The position numbers and the translations under genes were made by a program. This document shows positions 1 through 43,469 of a DNA stretch of 43,469 bases, piece after piece. Within the stretch, counting starts at the first letter, position 1. The number at the start of each line of letters is the position of its first letter. Under the pieces are notes generated by a model. That model did not search any database, had not been told where the DNA came from, and saw nothing but the letters and a program-made list of their open reading frames with translations. This DNA is from a virus, in IMG/VR virus record IMGVR_UViG_3300032893_000109, positions 1 to 43,469 of that record. One strand, 5' to 3'.

Positions 1-127
1 CGGTGTCACGCCGCTTTCGGGCGGCAAGTTGAACAGCCCCGAGGCAGGATCGAACGCCGGACCGCTCGGCATCGCGGCGCCAGGCGTGTTCGCGGCTTGC
101 GGCCGGAACAACTGCGTCGTCGGATCT
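1..127. repeat. Terminal redundancy, left copy (contig circularises)
   Basis: The first 127 bases are identical to bases 43343-43469. The 453-residue gene crossing this point stays in frame when the ends are joined, so the unique molecule is a circle or circular permutation of 43,342 bp. A 127-base overlap equals a common maximum assembler k-mer, so it is more likely an assembly signature of a complete genome than a biological direct terminal repeat. Confidence 0.95.
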
Positions 128-399
128 TGATAGTTCAAGATGCCGCCCATCGTCTTTTGCAGCGCCAGCAACGCGGCTTGCTGCTGATCCTTATACGCCT
201 GATCCTTCGCGGCCTGCGATTGATTCGCGGCGTTGAGCAGTCCGCTCATGGCGGCTTGCGACGGGTTGATGCGGTTGTCGTAGCGCGCCGCGAGCAAACC
301 CATGCCGATGTTGAACAGCGGATTGGCGAGAAAGCGGTCGGTGCCCTCCAGCGAAGGATCTCCCGCGAGTGCCGTGCTCAACTGATCGAGTATGCCCAT
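1..399 (-). CDS. Virion-associated protein, N-terminal part (gene crosses the circular join)
   Basis: Start ATG at 399, three bases after the stop of the upstream gene. It encodes 133 residues beginning MGILDQLSTALAGDPSLEG and runs off the left edge. Joined to 42380-43342 it gives one 453-residue protein with no frame change, because 399 is a multiple of three. The start has short helices with Q/A-rich stretches (residues about 50-100), as in internal virion or ejection proteins of podoviruses. I do not recognise a named family. It sits between a glycine-rich virion protein and a large Ala/Pro-rich virion protein in the late cluster. Confidence 0.8.
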   Translation of the reverse strand, partial: MGILDQLSTALAGDPSLEGTDRFLANPLFNIGMGLLAARYDNRINPSQAAMSGLLNAANQSQAAKDQAYKDQQQAALLALQKTMGGILNYQDPTTQLFRPQAANTPGAAMPSGPAFDPASGLFNLPPESGVTP

Positions 400-402
400 G
401 AC

Positions 403-1572
403 TTATCCGTGGTAGCCGCCGAATGCACCCAACAATCCGCCACCGAGCGCGCCGATCGCAGTGCCGATACCCGGCACGACGCTGCCGAGATAGGCACCCG
501 CCGCCGCACCCGCCAAACCGCCGCCGATCGCACCGCTCGTCGGCGAGCCGGCGCCGCCTTGCGTGTTCTGCACGCCGTAGCTGCCCGGCAAGCCGTAGAT
601 CAACTGCGCGTAGTTCTGCAGCGCTTGCTGCGGTGCTTGCTGACCGAAGTTGTAGCGATTCATCGCGTCTTGCAGGATGTTGCCGGCCTGCCCTTGGATC
701 GTGTTGCCGGCGCCCATCAACTGCTGAATGTTGTTCCAGTCGAGTTGCGAGGCGCTCGGCGCGAACGCGCCGGCTCGAGCTTGATCCGCGCTGACGTCGC
801 CGTAGAGTCCACCGAGTGCGTTGATGCCGCCGAGGCCCGCTTGACTCAGCGCGTTACCCGCCTGCAGTTGGTTGTTCTGCCCGCTCTGGTACAAATTCGT
901 CAGCGAATTCGCGGCGTTCAGTTGGTTGGTGCGTTCGTTCGCGTAGTTGTTGCCGTAGATGTTCGACGCGAGTCCCGAGAGCGCCTGACCGTATTGCCCT
1001 GCCGCGTCGCCGAGCGCGCCGAACTCGGCTTCGCTGCCCGTGCGTCCCGCGCCGCCGAACATCGCCGCGATCGATGGATTCACGGTGTTCTGGTACTGAT
1101 TCGTCAACTGCTGCGACGCCGAACCGAACATCTGATCGAGGTAGGGATTCGAGTTCAGCATCGAACCGTTCGCCGTTTGGCCGAGTGCGCTCAAACCTTG
1201 CATGCCGGCCATGTTCGATACGAACGGATTGGCTTGCTGCATGAGCGCGCTCTGACCGGCGCCGAGTCCGCCGATCGCCTGTGTCGAGCCGTACGCGGCC
1301 GGATCGAGGTTGTACTGCCCTTGGCCGAGCGAGTTCTGCAGATAGTTGTTGAACGCCGATTCGGTCGGCGATCCCATCGCGCGCTGTTCCGTCATCGCGA
1401 GCGCTTGCTGCGTCTGCGGTGCGAACGGCACGTAGGTGGCGTCGGGGAAATACTGCGGACCACCGGACTGGTAGTTTTGCTGCGCGTTCTGAAACAGATC
1501 CGTTAGGTACGGCTGTTGACCGGCCCACGGAGTCGTTGTCGTCTTGCTCGATCCGCTGCCGCCGCCTGCCAT
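403..1572 (-). CDS. Glycine/glutamine-rich virion protein with hydrophobic glycine-rich tail
   Basis: 389 residues. The first 40 residues (MAGGGSGSSKTTTTPWAGQQ, then YLTDLFQNAQ) resemble a family common next to neck and ejection genes in podoviruses, usually annotated only as a virion or hypothetical protein. The middle is Q/N/A/G-rich. The last 50 residues (from about GAIGGGLAGAAAGAYLG) are glycine-zipper-like and hydrophobic, a pattern seen in membrane-penetrating or DNA-pilot proteins. Its ATG directly follows the TAA of the upstream gene and it ends three bases before the next start, so it is translationally coupled. A role in DNA ejection is inferred, not shown. Confidence 0.75.
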   Translation of the reverse strand: MAGGGSGSSKTTTTPWAGQQPYLTDLFQNAQQNYQSGGPQYFPDATYVPFAPQTQQALAMTEQRAMGSPTESAFNNYLQNSLGQGQYNLDPAAYGSTQAIGGLGAGQSALMQQANPFVSNMAGMQGLSALGQTANGSMLNSNPYLDQMFGSASQQLTNQYQNTVNPSIAAMFGGAGRTGSEAEFGALGDAAGQYGQALSGLASNIYGNNYANERTNQLNAANSLTNLYQSGQNNQLQAGNALSQAGLGGINALGGLYGDVSADQARAGAFAPSASQLDWNNIQQLMGAGNTIQGQAGNILQDAMNRYNFGQQAPQQALQNYAQLIYGLPGSYGVQNTQGGAGSPTSGAIGGGLAGAAAGAYLGSVVPGIGTAIGALGGGLLGAFGGYHG

Positions 1573-2010
1573 TTAGAGTTCCTTTCTGAACGTGGTCGAC
1601 ACCGCCCGGTAGTCGGGGTGTTGCTTTTGGATCCAGTTCCAACCGGGTCGGCCGGAAAATTCGATCGCGACGCAGTCGTGCGCTTTGGCAAAAGCCTCCA
1701 TGACGGTGATCCAATCGTCAAGCCAATGGCCGAGCTTACTGCCCGCCAGGAACTGCACCCACAGGATCTTGTGCAGTGGACGCTGTTGCACCGACGTCAC
1801 CACGATCGCCTGAAAGTCGCCGATCACCCACAACTGTGAGAGTCCCGAAATCAATTCGGAGTAGAGAGCCGAAGTCGAGTACCCCGTCATCGGTTTGATC
1901 ACCCGATGCAGCAACGGCAGCACGCGCTCCCACACCGCGCCAATACGCTCGGAAGGCACGCCGCCAATCGGAACCGTCAGATTCTTCGGCCATTTGTCGG
2001 CTTCGTTCAT
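1573..2010 (-). CDS. Acetyltransferase-like internal virion protein (T7 gp13-type)
   Basis: 145 residues. The fold reads like a GNAT-type domain: strands around LWVIGDFQAIVVTSV and LHKILWVQFLAGS, a helix DDWITVMEAFAKAHDCVAIE, then GRPGWNWIQK. Podophages often carry such a protein in the internal-core or tail region (T7 gp13-like), where it acts in virion assembly rather than as an enzyme. The start ATG overlaps the stop of the upstream gene (ATGA), and the stop is adjacent to the next ATG. Family assignment is by pattern only. Confidence 0.65.
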   Translation of the reverse strand: MNEADKWPKNLTVPIGGVPSERIGAVWERVLPLLHRVIKPMTGYSTSALYSELISGLSQLWVIGDFQAIVVTSVQQRPLHKILWVQFLAGSKLGHWLDDWITVMEAFAKAHDCVAIEFSGRPGWNWIQKQHPDYRAVSTTFRKEL

Positions 2011-2414
2011 TGCCGCCGCAGCGGCATGCCAGTCGCGCCCATGAGGAATGGATTCGGTGGAATCGGCCCTTGGCCCGGCGGTAGCACCGACGCGGCACCG
2101 GGCGGCATGAGTTGCGGATTCTGTTGCGCCAGCATCGGTGCGACCATCTGCGCCGACATCATGCCGTTAGGCGCGCCGGGGTTGATCGGCTGCGGCTGCA
2201 TCTGACCCATTTGCGGCAACGCACCGGGCTGATTCTGACTCAGTAACAGCGCGAGCGCGTTGTAGTAGCCGCCCATGCCGGGCGCCATCTGATTCGCCGG
2301 ACGGCCCGGATTGAGCGACGAAGCTGCCGCGAGCATCGCCGGAATGTACGGCGATGCCGCTGCTGGCACCTTCGTTCCGCTCGTCGTCTTGCCTGCGCCC
2401 GTCGTCGCGCTCAT
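2007..2414 (-). CDS. Proline/glutamine/methionine-rich small virion protein
   Basis: 135 residues, low complexity and probably largely disordered. It has many P, Q, M and A residues (LPQMGQMQPQPINPGAP and LPPGQGPIPPNPF). Start ATG overlaps the TGA of the stabilisation-protein gene (ATGA), and its own TGA overlaps the next ATG, so it belongs to one coupled block. No recognised domain. From its position between the neck protein and a gp13-like protein it is probably a minor structural or internal virion component. Confidence 0.65.
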   Translation of the reverse strand: MSATTGAGKTTSGTKVPAAASPYIPAMLAAASSLNPGRPANQMAPGMGGYYNALALLLSQNQPGALPQMGQMQPQPINPGAPNGMMSAQMVAPMLAQQNPQLMPPGAASVLPPGQGPIPPNPFLMGATGMPLRRQ

Positions 2415-3886
2415 CGATTACCCCCTGCAGGACTGACCGCGGCGCGTACACCTTGCGCGTGCGAAAAACCGCCGCTGATGTTCACACGATACCGTTGGTA
2501 GCGAGAGTTCGCACGCACGTTGGCGTTGCCGATCGAATCGACCGCGCGCGCCGGATCGAAGTTGACGTTGCCATTCGGCAGATTGCGTTTGCCGACTTGC
2601 ACGGTGATCGTCGTCGACGGCGTGCCATCGACGATCGGCGTGACCTGATCGCAGTACACACGCGAGCCGTCGCCGACGTCGTATTCCATCGTATCGATCG
2701 ACGCCGTCAACGGGGAGCCTGCGAACGTCGCCGTCTTGTGATCGGTGCCGAATGCCGCAAAGCCGAGCGAACCGCCTTTGTAGGCATCCGAATCGACGTT
2801 GATCGATTGCGCGTCGATGCCCGACGGGAACGGCGTATCGAGTTGATCGAGCGAGAGGCCCGACGACACATATTCCATCAAGAGTTCGGTGTTGAGTTCG
2901 CCGTAGGACCACCGATTCACCGCCCAGTTGTAGATGATGACGCGGTCGTTGTACGCGAGCGAACTCGAACTCGGGAAAGCCCACATCACCAAGCGGTTGC
3001 GGCGATCGACCGCGCCGCGCATGAGCATGCGCGACGCGTCGTCCGAGTTCTGCGTGATCCACGTGTCGACGCGACTGTTGCCGATCGGCTGCGATGGCCC
3101 CGGCAACGTGAACTCGTAGAAACCGTCGTGCGAGTAGTAGAAGCGCGTCGCGCCGAGCCAACACACCGAGTTCGGCGCGGGCGTGCCGCGGCCGACTTCG
3201 ACTTCGTCGAGTTGGAAGATCAGCGGCGGTCCGGTGTACTCCATCGCCCAGATCGAGTGCTCTTGGAAGATCGTGCCGACTTCACCGGGCACGATGCGCT
3301 GCACACGGCCACCTTTGCCGAACAGTTGTTGCCGGTCGGATTGCGTCGCGCGGCTCGGCGTCCAAATGGCGGCGTTGTTGTAGCCCGACCAGCCGATGAC
3401 GTCGGGTCCGTAGGCTTGCAGATCGCCGAGCACGACGAAGTCGCGCACGACAGCGATACGCTTGGCGTTGTACGGCGAGCCGGATTGATCGGCGAACGCC
3501 GACGACGAACCGACGACGTACGACTGCATCGGATCGCTGTAGTCGACCGCGAGCACGTTGTTACCGAACTTCGCGAATTCCCAGTTGGTCGACGTGTACG
3601 CGTGCAGCGACTTCGAGACGTTGGTCCACGTCGTGCCGGAATCGAGCCGATACAGATCCTGCGCGTCGCCGGCGAAGTTGTAGACAATGTTGCTCGTGTC
3701 TTGCAGCCAGATCGCACCGAGCGCGGCGGACGTCAGCGCCGTCGTGAACGACGCGAGCGAGTTGAGTTGTTGGTAGCTCTTGGCGCGCGGGATGCAGTTC
3801 TTCGCGAGGATCGCGCCGGGATTGGCGTAGTCCGGCAAGTCCGGCAGCCATTCGCCGAACGGGATCATCTTCGGCTGGGTCGCCAT
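2411..3886 (-). CDS. Packaged-DNA stabilisation / tail tubular protein (P22 gp10-like)
   Basis: 491 residues from the ATG at 3886, which overlaps the upstream TAA as TAATG. An in-frame extension to 4036 lies inside the upstream gene and is not coding. The N-terminus (MIPFGEWLPDLPDY then ILAKNCIPRAKSYQQL) and the repeated beta-rich blocks (VQRIVPGEVGTIFQEHSIWA, FYYSHDGFYEF, DRVIIYNWAVNRWSYGE) match the stabilisation protein family that seals the podoviral neck after packaging. Its position directly after the gp4-like adaptor supports this. Likely a propeller-type nozzle protein. Confidence 0.8.
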   Translation of the reverse strand: MATQPKMIPFGEWLPDLPDYANPGAILAKNCIPRAKSYQQLNSLASFTTALTSAALGAIWLQDTSNIVYNFAGDAQDLYRLDSGTTWTNVSKSLHAYTSTNWEFAKFGNNVLAVDYSDPMQSYVVGSSSAFADQSGSPYNAKRIAVVRDFVVLGDLQAYGPDVIGWSGYNNAAIWTPSRATQSDRQQLFGKGGRVQRIVPGEVGTIFQEHSIWAMEYTGPPLIFQLDEVEVGRGTPAPNSVCWLGATRFYYSHDGFYEFTLPGPSQPIGNSRVDTWITQNSDDASRMLMRGAVDRRNRLVMWAFPSSSSLAYNDRVIIYNWAVNRWSYGELNTELLMEYVSSGLSLDQLDTPFPSGIDAQSINVDSDAYKGGSLGFAAFGTDHKTATFAGSPLTASIDTMEYDVGDGSRVYCDQVTPIVDGTPSTTITVQVGKRNLPNGNVNFDPARAVDSIGNANVRANSRYQRYRVNISGGFSHAQGVRAAVSPAGGNR

Positions 3887-4524
3887 TAGACGATGACACC
3901 CGGCGGCGGCGTGATGACCTTGGCGTTGCCGCCATAGCGTTTGCGTTGCTCGGCGAGGTTGTACCGCTGCAGCGCGGCGTTGTAGCGGCCGTCGTAGCGC
4001 GCTTCGATCGTCTCTTCCTGCAGCCACGAACCGCATTCGCGCAGCGTCGCGAAGAGATACAGATCGTAGGCATTCACGAACAGCGAGTTAGTGCCGTTGG
4101 TGATGATCGACGGTAGTCCGGACCAATACTGCATCACCGCCGGCGTGGGGTTGCTCGGATCGCCGGCTGGCGCGAACGTGAACACCGGATTGCCGTTCGT
4201 GTCAGATTCGATCGTGTAGTAGAGCGTCTGTCCGCCGTCGTTCCACGCATCGACCAAGCGAATCATTTCCGGCGTCTGGTAGTCGATCTTCGTCGTCGTC
4301 TGATCGATGTAGAGCGCGATCATCGAACGGAAATCGGACGGCACCGAAATACTGCGAGCGTTGATCGACAGCGTTGCCGAACGGCTTTGCATCACGCCGT
4401 AGGCGTCACGACTGAGCGCGGCTTCGGCGAGCGTGACGATCGAGTCGATCGAGACACCGGTGACGGCAACGTCGTCGCGCGCGAGCCACGAATCGATGTC
4501 GACTTTGAACGCTGCGTAGCTCAT
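3886..4524 (-). CDS. Head-tail adaptor protein (P22 gp4 / SU10 adaptor-like)
   Basis: 212 residues. N-terminal helical part (MSYAAFKVDIDSWLARDD, then IDSIVTLAEAALSRDAY), central beta part (TLSINARSISVPSDFRSMIA) and C-terminal helices with LYLFATLRECGSWLQEE. This arrangement is typical of adaptors that bind below the portal ring and recruit the next tail component. It lies immediately before the gp10-like gene, with stop and start overlapping (TAATG). Assigned from pattern and gene order. Confidence 0.75.
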   Translation of the reverse strand: MSYAAFKVDIDSWLARDDVAVTGVSIDSIVTLAEAALSRDAYGVMQSRSATLSINARSISVPSDFRSMIALYIDQTTTKIDYQTPEMIRLVDAWNDGGQTLYYTIESDTNGNPVFTFAPAGDPSNPTPAVMQYWSGLPSIITNGTNSLFVNAYDLYLFATLRECGSWLQEETIEARYDGRYNAALQRYNLAEQRKRYGGNAKVITPPPGVIV

Positions 4525-4956
4525 TCACCACACCGTGACGATCGTATACCGGGGCGCGACCAATTCTTGCACAGGCACCCGGTGCCGGATACCGCCCGGA
4601 CAGATGATCATCGTGCCGGGTTGGATCAGGTGCGCGGTTTCGTCATCCGGCTCACCGGTGATCAGCGGCGCGCCGCCCGACAAGTAGTAGAAAACGGTCA
4701 TATCGTAGCTCGCGTCGTAATGCGGCGCGATGATCTGACCCTTTTCCATCTTGATGCCGACGGCACGCATCGGCTTTGACTGCTTCGGCACGATCGCCGC
4801 ACTCTTCGCCATGATGCGTTTGACGGCGTCCGGCGGGTCAGCCTCTTCAGGGGTCGACCAACTGCGATCGCGCGGAATTTTGGCGCGTTCGATCCACGCG
4901 ATCGCAGCCAGTCGAGTCTCGTCGTCGAGCGTCGCGTCGAAACGCGCCGCCGTCAC
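4525..4956 (-). CDS. 2-oxoglutarate/Fe(II)-dependent oxygenase-like protein
   Basis: 143 residues, GTG start overlapping the TGA of the upstream gene (GTGA). The C-terminal half shows the iron-binding triad and cosubstrate residue of the prolyl-hydroxylase-like superfamily: H79-Y-D81, distal H125 in GGIRHRVPV, and R136 about eleven residues later in APRYTIVTVW. The strands between (MTVFYYLSGGAPLITGE, HLIQPGTMIICPG) fit a double-stranded beta helix. Such enzymes hydroxylate proteins or bases using 2-oxoglutarate and oxygen. The substrate is unknown. The gene is embedded among head genes with no metabolic neighbours, which suggests a virion protein substrate (inference). Confidence 0.75.
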   Translation of the reverse strand: MTAARFDATLDDETRLAAIAWIERAKIPRDRSWSTPEEADPPDAVKRIMAKSAAIVPKQSKPMRAVGIKMEKGQIIAPHYDASYDMTVFYYLSGGAPLITGEPDDETAHLIQPGTMIICPGGIRHRVPVQELVAPRYTIVTVW

Positions 4957-5276
4957 AGCTTATTGACGCCGGTGCGGAGGTTTTTGTAGTCCGACGAGTT
5001 GATCTTCATCGTTTCGAACGTCGCCCACGTGAAGTGCTGGCGGTACTTCTCGCGCCATTCCTTCTTCCAAAGCATGTATAGCCCGATCGGAATGTGCGCC
5101 GCGTGGCGCGCGAAGCCAGCTTTGTTGTGGCCGAAGTCGCGCAGCGCCTTGGCGTGATCGAGGTGGATCTGTTCGATCGCGGTGGGCGTGAACTCTTCGG
5201 TAATTAGCTCGTCGTCGCTGACGTGCGTGCGATGCTGAATACCGGTCGGCGACGTGAAATCAAGAAACGTCTTCAT
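4953..5276 (-). CDS. Hypothetical protein, 107 aa
   Basis: No recognised family. N-terminal strand (MKTFLDFTSPTGIQHRTHV), then a helical, aromatic and basic middle (YMLWKKEWREKYRQHFTWAT). ATG start. It overlaps the end of the upstream gene by 17 bases and is coupled to the oxygenase gene by a GTGA overlap. The tight coupling suggests co-production with, and possibly a partnership with, the oxygenase. Confidence 0.65.
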   Translation of the reverse strand: MKTFLDFTSPTGIQHRTHVSDDELITEEFTPTAIEQIHLDHAKALRDFGHNKAGFARHAAHIPIGLYMLWKKEWREKYRQHFTWATFETMKINSSDYKNLRTGVNKL

Positions 5277-5715
5277 TCGTCGAGTTCATCATCGCGACTT
5301 GCCGGCGCCGCTGGCGCGTCTTCGCGTCGATGTGATCGCGGCCGAGCGCGACATCTTCGCGCGTCAGTTCGGGGAACAGCCGCGCGTGCACGGCGCGCCG
5401 CGCGTCTTCGACGTCGCGCTCGTCTTGCGCGCTGATCGGAATGAAGCTCGCCGACGTCACTTCGGCTTCGCGCGCGCTCGCGAAATCGAGCGGTCGAGTG
5501 GGCATGTCGCGCGTCATTTCGAGCACGCCGACGTCCCAGATTTGCTGGAACAGTTCGTCGTCTTCGTCGAACTCGACAACTTCACCCGGCTCGAGCTTGC
5601 GTCGGAACGGATTGACGCCCGGATTGATACCGTGTGCCGGCGTCATGCCGAAGTGCAAGCCGTCGCAGGCCCGCTGCTCGCCGAGTTCCTTGATCCGTAC
5701 TCTCACCTTCGCCAT
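5260..5715 (-). CDS. Hypothetical head-associated protein, 151 aa
   Basis: No recognised family. Basic start (MAKVRVRIKEL), an acidic stretch (EPGEVVEFDEDDELFQQIWD) that looks like a small beta domain, and a charged helical C-terminus rich in R and D. It is the first gene after the coat-gene terminator, with ATG at 5715 and SD-like AAGGA ten bases upstream in CAAGGATG. In related phages a small head-completion gene occupies this place, but I cannot assign that function from sequence alone. Confidence 0.6.
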   Translation of the reverse strand: MAKVRVRIKELGEQRACDGLHFGMTPAHGINPGVNPFRRKLEPGEVVEFDEDDELFQQIWDVGVLEMTRDMPTRPLDFASAREAEVTSASFIPISAQDERDVEDARRAVHARLFPELTREDVALGRDHIDAKTRQRRRQVAMMNSTNEDVS

Positions 5716-5725
5716 GCAACATCCT

Positions 5726-5758
5726 TGAAAAAGTGGGGCGGCGCGAACGCCGCCCCGG
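5726..5758 (-). terminator. Intrinsic terminator after the coat gene
   Basis: Read leftward: a 9-bp GC stem (GGGGCGGCG / CGCCGCCCC) closed by a TTCG tetraloop, followed by AC and a run of five T. It lies five bases after the coat protein stop. It probably acts as a partial terminator that raises coat and upstream head transcripts over downstream tail genes. Confidence 0.85.
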
Positions 5759-5763
5759 TTGGC

Positions 5764-6762
5764 TTACGCCACCATTGCCGTGCCGGTGTTGATGTCCGCC
5801 ACGGTGCCGGAAGCGGCTTCGTTGCGGGACACTACGCCCCAGTCGACGAGGATGTGGCGACGTTCTGCGTCGCCGATCTTCGCGATCGTTTCCGTCTTGT
5901 AGCCGTCGAGATACGACACCGCCCAGAACTCGGTGTCGAGCACCCACACGTCACGCGACGCTTGGAAGCGGTTCGGCACCACGTCGATGACGGTGAAGTC
6001 CGTCACGTATACGTCGACCGCGCCGACGACCGTGATCCCGCCGCGCGGATTCGCGCCCTGATCTTGGTACTGCGTCGCGATCCGAGCCGTCGAACCGGAG
6101 AACATGAACGCCGAGAAGTTCTGTTTACACGTCGGGTCCATCATCAACATGTTCGGGTTGCCGCCCGCGACGTAGCAGTTCTTCAGGATCGTGAGCAGCG
6201 TCGCCTGCGACAGCGCCCGTGTGGTGCCGTTGGTCGGACCGGTGATCGGAATGCCGCCCGTCAGCGACGGATCCGCGCCGCCCAAGCCGCGGTTCGTGTT
6301 CGACTTGATCCACGCGCCGATGCCGCCGGTTTGCATGGCGACCGAAGACGAACCGAGTACCGCCGGGTTCGACGATACGAGGCGCGCTTCGACGTCTCGA
6401 CGCAGTTCCTTACCTTTCTTGGCGACCTGATACGCCAACTCCGACTTGCGGCCGGCTTTGTTGACGATGTCGGCACGCCGCGAAACCGCGAGGTACTTGA
6501 TCGAGATCTGTTGATAGTTGCCGATCCGGGTCGATGCGGACGACGAGTCCGTACCGAAGTCCGCGCCGTCGATCGCGGCGTTGGATGCGTTCGCCGCGGT
6601 CAGCGTATCCGTCTGCCACTCGTGCAGCGTCTGCGCCGCGTCTTCGCGGTCGAAGTTCGACACGCCGGGCGTTTCCGTCGGCGCGATGTTGTAGATGACG
6701 TCGGTGAGATCTTCGCGCACGTTCGTGCCGAGCGCGTAGCGGTCGAAGTTGGTCGTAGACAC
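5764..6762 (-). CDS. Major capsid protein (SU10-type)
   Basis: 332 residues, HK97-fold coat protein of the SU10 major-head family (recognised from pattern). Landmarks: N-terminal TNFDRYALGTNVREDLTDVI, ISIKYLAVSRRADIVNKAGR (spine-helix region), RDVEARLVSSN, MLMMDPTCKQNFSAFM, and the C-terminal block VWVLDTEFWAVSYLDGYKTE followed by DAERRHILVDWGVVSRNE. GTG start preceded by GGGAG five bases upstream, and this SD overlaps the TAG of the scaffold gene. A strong terminator follows. It sits directly after the scaffold gene, the usual head order. Confidence 0.9.
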   Translation of the reverse strand: MSTTNFDRYALGTNVREDLTDVIYNIAPTETPGVSNFDREDAAQTLHEWQTDTLTAANASNAAIDGADFGTDSSSASTRIGNYQQISIKYLAVSRRADIVNKAGRKSELAYQVAKKGKELRRDVEARLVSSNPAVLGSSSVAMQTGGIGAWIKSNTNRGLGGADPSLTGGIPITGPTNGTTRALSQATLLTILKNCYVAGGNPNMLMMDPTCKQNFSAFMFSGSTARIATQYQDQGANPRGGITVVGAVDVYVTDFTVIDVVPNRFQASRDVWVLDTEFWAVSYLDGYKTETIAKIGDAERRHILVDWGVVSRNEAASGTVADINTGTAMVA

Positions 6763-6763
6763 G

Positions 6764-7978
6764 TTAGCTCCCTAGGATGCCCATTCGTTCGATAAGGGTT
6801 CCCGCGTCGCGCATCGAGCCTGATTGCCGCAACCGTTGTCGCAACTTGCTGACGTTTTCTTTCTTCAGCCCCGGCGCCGTTTGGTTGGTGGCTTTGCCGG
6901 GTTTGGCGAGCTTCGGCACTTCCTTCTTGAGACGTTGCACGGCTTGGTCGGCTTTCGCTTTCGCTTCTCGGAATGCCTTCACTTCCTCTCGGAGTGATGC
7001 AAGCTCGAGCGCGCCCGCGATCAGCCGTGCGTCGAGAACGTTGGAAATCTCGTTAGCGTCGTAGCCCAGAGACTCCATCGTCTTACGCGACAGCACGCGT
7101 TTGTCTTCGCCCCACGAAGGAACGAGTTCGGCCAGGCGCGCGCGTTCGCGGCGTTCGATCTCCGCGTTCTGCGCTGCCTGGAAGGCTTGATACTGCGCCG
7201 CGGCGTATTGCCGCGCTTGTCCGAGTTGCGCCAATCGTTGCTGCGTTTCGTTGTACCGTGCGGTCCACTCGGCCGGGTCCGTCATGCGCAATTGCGTCAT
7301 GCGCGGATGGTTCAGTTCAGCCTGCAAAAGCTGTTCTGTCGCGGTGTAGTGGGCAGCGAGGGCATGCGAATCGGCCACGAACTTCTCGGCTTGCTGCCGG
7401 GCAGCAGCTTCGAAGGCTCGGCGTTCCTCTGACAGTTTCGTCTTGTTGCGTTGGTAGTCCTGCTCCATCTGGTAGCCGCGTTCCAGATCTTCCAGCGTTG
7501 CCTCGACTTCCGCACCCGCCGCGTTGAACTTGTGCTTGAGTTGCTTTTTGAGATCCGCGAGCGGGATCTCGAGCGCCTCAGCAAGTTCGGCGAGGGTTTG
7601 GATCGGGGCTGCCGGCGTCTCGTCTTCGGCCTTTCCGGAGTCGTCTGCCTCGGCATCGTCTTGCGCGCGGTCTACGTCCTGATCGGGCGTGTCGTCCGCT
7701 TCGTCTTCTGCACCTGTGTCGTCAGCACTGTCTACCGCATCGTCGGCGGTGTCGTCAGCGTCATCGGCGGGCGGTGCGGCCCGAAATCGTCCTTTCAAAT
7801 CGCGCGGCGTCGCCGGCGCGTCGTCGCCTTCCGGCGCCAGTTCCTGTTTCAGCCGCGACGGTTTGCCTTTCGGATTGACGTCGTCGCCGTCGCCCATCAT
7901 CGCCGCGATGCGCTTCTGCGCGTCGCGTAGCGTCACGCCTTGCGGTTGTTCAGCGTCGCTTTTGCGGAGTTCGGGCAT
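6764..7978 (-). CDS. Capsid scaffolding protein
   Basis: 404 residues. Residues about 70-125 are strongly acidic (repeated DD, DDTADDAVDSADD). Residues about 125-330 are helical and coiled-coil-like (LSEERRAFEAAARQQAEKF). The C-terminus is basic (KLRQRLRQSGSMRD), where scaffolds bind coat subunits. Long helical composition, high charge and a position immediately upstream of the coat gene identify it as scaffold. It would be absent from mature virions. ATG start adjacent to the stop of the upstream gene. No protease domain seen. Confidence 0.8.
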   Translation of the reverse strand: MPELRKSDAEQPQGVTLRDAQKRIAAMMGDGDDVNPKGKPSRLKQELAPEGDDAPATPRDLKGRFRAAPPADDADDTADDAVDSADDTGAEDEADDTPDQDVDRAQDDAEADDSGKAEDETPAAPIQTLAELAEALEIPLADLKKQLKHKFNAAGAEVEATLEDLERGYQMEQDYQRNKTKLSEERRAFEAAARQQAEKFVADSHALAAHYTATEQLLQAELNHPRMTQLRMTDPAEWTARYNETQQRLAQLGQARQYAAAQYQAFQAAQNAEIERRERARLAELVPSWGEDKRVLSRKTMESLGYDANEISNVLDARLIAGALELASLREEVKAFREAKAKADQAVQRLKKEVPKLAKPGKATNQTAPGLKKENVSKLRQRLRQSGSMRDAGTLIERMGILGS

Positions 7979-8326
7979 CTAGGCGGCGTCCTGCGGCGGT
8001 GTCGTCGGGCGGAAATCGTGCTCTCGAAGCTGCTGGTTTTGCAATGCCAAACCGATGACGCGTTTGACGTTGGCGAGCGTGCGCAGCGTCCGGCACAACT
8101 CGCGTTCGAACTCAACCGCATCCGGCGAGTTCAGCACCAAGCGTTCGATCTGCTGCACCGCGTACTCGCGCGACGTGCTGAACGCCCGTTGAAACGCGGG
8201 ATCGTTCAACAGCCGGTGCGCATCTTCGGCCGACGTCGGTTGCTTGGCACCCGGCGTCACCGCGCGAATGTGCGCGTTACCGGCACCGGATTTTTCCGGC
8301 GGTTGCCGCGGCGGTTCGCGCTTCAC
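7979..8326 (-). CDS. Hypothetical protein between portal and scaffold, 115 aa
   Basis: GTG start overlapping the TGA of the 50-residue gene upstream (GTGA). N-terminal 45 residues are P/K-rich and probably disordered. The rest is helical (AFSTSREYAVQQIERLVLN, ELCRTLRTLANVKRVIGLA). No recognised domain. Tight coupling on both sides places it in the head operon. Confidence 0.6.
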   Translation of the reverse strand: MKREPPRQPPEKSGAGNAHIRAVTPGAKQPTSAEDAHRLLNDPAFQRAFSTSREYAVQQIERLVLNSPDAVEFERELCRTLRTLANVKRVIGLALQNQQLREHDFRPTTPPQDAA

Positions 8327-8475
8327 GGATACGACTTGAGGTTCTGATCCTTCGGCGTGTTCTTGATCCGCTTGGTGCCGAAATGCGGATGCATTTTGAT
8401 CCCTTTCGTCGAGCGATCGGGCTTCATTTTGCCGCCTTTGTAGGCATCTTGGTCGCTTTTCGAGTAAACCGACAT
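8323..8475 (-). CDS. Small basic protein, 50 aa
   Basis: ATG at 8475, stop TGA overlapping the next GTG. Begins MSVYSKSDQDAYKGGK and is rich in lysine with several histidines (GIKMHPHFGTKRIK). It fills the gap between two head genes in the same direction with overlapping stop and start, supporting a real gene. No recognised family. DNA binding or capsid association is possible only by charge. Confidence 0.6.
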   Translation of the reverse strand: MSVYSKSDQDAYKGGKMKPDRSTKGIKMHPHFGTKRIKNTPKDQNLKSYP

Positions 8476-8508
8476 GGGTGCTCCCGTGTGTGCGGATATA
8501 CGTTAAGC

Positions 8509-8844
8509 CTAGCGCGCTACGATCTGCAAGCTACGCGGACCGTCTTCGCCCGCGAAGTGCACATCGTATTTGCGCGCTTTCGGCGCCGGCGCCGGTGCGT
8601 TCGGCTGGCGCCCCAACAGTTCCATCAAGGTCGACATGCGCTCGGATTGCTGCGCCATTTGCTGCGCAAGTTGCGCGAGCACGGCGTGATTCGCTGCTTG
8701 CTGTTCAGCGAGCGCAGCCACCAGTTTGTCGATGCCCGCGTTCGCGCCGTCCGTCGGCGCCAGATGCACGTGAAACGTCGTGTCCCCGAGTTTAGTGGAC
8801 TGGGGTTTCGTCGGTGGGGTCAATGCTTCCTTGAGATTTGACAA
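8509..8844 (-). CDS. Hypothetical helical protein, 111 aa
   Basis: Its start lies 53 bases inside the 3' end of the portal gene. N-terminal 35 residues include the strand TTFHVHLAPTDG. The middle is a Q/A-rich amphipathic helix (DKLVAALAEQQAANHAVLAQ onward) likely to form a coiled coil. It ends in a short beta segment (KYDVHFAGEDGPRSLQIV). Unknown function; probably a minor head protein. Confidence 0.6.
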   Translation of the reverse strand: MSNLKEALTPPTKPQSTKLGDTTFHVHLAPTDGANAGIDKLVAALAEQQAANHAVLAQLAQQMAQQSERMSTLMELLGRQPNAPAPAPKARKYDVHFAGEDGPRSLQIVAR

Positions 8845-11080
8845 TGTCTTTCGCCTGTTTGAACGTGTCAGATGCTTCGACCGCTGTGTGCCCGGCTTCC
8901 GCCTTCGCCTTGATCGCTTGCGCGCCCTTCAGTTCCGAATCGGCGTCTTGATTGCGGATCTTAGCCGCCGATTCGCCCAAGTCTAGCCCGTGTTTCGCCG
9001 CGAACTGCTGCGCATCTTGCTGCATCTTTTGGTACGCGAGCACCCGATCGGCTTGGCTCAGTTGTTGGTCGCCCTGCTTCGCTTGGTGATCCATGAACTG
9101 CTTTTGCTGCGCCAACTGGAAGTCTTGTTGGTTCTTTTGGATCTTCGCTTGCGAATCGGCGCCGAGCGCGGCGGCTTGCGCTTGCGCGAGCACCATCTGC
9201 GGGTCCGGCGCCGGCGGCGGCGGTTTCCAATTCGGATCGTTCGGATTCAGGAAGTATTGGTTCACGTCGCCGAGTCCGCTGGCGTTCACGAGCTTGTGCA
9301 ACGTGTTGAACACTTTCTTTTGGTCCGCAAGTCCTGCCGATGCCGATTGCTGCTGCAGCGCAAGCAGTTGCGTGAGCAGTTGCATCTGCTGCGTTTTGTT
9401 GTTGTAGCCGAGGCCCACATTCGCCGTCATGTCGGTGCGGTCGCGCCAGCCTTGCGGATCGACCGGGATCCACTGCCCGCGGATCTTGATCGTGGTGGCG
9501 ATGTCTTGGTGCATCCGGAGCAGTTGGTGCACCTTCAACATCAGCGTCTTCATGCCGGTTTCGGCGATGATCCGCACCAGCATTTCGACGCGTTGGCTCG
9601 ATTGATCTAACGCTTGCGTGAAGGCGCCGACCGTTGCCTCTTGGATCACGTCAGGATCGAGAGCGACCGTCGGCGATACCCCCGAACGCATGTTCTTCTG
9701 CTCGTCGACGTACTGCATGACCGGCAGCAAATCCGCGACGATCGACTGCGACGGTTCGGGGAAGAACGCGTCTTGCGCGCGACCTTTCACCGGAATGAAC
9801 TCGGCCTGCGCGTTCAACATCGCGGCCATCGTCGAGCCGTCTTCGGTGAGCGCATCTTCGGAGAAAGCTTTGCGCCGAATGTTGATCTTGTAAATGTTGT
9901 CGAGCAGTTGTCGCTTGAGCGTCGACATCAAGAGTTGCAGATCCTTCATCAGATCCGCGTAGCTCATGCCGTTGTGCTTGTGCGGCATCAAGATTGCCGA
10001 CAGCGCGATCATCGGTTGGTAGTTCGTCTCTTCGTTCTCGAAGATCACGTCACCGATCATGCAAATGCGGCGAAATTCCGCGATGCCGTCGCGATCGTAG
10101 TCCATCCACACGTAGCACTCGTGCACCCAATACTGGCGCATCGAGTCGTCGTCTTCGTACTCGCTCGTCATCGGGCTTTCGTCGGCGTAGAAAAGGCGGT
10201 TCACCTTCTCACTGCCCCAGTTGTAGCCGCCGTCGTTCGGCGACGCACCGATCTGCTCGAGCTTGTTGCGGTCGTAGCCTTCGGTGACGAGCGTCGTGAA
10301 ATCCTTTTTCGTGCGATGTACGACGCAGTCGGCTTCGTCGAGATCGATCGACGTGCAATCCGGATCGACCAAGCATTCTTCGGGTGGAACCGGCATCAAG
10401 CGCAGTTCCTTGATCTGCTTCGTCGTCTTGATCTTCAAGTCGAACACTTCGATCTGCTGCGGCATCGGTGGCATGCCGGGCACTTGCACGATCGGCGGCA
10501 TCTCTACGATGCGACTGTCTTGTTCGAGGATTTCGACGTCCGGATCTTTCTGCAGTTGCGCCACGGCACCGGCATCGAGGCCCGTCACCATGCCGGTGTC
10601 GGTCGTCGTGCACTCTTCCATGTACGCCTTCAAGTACCCGTTGGGGTACATGAGCATGTCTTTGAACCAATGGTGCAACGACAGAAAGCCTTTGCCTTTG
10701 TTGGCTTTCAGTACCGAGTAGTTGGTGATGTCGGTTTCTTGCTCAGCCTGTGCTTCGTCTTGCGGCCCCATCGGATCGAACACCACGACACGATCGCCGG
10801 CCGTGAACACGCGCAGGATCGACGGCATCACCCACTCGACCGTTTCGAGCACTTCACGCGTGACGACTTTCGAGTAGCCGTCGCGTTCGTTGCCGTACTC
10901 GGCGCCGATGTAGTAATTGAAGTTCTCTTGGCGTGCGGTCGATAGATCGTTGCCGTCTTGGTTCATCGCCGCGTCGATCTTGCGGCCGAGGAACGCCCGA
11001 ACGTTGTCGTCCGACATCGTATCCGACGGCTTTCTCGTAACCTTTTTCTTGCCGCCGCGCGTTGTCGTCGTATACGCCAT
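8792..11080 (-). CDS. Portal protein (P22-type)
   Basis: 762 residues, in the size range of P22-like portals (about 725). It forms the dodecameric ring through which DNA enters and leaves. Landmarks: DDNVRAFLGRKIDAAM, ENFNYYIGAEYGNERDGYSK, EVLETVEWVMPSILRVFTAG (the conserved N-terminal wing block), YWVHECYVWMDYDRDG, ILMPHKHNGMSYADLMKDLQ, and a long Q/A-rich helical C-terminus (residues about 590-740) that would form the barrel. It follows TerL by three bases, the usual order. The 3' end overlaps the next start by 53 bases. Confidence 0.9.
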   Translation of the reverse strand: MAYTTTTRGGKKKVTRKPSDTMSDDNVRAFLGRKIDAAMNQDGNDLSTARQENFNYYIGAEYGNERDGYSKVVTREVLETVEWVMPSILRVFTAGDRVVVFDPMGPQDEAQAEQETDITNYSVLKANKGKGFLSLHHWFKDMLMYPNGYLKAYMEECTTTDTGMVTGLDAGAVAQLQKDPDVEILEQDSRIVEMPPIVQVPGMPPMPQQIEVFDLKIKTTKQIKELRLMPVPPEECLVDPDCTSIDLDEADCVVHRTKKDFTTLVTEGYDRNKLEQIGASPNDGGYNWGSEKVNRLFYADESPMTSEYEDDDSMRQYWVHECYVWMDYDRDGIAEFRRICMIGDVIFENEETNYQPMIALSAILMPHKHNGMSYADLMKDLQLLMSTLKRQLLDNIYKINIRRKAFSEDALTEDGSTMAAMLNAQAEFIPVKGRAQDAFFPEPSQSIVADLLPVMQYVDEQKNMRSGVSPTVALDPDVIQEATVGAFTQALDQSSQRVEMLVRIIAETGMKTLMLKVHQLLRMHQDIATTIKIRGQWIPVDPQGWRDRTDMTANVGLGYNNKTQQMQLLTQLLALQQQSASAGLADQKKVFNTLHKLVNASGLGDVNQYFLNPNDPNWKPPPPAPDPQMVLAQAQAAALGADSQAKIQKNQQDFQLAQQKQFMDHQAKQGDQQLSQADRVLAYQKMQQDAQQFAAKHGLDLGESAAKIRNQDADSELKGAQAIKAKAEAGHTAVEASDTFKQAKDIVKSQGSIDPTDETPVH

Positions 11081-11083
11081 TCG

Positions 11084-12730
11084 TTACACCACGTGTTCGT
11101 TGGACGGGTTGTAGATCTGATTGTGCCGGTGCGCCTGCTTCTTACGATACTCGCGGCCGCCGTTTCCGCCAGTGGCGAGCGCCAACTGCTCGGCGAACGT
11201 AGCCGCAGCGCTGCGATAGCCTTGCGCGAACTGCCGGAACGCGTCGGCACCGTTCTTCGCCCAGTTCTCGACCGGCAATTTGCGGAACGTCTTGAATGAC
11301 GCGTCCCACTTGTACTCGTAGCCGGCGAGCGTCTTGAGTCCGGCTTCGCAGCCCTCTTCGTCGAACCAACACGAGTCGAACACCTTGCGGGTGATCTCGA
11401 TACCGTCGTTCAAGTTCGGAATGCGCGGCACGATCCGCGTCGGCTTGAGGCCCGCACCGTTCAAGATGCGCTCACGCGATTCGTTGTTCTTCGAACTCAT
11501 GTCGATGACTTCGGCATCGTGCGGCAGGTAGTGCACGCCGTAGATCCAATCGAACTGCTCACGGAATTCGTTGAGCTTCTGGACATAGTACGTCAGATCG
11601 ACGAGCCGATATTCGTAGTAGTAGATGAAGTGGTTGCGCTGTCCGACGCGTTGGTGAAACCAAATCGCGTTCAAGTCGTTGCGACCCAAGTCCCAGAACG
11701 TGTTCACCGGCACGCCGCGTTCGGTCGCGAGTTTGCAAATGCGTCCGGCAGCACGCGCGCGGCGCAACTGCTCGCCGTAGATCGCCCCTTCGATGTTCCG
11801 TTCGAACGCTTCCGACGGCGTCGCAGGATATTCCTGCTTCATCATCGCGCGCTGCTCTTCCTCTTTCTTGACGTACCACGCCTTTTGATCCGGCGTCAGC
11901 GTGATGCCTTCGTGATCCTCGAGCCGCTTGAAGTATTCGGCGAGCTTAGCCGGGATCTCGACGCGATCCGGCAGCGCGTAGTGCGGGTGCTTCCACCACG
12001 GATAGAAGAAGAACTTGTAATCCATCTTCGTCAGCATGACATCGGGATTCTGTTCGATGCGCTGCGCGAGCGTGCGCGCGCGTTCGCACATATCGTAGAA
12101 CTCACCGAACGGCCCTTCGGCTGTCGACTCAATGAACACGAATTGTCCGGCCGCGACGGTGTTCAGCGATCCGGTGATGACTTCTTGCGCTTTTTCGGGG
12201 TACTTCGCGCACATCTTTCCGAATTCAGAGACGTGTAAGTATTGATACGTCCCAGATCGCATAGAAGTGCCAACACGGATCTGACTTCCGTTGGCGAAGC
12301 GAAGGTGCCGAGAGGTGTCGGACGTCGCTGATCGTAAGTCGCGGAGATCTTGGGGCAGGTTGTCGTAGGCGAATTTGATCTTGTCATTGAAGAAATATTC
12401 CGCATCTTCCTTCGTGTGCGCGATGACACCAGCGTTGATGTTGTCGTTGAACAGACACCGATCGAGGATGAAAAGCTGTATCAGCGTCGTCAAACCCAAC
12501 TGCCGCGCTTTCAAAATGCAGTTGAGATACCACATGTTTTCGTACAGATCGCGCTGCGCCCACGACGAGTCGTAGCGCTCGGCGAGCGTGAACACGACGC
12601 CTTGCTTATCTTTCACCTTATACAAGTTGCAAATGCGCCACCACGGATCGGTTAGTCGCTCGGCGTATTCCTGCGCTTGCTTCGTCGCCTTGGCTTGGGC
12701 GTCACGCTTCGAAAAGTTGTCCTTACTCAC
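11084..12730 (-). CDS. terL: Terminase large subunit
   Basis: 548 residues; ATP-driven DNA packaging motor and nuclease. Degenerate Walker A KARQLGLTT at residues 74-82 (lacking the usual GKT, as in P22-like TerL proteins), Walker B-type YLHVSEF at 164-170 with catalytic E, then a coupling-type segment FIESTAEGPFGEF. The C-terminal RNase H-like nuclease begins near NTFWDLGRNDLNAIWF, with the first metal-binding Asp. GTG start overlapping the TGA of the TerS gene. Gene order TerS-TerL-portal is classical. Confidence 0.93.
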   Translation of the reverse strand: MSKDNFSKRDAQAKATKQAQEYAERLTDPWWRICNLYKVKDKQGVVFTLAERYDSSWAQRDLYENMWYLNCILKARQLGLTTLIQLFILDRCLFNDNINAGVIAHTKEDAEYFFNDKIKFAYDNLPQDLRDLRSATSDTSRHLRFANGSQIRVGTSMRSGTYQYLHVSEFGKMCAKYPEKAQEVITGSLNTVAAGQFVFIESTAEGPFGEFYDMCERARTLAQRIEQNPDVMLTKMDYKFFFYPWWKHPHYALPDRVEIPAKLAEYFKRLEDHEGITLTPDQKAWYVKKEEEQRAMMKQEYPATPSEAFERNIEGAIYGEQLRRARAAGRICKLATERGVPVNTFWDLGRNDLNAIWFHQRVGQRNHFIYYYEYRLVDLTYYVQKLNEFREQFDWIYGVHYLPHDAEVIDMSSKNNESRERILNGAGLKPTRIVPRIPNLNDGIEITRKVFDSCWFDEEGCEAGLKTLAGYEYKWDASFKTFRKLPVENWAKNGADAFRQFAQGYRSAAATFAEQLALATGGNGGREYRKKQAHRHNQIYNPSNEHVV

Positions 12731-13254
12731 CGATTCGGCAATCCGCTGTCACGGTTGATCGCGCGACTCAACAGTTCCGCCAGATCGCCGTTGGCGGTGT
12801 GTTCCTGCACGACTTTGTCGCCGTACAGCTTCGGCACCATCTTCGCCGCGTAGAACTTGCGCGCGTCGATCCGCACACGCGAACGTTGAATCGCTTCGTT
12901 GTCGACGACGACTTCGACGTAGCTCGTGCCGTCCTTTTTGTTGATGACGCGTTCGACGTAGTCTTTCGACGTGTCGTCGGCGATCTCGAAAATCTCGTCG
13001 ATGTGGAGTTCCGCCGCAACGCGCCGCGCGAAGTAGTATTGCTCGCGGAATTCGGCGTTGTGGGCGAGCCATTTGGCGACCGTCATCATGGTCGGATAGC
13101 GCCGATCGCCGACGCCGCAAATTGACTTGAGCGTGGCGCCCGTCATCAACTTTTCGCAGATCTTTTCCGCCAAGCCGCGCCGGTAGTTCGTCGGGAAGTC
13201 CGAAGCGCGTGCGACGCGCTGCATGATCGGTGGCGGTTTCTCAGGAAGCGGCAC
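12727..13254 (-). CDS. terS: Terminase small subunit
   Basis: 175 residues. An N-terminal helix-turn-helix region (residues about 25-65, RRGLAEKICEKLMTGATLKS through MMTVAKWLAHNAEFREQY) is the DNA-recognition part. Then comes a helical oligomerisation region (RVAAELHIDEIFEIADD) and the block RVRIDARKFYAAKMVPKLYG, which is characteristic of this small-terminase family. Directly upstream of TerL, with overlapping stop and start. Confidence 0.88.
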   Translation of the reverse strand: MPLPEKPPPIMQRVARASDFPTNYRRGLAEKICEKLMTGATLKSICGVGDRRYPTMMTVAKWLAHNAEFREQYYFARRVAAELHIDEIFEIADDTSKDYVERVINKKDGTSYVEVVVDNEAIQRSRVRIDARKFYAAKMVPKLYGDKVVQEHTANGDLAELLSRAINRDSGLPNR

Positions 13255-13660
13255 TATTGAATACCTCGTCGAGTCCGGCTTTGAGCATCGCTTCGTCGAT
13301 CGCCACGCCGTTCTCGAAATGGAAGATCGCGCGCAGCAATTTTTCGACGTTCGGGCGATCGTAGCTGAGCGGCGTGTCCGGCTCTACGCCGAGCGCGCTC
13401 GAGACGGCCGCGATGTACGCGGCGGTCGGGTTGTACTGCGGCGGCGCCCACGACGTGATCAGCGACCGCACCGTGTCACCGCCTTCACGCGAGAAATGCG
13501 TGCGCAAATTGATCGCGGCGGCGCGAATTCCGTCCGGCATCGTCGCGAACCGCGCATAACCGTCCGGATCCGGCTCGATTTCACCGTGCCACGTGAATCG
13601 CGCCGAGTGCATCACGTTGCCGGGGTTGTTGTTGCGGATTCCGCGCGGTTCAGTGGTCAT
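13241..13660 (-). CDS. Putative lysozyme-like endolysin / structural muramidase
   Basis: 139 residues. The N-terminal signature GIRNNNPGNVMHS, then YARFATMPDGIRAAAINLRT and SLITSWAPPQYNPTAAYIAA, matches a phage family often annotated as structural protein P5/P7-like or lytic transglycosylase-like. The conserved G-x-R-N-N-N-P-G-N start and the W-A-P-P block are diagnostic. It overlaps both neighbours and is followed in the same operon by TerS. Upstream lies a membrane-anchored coiled-coil gene, so it probably forms part of the lysis cassette. No signal peptide. Confidence 0.7.
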   Translation of the reverse strand: MTTEPRGIRNNNPGNVMHSARFTWHGEIEPDPDGYARFATMPDGIRAAAINLRTHFSREGGDTVRSLITSWAPPQYNPTAAYIAAVSSALGVEPDTPLSYDRPNVEKLLRAIFHFENGVAIDEAMLKAGLDEVFNSAAS

Positions 13661-13988
13661 TATCGGTCCCGGTTCGCGTCAACGGCAGCGGTGGGGGCGG
13701 TTTTCGACCGGTTTGCGTCTCCGCGAGCCACCGAATGTAGTGCGTCAGTTCATCGACGCTACGCAAAAGCGCCTTGAGCAGCACCGAATGATCCTCGATG
13801 CGTTCGTGCGGTGCCGGCAGCGCGTGTATTTCGTCGACTTTTTCGCGAATTTCTCTCACATCATCCCGTGTTTCACGCAGCGTTGACGTCAGGGTGAAGC
13901 CGAACCATGTTCCGGGTACCAGTACGGCTAAAATCAGCGAACAGAGTTCCAGCACCTTGAAAAAGTGAGCCGGTATATCGTCATCCAA
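13650..13988 (-). CDS. Membrane-anchored coiled-coil protein (i-spanin- or holin-like candidate)
   Basis: 112 residues. The only start in frame is a TTG at 13988, preceded by GGGGG about seven bases upstream. One transmembrane segment at residues about 12-33 (VLELCSLILAVLVPGTWFGF), then a charged coiled coil (ETRDDVREIREKVDEI) and a proline-rich end. The topology and adjacency to the muramidase-like gene fit an Rz-type i-spanin or a lysis regulator. I see no nested Rz1-like lipoprotein frame here; a lipoprotein gene lies 5 kb away at 18835-19062. Confidence 0.6.
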   Translation of the reverse strand: MDDDIPAHFFKVLELCSLILAVLVPGTWFGFTLTSTLRETRDDVREIREKVDEIHALPAPHERIEDHSVLLKALLRSVDELTHYIRWLAETQTGRKPPPPLPLTRTGTDNDH

Positions 13989-15858
13989 TCTCGTCCCCCT
14001 CGATTACAGCAATAGCGGCGAGGATCATTGCAAGCTCAGCATCGGTGACTGTGGGCTGCGGCGCAACCGGCTCGGCTTGCGGCTCGGCATACATCTTGAG
14101 TTGCCGCCGCGGCACGCGATGGCGACCACCCCCGCCGACGGCTGCGACCACCGGCGGTGGCGGCGGCAAATCGAGCAGTCCGGTAATGTTCTGCTCTTGG
14201 TACTCCGAACGCGTGTTTCCGCGCGGCGGTCGTAGCACACTCCAATCGTCCGCGCGCTGCGGCGGCGGAATGAACACCGGCGGGTTGTACAGAAGCAGGT
14301 TGCGCTGCTGTTGATCCTCGGCCTGCGTCCGCGGCGGCTTCCATTGGTCGTACTGCCGCGGCACAGTCGGCGCTACGGGCGGTTGCGCGTTGTCGCGCGC
14401 CACCATGTTCGGACCGATGAAGTCATCCGCGCGCGGACGCCCGCGGGCATCGTCATCGCTCTGCGGAATGAACGGCGGCGCGCCGGCCGGCTGCGGCAAG
14501 CCGAGCGTCGTGTTGGGCGTGTTGTCGTCGAACCGCGCACGGCGGCTGCGCGCGTCATCCGTACTCTGCGGTATGAAGGGCGGCGCGCCCGCGGCTTGCG
14601 TCGGCAATCCGATCGTCGTATTCGCCGTCCAATCATCCGGCGGTCGCAAACGCCGTCGCGCGTCGTCGAGCGACACGACGCCCGGCGCGGGCGCGAACTG
14701 CAGTTCGCTCAGCCAATCCCGATCGCGATTCGGTCGCGGGCGCCGACTGTCATCGACGAACGGATTCGGCGGGGGCGCCGTCGGTCCACTCACCGGCAAT
14801 AGAAGTGTCGTGTTTTTGATCGGTTCTTCGATCGCACGCCGCGCGCGACGCATATCCTCTGTGCTGTTGGCGAGGAATGGCGGCGGCAACGCCGTGACGT
14901 TCAGGAACGACAGTTCATCGAGTGACGACAGATCCTTGACCGGATGCGGCGTGCGGTTGTCGTCAGGTGTCGGCCGGAAGGGGATCGACGGCGGTGGTGC
15001 GGCCGCCGATTGAATGATCAGGTTCGGTGCGACCGCTTCATCGGGAACCGGTTTGCGCGGACGCCGATCGCCGAGATACGGCTCCCGCGTGACCACCGTC
15101 GACGGTGCGACGACGTAGATCACTAAGTTCGGCGGGATGAAATCTTCGATGAAGTGCCGCGGACGCTGCTGCGGGAAATCTTGCTGTACGATCGGATACA
15201 GCGGCACCGCACTGCTGTCGATCTCGACCACGCCCGACGCGAACGCGGACGCCGACGTGCCGCCCCATGCGATCGATGTTCCGGTTTCGCCGGAACTGAT
15301 GAACATGGTTTCGAGGCCCGTCGTCGGCGTGGAATAGCCGACGTCGAACGCTTCGGTGTACGCCGGCGACGAGCGCGGCGTCATCGTCGCCGGGCTGGTG
15401 CCGTTGAACACGGCGCCGAGAACCGGGTTGGTGGTCAGCGCGGCGCTACCGAATACCGGCGTTGGTGTGCCGCTCGCAGCTTGGTTCGCCTGCACGGCGG
15501 ACTGGCGAATCGCGAGCAGCGCACTGCGCGTGATGCCCGTGACCTTGAAAACGCCCAAGCCGCCGCCGGTGGTGGTGCCGGGCGCGTGGGTGAATGTAGT
15601 CGACGCCGCGACGCCGATGCGCGCTTCGCGGACGTAGAACTGCAGGAGATCGGCGCTCGAGTTTTTCAGCGCCGAATTGATCAGGAAGTAGGTGCCGTGC
15701 GCGTCCGGGTTGTTATCGGTCGGGAGAACCGACCCGGTGTAGCCGCTGTTCGCGACGACGAGAACGATCAGGTCGCCCACCGCCGGCGTTGCCGCGACGG
15801 TGTGCGTGCCCGATGTAGTGTTGAATGTTTGGGTGCCGAGAAGGGAAATTGTCGCCAT
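13981..15858 (-). CDS. Large virion surface protein: beta domain plus proline-rich repeats
   Basis: 625 residues. Residues 1-215 are beta-rich (GDLIVLVVANSG, LGVFKVTGITRSALL) and resemble the N-terminus of the 241-residue protein at 16804-17529. Residues about 225-575 are degenerate repeats of 35-40 residues with a core of APPFIPQSxDDAR, an R/D-rich stretch and an N-T-T-x-x-L or P-N-x-V segment. A poly-Pro/Gly hinge (LPPPPPVVAAVGGGG) precedes the end. ATG at 15858. Probably a long flexible virion appendage or decoration. Function inferred from position between lysis and adhesion genes. Confidence 0.7.
   Translation of the reverse strand: MATISLLGTQTFNTTSGTHTVAATPAVGDLIVLVVANSGYTGSVLPTDNNPDAHGTYFLINSALKNSSADLLQFYVREARIGVAASTTFTHAPGTTTGGGLGVFKVTGITRSALLAIRQSAVQANQAASGTPTPVFGSAALTTNPVLGAVFNGTSPATMTPRSSPAYTEAFDVGYSTPTTGLETMFISSGETGTSIAWGGTSASAFASGVVEIDSSAVPLYPIVQQDFPQQRPRHFIEDFIPPNLVIYVVAPSTVVTREPYLGDRRPRKPVPDEAVAPNLIIQSAAAPPPSIPFRPTPDDNRTPHPVKDLSSLDELSFLNVTALPPPFLANSTEDMRRARRAIEEPIKNTTLLLPVSGPTAPPPNPFVDDSRRPRPNRDRDWLSELQFAPAPGVVSLDDARRRLRPPDDWTANTTIGLPTQAAGAPPFIPQSTDDARSRRARFDDNTPNTTLGLPQPAGAPPFIPQSDDDARGRPRADDFIGPNMVARDNAQPPVAPTVPRQYDQWKPPRTQAEDQQQRNLLLYNPPVFIPPPQRADDWSVLRPPRGNTRSEYQEQNITGLLDLPPPPPVVAAVGGGGRHRVPRRQLKMYAEPQAEPVAPQPTVTDAELAMILAAIAVIEGDEIG
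14134..15186 (-). repeat. Degenerate proline-rich protein repeats (about 35-40 residues each)
   Basis: The encoded protein shows about nine diverged units with P-P/P-F, a D-D-x-R acidic-basic motif and a hydrophobic N-containing segment. Two neighbouring units share GAPPFIPQS almost exactly. The DNA has diverged more than the protein, so the units appear old and selected at protein level. Confidence 0.65.
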
Positions 15859-15880
15859 CTAACGCACCCGCTATGGCGCT

Positions 15881-15905
15881 AAGCCGCGACGTTACGTCGC
15901 GGCTT
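15881..15905. promoter_or_regulatory. Strong intergenic hairpin (terminator or processing element)
   Basis: Perfect 11-bp inverted repeat AAGCCGCGACG / CGTCGCGGCTT with a 3-base loop, in the short gap between two leftward late genes. No T-run follows on the leftward strand, so it may be an attenuator or RNA-stability element rather than a full terminator. Confidence 0.6.
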
Positions 15906-15925
15906 CCGGTCTACGAAAAACCCTC

Positions 15926-16432
15926 TTACTGCGTTTCGTAGATGATGTGGCTGGACAGCGCGCCCACCGTGCCCGCGCGGCACGACAGCGACAGTTCGCC
16001 GGTCGATGCAGCGTTGCCGAGCATCGTCGGGCAGAACGACATGTCGTACGCCGTCCACTTGAACTTGCCGCCGTAGCCGTTGATCGAGCAATCGAGCAGT
16101 TTGCCCGTGGCCGATCGTTGCGGTTTGGTCGTCGCGAACGTGTTGCCCGTGACCACCGGTGCACCGAGTGCGGCCGTGGCCGGATCGACTGCGTTGTCGG
16201 TGACACCGCCTGCCGTACCCGAACTCACCGTCGAGTCGTACGACAACGGCAGTTCCATCGGCGAGCTCGCAGCCGATACTTGACCGCTGACGACGACTTC
16301 CCACACTCGCGTCACTTGCGTGGTGGATGCGCCGCGCAACAGTGCGAGATAGGTCGAGTCCACCAAGTTGGTGGTGTCGGCCGTTGCCGCGATACCCGAT
16401 GTCGTCGGGGTGAACGCGATCCGCTTAGCCAT
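15926..16432 (-). CDS. Minor structural protein, 168 aa
   Basis: Beta-rich and Ser/Thr/Ala-rich protein beginning MAKRIAFTPTTSGIAATADT. Strands such as VTRVWEVVVSGQVS and GKFKWTAYDMSFCP suggest a compact beta-sandwich like a tail or decoration subunit. No recognised family. It belongs to the run of adhesion-type genes and is preceded by a Cys-rich gene whose end it overlaps. Confidence 0.6.
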   Translation of the reverse strand: MAKRIAFTPTTSGIAATADTTNLVDSTYLALLRGASTTQVTRVWEVVVSGQVSAASSPMELPLSYDSTVSSGTAGGVTDNAVDPATAALGAPVVTGNTFATTKPQRSATGKLLDCSINGYGGKFKWTAYDMSFCPTMLGNAASTGELSLSCRAGTVGALSSHIIYETQ

Positions 16433-16802
16433 AGGTGCCCCTCAATGTCATGAAATGTTGGTGGTCCGCGAGCAACCGTGCCGCGTTTACAGTATCGGAC
16501 GGGTCAAGCGACTGCAATCGGTCAACCAGCGCGTCCATGTTCCGACACACGCCCGGCTCGTGCAGCTTGCGCACCGTCGCGCACAGGTCGCACAACCACC
16601 GATCGCACTTCCAACACGTCTCGCGCTCGCGCACGCGCAACGGATGCTTCACCACGACGGCCGAGCAATGACCGCACGTGAACGTATCGGCTTCGAAGAA
16701 TCCTTCGCCTGCATCGACGCCCGCGCGTCGCGCCTGCGCATCTGGCAAGCCCGGTGAATAGCTGTGATCGAGAACTAAATACCCTTGGTTTTGCTTCGGC
16801 AT
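16425..16802 (-). CDS. Zinc-ribbon-like cysteine-rich protein
   Basis: 125 residues from ATG 16802, one base after the stop of the upstream gene; an upstream in-frame extension overlaps that gene and is rejected. Cysteines occur as C43-x2-C46, C63-x2-C66 and C71-x2-C74, with C86 and nearby His, consistent with two zinc sites. The remainder includes FEADTFTCGHC and WLCDLCATVRKLH. A zinc-stabilised protein in a late surface gene block is unusual. Function unknown. Confidence 0.65.
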   Translation of the reverse strand: MPKQNQGYLVLDHSYSPGLPDAQARRAGVDAGEGFFEADTFTCGHCSAVVVKHPLRVRERETCWKCDRWLCDLCATVRKLHEPGVCRNMDALVDRLQSLDPSDTVNAARLLADHQHFMTLRGTYG

Positions 16803-16803
16803 G

Positions 16804-17529
16804 TCAGTACCACTGTTGGCCCATGAGTGGGAGGCTGCCCCCCGGTGAATTGTCGACGAACGTTGCGATGACGCCCTGCGACGTGAACTGCGATGAGTCG
16901 GCAGTCCACGACCATGTCGCCGAAACCGCTGCAGTGGACGATACCGATTTCCAAGCGATCTCGGTTCCGACATTGACCGCCGTATCCTGATCGGCATATA
17001 GCGAGGCGTAGCCGGTCGGCGGGTCGCTGATTCCGGCGTTCGCGAGGCCGGTATTGCTCGCCAACGCGGTGGCGACGAAAACGATTTCGTTCGCGTTCGT
17101 CAGGGTCGGGGTAGTTCCCGACGATCCCGACGTCGACGACGCGGCGCTGTTGTTGGTCGAACTCGACGACTTGTCGAATGATCCGAGACCGGACCATTCG
17201 TCGATCGTCATGTGCCCGTAGACGGCACCGCTCGCCGGCGTGAACGTGATCGTATGCGAGCCAGCATTCGCATTCGGCACATAATAGATCGCTGCGCCGA
17301 CGCATGAAAAACTGACGCCGGCCGACGCGCAGGTCGGAGCGATCGCGACGCTTAGGGTGCCATTCGAATCGGTCGGCGTCGTCGGAACAACCGTGGTATT
17401 TCGGTTCGAATCGAGGTAACAGATCGTGATGACGAGCGTGTTGCCGCCCGTGACGCCGCTGATCGTCGCCGACAGCGTCGCGCCGCCGGTCGCGGTGCCG
17501 GGTGTGGCGGATTGAACTTTCGTTGCCAT
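16804..17529 (-). CDS. Beta-sandwich surface protein, 241 aa
   Basis: Begins MATKVQSATPGTATGGATLS, then NTLVITICYLDSNRNTTVV, resembling the opening of the 625-residue surface protein (a G-[DN]-L-x-V strand followed by a loop). The middle has a Ser/Thr linker (SSSSTNNSAASSTSGSSG). It ends with beta strands and GVIATFVDNS. Likely a tail or capsid decoration protein with an Ig-like fold. No enzymatic motif seen. Confidence 0.65.
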   Translation of the reverse strand: MATKVQSATPGTATGGATLSATISGVTGGNTLVITICYLDSNRNTTVVPTTPTDSNGTLSVAIAPTCASAGVSFSCVGAAIYYVPNANAGSHTITFTPASGAVYGHMTIDEWSGLGSFDKSSSSTNNSAASSTSGSSGTTPTLTNANEIVFVATALASNTGLANAGISDPPTGYASLYADQDTAVNVGTEIAWKSVSSTAAVSATWSWTADSSQFTSQGVIATFVDNSPGGSLPLMGQQWY

Positions 17530-18204
17530 CTAAAACGACGTCGCCGTGAAATCAGTCCATGAAAAATTCGCGTTGAGCGATCCCGTCTCATTCCAAAAGC
17601 CGATGCCTGGATTACCCGATGAAAAGTACGAACCGCCGTTGGCAACAGCCCATGCTTGCAAATCAACCGACGTGCCCGAGCCGCCGCCGCTGATCGTCCA
17701 ATTGATCGGCGTTCCATTTTGCGTGACGGTGATGACGGAACCGTTGATCGTGGCAACCCACACGTCGCCATCGGCGTGCGTCGTAGATGAATCGGCGATG
17801 ACGGTGTAACTATTCTTCGCGCCGTTCCACCGAACGATGTGCAGCAAGCCACCGTTCGCCGTGATGTCGACCTCATATCCCCGCGCGTTGTGCGCCGAAA
17901 TGTCGTAGCGCAGCAACAGTTCGACTTCGAGTCCTGAAATGCTGCCGCTGACCGATGCCGTCGCTTGAACTTGGTGGTTCGCCCAAAAACCGGACAGACA
18001 GCCGATCGAATCAATGTAGTTCGTGCCATCGAACGCCGTCATGGTGGCGTAAGCCACACCACCGCTTTTCTGTGGGTCCGTCCAATCGAGCCCCGTCGCG
18101 AGGCCCGTGCGCCACACGCCGCTCTCCGACAATGGATTCTCGGTGCCCGTAAACGTCGTCGAATACGACGGCGGCGACACGATCACTTTTCTAATCGCCG
18201 CCAT
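17530..18204 (-). CDS. Lectin-like (concanavalin-type) surface protein
   Basis: 224 residues. The alternating strands and short loops (TGLDWTDPQKSGGVAYATM, LEVELLLRYDISAHNARGYE, HIVRWNGAKNSYTVIAD, DVWVATINGSVITVTQNG) look like a LamG/glucanase-type jelly roll, often a carbohydrate-binding unit in phage adhesins. It ends in WTDFTATSF, typical of the closing strand of that fold. No catalytic residues identified. Its position between other adhesion proteins suggests host-surface binding. Confidence 0.65.
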   Translation of the reverse strand: MAAIRKVIVSPPSYSTTFTGTENPLSESGVWRTGLATGLDWTDPQKSGGVAYATMTAFDGTNYIDSIGCLSGFWANHQVQATASVSGSISGLEVELLLRYDISAHNARGYEVDITANGGLLHIVRWNGAKNSYTVIADSSTTHADGDVWVATINGSVITVTQNGTPINWTISGGGSGTSVDLQAWAVANGGSYFSSGNPGIGFWNETGSLNANFSWTDFTATSF

Positions 18205-18243
18205 GTCACCGCTCGATGGTGAGATCGAACGTGCCGTGAATCC

Positions 18244-18615
18244 TTATTGGATGGACACACCCGTTGGCGTTTGCGGAATCAGCGGAATCGCAAAAGGGAG
18301 TGCCGTCGTTTTCGCCGACTCAGCGCCTCCGTTGGTTGCGACTGTCATTTGCAGGGAGTGCGAGCCACCGAGGATTTGACCTTGCGCAAACGTGAATGTC
18401 GTCGCCGGCACCGCGACCGCTTGCACCATCACGCCATCGACATAGAGCCGCGTTTCCTTGAGTGCGGCCGTTCCACTGGCGGCAATGGTACTGCCGTCCG
18501 TGTTCTTCGTCGGTAGCGTCCAAGCCGCGACACACGTTCCCGTCGTGCAGTCAGCGAACGCCAAAGTTGGTTCGAGGCCCAAGAGTACGGCCAGAATGAA
18601 TAGGGAACGTCGCAT
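18244..18615 (-). CDS. Secreted protein with signal peptide and fibronectin-III-like strands
   Basis: 123 residues. Positively charged start, hydrophobic core (SLFILAVLLGLEPTLA) and cleavage-like AFA-DC give a classical Sec signal peptide. The rest has strands such as ETRLYVDGVMVQAVAV and SLQMTVATNGG resembling an Fn3 or Ig domain. ATG preceded by GAGG seven bases upstream. Export to the periplasm is unexpected for a virion protein. It could act at the cell envelope during infection (inference). Confidence 0.6.
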   Translation of the reverse strand: MRRSLFILAVLLGLEPTLAFADCTTGTCVAAWTLPTKNTDGSTIAASGTAALKETRLYVDGVMVQAVAVPATTFTFAQGQILGGSHSLQMTVATNGGAESAKTTALPFAIPLIPQTPTGVSIQ

Positions 18616-18660
18616 GTCTTTACCTCGTTGATCCCGTCGTGATGTTGTTTGATCGCGTCG

Positions 18661-18676
18661 AGTTCCACGTGGAACG
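18661..18676. promoter_or_regulatory. parS-like palindrome
   Basis: The perfect 14-bp palindrome GTTCCACGTGGAAC (18662-18675) equals the core of ParB binding sites known from bacterial chromosomes such as Pseudomonas. It lies in the short space between two leftward late genes. No parA or parB gene is seen in this phage, so any binding would be by host ParB. Could be coincidence. Confidence 0.5.
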
Positions 18677-18694
18677 CGCGCCTTTCCTCATCCG

Positions 18695-18835
18695 TCAGCG
18701 CTTTTTGCGCGATTTCGTTTTTCGCACCGGTTGCTTGAATCCATCCGTCGCGTAGTACGCGACCACCTGTTTCTTCGTGAACTTGCGCCCGCTCGGCGAG
18801 ACGTAGCTGTTGGCGCCGGTTTTCTTGAACGGCAT
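18695..18835 (-). CDS. Small very basic protein, 46 aa
   Basis: From ATG 18835 overlapping the TAA of the lipoprotein gene (TAATG). Begins MPFKKTGANSYVSPSGRKFT and ends KTKSRKKR. The lysine/arginine-rich tail and the small SPSGRKFTKKQV motif occur in small phage basic proteins of unknown role. Nucleic-acid binding is plausible from charge only. Confidence 0.6.
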   Translation of the reverse strand: MPFKKTGANSYVSPSGRKFTKKQVVAYYATDGFKQPVRKTKSRKKR

Positions 18836-19062
18836 TACGGCGTGCTCGGCGCGGCCGGATGATTCGTGGTCATCGGTGCCGTGCCTTCCGGCCAGCATTC
18901 CTGTTGGAAATGGCCAGCGCCGCCGAGGCCCGTCATCGTCGCGCTCAGTTGCGCGTCGATCGTGGTATGGCAATTCGCCTTCACGTCCTTCAAGAGCGTG
19001 GCGAAGTCGGTCGACTGGCAGCCGGCGAGCGCGAAGATCGCGAGGAACGCTGTGCGCTTCAT
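18835..19062 (-). CDS. Small lipoprotein (o-spanin candidate)
   Basis: 75 residues. N-terminus MKRTAFLAIFALAGCQS carries a lipobox (L-A-G-C15), predicting lipid attachment. Mature part short with two further cysteines and a proline-rich tail. It follows the holin-like gene with overlap, so a role in outer-membrane disruption (Rz1-like) is plausible. It is longer and less proline-rich than typical Rz1, so this is tentative. Confidence 0.6.
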   Translation of the reverse strand: MKRTAFLAIFALAGCQSTDFATLLKDVKANCHTTIDAQLSATMTGLGGAGHFQQECWPEGTAPMTTNHPAAPSTP

Positions 19063-19310
19063 TTCTTCACCCGGATCGTTTCGGTGGATCTGAGGCGAAA
19101 GTAGATCGTCGCGACGGTCACGATCAGACCGACGATGGCCAACTGCTTCGCCGGATCATCGAGGACGTGCACACCGAAGATCGTCAGCACGCCGGCAAAC
19201 GAGCCGACCAGTTGCGTCCAAATGACCGTCGACTGATACCATGGGATCACATCGACGGGCGGGGTGGGCTGCTCGAGCGGCGGCTGTTCGACCGGCGGTG
19301 ATTCGCTCAC
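19059..19310 (-). CDS. Putative holin
   Basis: 83 residues. Proline-rich N-terminus, two transmembrane helices (about residues 28-48, STVIWTQLVGSFAGVLTIFG, and 56-72, QLAIVGLIVTVATIYF) separated by a short polar loop, and a basic C-terminal tail (RLRSTETIRVKK). This is the class II holin layout. It sits beside a lipoprotein gene in the late cluster. Size and topology fit a holin that permeabilises the inner membrane. Confidence 0.7.
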   Translation of the reverse strand: MSESPPVEQPPLEQPTPPVDVIPWYQSTVIWTQLVGSFAGVLTIFGVHVLDDPAKQLAIVGLIVTVATIYFRLRSTETIRVKK

Positions 19311-19313
19311 CGG

Positions 19314-19529
19314 TCAACAGCCTTTGTGCATCGGCGCGCGCGTTGCCCGATCGGTGCCGGTGAATTCGTTCACGCCGGGTGCCTTGGCGCGCACCTTCGA
19401 CACGCCTTGCGTGGCGAGCCACGGCTGCGGCATGGCCATTCTACCCTGAGATTTCTTCGCCATCGGGCAATCCTTCGATTGGTGACCTTCACGCCCGCAC
19501 AGGAAACACCAAAGGCGCTCAGCGTGCAA
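19314..19529 (-). CDS. Small protein with CCHC zinc knuckle (start uncertain)
   Basis: 71 residues if translated from the TTG at 19529. Residues 8-21 read CFLCGREGHQSKDC, a perfect C-x2-C-x4-H-x4-C zinc knuckle as in retroviral nucleocapsids, followed by Pro. A second start, ATG 19463, has an ideal SD (GAAGGA, seven bases upstream) and would give a 49-residue basic protein without the knuckle. The knuckle match argues that the longer form is made. No SD is evident for TTG; its start lies in the 3' end of the upstream mini-gene, so coupling is possible. Confidence 0.55.
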   Translation of the reverse strand: MHAERLWCFLCGREGHQSKDCPMAKKSQGRMAMPQPWLATQGVSKVRAKAPGVNEFTGTDRATRAPMHKGC

Positions 19530-19614
19530 GCCAGTTGGCCAGATCGGACGCGCCGTAGAGCAGCAAGCCGAGCACGCCCGCGATGATGAGCGCGCGCTCG
19601 AATTGCGGCGACAT
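19519..19614 (-). CDS. 31-residue membrane peptide
   Basis: ATG at 19614 overlaps the TGA of the DUF3310 gene (TGATG). Almost entirely one hydrophobic helix (ALIIAGVLGLLLYGAS) with a short polar start. An in-frame extension to 19941 is only the shadow of the DUF3310 gene. Small single-helix proteins in this place may regulate holins (inference). Confidence 0.45.
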   Translation of the reverse strand: MSPQFERALIIAGVLGLLLYGASDLANWLAR

Positions 19615-19934
19615 CAAGACTTTGGCCGCTTTGCGTCGGTCCGCAGCAAGAAATCTGGAATGTCCAATGTTCGCAGTTCGACGTCTTTCGCCGAAACGTC
19701 GGTCAGTAGCGGCGGTTCGCATGTCTCCCCCTCGATGTGCTCGATCAACAAATCCAAGTAGTGCCGCGCCTTCCTCAGATCGTCGACACCGCCCTTCTGA
19801 CTGTAGCGGGTGACGTACTTCACGACGTTGCCTTCGGCGAAGCCGAGACGATTCTTGAAGATGTACTCGATCGGTTGGATCGGCAGATTCTTGTAGTGCT
19901 TGCCGCCAATCTGCTCGTCGATCGCGCGCGCCAT
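19614..19934 (-). CDS. DUF3310 family protein (putative nucleotide-metabolism associated)
   Basis: 106 residues. The conserved core HYKNLPIQPIEYIFKNRLGF, then EGNVVKYVTRYSQKGGVDDL and KARHYLDLLIEH, is diagnostic of DUF3310, a helical phage family of unknown biochemistry often annotated as nucleotide kinase-like. It is the first gene leftward from the large control region, so it leads the late transcript. The C-terminal extension of about 35 residues is unrelated to the family core. Confidence 0.85.
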   Translation of the reverse strand: MARAIDEQIGGKHYKNLPIQPIEYIFKNRLGFAEGNVVKYVTRYSQKGGVDDLRKARHYLDLLIEHIEGETCEPPLLTDVSAKDVELRTLDIPDFLLRTDAKRPKS

Positions 19935-20008
19935 AACTCACCCGTCAGATTTTCAAAAAATCTTGGCAAAAATTTTTCGGTTACGCCACACATTTCCGGC
20001 CCAGCGCA

Positions 20009-20071
20009 GAAAACAGCGAGAACGAAGTGCCCGGCACCCGCCGGATTTTGAAAAGTAGCGAGATCGAAGTG
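20009..20071. repeat. Pair of imperfect direct repeats
   Basis: A copy at 20009-20029 (GAAAACAGCGAGAACGAAG then TG) and one at 20050-20071 (GAAAAGTAGCGAGATCGAAG then TG) differ at few positions. Their starts are 41 bases apart, close to four helical turns, as expected for two operator sites bound on one face of DNA. Confidence 0.6.
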
Positions 20072-20235
20072 ATGGCCGGGCGGCGCCGATGCGTCGTGGG
20101 GTGGTCACCGGTCAGGCGTGTTCATGGGGTCGCCGTCTGCCGGACGGGCTGGCGGTCGCCGATCCGCGCTGGTAGCGGAGTCACAGACGACGAACGAGCG
20201 CGATCGATAGACGACGTCGATCGACATCGCCGAAC

Positions 20236-20256
20236 GCGATAGGCACGACCTATCGC
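20236..20256. promoter_or_regulatory. Operator-like dyad
   Basis: Perfect 8-bp inverted repeat GCGATAGG / CCTATCGC around a 5-base spacer CACGA, inside the noncoding control region. Suitable for a dimeric regulator. The protein that binds is unknown. Confidence 0.5.
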
Positions 20257-20320
20257 CGGCGCGTGCCGACGGGTGACATCGCCGACAGCGAAGCGGGGTC
20301 AACGGTTTGAGGGGTAGATG

Positions 20321-20377
20321 GATATCGTTCGTCGGTCGGCCGGAACATGAACGACGTCGATATTAGTTGATATCGAC
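20321..20377. promoter_or_regulatory. GATATC box cluster upstream of the early promoter
   Basis: GATATC at 20321-20326 and an inverted repeat GTCGATAT / ATATCGAC at 20356-20377 with a 6-base spacer. Similar GATATC boxes flank the promoter pair at 34355-34380, suggesting one regulator may act at both control regions. Confidence 0.45.
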
Positions 20378-20415
20378 AAAGCACAGAATTCATGCGGCTC
20401 GCCGACGAACGGTAC

Positions 20416-20443
20416 TTGACGTCGTGTCGTCTGCCTGCATACT
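20416..20443 (+). promoter_or_regulatory. Sigma70-type promoter of the rightward early operon
   Basis: TTGACG at 20416-20421 and CATACT at 20438-20443 with a 16-base spacer. The expected start near 20450 leaves a leader of about 40 bases before an excellent ribosome site (AAGGAG) and ATG 20491. Host RNA polymerase would suffice. Confidence 0.6.
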
Positions 20444-20490
20444 TGGCGAACGTTTCGACACGTCGTCGAACGGATCAAGGAGCAACGACC

Positions 20491-20691
20491 ATGACCTACC
20501 AGCAAGCACTACTCGCCCATCTCCTTCGAACCAACGAACAGCAAGTCGCCTCATGCGACGCGTTCGTCGCACTACCCTCGGCGGAAACCGATGCCGAACG
20601 CGCGCAATGGAGTCTGCTCAATGCGCGCTTCCAAGCCGATCTCGCGGCCTGCCAAGTCGCGCTTCACTATCACCGGCAGATTGCGGAGTAA
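20491..20691 (+). CDS. Small early protein, 66 aa
   Basis: ATG at 20491 preceded by AAGGAG with an eight-base gap; a longer in-frame start at 20392 lies before the promoter and is rejected. Helical (MTYQQALLAHLLRTNEQQVA; RFQADLAACQVALHYHRQIA). First gene after the early promoter, so probably made immediately on infection. No recognised family; host takeover is possible. Confidence 0.7.
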   Translation: MTYQQALLAHLLRTNEQQVASCDAFVALPSAETDAERAQWSLLNARFQADLAACQVALHYHRQIAE

Positions 20692-20697
20692 ACGACA

Positions 20698-20778
20698 ATG
20701 ACACTCGCGATCCTCGCACTCTGCACGCTGACCGCACTGCCCATCGCTCGCGCAATCGTTCGCGCGCTGGGGGTGTAA
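20698..20778 (+). CDS. 26-residue hydrophobic peptide
   Basis: ATG 20698 has GGAG nine bases upstream, overlapping the stop region of the previous gene. Encodes MTLAILALCTLTALPIARAI and six more residues. It would insert in the membrane or act as a leader peptide. It fills the short gap between two early genes in the same direction. Confidence 0.4.
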   Translation: MTLAILALCTLTALPIARAIVRALGV

Positions 20779-20782
20779 CGTG

Positions 20783-21274
20783 ATGACGTACCAAGACACC
20801 AACGACGAACTTCGCTACTGCGCGACGGCGATTCGCGAGCGCGACCCGTCTATTTGTCGCGACCCCGCGCAATTCGATTGCGTGATGTCGGAATACCTCG
20901 ACTTGCAATCGATCGGCGCGCGCCGGCGCTCGTTTGGCGCGCAAGCAATCGCATTCCAAGCGGCCGCCAACATGCTGCGCGACGGTTCACGAGACAAAGC
21001 GTGCACCGTCCTACTCGAGACCGCGCGCGAACTCGACGAAGCAACTATGACGCGCCTAGCAATCGGAACGCGCATCAAAATGCATGCCGCTACGTCGGAA
21101 TGGAAGCAAGGAGACCGCTACGGCACCGTCGTCGGATACGGGCGCAAACGAATGTACGCGTCGCACGATCGCGGCCGCGTGAATATCGACCTTGTCGCGC
21201 CGTTGCGCGTCATGCTCGACAAAAGCGGCCGGACGGTACACGTTCACCCCGAAAACGTGTTTGTGGTCGATTGA
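20783..21274 (+). CDS. Early protein with C-terminal SH3-like barrel, 163 aa
   Basis: Starts at ATG 20783 (a GTG one codon earlier is also possible) after GGGGG. N-terminal 100 residues are helical (MTYQDTNDELRYCATAIRER; GAQAIAFQAAANMLRDGS). The C-terminal 70 residues form short strands (AIGTRIKMHAATSEWKQGDR, YGTVVGYGRKRMY, VNIDLVAPLRVMLDKSG, HVHPENVFVVD), like a KOW/SH3-type barrel. The N-terminus shares MTYQ with the 66-residue gene. Function unknown. Confidence 0.7.
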   Translation: MTYQDTNDELRYCATAIRERDPSICRDPAQFDCVMSEYLDLQSIGARRRSFGAQAIAFQAAANMLRDGSRDKACTVLLETARELDEATMTRLAIGTRIKMHAATSEWKQGDRYGTVVGYGRKRMYASHDRGRVNIDLVAPLRVMLDKSGRTVHVHPENVFVVD

Positions 21275-21284
21275 TCGCAGCGCC

Positions 21285-21307
21285 AAGCCCCGACGCGTTC
21301 GGGGCTT
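21285..21307 (+). promoter_or_regulatory. Intercistronic hairpin
   Basis: Perfect 9-bp stem AAGCCCCGA / TCGGGGCTT with loop CGCGT, nine bases after a stop and before the SD of the DUF932 gene. There is no T-run, so it is probably an mRNA-processing or stability element or a weak attenuator. Confidence 0.5.
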
Positions 21308-21345
21308 GCCGGTGCAATCCGCACCAATCAAGGAGAACGTTCGAC

Positions 21346-22391
21346 ATGGCTACTCTCAATCAAGTCTCGCACCAATGGATGACGCGTCCGGACGATCAGC
21401 GCTTTGTGTCGTTGCTCGACATGCAAGCGGCGATGCGCGCGTACCGACAGAACTCGGTCGCTCGTGTCGTGCCCTCGAACAAACTGCGCGCCGTTCCGGA
21501 CGTCGACAATCGCGGACTGTTGCTGCAAGGTCCGAACGGCGGCGACGTCGACGTGTCGCACTGGGCATTCGGTCAACTCGCGCAACGTTCGGGCGCGCCG
21601 GCAGGGTACTTGCGCGACCTTCCCGCACCTTTGGCGGCCGATTGCATTAACTACGGACTGTCACAGCGTGACATTTCGGACGTAGGGGTGTTGCTGACGC
21701 GCTACGGGCGTATCTGGAATTCAACGATTGTCGACGCGTTGATTCAACGATTCGGCGACGGCATTACGGGCGATTTCCGCGTGCCGGGCGAGTTCGGTCA
21801 ACACGTCGACGTGACGAAGGCAAACACCACGCTGTACGCGTCGGATCGTGACATGTTCGTTTTCCTCTGCGACGAACGGAACCGCATCGACATGCCGAAC
21901 CGGCGCGACGGGCAACCGGGATCACTCGCGCGAGGCTTCATCGTGTGGAATTCGCAAGTAGGGTCGGCAACGTTCGGCGTGACGACGATGCTATTCGACT
22001 ACGTGTGCCGCAATCGGATCATCTGGGGCGCCGAAGGCGTTCAGGAATTCCGCGTCCGTCACACCGCGTCGGCGCCCGAGCGTTGGATCCACGAAGTCGC
22101 ACCGGCGATCGAAGCCTACGCGCAATCATCGGCGTCCGGCATCACGGCGGCCGTCACGCATGCACAGCACGCGCGCATCGACAACCTAGACACGTTCCTC
22201 GCGCAACGCTTCACCAAGGCAGAGATCGCAGGCGCGCGCGCGCCGCGCATGCGGCCGACGAAGGGCGCCCGATGGAAACGCTGTGGGATGTCGCCACGGG
22301 CGTCACGGCATACGCCCGCGGGATTGGGTACCAGAACGAACGGGTCGAACTCGAGCGCAAAGCGGGCAAGATCCTGGCTCTCGCAGCGTGA
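21346..22391 (+). CDS. DUF932 protein with apparent frameshift at a GC dinucleotide tract
   Basis: ATG 21346 with AAGGAG eleven bases upstream. About 348 residues if the frame is restored. Landmarks: WAFGQLAQRSGAPAGYLRDL, RYGRIWNSTIVDALIQRF, DMFVFLCDERNRIDMP, GFIVWNSQVGSATFGVTTM, CRNRIIWGAEG, the DUF932 (phage/plasmid-like) pattern. The frame breaks at about 22231-22248, in a run of alternating G and C. The expected C-terminus (METLWDVATGVTAYARGIGY then ERVELERKAGKILAL) is in the -1 frame and ends at 22391. As sequenced, the first frame runs on to 22659. Removing one GC unit or adding one base restores the gene. Error, mutation or phase variation are all possible. Confidence 0.75.
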
Positions 22392-22467
22392 GAGTGTAGC
22401 GGCCGAACGGGCGCGCCTGCGGCACCCGTTTCCCGCTGCACTTTCGCAGCGATACCGGAAATCACGG

Positions 22468-22659
22468 ATGACCCAAAAACCCTTGACCGAAGACGAAGCA
22501 GCACGCCGCATTCTCGAAAGTGTGCCCGCGTCACTGCGTAGCGAAGTCGCCAAGTCGCTGCGCGCCATCCAACTCACCAACTGGCTCGCGGGCTGGACCA
22601 TAGGCGCATCGCGTTCGGCGCGCGCCGACGAGCGCGACGAAGGTAACCAACCCACCTAG
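22468..22659 (+). CDS. Small early protein, 63 aa
   Basis: ATG 22468. Begins MTQKPLTEDEAARRILESVP, then LRSEVAKSLRAIQLTNWLAG: two amphipathic helices and a charged tail. It is in the same frame as the read-through from the broken DUF932 gene, so in the present sequence it is also the C-terminus of a 437-residue fusion. SD is weak (GGAAA). A strong terminator follows 17 bases after the stop. Confidence 0.55.
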   Translation: MTQKPLTEDEAARRILESVPASLRSEVAKSLRAIQLTNWLAGWTIGASRSARADERDEGNQPT

Positions 22660-22675
22660 ACGAGTCTCCTTGATA

Positions 22676-22718
22676 GGCGCCGGCGGGGTTTTCTGATATC
22701 GCCGGCGCCTTGTTTTTT
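22676..22718 (+). terminator. Intrinsic terminator of the rightward early operon
   Basis: A 10-bp stem GGCGCCGGCG / CGCCGGCGCC with a 14-base loop, followed by TTG and six T. It cleanly ends the operon before the AT-rich region and the 3' end of the convergent PrimPol-helicase gene. Confidence 0.9.
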
Positions 22719-22719
22719 G

Positions 22720-23007
22720 GTCACAAGTCACACCGGTCCCCTTAGCCCCCTGTATTTGTACAGATAAGAACAATTCTTAAATAGCTTCTAGAGATACCCT
22801 TACTTTGGGTGTGACAGTGTGACTGACTCTACTCTAAGCCAATGCCGATGCGGGTTTGAACCGGTCACACCCGCGCCGAATCGTCAGTGACTTTTTAGGG
22901 GGTCGGTGTGACTGTCCAAGGCGGTCCGGTCAGTTTCGCGACCTTCTGCGTCGGGTCGCCGTTCTTGAGCAGTTCTGTCACACACACCGAATTTTCGCCG
23001 GTGTGAC
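22720..23007. other. Candidate replication origin: AT-rich core with GTGTGAC motifs
   Basis: Seven copies of GTGTGAC or its complement GTCACAC lie here (22727, 22809, 22817, 22864, 22906, 22977, 23001), most beside CCGG or GG, plus a near copy GTCACAA at 22720. Two are in tandem with 8-base spacing; the last two form an inverted repeat. Between them 22751-22796 is about 74% A+T in an otherwise GC-rich genome and contains small dyads (CTGTA/TACAG, TAAGAA/TTCTTA). The rightward part overlaps the end of the PrimPol-helicase gene. Function inferred. Confidence 0.5.
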
Positions 23008-25198
23008 AGAAATTCCGCCATTTATCGACATTTCTCAAACACCACGGGCGCACCCGTATCGACGTCCCTGGAAAGCGAATCTGCCAGCTAGGATCGTCGC
23101 TCAATCGGTGCGCTTTCGCCGACAAAAGCGCTGTTGCGGCACCGCGCCAGTTTTCCTGCAACACGTATCCTGCGTCGTGCTGCATGTGTCCTATATACGC
23201 AAACCACTGTTGCGCCGTGAACAAGTCACCCGGCGCTTCGGCACAGAACAACACCCAGAGTTGATCCAATTCGGACTGGGATGCGGCGACCATTCGCGCC
23301 TTCCCCCCAGTCATCGGCGCCGGCGCGAACGGATCGTAGGTACACTGCCGATCGCGCAGTTCGCGCCAAAGCGCGCCGATGTTTTCCGCGACCCCTAGCC
23401 ACGCATGCAGCCGCCGATAGAATTCCGCTGCCCTGACGCGACCCCCCGTCAGCACGATCAGCCGCCGATCGCCTGAATCGATCGCCAGCGCGTCGGCGTT
23501 GTTGGTGGCGATGAACAATGACGCGTACACCGTAATCGATCCTGAAGCGACCCCTTTCCTGACGACGAATTGGCGCGACGCTTGCGTCTCGACCGTTTCC
23601 TTGATCGCTTCGTATGCCCTTTTCCGCGCGTGCCAGTCGTTTGCGTGCGCGTGCGATGAATCGGACGCCTCGGCAATCGTGGTCATGAGCGTGCCGTCGA
23701 GCCAATCCGAATACTGCGACTGATACGTCGAGCCAAACACGTGCCCCAGTTTCATCGCTTTGCAGTAGGCCGGTCCGATCAGCCGCGACATGATCTCGAC
23801 CAAAGTTCCGCGGCCTGTGCCAGTCAGTTCCGATGCCACGACCATGCCGTGCATCCGCAGCCACGGCCGCTGCACTTTCGTGGCGATCCAATCCACCAAT
23901 AGCGCGCGCTCGACGGGATCGGGGATCAATCCGTCCATGAAGTCCCAGAACAGTCCCGTCGTGCCGCCTTCCTGGGGGTGCGCCGGCGCGACGTAGGTGT
24001 TGAGAACTCTGACGCCATCGAGCACCAAAACGCGCTCTGATGACGTCGGAACGAATTCAGCGCGCTCGCACACCACGGCACCGTTCTCGAGCCAATAGTT
24101 GACGAGTAGCTTGCGCGACGCGCCGTCGATGACCCACGCGCGCTTTCCCTGGGAGAACGAAGCCAGCTTCACGCCCACCGTTGGCGCGGCGAACCGCCGC
24201 ACCGTGCCGTCCGACATCACGTAGCAGTAATCCTCTGTGAGTTCCTGGAGTGTCGTCCTAGCGGGCGGCTCGAAGATGCCACCAGGAACCAAACGCGCGG
24301 CCGCCAGCGCTGCGTTGAGGGCAGCCCCTGCGTCATCGTCCACCTGAAGATCCAAACGCTCCCTATACGTGACGCCAGTGACGAAATCGACGATCACGAC
24401 AGAACCATCGCCGCCGCGGCGAACCATGCCGCCCTGAGAGTCCGATGTCGGCCGAATCGCGGTCAGATTGCACGGCCAGCCATCGGCGCCGGCTTCGCGC
24501 AATTCGGCCACCGTCAGCATGCCGTGGTCCAGGCAATCGAAGACCATGTCGTCCGTCAGCACGTAATCGTGCTGAGGTGTTTCCCAAATTTGGCCGCCGG
24601 GAGATTCGAGCGGGCGGCCGGTCGCAGCCAACAGCGGCTCGAGCCGTTCAATTAGCACTTCGACTTGCGCGCGCTTGACGCCAGGAAGCTCGTCGACGGA
24701 TCCATCCAATGGTGAGATCGAATCCCACCGGTACGGCTCGCCCGTGGTGGGGTGAATGCCGAACGCGGCGAACTGACACCCAAGCCCCAACACTTCGACT
24801 TGCTGGCCGCCGTAGCGTCCTGTACGCAGTTTGCGGCCCGGCTCGTCTGTCCAGTACACCAACAGTCGCCGAGAACCGCGCCCCCAACGGCACCACGCCG
24901 TTTCACCCAAAGATTCTTCGACGCACTCTTCGACCAGATCCGCCAAGTCCGGATCGTCGCAATCGACGTCGATCGCCACGACGTTGCCGCAGCGGATCCC
25001 TGTGTTGGCGTAGCGGCCGTTGCGGCGAAAGCCGTCGAGCCAGTCCGAGGTGATCTCGACGTGCGACCATCCGGGGATGAAGCACGCCTTGCCGTCCAAT
25101 GGCAGCGGTTCGAAGCCGTTGGCGAGCAGCGTGCGGCGTAGACTGTTTCGATCGTGACTCGACGTGATATCATTCTTGCCGTCAGTTCCCCCTGACAT
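22895..25198 (-). CDS. PrimPol-helicase (bifunctional primase/polymerase plus D5-like SF3 helicase)
   Basis: 767 residues. ATG 25198 with AGAGAGG seven bases upstream. N-terminal PrimPol domain (to about 210): catalytic VVAIDVDCDD with D77 and D79, then SRRLLVYW and QFAAFGIHPTTGEPYRW. After a linker comes the helicase: Walker A-like TGTGRGTL with Arg463 where Lys is expected, Walker B-like MTTIAEASD, sensor SLFIATNNADAL, and arginine-finger-like DSGDRR. This domain order is that of phage and plasmid replication initiators that prime and unwind. It is transcribed last in the leftward replication cluster, with a repeat-rich AT segment at its 3' end. Confidence 0.85.
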   Translation of the reverse strand: MSGGTDGKNDITSSHDRNSLRRTLLANGFEPLPLDGKACFIPGWSHVEITSDWLDGFRRNGRYANTGIRCGNVVAIDVDCDDPDLADLVEECVEESLGETAWCRWGRGSRRLLVYWTDEPGRKLRTGRYGGQQVEVLGLGCQFAAFGIHPTTGEPYRWDSISPLDGSVDELPGVKRAQVEVLIERLEPLLAATGRPLESPGGQIWETPQHDYVLTDDMVFDCLDHGMLTVAELREAGADGWPCNLTAIRPTSDSQGGMVRRGGDGSVVIVDFVTGVTYRERLDLQVDDDAGAALNAALAAARLVPGGIFEPPARTTLQELTEDYCYVMSDGTVRRFAAPTVGVKLASFSQGKRAWVIDGASRKLLVNYWLENGAVVCERAEFVPTSSERVLVLDGVRVLNTYVAPAHPQEGGTTGLFWDFMDGLIPDPVERALLVDWIATKVQRPWLRMHGMVVASELTGTGRGTLVEIMSRLIGPAYCKAMKLGHVFGSTYQSQYSDWLDGTLMTTIAEASDSSHAHANDWHARKRAYEAIKETVETQASRQFVVRKGVASGSITVYASLFIATNNADALAIDSGDRRLIVLTGGRVRAAEFYRRLHAWLGVAENIGALWRELRDRQCTYDPFAPAPMTGGKARMVAASQSELDQLWVLFCAEAPGDLFTAQQWFAYIGHMQHDAGYVLQENWRGAATALLSAKAHRLSDDPSWQIRFPGTSIRVRPWCLRNVDKWRNFCHTGENSVCVTELLKNGDPTQKVAKLTGPPWTVTPTP

Positions 25199-25236
25199 AG
25201 CGAAGCCTCTCTATTTTTGAAGGTGATGCGTCCTCA

Positions 25237-25262
25237 AACGCCCGCTGCCGCGGGCGTTCTTT
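25237..25262. terminator. Hairpin between PrimPol-helicase and upstream genes
   Basis: A 9-bp stem AACGCCCGC / GCGGGCGTT with loop TGCC, followed rightward by CTTTTC. On the leftward strand no T-run follows. It looks like a terminator for rightward (antisense) RNA, or an attenuator for the leftward operon. Confidence 0.5.
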
Positions 25263-25272
25263 TCTCGACCTG

Positions 25273-25458
25273 TTACAAGTTCTCCGGTACGTGCTGCCGT
25301 TCGCGTGACAGCGGCTTGATCACCACCGCTGACACGCCGTCGGGGATCTGTTGAATGCAACCGCCGCGTGCGACGAACGCTTCGATGTGTCGAGCGATCT
25401 CGGCGCTATCGACGCGCGGCGGGATCTTGTACGACGGGTATTCCGATTTCTTGCTCAA
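25273..25458 (-). CDS. Small conserved-type phage protein, 61 aa
   Basis: ATG 25458, overlapping the end of the HNH gene. Pattern SAEIARHIEAFVARGGCIQQ then IPDGVSA resembles small phage proteins with a short helix, G-G-x-I and I-P-x-G motif. These are often found beside replication genes and may bind DNA. Function unknown. Confidence 0.6.
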   Translation of the reverse strand: MSKKSEYPSYKIPPRVDSAEIARHIEAFVARGGCIQQIPDGVSAVVIKPLSRERQHVPENL

Positions 25459-25865
25459 AAAGGCACTCCTTCCCGTGGCGCGCGGCCGGACACGTACGAC
25501 AGTTCGCCGTCCCAGTCGTCAACCGGCATGAGCACATCCATGCGCCGCCGGCGCGCCATGTCTTCGTTTTGTTTGCGGGTGTTGTCCGCGACGCTGAGCC
25601 ACTGACAGTTCGTCGGGTGGTAGCCGTCGAGCGGGTCGATCCGATCGAGCGAATTGCGCGCTCGACAGTAACCCGTCGACAGCGACCACTCGCGGAAGTG
25701 CAGCCACCCCTCGAAACCGATCGGTAGCCCGGCCCAAGGTGTTGCGGTGCGATTGCCGGCGGCTTTACCGGCAACGCGGGCACGCAGGTTGTTCCACGAG
25801 CGATACAACCGGATCAACCGAACTTGCCCGCGCCGCGTTGTCCACTTGACGGTGTAAACCGCCAT
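25455..25865 (-). CDS. Free-standing HNH endonuclease
   Basis: 136 residues from ATG 25865. Contains RLYRSWNNLRARV, GLPIGFEGWLHFREWSL, and the core SLDRIDPLDGYHPTNCQWLS followed by NTRKQNED, the pattern of the large phage HNH family (L-D-R-I-D-x-x-x-G-Y-x-P-x-N-C-x-W). The C-terminal tail is short. Likely a homing endonuclease that cleaves a related genome at an allelic site; target unknown. It stands alone between small genes, not in an intron or intein. Confidence 0.75.
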   Translation of the reverse strand: MAVYTVKWTTRRGQVRLIRLYRSWNNLRARVAGKAAGNRTATPWAGLPIGFEGWLHFREWSLSTGYCRARNSLDRIDPLDGYHPTNCQWLSVADNTRKQNEDMARRRRMDVLMPVDDWDGELSYVSGRAPREGVPF

Positions 25866-25868
25866 GTT

Positions 25869-26174
25869 TCAGAGGCGAATACCGGAAAGAATTTGCGCCC
25901 AGCGCGTGTGGCCCTCTTCGCTCGAATCGTCGAACGCGACGCGCGCATTCGCCAGATCCGCCGCGACTTGGTCGCGCATCACCTGTGCGCGTTCGTTGTC
26001 GTACGCTTCCAGGATCGTCTGCACGCGCGCCAATTCCGCGCCTAACTGATCCTTCGGGGTCAGCGGCGTTGCCGCCGCAGCGGCCGCGCTGGCAGCCTCA
26101 GCCGACGTTGCCGCCGCAGCGGCCACGCTGGCAGCCTCAGCCGACGCTGCCAGCGTGTCGTTTGCTTCACTCAT
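25869..26174 (-). CDS. Alanine-rich protein with tandem 13-residue duplication, 101 aa
   Basis: ATG 26174 with GGAGG five bases upstream; an upstream in-frame start is not needed. The N-terminal half is an Ala/Ser/Glu helix made of two near-identical 13-residue units. The C-terminal half is helical and charged (QLGAELARVQTILEAYDNER; VAADLANARVAFDDSSEEGH). No recognised family. Located upstream of an HNH gene and downstream of the Acb2-like gene. Confidence 0.6.
   Translation of the reverse strand: MSEANDTLAASAEAASVAAAAATSAEAASAAAAAATPLTPKDQLGAELARVQTILEAYDNERAQVMRDQVAADLANARVAFDDSSEEGHTRWAQILSGIRL
26068..26145. repeat. Two tandem 39-bp repeats in coding DNA
   Basis: Units 26068-26106 and 26107-26145 differ at only one visible position. 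Because 39 is a multiple of three, the reading frame is kept and an Ala-rich 13-residue helix segment is duplicated. This looks recent. Confidence 0.85.
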
Positions 26175-26193
26175 TCTTGCCTCCGTCTCCGGG

Positions 26194-26412
26194 TTAGAAA
26201 AAGGTCGGTTTGGCAATGGCGCGGGTGAGCGCCATCAACCCTTCTTGCAAGTGGGTGCGGCCGATTGCCACCCAACGCGGGTCAGCATCCGCCGGCATTG
26301 ATGCGACCAAATCACCGAGCGCAACACCCTGCTCTTTGATCCGGTTCATCCGATCGATCTCCTCTTGCGACAGTTCGCGGTAGCCCTTGATCTGACGATG
26401 TTGGTTATCCAT
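26194..26412 (-). CDS. acb2: Acb2-like anti-CBASS cyclic-nucleotide sponge
   Basis: 72 residues: HRQIKGYRELSQEEIDRMN, IKEQGVALGDLV, DPRWVAIGRTHLQEGLMALT, RAIAKPTFF. This matches the small all-helical Acb2/Tad1-hairpin family. Its characterised members bind cyclic di- and trinucleotides in a hexamer and keep CBASS effectors inactive. The family pattern RxL-xxEEI-xxMN-xIK and the L-x-x-G-x-M-A-L-x-R-A-I-A-x-P end are intact. The gene lies in the middle of the leftward early and replication block, suited to early expression. Recognised from memory of the family, not by search. Confidence 0.75.
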   Translation of the reverse strand: MDNQHRQIKGYRELSQEEIDRMNRIKEQGVALGDLVASMPADADPRWVAIGRTHLQEGLMALTRAIAKPTFF

Positions 26413-26413
26413 G

Positions 26414-26605
26414 TCAGTGGTTCCACTTCGCCGCGTTGCGCGCGAAGTTCGCTTTCTTCTTCATCTTCGGCGACGCCTTGCTGCCGGGTGCCAGTTCCTT
26501 CGCCGCGAACGCTTGCACACCCATGCCGGCTTTCTTCGCCGCCTTGGTGAATGTACCGCGGTTCGCCTTCTTGATGGTGCCGATCTTTCCGCCTTTCTTC
26601 GCCAT
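26414..26605 (-). CDS. Small basic protein, 63 aa
   Basis: ATG 26605 (an upstream in-frame start overlaps the HNH-AP2 gene and is rejected). Lysine-rich N-terminus MAKKGGKIGTIKKANRGTFT, then AAKKAGMGVQAFAAKELAPG and a conserved-looking ending NFARNAAKWNH. Small basic proteins with this ending are common in phages; probably nucleic-acid binding. Directly upstream of the Acb2-like gene. Confidence 0.65.
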   Translation of the reverse strand: MAKKGGKIGTIKKANRGTFTKAAKKAGMGVQAFAAKELAPGSKASPKMKKKANFARNAAKWNH

Positions 26606-26606
26606 G

Positions 26607-27101
26607 TCAAACTCCGTGGTTGGGGTGAAAACCGAACTCGCGCTCGGCCTTTTTGCGTGCGGCAACTGCCGCGTCGAACTCCTTGAACCGTCCGAGATAG
26701 TAGCGCTTACCGCGGTAGCCGATCATGGCCGACCACGCACCGTGGTTCTTCGTCACACCGGCAACACCAGATGTGTTGCGCGCATCGAGTCGCTTGTTGA
26801 GATTGTTGGTGTGCTCGGCAACTTCACGTAGGTTCTGCCATGCGTTGTTCAATCCGTCGTGGTCTATGTGATCCACGCGCAAGGGCCAACGATCGAGCAT
26901 GTAGAAGAAAGCGAGACGGTGTGCGAGATAGCGGCGGTAATCGATCGTGATGCCGATGTACCAGCTTTTGCTTGAACGGCCACCCGACTGCACGCGACCG
27001 CCTGCAAGCTCGCGACGACGTCCGGCTTTCGTATCATTCCACCAGAAAAAGCCTGTGATCGGATCGTAGGTGACAATGGTCCGAAGCTGCTGAGGCGTCA
27101 T
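26607..27101 (-). CDS. HNH-AP2 homing endonuclease
   Basis: 164 residues from ATG 27101, which overlaps the TGA of the DNA polymerase gene (ATGA); the longer in-frame start at 27158 lies inside the polymerase gene. N-terminal part has TYDPITGFFWWNDTKAGRR, a family signature. HNH core YLAHRLAFFYMLDRWPLRVD then HIDHDGLNNAWQNLREV. C-terminal AP2 DNA-binding domain SGVAGVTKNHGAWSAMIGYR then YYLGRFKEFDAAVAARK. It sits immediately after the intein-bearing polymerase, as a third endonuclease at this locus. Confidence 0.85.
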   Translation of the reverse strand: MTPQQLRTIVTYDPITGFFWWNDTKAGRRRELAGGRVQSGGRSSKSWYIGITIDYRRYLAHRLAFFYMLDRWPLRVDHIDHDGLNNAWQNLREVAEHTNNLNKRLDARNTSGVAGVTKNHGAWSAMIGYRGKRYYLGRFKEFDAAVAARKKAEREFGFHPNHGV

Positions 27102-30100
27102 TTTGTATAGTATGGTCCTGCATCGATAGTCGCGGATAAGGGCAATCCGGCAGCCCATTCAGGCAAGAAAAGCATGTTTTCTTTTAGCCGTTCTCGCCAA
27201 AGGTATTCGTCCGCTTCAGCAACCTCAAGAACTATCTCGTCGTGTACGTGAAGAATGCAGGAATCTGAAAGTTGTGAGAGAGCCCGGCGCAAAAACGATG
27301 CGGAGGTGGCCTGTGTGACGTTTTCGCAGTTGTGGACGATGAGCGGTTGTCCATCACGTCCTCGAACAACAAATTGGTGTAGCGGGCCACAATTCAGGAT
27401 GTCGTAGACTTCCGCCGTCTGTTGTTCGCCTGTTCGATACGAGTCGCCCAGCGGCAGTTCTTCGGTGTGTAGTTGCCGTTGTTGTTCCGACGATCGAGGG
27501 TGAGTCCTTTTACGTAGGTGGGATGCATGTCGCGCCAAAAATTCTCGAAACGCAACCATCGGCGACAAACCGAAATCCCGCGACCGCCGTAATTCTTCCA
27601 CGCTCGATGTCGTGGGTTCGTGCATCGAGCTTTCATGGAGCGCCACACCCAGTACAACGGGTGCTGCGTCAGTCCGTGGGTACGACGTGCCGCCGCTAAC
27701 TGAATGCGCACCTTGCAACCGCAAGAATGATCGGAACGCCGTTTTAAATCGCCGGCCGCCACGGTATGAGATTTCCCGCACACGCAGCGACAAACCCAAA
27801 ACAAACCGCGTCGCGGCGGACGCCGGAGTGGCGTTAACGCCGTCAGGTAGCCGAACGTTTTGCCGCTTAAGTCCTCGGCGTTGTGCTTCGCTTGCTGTGT
27901 TCCAACCTTCATGTGTGAGTACCAGGTGATCTGGAGTCATCAAGACACCGTACACGTCAATAGTACCTCTCTTACCGTTCCGTACCACTCCTGAATGCAC
28001 AACCCAGTTTTCACCGTCCCAAACACGATCTGCGGCGGCAACGCTTTCGATGGGAATCCAGCCGCGCGAGGTTAAAACCTCGGTGCCACGCGCTATGCAG
28101 AGGGTGCCGTACCAGAGTTCCACGCGAGCGATGCCCGCGCTAAATCCTTTGACAAACGTAGTGCGGATTCGCGTGATGCCGTCTTCAGTCTCATAGCGTT
28201 CTCGTTTCAGTTGCGGGTAGACGATCCAACGGCCGCACGGCAACGCGCAGATCATCGTGCCGCGCATCAATGCCGGGTGGAACAGATAGCGCACGCGTCC
28301 GGCTCGGAACCATTCGCCGGGGTGTTGCCAGGCGCCGACGAATGCTCCCCATAGAGCATCCCAGAAGTCACGAGCCCAACTGTTGACGCGCCGCCATCCG
28401 TCGACGATAGCTCGCACTTGTTCTTCGGGGAGAGCGACGCCGTAATTCCGTCCCATCGCCGCAAACGCGCCGACGCTTCCCCCGAAACCAAGCGCAAGTT
28501 CGGGTACTTTTCCGTACGCTTGTCGTTCATGTGCGGTGATCTCCTCAACGGCTTTGCCCAAAATGCCGGCGGCCATGATCTTGTACACCGGCGCACCGGT
28601 GCGGAATAGCTCGAGCTTTGCCTCGGCGCCAGGCGAGTCGGCGAGCCACGGCAACACGCGCGCTTCGATCTGATCCCAATCGCCCCACACGAGCACCTTA
28701 CCTTCGGGCGCGATGAAGGTGGGTCGGATCAGTCGAGCCAACAGCCGTGACATCGGCAGTTCGTAGACGTCTTCCAACGACTCAGCCGAGGCGCCGGCGA
28801 GAATGTCTTCGATCGCATCCATCGCGCGATCGGGATCGTCCGCATCGAGCGGCGCGCGAATTAGGTTGTGGATCTGGACCCCGCGACTAGAGTTGTGGTG
28901 CGCTACGCCTTCTGAAACGTAGCTGTGATCTCCGCTAACACAGATGTCCCAAACTGTTCTTTCTCCCACAGAGACAACCCACGTAATTTCTGGGCGTGCA
29001 ACAATTGATGCCCGCGCTTCGTCACCAACGCGAAGTTGTCGGGGCGATTGTCGGTTGGATCGTCGTTGATGTGGTGAATCTCCCAACCAACCGGCCAACG
29101 TTTCAGTCTGAGTTCTTTCATCAATACGCGGCGATGCTCGTACACGTACTGCTGCGTTTCGTGATCCCACGACGCCAGATATTTTGCGCGACGAATTGGA
29201 CCACCCGCTTTCCGCAAACCAAACATCGGATTGCGTGTACCGAGTTTCGAGCGCGAGTGATTCGCTCCACGACGTTTCTTGCGCGTTGCTTCGTCGACAT
29301 CCTCCGCGATGATGCGGCGAATCGTTTCGTAGCTCGTTTGCCAGTGCTGCGCAATTTGGTCGATCGTCTCGAATTGCTTCAGGTATCGATCGACTACCTG
29401 ACGCCGAAACGTTTTGTCGCGCAAAAGATTCGAGTTCGCTGACATGCCGCCATTCCCCGTCGTGCCAAATTCGGTGGCCGGCGGTACACGTCACGTGACC
29501 ACCGTGGGCGAATTCGATGCGATACATCGCTTCGACGCCTTTGGTACATTTTGACACAACCGGCCTGTATCGGCCACAATGTGTCAGCACGAAATCGCCG
29601 ACGGCTATCTGATCAATACGTATCGGTCCGCGCGCGGTTTCGATTAGAGTTGCAGCATCGACACAAAATCGTCCCGTCTGTCCCGCGCCGTTGAAGGAAT
29701 ACGAACCATGCACACGCCCATCACTGCACACCTGATTGGCTATAGCCGTGAACTTGCGAACAGCAGCGCTGTTTCCCGCTTCCAAGATCCCCAGAAATGT
29801 GACGATGCGCGACAAGTGCACGTCGTCAAACAGTTGAGCGAAGTCTGGATTTGCCAGTGCGGTCGCTACCGCTTCGCGGGTGCTTCGATCAGCACTTTGA
29901 CGGGCAGTCTCAACGCCATTTTTCTCGCGCGGCGGTCGGATGACGAGCGCCTGTAGTTCCGGTGACGGCCACAACTGATCGCGCAGCCACTTCGCTTTCA
30001 GCACGTGGTTGGTGACGGTGAGATTTTCGATGCCGGTCAACTCGAATAGTTGCCGGTTGAGATCGGCATTCTCGGCGTTGGCGTAGCGCATCGCGGCGCG

Positions 30101-30736
30101 CGCGAAATCGTGATCGACGGCGACGCCGCGATCGTTGATGCGTTCCGAGGCGTGATACTCGGCCCATTCATCGAGCGTCAGCGGGCGCGTTGAGTTCCAC
30201 ACGTTGCGCATGACTTCGGTGTCCTTCGCGCCGTACGCGCGAAAGCGGCCGAGCTTGGCGTGATTCGCCGGGTTCCAATCCTCACGCGTGCCGTGCGACA
30301 GTTCCGCAATCAGCCCTTTGCCGGCGCGATCCTTCGCCGGCAGTCCCAACGCTTCGCACGCTTTCTCGAGCTTGCCCGGCAAGTTGTTCGCTTCGGCTTG
30401 CGCCTGCGCGCACAGCCATTGTTCCGGACGCGTGCGCGGCCATTGGTAGTCGCGCCGCGTCATCACTTCATTCCAGATGTGCCGATCGAAAAATGCGTTC
30501 CACGCGATCAGGTAGCCGCCGTCGGCGACGTGATCGAACAGATCGAGCAGTGCGGCGGGCGCTTGATCGTCGCTACCCCAACACCACCACGGCGACCACA
30601 CGTGCGCCGGTTCGTTGTCGAATGCCCACGTCCACACCAACACGTCCGTCGATGGGTCGCGCGCGTACTTGTACGCACCGACCGCTTTCAGATCGGCGAG
30701 CGAGCGCGTTTCGCTATCGAGAAACACGAGCGTCAC
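27098..30736 (-). CDS. Family A DNA polymerase precursor containing two inteins
   Basis: 1212 codons; GTG start overlapping the stop of a small upstream gene. N-terminal 3'-5' exonuclease: FLDSETRS at 5-12 and GGYLIAWNAFFDRHIW at 73-88. Intein 1 (358-615) interrupts the conserved T-G-R-x|S-S motif (QTGRF then SSRGVQIHN). Polymerase motif A is VWGDWDQIEARVLPWL (683-698), motif B ERQAYGKVPELALGFGG (737-753). Intein 2 (880-1136) interrupts WYGTL|CENVTQATS. Motif C is LHVHDEIVLEV (1162-1172). After splicing, 697 residues remain, a normal size for a phage PolA. It replicates the genome with the PrimPol-helicase. Confidence 0.92.
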   Translation of the reverse strand: MTLVFLDSETRSLADLKAVGAYKYARDPSTDVLVWTWAFDNEPAHVWSPWWCWGSDDQAPAALLDLFDHVADGGYLIAWNAFFDRHIWNEVMTRRDYQWPRTRPEQWLCAQAQAEANNLPGKLEKACEALGLPAKDRAGKGLIAELSHGTREDWNPANHAKLGRFRAYGAKDTEVMRNVWNSTRPLTLDEWAEYHASERINDRGVAVDHDFARAAMRYANAENADLNRQLFELTGIENLTVTNHVLKAKWLRDQLWPSPELQALVIRPPREKNGVETARQSADRSTREAVATALANPDFAQLFDDVHLSRIVTFLGILEAGNSAAVRKFTAIANQVCSDGRVHGSYSFNGAGQTGRFCVDAATLIETARGPIRIDQIAVGDFVLTHCGRYRPVVSKCTKGVEAMYRIEFAHGGHVTCTAGHRIWHDGEWRHVSELESFARQNVSASGSRSIPEAIRDDRPNCAALANELRNDSPHHRGGCRRSNAQETSWSESLALETRYTQSDVWFAESGWSNSSRKISGVVGSRNAAVRVRASPRIDERTQTETLAGWLGDSPHQRRSNRQSPRQLRVGDEARASIVARPEITWVVSVGERTVWDICVSGDHSYVSEGVAHHNSSRGVQIHNLIRAPLDADDPDRAMDAIEDILAGASAESLEDVYELPMSRLLARLIRPTFIAPEGKVLVWGDWDQIEARVLPWLADSPGAEAKLELFRTGAPVYKIMAAGILGKAVEEITAHERQAYGKVPELALGFGGSVGAFAAMGRNYGVALPEEQVRAIVDGWRRVNSWARDFWDALWGAFVGAWQHPGEWFRAGRVRYLFHPALMRGTMICALPCGRWIVYPQLKRERYETEDGITRIRTTFVKGFSAGIARVELWYGTLCIARGTEVLTSRGWIPIESVAAADRVWDGENWVVHSGVVRNGKRGTIDVYGVLMTPDHLVLTHEGWNTASEAQRRGLKRQNVRLPDGVNATPASAATRFVLGLSLRVREISYRGGRRFKTAFRSFLRLQGAHSVSGGTSYPRTDAAPVVLGVALHESSMHEPTTSSVEELRRSRDFGLSPMVAFREFLARHASHLRKRTHPRSSEQQRQLHTEELPLGDSYRTGEQQTAEVYDILNCGPLHQFVVRGRDGQPLIVHNCENVTQATSASFLRRALSQLSDSCILHVHDEIVLEVAEADEYLWRERLKENMLFLPEWAAGLPLSATIDAGPYYTK
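27329..28099 (-). mobile_element. Intein 2 of the DNA polymerase (257 residues)
   Basis: Starts with Cys880 in CIARGTEVLTSRGWIPIESV (block A), block B near MTPDHLVLTHEGW (residues about 933-945), C-terminal block F-like AEVYDILNCGPLHQFVV and block G ending LIVHN at 1136. The +1 extein residue is Cys1137. All residues needed for standard splicing (Cys1, block B His, penultimate His, terminal Asn, Cys+1) are visible. Between blocks B and F the intein frame is not recognisable but stays open. That interval is the +1-frame endonuclease gene at 27394-27912. Confidence 0.9.
27394..27912 (-). CDS. HNH endonuclease nested in the +1 frame of intein 2
   Basis: 172 residues from ATG 27912. N-terminal FGYLTALTPL, zinc-finger cysteines C41, C43, C45, C64 and C66 (VCRCVCGK, SCGCK), then HPLYWVWRSMKARCTNPRHR, WKNYGGRGISVCRRW, and HNH core LTLDRRNNNGNYTPKNCRW (137-155) followed by QANNRRR. 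This is the full-length pattern of a widespread phage HNH family, so it is a real protein, not a shadow. The ATG lies in intein block B and the stop precedes block F. No clear SD; expression may use coupling or weak initiation. Confidence 0.88.
   Translation of the reverse strand: MKVGTQQAKHNAEDLSGKTFGYLTALTPLRRPPRRGLFWVCRCVCGKSHTVAAGDLKRRSDHSCGCKVRIQLAAARRTHGLTQHPLYWVWRSMKARCTNPRHRAWKNYGGRGISVCRRWLRFENFWRDMHPTYVKGLTLDRRNNNGNYTPKNCRWATRIEQANNRRRKSTTS
28892..29665 (-). mobile_element. Intein 1 of the DNA polymerase (258 residues)
   Basis: Starts with Cys358 in CVDAATLIETARGPIRIDQI (block A); block B VTCTAGHRIW (415-424). C-terminal blocks ITWVVSVGERTVWDICV and SGDHSYVSEGVAHHN end at Asn615 with penultimate His; the +1 residue is Ser616. 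All canonical splice residues are present. The central part (about 440-580) is low-complexity R/S-rich and has no LAGLIDADG or HNH motif in this frame. It is the other-frame reading of the endonuclease gene at 28903-29445. Confidence 0.9.
28903..29445 (-). CDS. HNH endonuclease nested in the +1 frame of intein 1
   Basis: 180 residues from ATG 29445. N-terminal helix-turn-helix-like part (FETIDQIAQHWQTSYETIRR), NUMOD-like TRNPMFGLRKAG, HNH core WEIHHINDDPTDNRPDNFAL (121-140; H124, H125, N133, N137) with downstream H146 and H150. Complete and typical, so coding. It starts just after intein block B and runs to four codons before the intein end, so its last 35 residues share DNA with the C-terminal splicing blocks. 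The +1 frame is the same relative frame as in intein 2. The weak upstream GGGG is the only SD-like sequence. Confidence 0.88.
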   Translation of the reverse strand: MSANSNLLRDKTFRRQVVDRYLKQFETIDQIAQHWQTSYETIRRIIAEDVDEATRKKRRGANHSRSKLGTRNPMFGLRKAGGPIRRAKYLASWDHETQQYVYEHRRVLMKELRLKRWPVGWEIHHINDDPTDNRPDNFALVTKRGHQLLHAQKLRGLSLWEKEQFGTSVLAEITATFQKA

Positions 30737-30876
30737 GATGGCGTGCTTTTCTTTAACGCCCGATTGAGTCGGTACATGACGCCGGACAAATTTCCGTCTA
30801 CCGTCTTCAGCGCCCTTGGTTCGCGGCGCTTGCTACGCGGTTTACGGTGTCCCGCTGTCTTGTGGGGCTTTTTCAC
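30733..30876 (-). CDS. Small basic protein upstream of DNA polymerase, 47 aa
   Basis: GTG 30876, stop TGA overlapping the GTG of the polymerase gene (GTGA). Begins MKKPHKTAGHRKPRSKRREP and ends with a helix (SGVMYRLNRALKK). The stop/start overlap and fit into the gap support it. The SD is weak. A hairpin lies just upstream. It may couple polymerase translation. No family recognised. Confidence 0.5.
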   Translation of the reverse strand: MKKPHKTAGHRKPRSKRREPRALKTVDGNLSGVMYRLNRALKKSTPS

Positions 30877-30887
30877 GACGAAAGATC

Positions 30888-30906
30888 GGGGGCGCAATGC
30901 GCCCCC
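30888..30906 (-). terminator. Hairpin between the 251-residue gene and the polymerase operon
   Basis: 8-bp GC stem GGGGGCGC / GCGCCCCC with a 3-base loop, 12 bases after the upstream stop. Leftward it is followed by GATCTTTCG (short T-run), rightward by TTTCCTT. Probably a partial terminator or attenuator that lowers polymerase expression. Confidence 0.55.
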
Positions 30907-30918
30907 TTTCCTTCTCGG

Positions 30919-31674
30919 TTACGCCGTCGCACGACGACGTCGCCGAGCACCCGCGGCAGCTTCGGGCGACGCGGCGGCTGGGGAGGCGGTGGCGTCGGCC
31001 TGTGCAGGCGGGGGTGTTGCAGCCGCAGCCGGCGTGGCTGCAACCGGAGCCGGTTGTGCGGCTGCCAGCGCCGGTGCGGGGGCACCGACACTGTTTCCTT
31101 GCGCGTCGATCCAACGCAGCACCGAGAGCACGGGCGTGAAGGTCAACCCGTGTTTCTTGTGCTGGTAGGAATCGACGCCGAGATCGATCACCGGATACGG
31201 GTGCGCCGGATCGGTTTGCACTTGCTGCATGATCTCGACGATCAATTTCTTGATCGCTGATCGGAAGCCGAGCGCAGTCGATTTGTAGAGCACGGTGACG
31301 CCTTCGTCTTCGCCGTTCAGACATTTCAACTCGACCGATGCTTCCTGCTTCCATTCGCCGCCGTAGTCCGGCAGCGCGTTGCGGTCGGGCGCCGGCAGAT
31401 TGAACGGCACCAACTGTTCGCCGAGCAATTCGCTGTCCACCCAGCACGCGTAGCCGTGCTGCAGTGTGTGCAAATTGACGGCCCATTCGCTGCCTTCCTC
31501 CACGGCCAGATTCTCCGGACCGAAGACGAACTCGCCGGACTTGATCAACCGCAGGATGGGCAGACCGCCGCCGATACCGGATGCGATGTTGCCGCCCATG
31601 TTCTGCAGCCCCTTCATCAGCTCGGCCGGGTTGGCCGGTAGGTGCGAACCGAACGTAGCTATTTCCTGACTCAC
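30919..31674 (-). CDS. Putative single-stranded DNA-binding-type protein with Ala/Pro-rich tail, 251 aa
   Basis: GTG 31674 overlapping the TGA of the DUF2800 gene, with GGAG nearby; the longer in-frame ORF is only a shadow. Beta-rich body (GGLPILRLIKSGEFVFGPEN, EEGSEWAVNLHTLQHGYACW, KKLIVEIMQQVQ, TFTPVLSVLRWI). Then comes a flexible Ala/Pro tail of about 55 residues ending in RRRRR. A gene in this place, beside a DUF2800 nuclease, is often a ssDNA-binding protein (DUF2815-like), but I do not see the usual signature. Assignment is by context only. Confidence 0.55.
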   Translation of the reverse strand: MSQEIATFGSHLPANPAELMKGLQNMGGNIASGIGGGLPILRLIKSGEFVFGPENLAVEEGSEWAVNLHTLQHGYACWVDSELLGEQLVPFNLPAPDRNALPDYGGEWKQEASVELKCLNGEDEGVTVLYKSTALGFRSAIKKLIVEIMQQVQTDPAHPYPVIDLGVDSYQHKKHGLTFTPVLSVLRWIDAQGNSVGAPAPALAAAQPAPVAATPAAAATPPPAQADATASPAAASPEAAAGARRRRRATA

Positions 31675-32870
31675 TTGGTTTCTCCGTTTGCCTTGATGTT
31701 TGCGTCTTGCAACGCGTTTGCGAGCAACGCGAAGGGGTTTACCACCGCTTCGCGTTTGTCTGAGTCTGGCGCGATCGTCAGACCCGAACTCTTCGATTCT
31801 ACGAGGGGCGTGAGCCACTTGTCATAGAATTTCTTGTTCAATTTTTCCGCCTGCGTCGGCGAGATCAACGTCTCCTTGACGATGTCGATCTTGCGGAATT
31901 TCTTGCGCAGCCGCGCCTCGGCGTTCAGTTCGTCGACCCACTGCCGCCGCGGCTGTTTCGGTACGAGTTTCCAACCGGGGATCGTCGCACCGTTCTCGAG
32001 TTCGCACTGCGCGAGCGCATAGACGTCGTTGACCCAACGCTTGAGCAGTTCGGCTTTCTCGAGCAGGACAGAAAGCTCGACAGTGGTGGCACTTCCGGGC
32101 GTGTGGGTCAGGGCATCGGTCGCAAGCGCGGTGTGCGCGGGACAGATCGGCCGCGCGGAGCACCAACGACAGTGCGGTCCCGCTTTGATCGGCGGTTCCG
32201 GCGCCTGCGCTTGTTCCACGGCTTTGACGGCCAAGTCGACCAGATCCTCGACCCAATCGATCGTCGTCTCCCACGTGTCGTATGTCCTGTTCGATCCGGC
32301 GCGCGGCTGCACGATGCAGCACACCACACCCGTGACGTCGGCGGTGAATGCGTTGATCTCTTCGTCTTCGTTTTCGTACAGCGCGCAGCCGGCATAGAAG
32401 CCGAGTTGGTAGTTGCCTTCGACATCGACCGCGACGCCGTCGCCGAACTTCCAATCGATCACCCACAGCCGCTTGCGCGAGTCTTTCGCGAGCACATCGC
32501 ACGTGCCGAACGCGCCGGGAATCACCGCGCCGAGCGACACTTTCGCTTCGACGAACCAATCTTCGATCCGGTGTTCGCCGACCAACTCCCAGAACGCGTC
32601 TGTCGCCGGCGCGAGCTTATTGCGCACGTGATCGATCGTGACGATCAGATCGTCACCGAAGCCGAGATCTTGACCGACCAGTTGATCGAGATCCTTGCCC
32701 CTCAGTTCACTCGCCAGAATCAGTTCCATTGCCGCGTGCAGCATCGAGCCTTCGCGCGCGTAGTCCGATCCGACTTGCTTCGGCATCTTCTCTTCGAGCT
32801 TGTAGCTCGCCGGGCAGTTGATGCGCTGTGCAGCCTTACTGCCTCCAATGATCGTCGAGTGTTCGCTCAT
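31671..32870 (-). CDS. DUF2800 protein, RecB-like PD-(D/E)XK nuclease
   Basis: 399 residues. GSKAAQRINCPASYKLEE, REGSMLHAAMELILA (conserved G-x-x-x-H), GAFGTCDVLAKD then LWVIDWKFGDG (catalytic D...D-x-K), YQLGFYAGCAL (Q-L-x-x-Y). The cysteine group CRWCSARPICPAH may hold an iron-sulfur cluster or zinc as in AddB/Cas4-type nucleases. Likely acts in phage recombination or DNA processing beside replication genes. Start overlaps the upstream TGA (ATGA). Confidence 0.82.
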   Translation of the reverse strand: MSEHSTIIGGSKAAQRINCPASYKLEEKMPKQVGSDYAREGSMLHAAMELILASELRGKDLDQLVGQDLGFGDDLIVTIDHVRNKLAPATDAFWELVGEHRIEDWFVEAKVSLGAVIPGAFGTCDVLAKDSRKRLWVIDWKFGDGVAVDVEGNYQLGFYAGCALYENEDEEINAFTADVTGVVCCIVQPRAGSNRTYDTWETTIDWVEDLVDLAVKAVEQAQAPEPPIKAGPHCRWCSARPICPAHTALATDALTHTPGSATTVELSVLLEKAELLKRWVNDVYALAQCELENGATIPGWKLVPKQPRRQWVDELNAEARLRKKFRKIDIVKETLISPTQAEKLNKKFYDKWLTPLVESKSSGLTIAPDSDKREAVVNPFALLANALQDANIKANGETK

Positions 32871-33409
32871 CCCTCACCCTCCGTCGTGCGGTCGATGGCA
32901 GGAAGCGCCTGCGCCAACAGCACACCGAGCTTGTTCCAAGCGGACGGCTTGTCGTAAACGTCCACCGGGTCGGCCTCGTATCTAACCGCGGCATCTTCAA
33001 TGCCCCGGATTCTTTCGCGCATCCGCTCCGCATCCGCCTTCGCAGCGGCGATGTAAGCGCGGACCGGTTCGGCACCATGCCAGTCACCATGTTCTCCAGT
33101 AGCGCCACTGACGAGCTGATAGATTTCATGGACTGTGGCTTTTTGCGTTCTAGCTTCTTGCGTCCAACCTTCTGCCTGGAACTTGAGGTTCTCACATTTG
33201 GCCTTCGCAGCGGCGAGTTCGCCGGAATACCACTGGCATCGTTTTTCGTACCAATCGTTTAGCTCGGCGCTTTTATCGAGTGCAGCCTTCGCAGCGGCGA
33301 GTTCTGCTTCCCGTCGATGTAGCGTGGTCCGCAGCGTGTCGTAGCCGACCTCCAACTGTTTCACGCGCTGCTTGAGCGCCTTGATCTCACTCGGGTCGAT
33401 GTCGCTCAT
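32867..33409 (-). CDS. Coiled-coil protein, 180 aa
   Basis: Long heptad helix from residue 5 to about 110 (EIKALKQRVKQLEVGYDTLR; KAALDKSAELNDWYEKRCQW), then a small helical domain ending in LGVLLAQALPAIDRT. N-terminus MSDIDPSE resembles MNDIDPKV of the next gene upstream. No recognised function; perhaps a structural partner in replication or recombination. Confidence 0.65.
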   Translation of the reverse strand: MSDIDPSEIKALKQRVKQLEVGYDTLRTTLHRREAELAAAKAALDKSAELNDWYEKRCQWYSGELAAAKAKCENLKFQAEGWTQEARTQKATVHEIYQLVSGATGEHGDWHGAEPVRAYIAAAKADAERMRERIRGIEDAAVRYEADPVDVYDKPSAWNKLGVLLAQALPAIDRTTEGEG

Positions 33410-33669
33410 GGCGCGTACCTCAAGTCGTGGCTAACGGCCGTCATGCCGCATGAGCATGACGCGGTGCCGCCGAAGTCCATCTCGATCCATGGTCCGGAGG
33501 TGAAATCGTGTGCGCATTCGTGCTTGACGTGGTTAGCGGTGCATTCCCAGCCCCGCTGTTTCCATTCGCATGTCTCTGGCGTGCACGAGATCGTCTCGCT
33601 GCATCGCTTGCCGTCGTGACACGGCGGCGGGCACATTCGGATTTCAACCTTTGGGTCGATGTCGTTCAT
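33406..33669 (-). CDS. Cysteine-rich small protein, 87 aa
   Basis: ATG 33669, overlapping the stop of the upstream gene. Nine cysteines (C13, C17, C23, C29, C34, C43, C52, C72, C74) with several His (HVKHECAHDF) suggest two zinc sites. The C-terminal CSCGMTAVSHDLRYAP looks like half a zinc ribbon. No family recognised. Tight stop/start overlaps keep it in the operon. Confidence 0.6.
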   Translation of the reverse strand: MNDIDPKVEIRMCPPPCHDGKRCSETISCTPETCEWKQRGWECTANHVKHECAHDFTSGPWIEMDFGGTASCSCGMTAVSHDLRYAP

Positions 33670-33977
33670 ACGGAAGCCTCTTTTGGAATGCCTTTGCACT
33701 CGCGTTGATAGGCGAGCATCAACTGTTGCATGCCCCACACCAACGTTTGCCCGTTCACCACGCCGATGCCGAATCCGGCCGGTTTGTTCGAACCGTCGAC
33801 GTTGATTTGAATGACGAAGATCTCGTAGATGTCGCTGATCTCGTCGAACTCCACCGGCGCCTGCGGACCGGCCAACACTTTCGGCCGCAGTTTCTTCGAC
33901 AGTTGCACGTAGGTGGCATTCGCTTGCAAGTCGACGACGTCACCCGCTGCGCAACCACCGACGATAATCGTGTTCAC
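33666..33977 (-). CDS. Hypothetical protein, 103 aa
   Basis: GTG 33977. Begins MNTIIVGGCAAGDVVDLQAN; strands EIFVIQINVDGS and FGIGVVNGQTLVWGMQQLM; C-terminal helix with QRECKGIPK. Mixed alpha/beta, no recognised domain. Second gene group of the leftward early operon. Confidence 0.6.
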   Translation of the reverse strand: MNTIIVGGCAAGDVVDLQANATYVQLSKKLRPKVLAGPQAPVEFDEISDIYEIFVIQINVDGSNKPAGFGIGVVNGQTLVWGMQQLMLAYQRECKGIPKEASV

Positions 33978-34027
33978 TCAATGTCTCCGACCGGGTGTGC
34001 CCGTATTGGCACTCGGCAGTTGATCGG

Positions 34028-34219
34028 TCACGGATTGATCCTCGCGGTGGGGTCGCTTCGAAGTTCCATCGCCGCTTCGTGAATCAATGTCTCGACGATC
34101 TCTCGCCGCGTGCGTTTGTTCACGAGTGCCAGCTTGTCGAGTTCGACGACGTGTTGTTTCGTCATGCGCATGTAGATGCCGATCTGCTGGCGAAACGGCG
34201 GATTCTTTAGCTGAGGCAT
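34028..34219 (-). CDS. Ribbon-helix-helix (Arc/CopG-type) regulator, 63 aa
   Basis: ATG 34219 within the end of the preceding small gene; a longer ORF upstream is rejected. Contains a strand QQIGIYMRMTKQ then helices HVVELDKLALVNKRTRREI and VETLIHEAAMEL, the ribbon-helix-helix layout. It lies next to the overlapping promoter pair with GATATC boxes and is the only regulator-like gene seen, so autoregulation of both directions is a reasonable inference. Confidence 0.7.
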   Translation of the reverse strand: MPQLKNPPFRQQIGIYMRMTKQHVVELDKLALVNKRTRREIVETLIHEAAMELRSDPTARINP

Positions 34220-34341
34220 GCGGGCAAGTTCCTCACGATGATGACCAAGAGTCCGGCGAGCGCGAGCCAACACAGGAAGCGGATCGCGCGGCCGAAGAAC
34301 GCCTGGGCGCGGATCAGGTTGTCGAATTCTTCGTCGTTCAT
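34207..34341 (-). CDS. Small single-span membrane protein, 44 aa
   Basis: ATG 34341 with GGAG nine bases upstream; the stop lies inside the next gene. Polar N-terminus MNDEEFDNLIRAQAFFGR, then a hydrophobic helix FLCWLALAGLLVIIV. It is the first leftward gene from the promoter at 34396. Unknown function; the position suggests early expression. Confidence 0.6.
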   Translation of the reverse strand: MNDEEFDNLIRAQAFFGRAIRFLCWLALAGLLVIIVRNLPACLS

Positions 34342-34342
34342 G

Positions 34343-34396
34343 TTGACGCACTCCGATATCAGGCGATATATTCTGATATCACGTACCGGGTGTCAA
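34343..34396. promoter_or_regulatory. Overlapping face-to-face promoters with GATATC operators
   Basis: Rightward: TTGACG 34343-34348, 18-base spacer, TATATT 34367-34372. Leftward: consensus TTGACA (34396-34391) with its -10 region in the same AT core. Two GATATCAG/CTGATATC half-sites (34355-34362 and 34373-34380) flank that core. RNA polymerase could occupy only one direction at a time, and a repressor on the half-sites would shut both. Confidence 0.6.
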
Positions 34397-34398
34397 GC

Positions 34399-35760
34399 AT
34401 GAAACAGTTTTCCGATCTCCGTCGCGATCAAGTCGAAGCGATCGAGTTCATCTGCAGCGGCGAAGACAGCTTGCTCTACGCCGACGTCGGTGCGGGTAAG
34501 ACGGTCATCGCGCTGACGGCGGTGCAGCGGTTTCCACAGTACCGTTGGCTCGGCGTCGCGCCGCGCAAGGTATGCCTCAACACGTGGCAGCAAGAGTGCG
34601 AGCAGTGGTCGCATCTACGCGGCATGCAGATTGCTCTCGCACTCGGCGAGCCGGAGCAGCGTCGCGCGATGATCGAAGGTTACGCACAACTCGTGTTGAT
34701 CAACTACGAAAACTTGCAGTGGCTGTGCGAGACGTACGATCCGTTGCCGTTCGATGCGTTGATTTGCGACGAGATCGACAAGCTGAAAGATCCGAAGTCG
34801 AAACGATTCAAGCAGTTCCGCAAGCGCGTCAAACACCTGAAGAAACGCGTTGGCATGACTGGCACACCGACCGGCAATCACTTGCTCGATCTGTGGGCGC
34901 AAGCGTTCCTGATCGACCACGGCGAATCACTCGGCAAGTCGTTTTACAAGTTCCGTTCAGAGTTCTTCTACCAAGCAGACTTCGCGGGCTACGACTGGCG
35001 TCCGTTTCCCGGCGCCGAGGAAAAGATCTACGCCAAGCTCGATGGCTTGGTGCACGTGATTCGCAATCCGATCGGCATGCCGGCCGTCGTGGATCTGCCG
35101 CCGCGCTATCTCGAGCTACCGCCGCACTTGATGAAACGCTACCGCAAGTTCGAACGCACGTTGGCCGATAAGGAATCGGGCGTCATCGCGGACACCGCGG
35201 GCGTCGCGTCCGGCAAGTTGCAGCAATTCGCGTCGGGCTTCCTGTACGTTGATGAAGAGTTGAGAGAACCCGAGCGTTGGTACGAAAAGATTCACACGGC
35301 AAAATTCGATGACCTAGATGACTTGATTAGTGAGTTGCAAGGGCAACAACTCATGATCGTCTACGCCTTCAGAGCTGAACTGTACGAACTGCAAACGCGC
35401 TACCACGATACGCTGCGCCACCTAGGCGGCGGCACGACGGACGCCGAAGATGAAAAGACAATCGAGTTATGGAACAAAGGCGAATTGCAACTGCTCGCGA
35501 TCCACGCGGCAAGCGCCGGCCACGGCTTGAATCTGCAGTACGCGAAACCGAAGCACATCTACTTTCTGACGCGACCGTGGAGCGCCGGCGCCGTGACGCA
35601 AGTCGTCGGCCGCATCAAGCGGCCGGGTGGTGCGAATACCGTGTACATGCACACGCCCGTCGTGCGCGGCACGCGTGACGAAGACGTGTTGGTCGCCAAC
35701 GCGTACAAGGAGAACTGGAATCAAGGCGCAAAAGACGCGTTCGCTCGGAGAACCGCATGA
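34399..35760 (+). CDS. SF2 (SNF2-like) DEAD-box helicase
   Basis: 453 residues from ATG 34399, about 20 bases after the predicted transcription start; the longer in-frame extension to 34087 overlaps leftward genes and the promoter. Motif I YADVGAGKTVIAL (G31-T35), Ia GVAPRKVCLNTW, II ALICDEIDKLKDP, III GMTGTPTGN, V SAGHGLNLQYA and VI TQVVGRIKRPG are all present. This is the phage SNF2-type helicase family, probably acting in replication or recombination. Weak SD, so a leaderless-like or low-level start is possible. Confidence 0.88.
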   Translation: MKQFSDLRRDQVEAIEFICSGEDSLLYADVGAGKTVIALTAVQRFPQYRWLGVAPRKVCLNTWQQECEQWSHLRGMQIALALGEPEQRRAMIEGYAQLVLINYENLQWLCETYDPLPFDALICDEIDKLKDPKSKRFKQFRKRVKHLKKRVGMTGTPTGNHLLDLWAQAFLIDHGESLGKSFYKFRSEFFYQADFAGYDWRPFPGAEEKIYAKLDGLVHVIRNPIGMPAVVDLPPRYLELPPHLMKRYRKFERTLADKESGVIADTAGVASGKLQQFASGFLYVDEELREPERWYEKIHTAKFDDLDDLISELQGQQLMIVYAFRAELYELQTRYHDTLRHLGGGTTDAEDEKTIELWNKGELQLLAIHAASAGHGLNLQYAKPKHIYFLTRPWSAGAVTQVVGRIKRPGGANTVYMHTPVVRGTRDEDVLVANAYKENWNQGAKDAFARRTA

Positions 35761-36203
35761 GCCTTCCTTACGAGAACGCGACGTCGGGGCAGAAAGCACT
35801 GAGTGACATTCAGAAGATTCTCGGCGGCTTCGGGTGCAATAAATTCGGCTCGATGATCGATACCGGAGCGCAAGAATTGCTAGTCCAATTCGAATACCGA
35901 GGGCGTCAAGTGTCGGTGCGCGCATCGGCGAAAGGCTACGCCGCTGCGTGGCTGCGCAAACACCCTTACACCCATCGAATGCGTTCGTCACGCAGCGAGC
36001 ACGAACGCAAAGCGCTGGAAATCGCGAATCTAGCGATCTACTCGATGCTACGTGATTGGATCAAAGGGCAAGTCACCGCGGTTGAAGTCGGTATCTTATC
36101 GTTCGAGGGTGCTTTCCTCGGGCAGATCATGCTGCCGAGCGGAAAGACGGTGTTAGAGCACGTCGAACAAAACCAGTTGCTACTCACAGGACCTGCGCAG
36201 TGA
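35757..36203 (+). CDS. Hypothetical protein, 148 aa
   Basis: ATG overlaps the TGA of the helicase gene (ATGA). Beta-alpha protein (LLVQFEYRGRQVSVRASAKG, AAWLRKHPYTHRMRSS, RKALEIANLAIYSMLRDWIK, VGILSFEGAFLGQIML). Similar small genes accompany phage helicase/VRR-NUC pairs, but I do not know their function. Ends coupled to the VRR-NUC gene. Confidence 0.65.
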   Translation: MSLPYENATSGQKALSDIQKILGGFGCNKFGSMIDTGAQELLVQFEYRGRQVSVRASAKGYAAAWLRKHPYTHRMRSSRSEHERKALEIANLAIYSMLRDWIKGQVTAVEVGILSFEGAFLGQIMLPSGKTVLEHVEQNQLLLTGPAQ

Positions 36204-36514
36204 CACTCGAGCGCGACATCGAAGACGCGTGCGTCACCTTCGCGGAAGCGTCGGGGTGGTTGGTCTACAAGATGGACCGCAGCCGATCGAAACGCGGTTG
36301 GCCCGATCGCGTGTTCTTCGGTCCGAACGGCGAGCACTTCTTCGTGGAGTTCAAACGGCCTGGTGAAAAGCTATCGCCGCAGCAAGAGCGACGACTCGAT
36401 CAGCTAACGGACCGGAACCACTACGCGACGGTTGTCACCACCTTCGAGCTTTTCCGCGTCGCGCTCTTGGTCGCCACTGAACGCTACAAGCGCGGCATCG
36501 AGCGCGTCACGTAG
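36200..36514 (+). CDS. VRR-NUC domain nuclease
   Basis: 104 residues, GTG 36200 overlapping the previous TGA. The VRR-NUC core is clear: FAEASGWLVYKMDR, RGWPDRVFFGPNGEHFFVEF then KRPGEKLSPQQ (catalytic D and E-x-K), and ATVVTTFELFRVAL. These small nucleases belong to the PD-(D/E)XK fold and usually work with the adjacent helicase, probably in resolving DNA structures. The 3' end overlaps a convergent leftward gene by 111 bases. Confidence 0.88.
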   Translation: MTLERDIEDACVTFAEASGWLVYKMDRSRSKRGWPDRVFFGPNGEHFFVEFKRPGEKLSPQQERRLDQLTDRNHYATVVTTFELFRVALLVATERYKRGIERVT

Positions 36515-36622
36515 CTCGGTCGCCGTCGCGACGTCGTAGACCATCTTCTGACCGTTGATGACGACGTCGATGTAGACGTTCGGCGTGACGACGACGTTAG
36601 GCGCTTGGGTTTGCGGGGGCAT
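36404..36622 (-). CDS. Hypothetical late protein, 72 aa, overlapping VRR-NUC tail to tail
   Basis: ATG 36622. Begins MPPQTQAPNVVVTPNVYIDV and continues VINGQKMVYDVATATELRDA, a strand-helix pattern that looks coding. The last 37 residues are antisense to the end of the VRR-NUC gene. It is the terminal gene of the late cluster and overlaps the preceding late gene by 26 bases. No family recognised. Confidence 0.55.
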   Translation of the reverse strand: MPPQTQAPNVVVTPNVYIDVVINGQKMVYDVATATELRDALDAALVAFSGDQERDAEKLEGGDNRRVVVPVR

Positions 36623-36974
36623 CGACTTTGATCTCCACGGGTGTTGCTTTGACGGGCGTTGCGAGTTGTGTCGCGAGCGCAGCTTCGCTCAACGCCAGCG
36701 GTCGTGCGACCAGATCCGGAATCGGCACGCTCACCGGCTGACCGAGTAGGGGCGTGGGCGCCAATGCAAATAGCGCGGCTTCCCACTCCGGCAACGGTGC
36801 GTTGGTTTGTGCCAGTTGATCGAAGTACGCCGCGAGATCTGGCGCTGTGCCCGCGTCCGTTGCGGCAATGCGTAGAATGATCGGGTCGAGTCCCAACCCA
36901 TCTGGCGGATCGTAGCGCACGGCTAGGCCGAAGCTCGGTGCGTTCCAATCGAGGATCGTGTAGGTGTAGTTCAT
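36597..36974 (-). CDS. Late protein, 125 aa
   Basis: ATG overlaps the stop of the upstream gene. N-terminal beta part (MNYTYTILDWNAPSFGLAVR, DPIILRIAATDAG) and helical, Ala-rich remainder (AAYFDQLAQTNAPLPEWEAA). No recognised domain; probably a tail-fibre-associated or structural protein given its place after the fibre genes. Confidence 0.6.
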   Translation of the reverse strand: MNYTYTILDWNAPSFGLAVRYDPPDGLGLDPIILRIAATDAGTAPDLAAYFDQLAQTNAPLPEWEAALFALAPTPLLGQPVSVPIPDLVARPLALSEAALATQLATPVKATPVEIKVDAPANPSA

Positions 36975-37588
36975 CGCGCCGCCTTAGCAATGTCGTTGGG
37001 ATGCCGCGGTTCGGCGACCGGAATGTTCACGCCCAACCGCTGCATGTGTTCTTCGATCAGCACGCGCTCGCCGTGAAAGAGCATGTCTTGCGGCATCGGT
37101 AACAGCGTGAACACCACCGCGACATCGCCCGGCAAAAGCACCACGCGACCGCCAGCCGAAAAGTCCTGCGGATTATCGAGCGGTCCGGTGCCGGCCACGT
37201 GTACGATCCACTGCCGCGCGCACGGAGTAATTTCATCGGATGCCGTGAGCACGCGAAAGTCGATCCATTCACGCCAGTGAATCGGCGTGATGCAGATGTA
37301 TTCGAGATCCTCGAGGCACGTCGACGTCGCATCTTCGGTCAGTTCGACATGCTGCAAGCCGCTTGGCGGGCTGATGTCGACGAGTCCCGCGACTTCGTAG
37401 CTGCCTTGCGTCGGCCGCGAAATGCGCGACTTGCCGCTGACTTGCAAGCTCACCGCCGGGTTGAACAAGAATCGCGGATCGGCCGTCTCGTAGCCGCGCA
37501 GCTTGAACGTCTCGACTTCACCGGCCTTGACCGACGAGCGGGCGTAGATGAATTCCTTGGATTGTTTTTTAGCGAAGGTCCACGTCAT
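36971..37588 (-). CDS. Late structural protein, 205 aa
   Basis: Beta-rich protein beginning MTWTFAKKQSKEFIYARSSV. Ordered strands (GSYEVAGLVDISPPSGLQHV, YICITPIHWREWIDFRVL, RVVLLPGDVAVVFTLLPM) and a C-terminal helix (ERVLIEEHMQRLGV). No recognised family. Coupled to its neighbours by overlapping stops and starts, downstream of the tail fibre. Confidence 0.6.
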   Translation of the reverse strand: MTWTFAKKQSKEFIYARSSVKAGEVETFKLRGYETADPRFLFNPAVSLQVSGKSRISRPTQGSYEVAGLVDISPPSGLQHVELTEDATSTCLEDLEYICITPIHWREWIDFRVLTASDEITPCARQWIVHVAGTGPLDNPQDFSAGGRVVLLPGDVAVVFTLLPMPQDMLFHGERVLIEEHMQRLGVNIPVAEPRHPNDIAKAAR

Positions 37589-37962
37589 CCGTCGATCTCG
37601 ATAGTTTCGGTGCCGCTGGTGGCGAATTCAGAACCGATTGCCCATGACCACGACGTTGAGCCGCCACCTTGCGACCACGTTGCCGATGCCGATGTGAAGG
37701 TGCCGAGTGAGTTGATGGTGCGCGCGAAGTAGTTTTGCGGAAACAGCCCCGTCAGCGTGACGACGAAATTCGTGACGCCCGGTCCGGTGTAGTATCCCGT
37801 GCAGGTTGCGCCTTTGAAAAACGTGGTAGAACTCAGAGAACCAACGGCAGAAAGTTGGTTAAAGCCTGTGATCGGGCTTTTCGTCCCGTCCGTCCCACGA
37901 GTCATCGTGGTGGTGAATTTGTTAGGTCCGAGGCCCACAGCCCCGAGCGCGCCCGTCGCCAT
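37585..37962 (-). CDS. Tail-associated protein, 125 aa
   Basis: I prefer ATG 37962, which overlaps the fibre TAA as TAATG and has GGGGA upstream, over the GTG at 37983. Gly/Ser/Thr-rich with strands ATCTGYYTGPGVTNFVVTLT and ARTINSLGTFTSASATWSQG, typical of fibre tips or chaperones. Directly follows the tail fibre, so it may be the fibre's partner. No family recognised. Confidence 0.6.
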   Translation of the reverse strand: MATGALGAVGLGPNKFTTTMTRGTDGTKSPITGFNQLSAVGSLSSTTFFKGATCTGYYTGPGVTNFVVTLTGLFPQNYFARTINSLGTFTSASATWSQGGGSTSWSWAIGSEFATSGTETIEIDG

Positions 37963-39596
37963 TAACTGATCCCCGTACCCCACAGAAAGGCGGACGTCGC
38001 ACTTGCGTATATAAGCGTTGCCGCGCCGCTGACTGCGAGCGTTCGGTTGCCGGTTCTCAACGTACCGCTGCCGTCGAACCAGTTGATCGTTACGCCAGAG
38101 CCTTGTGCGAGCGTGACGTTGCCCGAGCCGGCGTTAGCGAGCGACCAAAACATACCCGCCGACATCGTCGTGTCAGAACTCGCCCACGTCGTCCACGTTT
38201 GCGCGCCGGCACTGTTCCATACGAGATAGCCGACGTCGGCCAAGGCGAACGTGTAGGTTCCTTTGGCGACTAGCGGCAGCGTGTTGAAGCCTACCGGGCG
38301 GAAGTTGCCTTGACCGTCGAGAACCGCGCCGCCGGACGAAGAACCGTTAGCGGTGCGATCCGCTGTGCGGAATGTTTCTACACCGTTGTAGTAGATGCGC
38401 GAAGCGCCGTTGTTCTCCCACACCTGTCGGGGTTTAGAGTTGGTGTAGTCATTCAGGAGCACCCGCGTCGTGGTGTCCATCGAGAAGCCGGACAGGTTAG
38501 TGTTTTGAAACGCAACTATCGCGGCAGCCGAAACTAGACTTACGCCCCCCACTTCAACTTCTAAGGTGCCATCTCCGCGAATCGACAAAGCGCGACGCCA
38601 CGATGCGGTGCCGTCGGGGGTGGTGTAGAAGTCCAAACGCGTCGGCATGTCATTCGACGCACCGGGAACGCCGTCGACAACTGCGGTAATCGCAGCGCCT
38701 TGATCGTAGCTCGTGCCGTTACTACCGAAGAAAAACAGGTTTCCGAGCGTGTCGCCGTTTTGGACAATCGTGTGCGAACCGACCGTGGCATTGCGCGACT
38801 TACGGAAGCCGAGAGAGGGTGACTGGGCCGAAGCAGAAAAATTGTCTATCGCTGTGTAGGCATAGGGACCTTGGATGACAGAGGTTAGTCCGACGCCCAG
38901 CATAGCCCCCGGAACTGCGGCGCTCGACGCTCCCGGATCCGTGACGACAAGCTGCTGTACTGTGTTAATGACGTTGGAATTGCCTAATTTTCCGAGAACG
39001 ACATTCCCGCCGAGAACGTTGAGGTTGAGTTGGCTGACGGCCCCATTGGTTCGTGCCTGGATGTCTGCCGTATCCATCGCGAGATTGGCTGCGCCGCTTG
39101 CGCCAATCTGAAACGCGTGCCCCGTCGATGCGAGCGCGACTGCGGTTGTAGACGTCAGTCGTGCTAGTGACGTCGTGCCGTCGAACTGCCCGAGCAGTCG
39201 CAAGTTCGAACCGTCGTACAGGAACGAATAGATCTGCCCGCCGACCAACGCACCGGCGACGAGCGCAGCACCCGATTGATCATTGACGATGTTTTTCGCG
39301 CCGATCGCGTTGACGTTGAGCGTCGCGGCGCCGGTGTTGGTGATGTTGATCGAGCACGCGAACGTCATCCCGGTGAAGTACGCGGCGTAGCCGGCGTTCA
39401 GCGTCACGGTGTACGCGTTCACGCTGCCGGCGCCGACCAGCGATCCGCTCATGTCGGCAAACCACCGCTTGATCGCGGCCATGTTCTCGCGCGCCGAGTT
39501 GTTGACGCTCGAGTACGCCATGCCTTCCGGCCAGCCGTCCGGCGGCGCGGCGTTATTGTTGGCGGCGACGGTGTTCCATGAGTTGACGTCGGTCAA
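37962..39596 (-). CDS. Tail fibre / receptor-binding protein
   Basis: 544 residues from TTG 39596, with a strong SD (AGGGAGAGG). N-terminal attachment part (NTVAANNNAAPPDGWPEGMA, MAAIKRWFADMSGSLVGA). A beta-rich shaft follows (GAATLNVNAIGAKNIV, GAVSQLNLNVLGGNVVL), then a head-like region (LGFRKSRNATVGSHTIVQNG, MPTRLDFYTTPDGTASWRRA) and a glycine-rich C-terminus. This matches phage fibres. No DGR-like reverse transcriptase or template repeat is present. Confidence 0.8.
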   Translation of the reverse strand: MTDVNSWNTVAANNNAAPPDGWPEGMAYSSVNNSARENMAAIKRWFADMSGSLVGAGSVNAYTVTLNAGYAAYFTGMTFACSINITNTGAATLNVNAIGAKNIVNDQSGAALVAGALVGGQIYSFLYDGSNLRLLGQFDGTTSLARLTSTTAVALASTGHAFQIGASGAANLAMDTADIQARTNGAVSQLNLNVLGGNVVLGKLGNSNVINTVQQLVVTDPGASSAAVPGAMLGVGLTSVIQGPYAYTAIDNFSASAQSPSLGFRKSRNATVGSHTIVQNGDTLGNLFFFGSNGTSYDQGAAITAVVDGVPGASNDMPTRLDFYTTPDGTASWRRALSIRGDGTLEVEVGGVSLVSAAAIVAFQNTNLSGFSMDTTTRVLLNDYTNSKPRQVWENNGASRIYYNGVETFRTADRTANGSSSGGAVLDGQGNFRPVGFNTLPLVAKGTYTFALADVGYLVWNSAGAQTWTTWASSDTTMSAGMFWSLANAGSGNVTLAQGSGVTINWFDGSGTLRTGNRTLAVSGAATLIYASATSAFLWGTGIS

Positions 39597-39974
39597 TTAG
39601 CCTCTCCCTGCACTCACACGCTGCGCCAGTGTGGCGGATACGCCGTAGATCGAAAAGGTCAGCGCGTTGTTAGTATCCGAGCCGACGCCGATGATGCCGC
39701 CTTTCTTGATGGCCAGTCCCCCGCCGACGACGGCGATCGGCAGCACGATCACGTCGTTCGCCGGCACCGTCTTGTCGTACCACAAAGCATTCGCCTGACT
39801 GAAACCGGACGCCGAATCGTCGTGGTAGAGCCGCGCTTTCGCCGCGGAGCCGGTTGTATTGCAACAGACGACTAGAGTAACTTCGGCGGGTGCGTCACCG
39901 CACGTGAACGCCGCGACCGCGGTCCCTGCGGTCGGCGGTCGAACTTGAGCCAATAAGGAGCCTTCAGCGGCCAA
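39597..39974 (-). CDS. Late protein upstream of the tail fibre, 125 aa
   Basis: TTG start at 39974 with GAAAGG upstream; the stop TAA is directly followed by the fibre TTG. Beta-sandwich-like (TAVAAFTCGDAPAEVTLVVC, KARLYHDDSASGFSQANALW, NDVIVLPIAVVGGGLAIKKG), as in small tail or head decoration proteins. Its start codon bases overlap those of the rightward gene at 39974. Confidence 0.65.
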   Translation of the reverse strand: MAAEGSLLAQVRPPTAGTAVAAFTCGDAPAEVTLVVCCNTTGSAAKARLYHDDSASGFSQANALWYDKTVPANDVIVLPIAVVGGGLAIKKGGIIGVGSDTNNALTFSIYGVSATLAQRVSAGRG

Positions 39975-40252
39975 TGCGCACCTTTCTCGTGTTGTTGGGC
40001 GTTCTGCTATTCGGCATCGGCATCACTCTCGCGCTCGTCGCGTTCTTCTACGGCTTGTGGCACGACGCGCACTTTCTGCTTGGCGTGCTCGGCGGTTTCG
40101 CACTGTTCGAATTCGGACATTGGGGCTACACCGGCCATCTGTTTTGGTTTAGCGGGGGTTCAGAAGCCCCGACCCTGATCCCGTCGCCTGCAGCAAAGTT
40201 TCGTCCGAGGGTTGTTGAAGCAATCCCGGCGCCATTGCCGCGCCGGTCGTAG
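39974..40252 (+). CDS. Rightward membrane protein embedded in the late cluster, 92 aa
   Basis: ATG 39974 with AAGGAG 13 bases upstream. Two hydrophobic helices: residues about 3-28 (FLVLLGVLLFGIGITLALVA onward) and 34-50 (FLLGVLGGFALFEFGHW), then a basic, proline-rich tail antisense to the end of the 744-residue gene. It fills the only sizeable gap in the leftward genes here (39975-40148), supporting it. Opposite orientation suggests a moron-like unit. Roles such as superinfection exclusion or lysis control are guesses. Confidence 0.55.
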   Translation: MRTFLVLLGVLLFGIGITLALVAFFYGLWHDAHFLLGVLGGFALFEFGHWGYTGHLFWFSGGSEAPTLIPSPAAKFRPRVVEAIPAPLPRRS

Positions 40253-42383
40253 CCGCCGCGCCAAGCGCCGGATTCAACAATCCACTCTGCAATACCTGCG
40301 GCGGTAATTGGCGCGACATCAAGATGCGCGCCGCGTGTTCGTTCACCGCTTGCTGTTCCGCCGTCGACATGCCGCGCACCGCTTTCGCCGCAGCCTGACT
40401 TGCGAGATACGCCAAACCGAGCTTCGACACGCCTTGCACGGGCGCGCCGTACACACCGAGCCGCGCCAGCAAGCCGGCGTTCCCTGACAGCGCATTGATG
40501 CGCGACGTGTCGCGCTGCGCGGTCTGTGCGGTGCGGTAGGTGTTGTGCATCGCGTTTTCGGAAATGAAGAGATCGGCGAGTTGTTCGGCGCCCGCGGCGT
40601 TGCTCGGCCCGAGTACCGTTTTCAGCATCGCGAGCCGGTTCGGCGTTTCGTAGATCTTCGCGAACTTGTCGGATCGCGGAATCGCCGCGTTCGGCGCGCC
40701 GGACGTATCGGTACCGAGCGTGTGCGCAATCTCTGCCATCACGCCGTAGCGATACGCTTGCTTGTCGGCTTCGCTCCCGAGCGCGGCCATGTTGACTTGC
40801 ATCTGACCGGGACGCCCCGCGCGCCAATCAGCCGCGCCTTGCGCCATCGCGTCGTTGTACGCGTGCGGCCCGGCGTAGAGTTGGTTCGCCTTCACGAAAT
40901 CAGGGTTGTACATCGGCGAACCGGGTCGCGCGAGTTCGGCTTGCAACTGCTGTTTGATGCCGAAGTAGTTCGCGGCCTCGCTGTTGCGGCCGGCGCGCTG
41001 CGCTTCGGCGCCTTTGTCGCCGAGCATCATGATCGTGCTCTGCAGCTTCTGCATCGTCGTCGGCGTCGGTCCCTGCGTGGCCGGCACGTAGACGTCGAGC
41101 GATGCGTTCGGCGTCATCTGATTGAACGGATTGAACTGCGGTTTCGGCTGCAATTGCGGCGCCGGTGAATCCGGCGCGAGCCGATTGAGGATCTGTCGCG
41201 TAGTGGCCATGTCGCCCGCTTTCGCCCACAGCGGCGCCGCTTCGTCGGTGCTGAGCAGCGTGCGCGCTGTGTCGTTCAGTTCGACGGGCGTTTGTTCGGC
41301 GCGCGCGTAATACGGCTGCGCAGCGGCTTTCGCCGCTTGGTGATTCGCTTCGGCGACGACTTCGATCGGTCGGACATCGCCTGCGGGCAAACCGAACGCT
41401 TGCTGAATCGCCGGCAGGATGCGCGCTTGCTTGTCGGCTTCGCGCTGCGCGAGTTGTTGTGCAACCGCTTCGCCGGCCGGACCACCCCATGCGGCGACTT
41501 GGCCCGTCATCGGCGTCAGCGCATCGACGTCGGCCAAACGCATCGCGGGATTCTGCGATACGAGATCTTTCACGTCGGCGTCGGACAAGCCCGCTTCGCG
41601 CAGCACCGAGCCGATCGCGTTGGTCGCCTTGGCGGCGTTCACCGAATCGCTGCCGAGCATCGACGCCGCTTTGTTGGCGACCCATTTGCCCGCCCCCAAC
41701 ACGCCGGCGCCGGCAACCGGAATCGCCATCGCAGTGCCGGCGCCTTCGGCCGCACCTAACGCCGTATCGAGCGCTAGATCCTTCGGATTCGCCGATAAGA
41801 GCGCGGGCGAATTGCCGGCGCCAGCAACGGCGCCGTAACCGCCGCCGGTCAGCGCGAGCGGCAACAGCGAGCGCAGTAACGTCGCGTTTTCGGCGATTTT
41901 CATGCCGGGCGCGGCTGCGGTGGCCGCTGTGCCGATGCCTTTGCCGAAGTCGTACGCAGTCGGATTGGCGTCGCGCAGCGCCGCGCGCCGCCCGATTTCT
42001 TGTCCGAGTGCGGTTTCGTACGTGAGCGGCGTCGGTGAGTCGGCGAGTCCCATCGGCTGCGCGAAATACTTGTCGTAGAGTTGGCGCGCGCGAGCGTTGA
42101 TCTCGTCGCTCCAATTCAGCGTCGCGCCCTCTTCGGCGCCGGCTCGAGCGGCCGGCTGCGTCAACATCGTGATCGCGGGACCAAACGGCGGCGGTAGATG
42201 TCCGAGCAATGACATGACATTGTCGGACGTACTGGCCGGCGGCGCAGTGGTCGGCGCCGGCGCTGCTGCAGGGGGTGCCGCGGTGTTCGAATGCGCGGAA
42301 ATGGCCGCGATGATTTCCGCCTCAGGTGTTCCGTCAGGAAAGTCCGCCGTGCTGCCGTTGCCGATGTCGACGGTAATGGTCAC
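40149..42383 (-). CDS. Large internal virion / ejection protein, 744 aa
   Basis: Start ATG overlaps downstream coding of its neighbour as in the rest of the late block. N-terminal strand MTITVDIGNGSTADFPDGTP, then an Ala/Pro linker and long helical region (DEINARARQLYDKYFAQ; ARADRLTGGG-like Gly/Ala turns near 185-250). Q/A-rich helices and low-complexity PQLQPKPQFNPFNQM follow, then a C-terminal helix-rich part with YRTAQTAQRDTSRINAL. No enzymatic motif seen. Size, composition and place before the tail genes fit a podoviral ejection or core protein. Confidence 0.7.
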   Translation of the reverse strand: MTITVDIGNGSTADFPDGTPEAEIIAAISAHSNTAAPPAAAPAPTTAPPASTSDNVMSLLGHLPPPFGPAITMLTQPAARAGAEEGATLNWSDEINARARQLYDKYFAQPMGLADSPTPLTYETALGQEIGRRAALRDANPTAYDFGKGIGTAATAAAPGMKIAENATLLRSLLPLALTGGGYGAVAGAGNSPALLSANPKDLALDTALGAAEGAGTAMAIPVAGAGVLGAGKWVANKAASMLGSDSVNAAKATNAIGSVLREAGLSDADVKDLVSQNPAMRLADVDALTPMTGQVAAWGGPAGEAVAQQLAQREADKQARILPAIQQAFGLPAGDVRPIEVVAEANHQAAKAAAQPYYARAEQTPVELNDTARTLLSTDEAAPLWAKAGDMATTRQILNRLAPDSPAPQLQPKPQFNPFNQMTPNASLDVYVPATQGPTPTTMQKLQSTIMMLGDKGAEAQRAGRNSEAANYFGIKQQLQAELARPGSPMYNPDFVKANQLYAGPHAYNDAMAQGAADWRAGRPGQMQVNMAALGSEADKQAYRYGVMAEIAHTLGTDTSGAPNAAIPRSDKFAKIYETPNRLAMLKTVLGPSNAAGAEQLADLFISENAMHNTYRTAQTAQRDTSRINALSGNAGLLARLGVYGAPVQGVSKLGLAYLASQAAAKAVRGMSTAEQQAVNEHAARILMSRQLPPQVLQSGLLNPALGAAATTGAAMAPGLLQQPSDETLLQATGSGSGLLNPR

Positions 42384-43469
42384 TGGGCCGGGACCAATTT
42401 ACCGTCTTGATACACGTAGCGTCCCGGCGGCGGTGTCGTCGCCGGCGTGGGCGCGCCTTGCGCCGCAGCCGCCTCGTCAGACAGCAAGCCGCCTTGCGGT
42501 GTCACTGCTGGCGGCATGTAGCTGCCGAGCGTCTTGCCGTTGGCGATTGCGAGACGTTGCCGGGTGACGGCGCCGCGCTGCCGCTCGAGGTTCGAAATGG
42601 CGCGGTCGATGATCTTCAAGTTGGCGTCGCGATCGTTGGTCATCTTCGGCGACGTGTTGAAGATGATGTCGCGGTCGGCTTCGCTCATCGGCGCCAGCGA
42701 CACGCCCATTTGATGCAGCGCGCCCATCGTCCGCAAACCTTCTGAAGCAGTTGCGGCGCTCGCATTCTGGTAGTCGGACAACAGCTTCGATTTGATGCTG
42801 CCGAGGATCGGACCGGGATCCAGCGCTGCCATCTGCGCGCGCAAACTCTGCAAGTTCTGCAGATGGTCGTTGAATGTGTTGATCACGTCAGGATAGGCCG
42901 TCGTGAACAACGCCGTCTTTTCGGCGTCCGTCTTCGCGCCTTGCGTTTTGCCTGACAAATCGACCGCCGCAGGAATCGCGTTCGGATTTTGACCGAACAG
43001 CGGTGCGCCGGTGCCCAGCGCGGCGCCGGCCGGCAGATAGCCCCACGTGCCGGTTTGCGGATCGAAGTGCAACGCCGGCGTTTGCAGCGTCGAGTTGAAG
43101 AATTTGTCGGCTTCGCCCTTCGGAATGACGCCGGCTTTTTCTTGCTGCTGCAGTTGCTTGTAGAGCGCCCAATTCTGAATGCGCGGGTCGAGCGAATTAC
43201 CACCGGACGGTCCTTTGACCGCAGTGTCGATCATCTGCGTGTAGAGCGTCGCCGCGGCTTTCGGATCGCTCGTCGACAGCGACGCGAGCAGTTGTCGCGA
43301 CTGCGGGTCGAGCATGCTCGCCGGTCCGGGCTGCGGCGTTGGCGGTGTCACGCCGCTTTCGGGCGGCAAGTTGAACAGCCCCGAGGCAGGATCGAACGCC
43401 GGACCGCTCGGCATCGCGGCGCCAGGCGTGTTCGCGGCTTGCGGCCGGAACAACTGCGTCGTCGGATCT
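42380..43469 (-). CDS. Virion-associated protein, C-terminal part (gene crosses the circular join)
   Basis: Open to the right edge; in the circular genome it continues from residue 134 of the protein starting at 399. The true N-terminus is not the TTG at 43453. This part has PPESGVTPPTPQPGPASM, then helical Q/A-rich stretches (FNSTLQTPALHF, TAYPDVINTFNDHLQNLQSL) and a C-terminal YVYQDGKLVPAQ. The stop overlaps the ATG of the 744-residue gene. Likely an internal virion protein; family not recognised. Confidence 0.8.
   Translation of the reverse strand, partial: DPTTQLFRPQAANTPGAAMPSGPAFDPASGLFNLPPESGVTPPTPQPGPASMLDPQSRQLLASLSTSDPKAAATLYTQMIDTAVKGPSGGNSLDPRIQNWALYKQLQQQEKAGVIPKGEADKFFNSTLQTPALHFDPQTGTWGYLPAGAALGTGAPLFGQNPNAIPAAVDLSGKTQGAKTDAEKTALFTTAYPDVINTFNDHLQNLQSLRAQMAALDPGPILGSIKSKLLSDYQNASAATASEGLRTMGALHQMGVSLAPMSEADRDIIFNTSPKMTNDRDANLKIIDRAISNLERQRGAVTRQRLAIANGKTLGSYMPPAVTPQGGLLSDEAAAAQGAPTPATTPPPGRYVYQDGKLVPAQ
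43343..43469. repeat. Terminal redundancy, right copy
   Basis: Exact copy of bases 1-127. It lies inside the N-terminal third of the junction-crossing virion gene. No cos-like or pac-like feature is visible at the join itself. Confidence 0.95.

Follow-up and report, generated by a model that had tools for sequence, protein, structure and literature searches.

Two inteins of a viral DNA polymerase each contain an HNH endonuclease gene in the +1 frame, an arrangement shared by many relatives

The family A DNA polymerase gene of a virus contains two inteins, each of which encloses an HNH endonuclease gene on the same strand in the +1 frame. The sequence analyzed, hereafter called the window, is a metagenomic IMG/VR virus record of 43,469 bases with a GC content of 0.609. 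A two-layer mobile intein with an autonomous +1 HNH gene is, with high probability, the best explanation of this arrangement, and the computed support for it comprises the anatomy of the inserts, open frames, the purging of stop codons, selection divided between the frames, Hint folds, and a similarity among inteins that exceeds that among their exteins. Because dozens of other phages and prophages are alike and the stop codons of the intein frame were purged, the arrangement is a general design and not a curiosity; sequence comparisons confirm it as such beyond one sequence, in inteins that appear to be mobile.

In the outer layer, a mini-intein with the Hint fold would splice itself from the polymerase. 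The inner layer would be an autonomous HNH homing-endonuclease gene, placed in +1 in the loop that normally holds an in-frame endonuclease domain. Most ribosomes would stay in the polymerase frame and translate the overlap into a disordered linker that is removed with the intein, and other ribosomes would initiate at the internal HNH start and produce a free endonuclease, which may cut intein-less polymerase alleles, with repair copying the intein together with the HNH gene. Selection would act on the HNH protein in one frame and on the splicing blocks in the other, with the intein frame of the overlap having just to remain stop-free. Splicing, internal initiation, DNA cutting, and homing are the inferred parts of this model.

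Results

The polymerase, its inteins, and the nested HNH genes

The features of the locus are compiled in Table 1. Both inteins possess an N-terminal Cys/Ser/Thr, a block B TxxH, a C-terminal His-Asn, and Cys/Ser/Thr at +1, as in Hint domains, and the removal of both is predicted to leave a spliced polymerase of 697 aa. Two polymerase relatives (L004 and L005, 52-60% identical) have intein-less alleles at exactly both window sites; their empty second site reads WYGML/AENITQ, in which Ala replaces the splicing-required Cys+1 of the intein-bearing allele. A split intein, in which the host gene lies in separate ORFs, was rejected because the window polymerase is unbroken as one ORF.

Table 1. Positions of the polymerase, its inteins and exteins, and the associated HNH genes in the window (slashes mark extein-intein junctions or the corresponding empty sites).
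Feature	Position	Strand	Description
Family A DNA polymerase precursor ORF	30736..27098	minus	1,212 codons, single open frame across both inteins; PHROG 17, E 1e-68; Pfam DNA_pol_A
N-extein	29666..30736	minus	C-terminal end ...GQTGRF; empty-site relatives L004/L005 read GQTGRF/SSRG
Intein 1	29665..28892	minus	258 aa; C1, block B VTCTAGH, block F VWDICVSGDHSY, block G AHHN, +1 Ser; junction C...HHN/S
HNH1	29445..28903	minus	180 aa, HTH + HNH_3, +1 frame within intein 1; Pfam HNH_3 (PF13392), E 4e-11; PHROG 7545, E 2e-18
Intein 1 blocks F + G	28892..28954	minus	28906-28954 also code for the HNH1 C-terminus
Middle extein	28100..28891	minus	SSRGVQIHN... to ...ELWYGTL
Intein 2	28099..27329	minus	257 aa; C1, VWDGENWV, block B TPDH, block F VYDILNCG, block G VHN, +1 Cys; junction C...VHN/C
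HNH2	27912..27394	minus	172 aa, +1 frame within intein 2; PHROG 374 'HNH endonuclease', E 1e-58, 200.6 bits
C-extein	27098..27328	minus	CENVTQ... through stop
Third HNH gene, free-standing	26607..27101	minus	Directly 3' of polymerase, ATGA start/stop overlap; not nested; PHROG 99, E 2e-49

HNH1 scored 42.7 bits against the HNH_3 (PF13392) profile (cutoff 24.8), and HNH2 had no match in Pfam; a PDB sequence search with both proteins found nothing. Both genes start directly past intein block B. The 3' end of HNH1 crosses blocks F/G of intein 1 and stops 11 nt short of the intein end, and that of HNH2 coincides with the start of block F of intein 2. Another free-standing HNH gene, PHROG 3377-like, is located at 25455-25865 (minus), which gives four HNH genes in about 4 kb.

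Since alternative frames are often open in GC-rich DNA, ORF length is poor evidence here, and homology and codon choice tell instead. In a null model in which the HNH protein was fixed and its synonymous codons were shuffled 5,000 times, the intein frame had no stops in HNH1 against 7.6 expected (0/5,000 shuffles were open, P < 1/5,000) and none in HNH2 against 5.7 expected (P = 0.0002), and the unused third frame had seven stops in HNH1 and nine in HNH2, matching the shuffle expectation. The claim in the preliminary description of a full HNH gene in the +1 frame inside each intein, with the intein frame unbroken, was thus confirmed, and the intein coordinates, relative frame, and insertion point that it gave proved exact on a recheck of the ORFs and junctions.

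Relatives of intein 2

The census of the intein 2 family used a profile built from the blocks of intein 2, with one block motif as the seed, and drew on the best 80 of 435 viral-contig relatives, 56 genome-contig loci, polymerase relatives, and the phages APSE-1, SFCi1, and GB2A. Due to the single block-motif seed and the restriction to the best 80 of 435 viral loci, the frequencies below hold for one intein family. The census yielded 133 distinct complete inteins with a bimodal length distribution, 37 being 106-187 aa and 96 being 251-331 aa long. Every long intein contained an out-of-frame HNH gene of one broad family, which was in +1 in 94, in +2 in two (L201 and L202), and in frame in none, while the HNH gene was absent in 33 of the 37 short (mini-)inteins and present as a +1 remnant in the other four. 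A large intein with an in-frame endonuclease was rejected, given the +1 position of both window HNH genes and 0/96 long relatives in frame.

Nested inteins occur both on viral contigs and in bacterial genomes, as well as in APSE-1, Shewanella phage SFCi1, and Caulobacter phage GB2A. The host genes in the census mainly encode polymerase A, with inteins at several conserved sites; on the basis of flanking residues only, the host is terminase-like at L014 and helicase-like at L196, L197, and L209. The annotation of SFCi1 shows the polymerase only, and that of APSE-1 the overlapping ORF too (P45/P46).

Several loci showed other gene arrangements. At L007 (1481-4976) and L003 (4956-6791), the polymerase is apparently two genes, split between the N-terminal and polymerase parts, with the nested intein in the downstream half; a short ORF lies between the two genes at L007. 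At L215 (Pectobacterium phage Ymer, 1979-5185), three overlapping ORFs correspond to an intein N-half, a LAGLIDADG endonuclease in another frame, and an intein C-half fused to a helicase; the intein frame is discontinuous there, and the locus may represent either a nested intein that has broken or a split one.

Purging of stop codons and the +1 rule

The census had required intein block F/G in the same ORF, a possible ascertainment bias, and the test was therefore rerun from the HNH side, with an upstream intein N-terminus accepted whatever its frame. This set comprised 107 nested and 23 free-standing HNH genes. The own intein frame was stop-free in 107/107 nested genes. When the frame that serves as the intein frame of +1 genes was scored throughout the nested set, 17 stops were found against 619 expected from synonymous shuffling, and all 17 fell in L201 and L202, which are both +2 and had none in their own intein frame. 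The equivalent frame of the free-standing genes had 257 stops against 273 expected.

With the +1 geometry, an intein-frame stop requires T as the last base of an HNH codon and AA, AG, or GA at the beginning of the following one. Third-position T before these dinucleotides occurred in 0/4,396 cases in nested HNH genes, against 21.8% elsewhere; the values for free-standing genes were 26.1% and 29.2%, respectively. A search over all synonymous codings of the HNH proteins revealed that no protein sequence in +1 can force an intein-frame stop. The +1 frame is tenable because each intein-frame stop needs T at an HNH third position, where a change from T to C is always silent. In +2, Met before certain residues whose codons obligatorily start with A creates an irreparable stop, and the mean number of unavoidable stops was 0.7-0.9 per HNH (one in HNH1 and two in HNH2). 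The proteins of the sole +2 nested HNH genes, L201 (from 4001) and L202 (from 2855), have no unavoidable +2 stop. The nested HNH proteins form five clusters at 40% identity, and the 94:2 bias to +1 may partly reflect common descent.

The HNH gene of L050 (4889-5476), upstream of which no intein N-terminus was detected, also has a wholly open 'intein frame', and may represent a recent departure from an intein.

Production of the HNH protein

An in-intein stop shuts the HNH frame upstream of the HNH start in 94/95 cases, which excludes a fusion via a far-upstream frameshift, and the frame opens at a median of intein nt 139, adjoining the commonest start at nt 145. In 54/96 long inteins, the codons of the intein motif KEVIxY spell out an ATG at intein nt 145 together with a Shine-Dalgarno-like sequence. 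The same pair was found in 13/37 mini-inteins, and the site may therefore predate any HNH arrival; the Shine-Dalgarno/ATG of many relatives is partly a by-product of the intein motif. At L225, GGGGGAGGAGG stands ahead of a GTG start. In the window, HNH1 has a weak Shine-Dalgarno sequence and HNH2 no clear one, with HNH-frame stops close upstream of its ATG and 24 nt between the frame opening and the ATG; internal initiation is thus inferred for these two genes. The proposal that the endonuclease is made as a free protein is supported by the upstream stops and by the strong Shine-Dalgarno and ATG of many relatives, although the window HNH2 has no clear Shine-Dalgarno.

Programmed frameshifting, instead of internal initiation, would produce an intein-HNH fusion, and is compatible with the +1 position of the HNH frame and with the start region of the window HNH2. 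We consider it very unlikely because the upstream stops leave little room between the opening and the start, many relatives have the Shine-Dalgarno-like motif with an ATG, and a shift in HNH2 would be confined to the 24 nt named above.

Selection, decay, and mobility

The dN/dS ratio was estimated by region and frame in 11 independent close pairs of the intein 2 family. In the HNH core, the HNH frame had a ratio of 0.12, and the intein and third frames had ratios of 1.6 and 1.45, respectively; in the first 144 nt (the intein N-terminal blocks), the ratio was 0.13 in the intein frame and 1.4 in the HNH frame; and in the last 105 nt (blocks F/G), 0.33 and 1.03, respectively. Values above 1 are what an overlap is expected to produce in unused frames, and positive selection should not be read from them. 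Each stretch is constrained in one frame, and the property shared is openness. Since the HNH core is constrained in the HNH frame alone and the splicing blocks in the intein frame alone, the overlap in the intein frame is a passively open linker, and the arrangement does not amount to two working proteins from one stretch.

HNH genes that are decaying passengers of inteins able to spread or persist without them would account for the mini-inteins interspersed with nested ones in the intein tree and for remnant or truncated HNH genes (L083, L138, L162, L170, and L208). The tree has 24 changes between nested and HNH-less states, of which well-supported branches force just two, and the HNH tree has six label changes and few supported branches; on the question of one versus several origins of nesting in the intein 2 family, the trees gave no decision because of the few supported branches. 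This reading is also improbable, to about the same degree as frameshifting, in view of the constraint on the HNH frame in the 11 independent pairs and of the similarity of inteins in close pairs, which exceeds that of the exteins in nearly all, with one exception (L118/L131). For example, intein identity was 99.9% in both L178/L174 and L017/L026, against extein identities of 93.8% and 90.8% in the former and 94.3% and 98.8% in the latter. An excess of this kind is expected if the element was copied between alleles, as in homing. Part of it could be due to added constraint, yet HNH third positions vary freely save for stops.

Nested HNH matches at L170 and L208 (both from 4001) cover the C-terminal part only, and the intein frame is still open, a pattern expected if the decay of the endonuclease leaves splicing unharmed. 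Regarding the origin of nesting, a typical free-standing HNH gene has about 11 stops in the would-be intein frame, and could therefore not have landed in an essential gene unless a genome with low third-position T, a duplicate, or a non-essential intermediate was the route.

The preliminary description also proposed dual coding, and a true form of it, in which the intein-frame product of the HNH stretch is a selected functional domain, would suit a frame that is perfectly open and partly similar among relatives. A comparison of amino-acid constraint in both frames across relatives found constraint in the HNH frame and none in the intein frame of the overlap, where the ratio resembles that of the unused third frame, and mini-inteins exist without the HNH stretch. 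AlphaFold modeled intein 2 with a pLDDT of 97-98 at residues 1-80 and about 97-98 at 231-257, and mostly below 50 across the HNH stretch. The model of intein 1, which is of moderate confidence, placed the Hint halves at residues 1-82 and 225-258 (pLDDT roughly 75-90) with disorder between them (20-40). Its best PDB match was the gp41-1 intein (E 1e-6), and the intein 2 model matched mini-inteins, locally (TMq about 0.24) because the middle of the model is disordered; a Hint fold is thus predicted in both inteins. True dual coding is accordingly a slim prospect, and the earlier proposal holds weakly, in the sense that the frame is kept stop-free.

The reading of ordinary in-frame large inteins made to look shifted by sequencing or assembly errors, which the single metagenomic record would permit since single-base errors shift frames, was rejected as exceedingly improbable, because 94 inteins share this offset, their sources being independent assemblies and isolates that include APSE-1, SFCi1, and GB2A, and random indels would not leave the intein frame open through and flanking every HNH gene.

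The intein 1 family and group I introns

HNH1 shares 25-29% identity with HNH proteins encoded by group I introns of phage DNA polymerase genes. All of the annotated phage relatives inspected are flanked by the two halves of a DNA polymerase gene, and one relative, I-PfoP3I, is a characterized nickase in a group I intron of a phage DNA polymerase (PMC3428280). The I-PfoP3I-type intron HNHs belong to the family of HNH1, are found at the same TGRxSS...NLQN polymerase motif, and have an ORF that overlaps the core of the carrier; however, their carrier is a self-splicing RNA that needs no open frame. In a motif alignment, the intron HNH kin sit after TGRLSSSNP and intein 1 after TGRF, 15 nt upstream. 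Despite this kinship, group I introns with HNH genes were rejected as the nature of the inserts, with hardly any probability left to them, because the reading frame runs uninterrupted through both inserts, each has Hint blocks and a predicted Hint fold, and no Rfam intron was found in 25000-31500 of the window, whereas two HNH1-kin loci match the Rfam group I intron RF00028.

When viral contigs were scanned with HNH1 or intein 1 as a single query sequence, there were no hits. Only a profile built with the intron HNHs detected L225 and L226, and the 22 other loci of that scan were not nested. In L225 and L226, the polymerase contains an intein of 286 aa that resembles intein 1 in type and lies at the same motif, with an HNH1-like gene (34% identity) in +1; along their HNH stretch, no stop interrupts the intein frame (4.6 expected, P 0.0024), against 13 in the third frame. 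The design is therefore repeated by a second intein/HNH pair, from different families, with this second family comprising the window and two near-identical loci that amount to one independent relative. The same polymerase motif in Microcystis phage Mvi-JY20 (L216, 2501-2899) is occupied by a mini-intein of 133 aa, which belongs to the intein 1 type and has no HNH gene.

The suggestion of a repeatable invasion route is strengthened by two distinct intein/HNH pairs with the same +1 frame and insertion point, and by the recurrence of out-of-frame HNH genes in 96/96 long inteins and in L225/L226; the 2/96 in +2 depart from a single frame.

Discussion

Large inteins with an in-frame LAGLIDADG or HNH domain (PI-SceI type) resemble the window inteins in the Hint domain and in the coding of the endonuclease between blocks B and F, but their endonuclease is part of the intein polypeptide, whereas it is encoded as a separate protein in another frame here. 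In fractured genes, an endonuclease gene separates the two halves of a split intein; the endonuclease inside the intein is again free, while the host gene is physically split and that of the window is a single ORF. A 2025 preprint reportedly describes a 'non-canonical architecture' of actinobacteriophage inteins.

Closer precedents are in print. The ShiLan element and the Pacc40 insertion are out-of-frame HNH genes in phage DNA methylases, in which no splicing domain was found and the insertion is thus thought to be retained in the protein (Arsenault et al., 2025; PMC11855218). The ShiLan element is similar to the present case in having an out-of-frame HNH in a host gene that remains open and a patchy distribution suggesting homing; it differs in its carrier, which in the window is an intein that has all splicing blocks and is predicted to adopt a Hint fold. 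The nearest published statement of the same arrangement is a remark on a brucellaphage terminase, 'intein-encoded HNH ... out of frame', in which one SNP was said to be silent in the terminase; as compared by its description, it concerns one gene in one phage group and comes without an analysis of splicing blocks, frame constraint, or relatives. The GenBank record of APSE-1 (AF157835) annotates a DNA polymerase with an intein 2-type insert and an overlapping ORF (P45/P46), but shows two overlapping genes and nothing further, and no paper describing that arrangement was found in the literature searched. On whether the arrangement had been reported, which the preliminary description left aside, the answer is therefore partial: out-of-frame HNH insertions (PMC11855218), one remark on an out-of-frame intein HNH, and the APSE-1 overlap annotation are already known, and the generality, the stop-purging signal, and the genetic-code reason for +1 are new as far as the literature was searched. 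The search found no report of generality, stop-purging, or the frame rule, with the 2025 preprint on non-canonical intein architecture excluded from this statement.

We consider it likely, with less confidence than for the two-layer explanation of the window, that these inteins represent a general class in which a homing endonuclease was overprinted in +1 on a mini-intein, with at least two origins involving different intein and HNH families, and was held to +1 as the sole same-strand frame in which all stops are silently removable.

The overprinted gene would add to in-frame fusion and split genes a third and widespread means by which inteins have an endonuclease of their own, and one that is easily missed because annotation often calls the outer ORF only. 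As a natural example of overlapping genes, it is also exceptionally clean, with selection separable by frame and a simple genetic-code rule that predicts the frame. HNH1 shows one endonuclease family tied to the same polymerase motif via both group I introns and inteins. Since HNH-less, decayed, and nested forms coexist with empty sites, the origin of endonuclease-bearing inteins becomes testable.

Follow-up and report, generated by a model that had tools for sequence, protein, structure and literature searches.

The viral DNA analysed here, a stretch of 43,469 nucleotides referred to throughout as the window, carries on its minus strand a phage DNA polymerase gene that is interrupted by two inteins, the first of which encloses a second gene in another reading frame. 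The features of the polymerase gene, of this first intein and of the gene nested within it are as follows.

27098-30736, minus strand: host gene for a phage family-A DNA polymerase, interrupted by two inteins (ORF of 1212 aa)
28892-29665, minus strand: intein 1, 258 aa, from C1 to HHN|S (Hint_2, E=4.1e-9; gp41-1 match at both ends)
29446-29665, minus strand: N-terminal Hint segment with blocks A and B and the TAGH motif, free of overlap with HNH1
28919-28957, minus strand: block F of intein 1, TVWDICVSGDHSY, traversed by the open HNH1 frame
28892-28912, minus strand: block G, EGVAHHN, containing the HNH1 stop codon (28903-28905)
28903-29445, minus strand: HNH1, nested gene for an HNH endonuclease of 180 aa, stop codon included in the coordinates, in the +1 frame with respect to the polymerase
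29005-29100, minus strand: HNH_3 motif, HNH1 residues 116-147 (PF13392, E=4.2e-11)
29454-29458, minus strand: Shine-Dalgarno-like GGGGA, a putative ribosome-binding site 8 nt upstream of the HNH1 ATG

The polymerase was assigned by its matches to DNA_pol_A (Pfam, E=3.5e-13) and PHROG 17 (E=5.7e-69). In translation, intein 1 is bounded as YSFNGAGQTGRF|CVDAATL...SEGVAHHN|SSRGVQIHN. Two homologues of the host polymerase (L002 and L003, 62% identity), which carry neither intein, read GQTGRF|SSRGIQVHN at the empty site and thereby set both ends of intein 1 to the exact codon, and in other relatives with both exteins matched the N- and C-exteins abut at this site. The signature is that of a class 1-like intein, namely the N-terminal Cys of CVDAATL, the TAGH of block B, VWDICVSGDHSY and AHHN|S, and the gp41-1 intein aligns to residues 2-65 and 227-258. 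Judged from these sequence features, intein 1 is a mini-intein, consisting of the Hint splicing domain only, which sits at the polymerase motif TGRF|SSRGVQ and is predicted to splice. An AlphaFold2 model of intein 1 from single-sequence input had a mean pLDDT of 37.5. A search for group I introns (RF00028) at 26400-31000 gave no match; a RAGATH-8 match at 30263-30384 (minus strand) is weak, at 19 bits versus a gathering score of 87, and is probably due to chance.

HNH1 has an HTH-like N-terminus followed by the HNH_3 motif. Its matches to Pfam HNH_3 and to PHROG 7545 (E=2.1e-18), together with 42% identity across residues 1-180 to the nested HNH of L119, a sequence on the same contig as L243, mark the ORF as a real gene. 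Residues H124, H125, N133, N137, H146 and H150 are invariant in two alignments (A2 and A4), and several relatives have GAGG- or GGAGG-like motifs upstream of the HNH start. AlphaFold2 modelled residues 111-150 with a mean pLDDT of 80-84, versus 58-63 in the tail, which was modelled as a helix; Foldseek with this model returned no match at E<=0.001. With HNH1 alone or the Hint N-terminus alone as query, no relatives were found in IMG/VR or GTDB genomes, and the relatives from these collections were recovered by profile queries only.

The initial annotation placed the HNH1 stop four codons before the end of the intein and the last 35 endonuclease residues over the C-terminal splicing blocks. The former is borne out, the TAG at 28905-28903 leaving 11 nt (3.7 codons) to the end of intein 1. 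The latter is close: at 34 residues, the C-terminal Hint segment (PEITWVV...HHN) overlaps HNH1 residues ~147-180.

The same polymerase gene holds a second intein with a nested gene of its own.

27329-28099, minus strand: intein 2, 257 aa, at the insertion site of the APSE-1 and GB2A polymerase inteins
27394-27912, minus strand: HNH2, a +1-frame HNH nested in intein 2 (PHROG 374, E=1e-58), with its stop 21.7 codons before the intein end

HNH2 belongs to a different family from that of HNH1. A third HNH ORF (26607-27158, minus strand; PHROG 99, E=2e-49) shares 61 nt with the 3' end of the polymerase gene, and three HNH genes are thus found in or on one polymerase gene of the window. Other polymerase genes vary this layout. 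In the polymerase ORF of L120 (the same as L245) at 1593-5258, a second intein-like insertion seemingly has its HNH motif in the host frame (HEVDHINGDASDWRRRNLQ), which would place in-frame and out-of-frame endonucleases within one gene. L076 (4134-5000) shows a third polymerase intein site, at which the nested HNH lies in the +2 frame and stops 7.3 codons before the end of the intein.

Overlap of the endonuclease tail with the splicing segment

Fifteen polymerase inteins carry an HNH of the HNH1 type (the window, L243-L252, L255, L258, L259 and L261). In all 15, the HNH is in the +1 frame and reaches into or beyond the start of block F, and its stop lies 3, 7-8, 14 or 16 codons ahead of the terminal HN.

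The simplest alternative to a functional overlap is pure read-through, according to which the working enzyme ends soon after HxxLH (residue 150) and the other 30 codons are translated for want of a stop. We consider this unlikely, although a good deal speaks for it. Among intron-borne and free relatives, conservation of the protein ends at HxxLH (H150 of HNH1), and the residues that follow number 11-14 in the intron-borne Dor1 and I-PfoP3I and 8-10 in JingP1 and MJW, both of which lack an RF00028 match, compared with 30 in HNH1. Homologues that stop well short of such a tail exist, the very finding that the initial annotation had named as its refutation, and the last HNH1 residues are accordingly not essential to the wider HNH family. 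Where intron-borne HNHs continue into a seemingly conserved tail (ATTISKESTLKW...), its codons belong to the 3' core of the group I intron: Infernal places RF00028 matches across the tail, the DNA of which reads GCAACGACTAT...GATATAGTC, and the I-PfoP3I ORF extends from P6a to P7, supplying parts of P7.1 and P7.2 (PMC3428280). A candidate tail homology with the intron HNHs, the KE at HNH1 residues 162-163, was rejected, the intron codons concerned being ribozyme core. Nor is an open tail remarkable by itself, the chance of the +1 frame staying open for 30 codons past the HNH motif being P=0.55 or 0.49 in two estimates when the synonymous codons of the intein are randomised; for all 15 inteins to be open through block F is rarer, with a product of 7e-4 when the inteins are treated as independent. 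The four different stop positions among the intein-borne relatives would also suit read-through.

What speaks against it is the choice of codons. The intein protein of each sequence was held fixed, synonymous codons were drawn from the usage of its own gene, and the similarity between sequences in the HNH frame was scored; within the overlap, each base in third position of an intein codon stands second in an HNH codon. Columns of the tail are numbered from the W of VWDI in the block F region, and the tests treat the sequences as independent given their proteins. Over W-15 to W+3 (19 columns, 15 sequences), HNH-frame similarity exceeded the null by z=7.4. This excess sits before block F, with z=9.6 over W-15 to W-4 versus z=-0.1 over W-3 to W+3 (14 sequences), so that block F lacks a family-wide excess, as read-through would have it. 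Spread across several columns, the excess peaks at L, W and E of the motif LxxWE (z of 5.2, 6.2 and 5.9), which overlies the intein strand and turn VVSVGE. An acidic residue at the E of this motif requires the glycine codon GGA in the intein frame, and 12 of the 13 members with glycine at that column use GGA, a codon that accounts for 0-23% of their glycine codons elsewhere.

Control windows of 19 columns at the end of the N-extein and in the N-terminal Hint segment, drawn from ten genes, gave z from -2.9 to 0.5, the N-terminal Hint segment thus showing +1-frame conservation without excess; in the same ten genes, the 19 tail columns gave z=5.3 and the columns preceding block F gave 7.4. The +2 frame is also in excess in the 19-column test (z=6.2) but shares the same third positions, and it is for this reason that other regions, and not the +2 frame, were relied on as controls. 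That these controls are clean speaks against an excess due to shared ancestry, while being no substitute for a phylogenetic model.

Within the subclade of the window (the window, L243, L244 and L246), the signal runs further, with z=8.8, then 4.5 (W-3 to W+3), then 3.4 (W+4 to W+13), the last of these being the weakest, at z=1.9 with three sequences. Subclade controls on three of the four members gave z from -0.8 to 0.9. Over the stretch so covered, both frames are 51-69% identical in any pair of members, and in block G there is no HNH-frame excess (z=0.4). Constraint on the HNH frame within block F thus appears confined to the window's subclade, on the evidence of its four sequences.

In the reverse test, the HNH protein was fixed, its synonymous codons were randomised and similarity in the intein frame was scored. 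Over HNH residues 1-150, this similarity was at chance level (z from -2.1 to 2.0), and the intein frame held no stops in the HNH body of 12 sequences, compared with about 60 expected; in the window alone, the host frame had no stops across HNH1 against 5.1 expected (P=0.003). Intein-frame similarity then rose to z=4.1 over HNH1 residues 151-163 and to z=11.9 over block F.

The two tests together divide the nested gene into three zones. In the HNH body, the endonuclease protein is constrained and the intein frame has only to stay open. The approximately 13 codons that precede block F are under constraint in both frames. In blocks F and G, the intein dominates, with HNH constraint through block F in the window's subclade only. 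The second zone corresponds to a single stretch of the window.

28961-28996, minus strand: doubly constrained stretch, the HNH1 tail as far as LxxWE, lying over the strand and turn of the Hint domain that precede block F (intein residues 224-235)

Dual coding is therefore real and is strongest across these approximately 13 codons. The codon-level alignment of related inteins that had been proposed as a check finds each frame more constrained than the other frame alone would make it. The initial annotation held that the same bases must serve two proteins along the whole of the C-terminal splicing blocks; this stands for the codons before block F and, in the subclade, for block F itself, but fails for block G. 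Once the intein-borne relatives and the codon test (z=9.6) were at hand, read-through was dropped as the main account. Past about residue 165, it still accounts fairly well for the tail in relatives outside the window's subclade.

Less probable still, to the point of being very doubtful, is that the TGGGAR bases before block F are a nucleotide signal, such as a ribosome-binding or nuclease-recognition element, instead of reflecting constraint on endonuclease codons. TGGGA is almost constant and looks like a Shine-Dalgarno core, but the HNH-frame excess extends over several columns beyond W and E, and two members without TGG (L255 and L261) still keep the E in the HNH frame. Moreover, the HNH1-like ORF of L321, which no Hint domain encloses, has the C-terminus MTMAEAIKYL, resembling the AE tails of these two members.

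Intein-borne and intron-borne relatives

The intein-borne HNHs form one clade (support 98/96), which also includes a single member from outside inteins, L321. Most of the intron-borne HNHs fall in another part of this unrooted tree, and the separation of the two groups implies at least one change of vehicle, in either direction. The nearest kin of the window are L243 and L244 (95/95), together with L246, a fragment that was left out of the HNH tree. Among relatives in which the N-terminal splice site was located, insertions occur at TGRx|S, TGRxx|S, TGRxS|C and TGRxxS|S, and the Pf-WMP3 intron, at TTRLSSSKP|N, is 15 bp further downstream than intein 1 of the window. At L321 (~3100-4046, in a Verrucomicrobia MAG), a polymerase-like ORF ending at TGRSSSR precedes the HNH1-like ORF, around which neither a Hint domain nor a group I intron match was found. 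This locus may be a decayed element or some other vehicle at the same polymerase motif.

That HNH1 is itself carried by a group I intron, with a fortuitous resemblance to an intein, is scarcely credible: the annotated phage relatives examined are in DNA polymerase genes in all but one case, and most have a group I intron match, but RF00028 gave no match in the window or in eight intein-borne relatives, the intein blocks are complete, the empty sites are exact and the host frame is open all through.

We give about an even chance to a broader scenario, in which one HNH lineage aimed at the polymerase motif TGRxS...QN has switched between group I introns and inteins. Once intein-borne, its C-terminus would have become overprinted on the splicing segment, so that in the window's subclade the endonuclease and the splicing domain would no longer evolve independently.

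Proposed mechanism and known systems

The arrangement in the window is best read, with a good measure of confidence, as an intein that holds a +1-frame HNH homing-endonuclease gene in its middle, the tail of that gene being overprinted on the C-terminal Hint segment. Translation in the polymerase frame would yield the N-terminal Hint segment, a long linker that is stop-free and otherwise unconstrained, and the C-terminal Hint segment; in the precursor, this linker would be the endonuclease gene read out of frame, and the Hint domain would splice itself out of the polymerase. Separate translation from the internal ATG at 29445, behind the Shine-Dalgarno-like GGGGA, would produce the 180-aa HNH enzyme. 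This enzyme most likely nicks or cuts intein-less polymerase alleles near TGR...QN, and repair would then copy the intein, resulting in homing. Cleavage and homing are presumed by analogy with I-PfoP3I, which nicks at its intron site (PMC3428280), and from a patchy distribution. The bases equivalent to those of I-PfoP3I lie downstream of intein 1 and are not split by the insertion, and the site of HNH1 therefore probably differs. Of the last ~30 HNH1 codons, which are overprinted on the C-terminal Hint segment, the first ~13 are under selection for both proteins family-wide.

On the prevailing view, inteins go through cycles of endonuclease loss, in part because the cutting and the splicing functions reside in parts that can be separated. 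Where codons are shared by HNH1 and the Hint domain, many changes in the overlap would strike both at once, and the intein-borne HNH family thus offers a natural test of whether overprinting slows the decay of the endonuclease. A single endonuclease lineage at one target would also tie group I introns to inteins. Gene callers easily overlook HNHs that are nested out of frame, and the mobility of phage inteins is probably under-counted.

Two further sources, Gorbalenya's 'Non-canonical inteins' of 1998 and a 2025 preprint by Gosselin et al. on actinobacteriophage inteins of non-canonical architecture, reportedly deal with unusual intein and endonuclease arrangements and overlapping frames, as their titles and the paper that cites them (PMC11855218) hint. 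In the searchable literature on out-of-frame intein endonucleases, we found no account of the HNH1-type intein family, of a tie between it and the HNHs of polymerase introns, or of dual coding measured where an endonuclease tail overlaps the splicing segment of an intein. Out-of-frame HNHs in phage insertions are already known from ShiLan (PMC11855218), the one paper that the literature searches turned up, as are out-of-frame HNHs inside inteins from database entries such as P45/P46 of APSE-1. The arrangement that had initially been considered unusual is not unique to intein 1: an out-of-frame HNH that reaches the C-terminal Hint segment occurs also in intein 2, in APSE-1, GB2A and SFCi1, and in many metagenomic inteins. 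An out-of-frame nested HNH looks like a common and under-annotated architecture of inteins.

The polymerase inteins of APSE-1 (P45 with nested P46), Caulobacter phage GB2A and Shewanella phage SFCi1 resemble intein 1 in having a nested +1-frame HNH, which stops 21-25 codons before the intein end, but differ in HNH family (PHROG 374) and insertion site; those of APSE-1 and GB2A are orthologues of intein 2 in the window. The gp41-1 mini-intein (PDB 6qaz, 6riz), whose Hint halves align with intein 1, has 128 residues and no nested gene. The ShiLan domain of mycobacteriophage DNA methylases (PMC11855218) likewise has an out-of-frame HNH in an insertion kept open in the host frame, with weak HNH similarity to HNH1 (E=0.01, Mantra); according to its authors it lacks an intein splicing domain, whereas a complete Hint domain encloses HNH1. 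The intron HNHs of the I-PfoP3I type (Pf-WMP3) are homologues within PHROG 7545, form the sister group in the tree and share the same polymerase motif, and their ORF also enters the 3' core of its own splicing element. In their case, however, the vehicle is a group I intron positioned 15 bp downstream of the intein site, and the ORF overlaps ribozyme RNA instead of sequence for a second protein.
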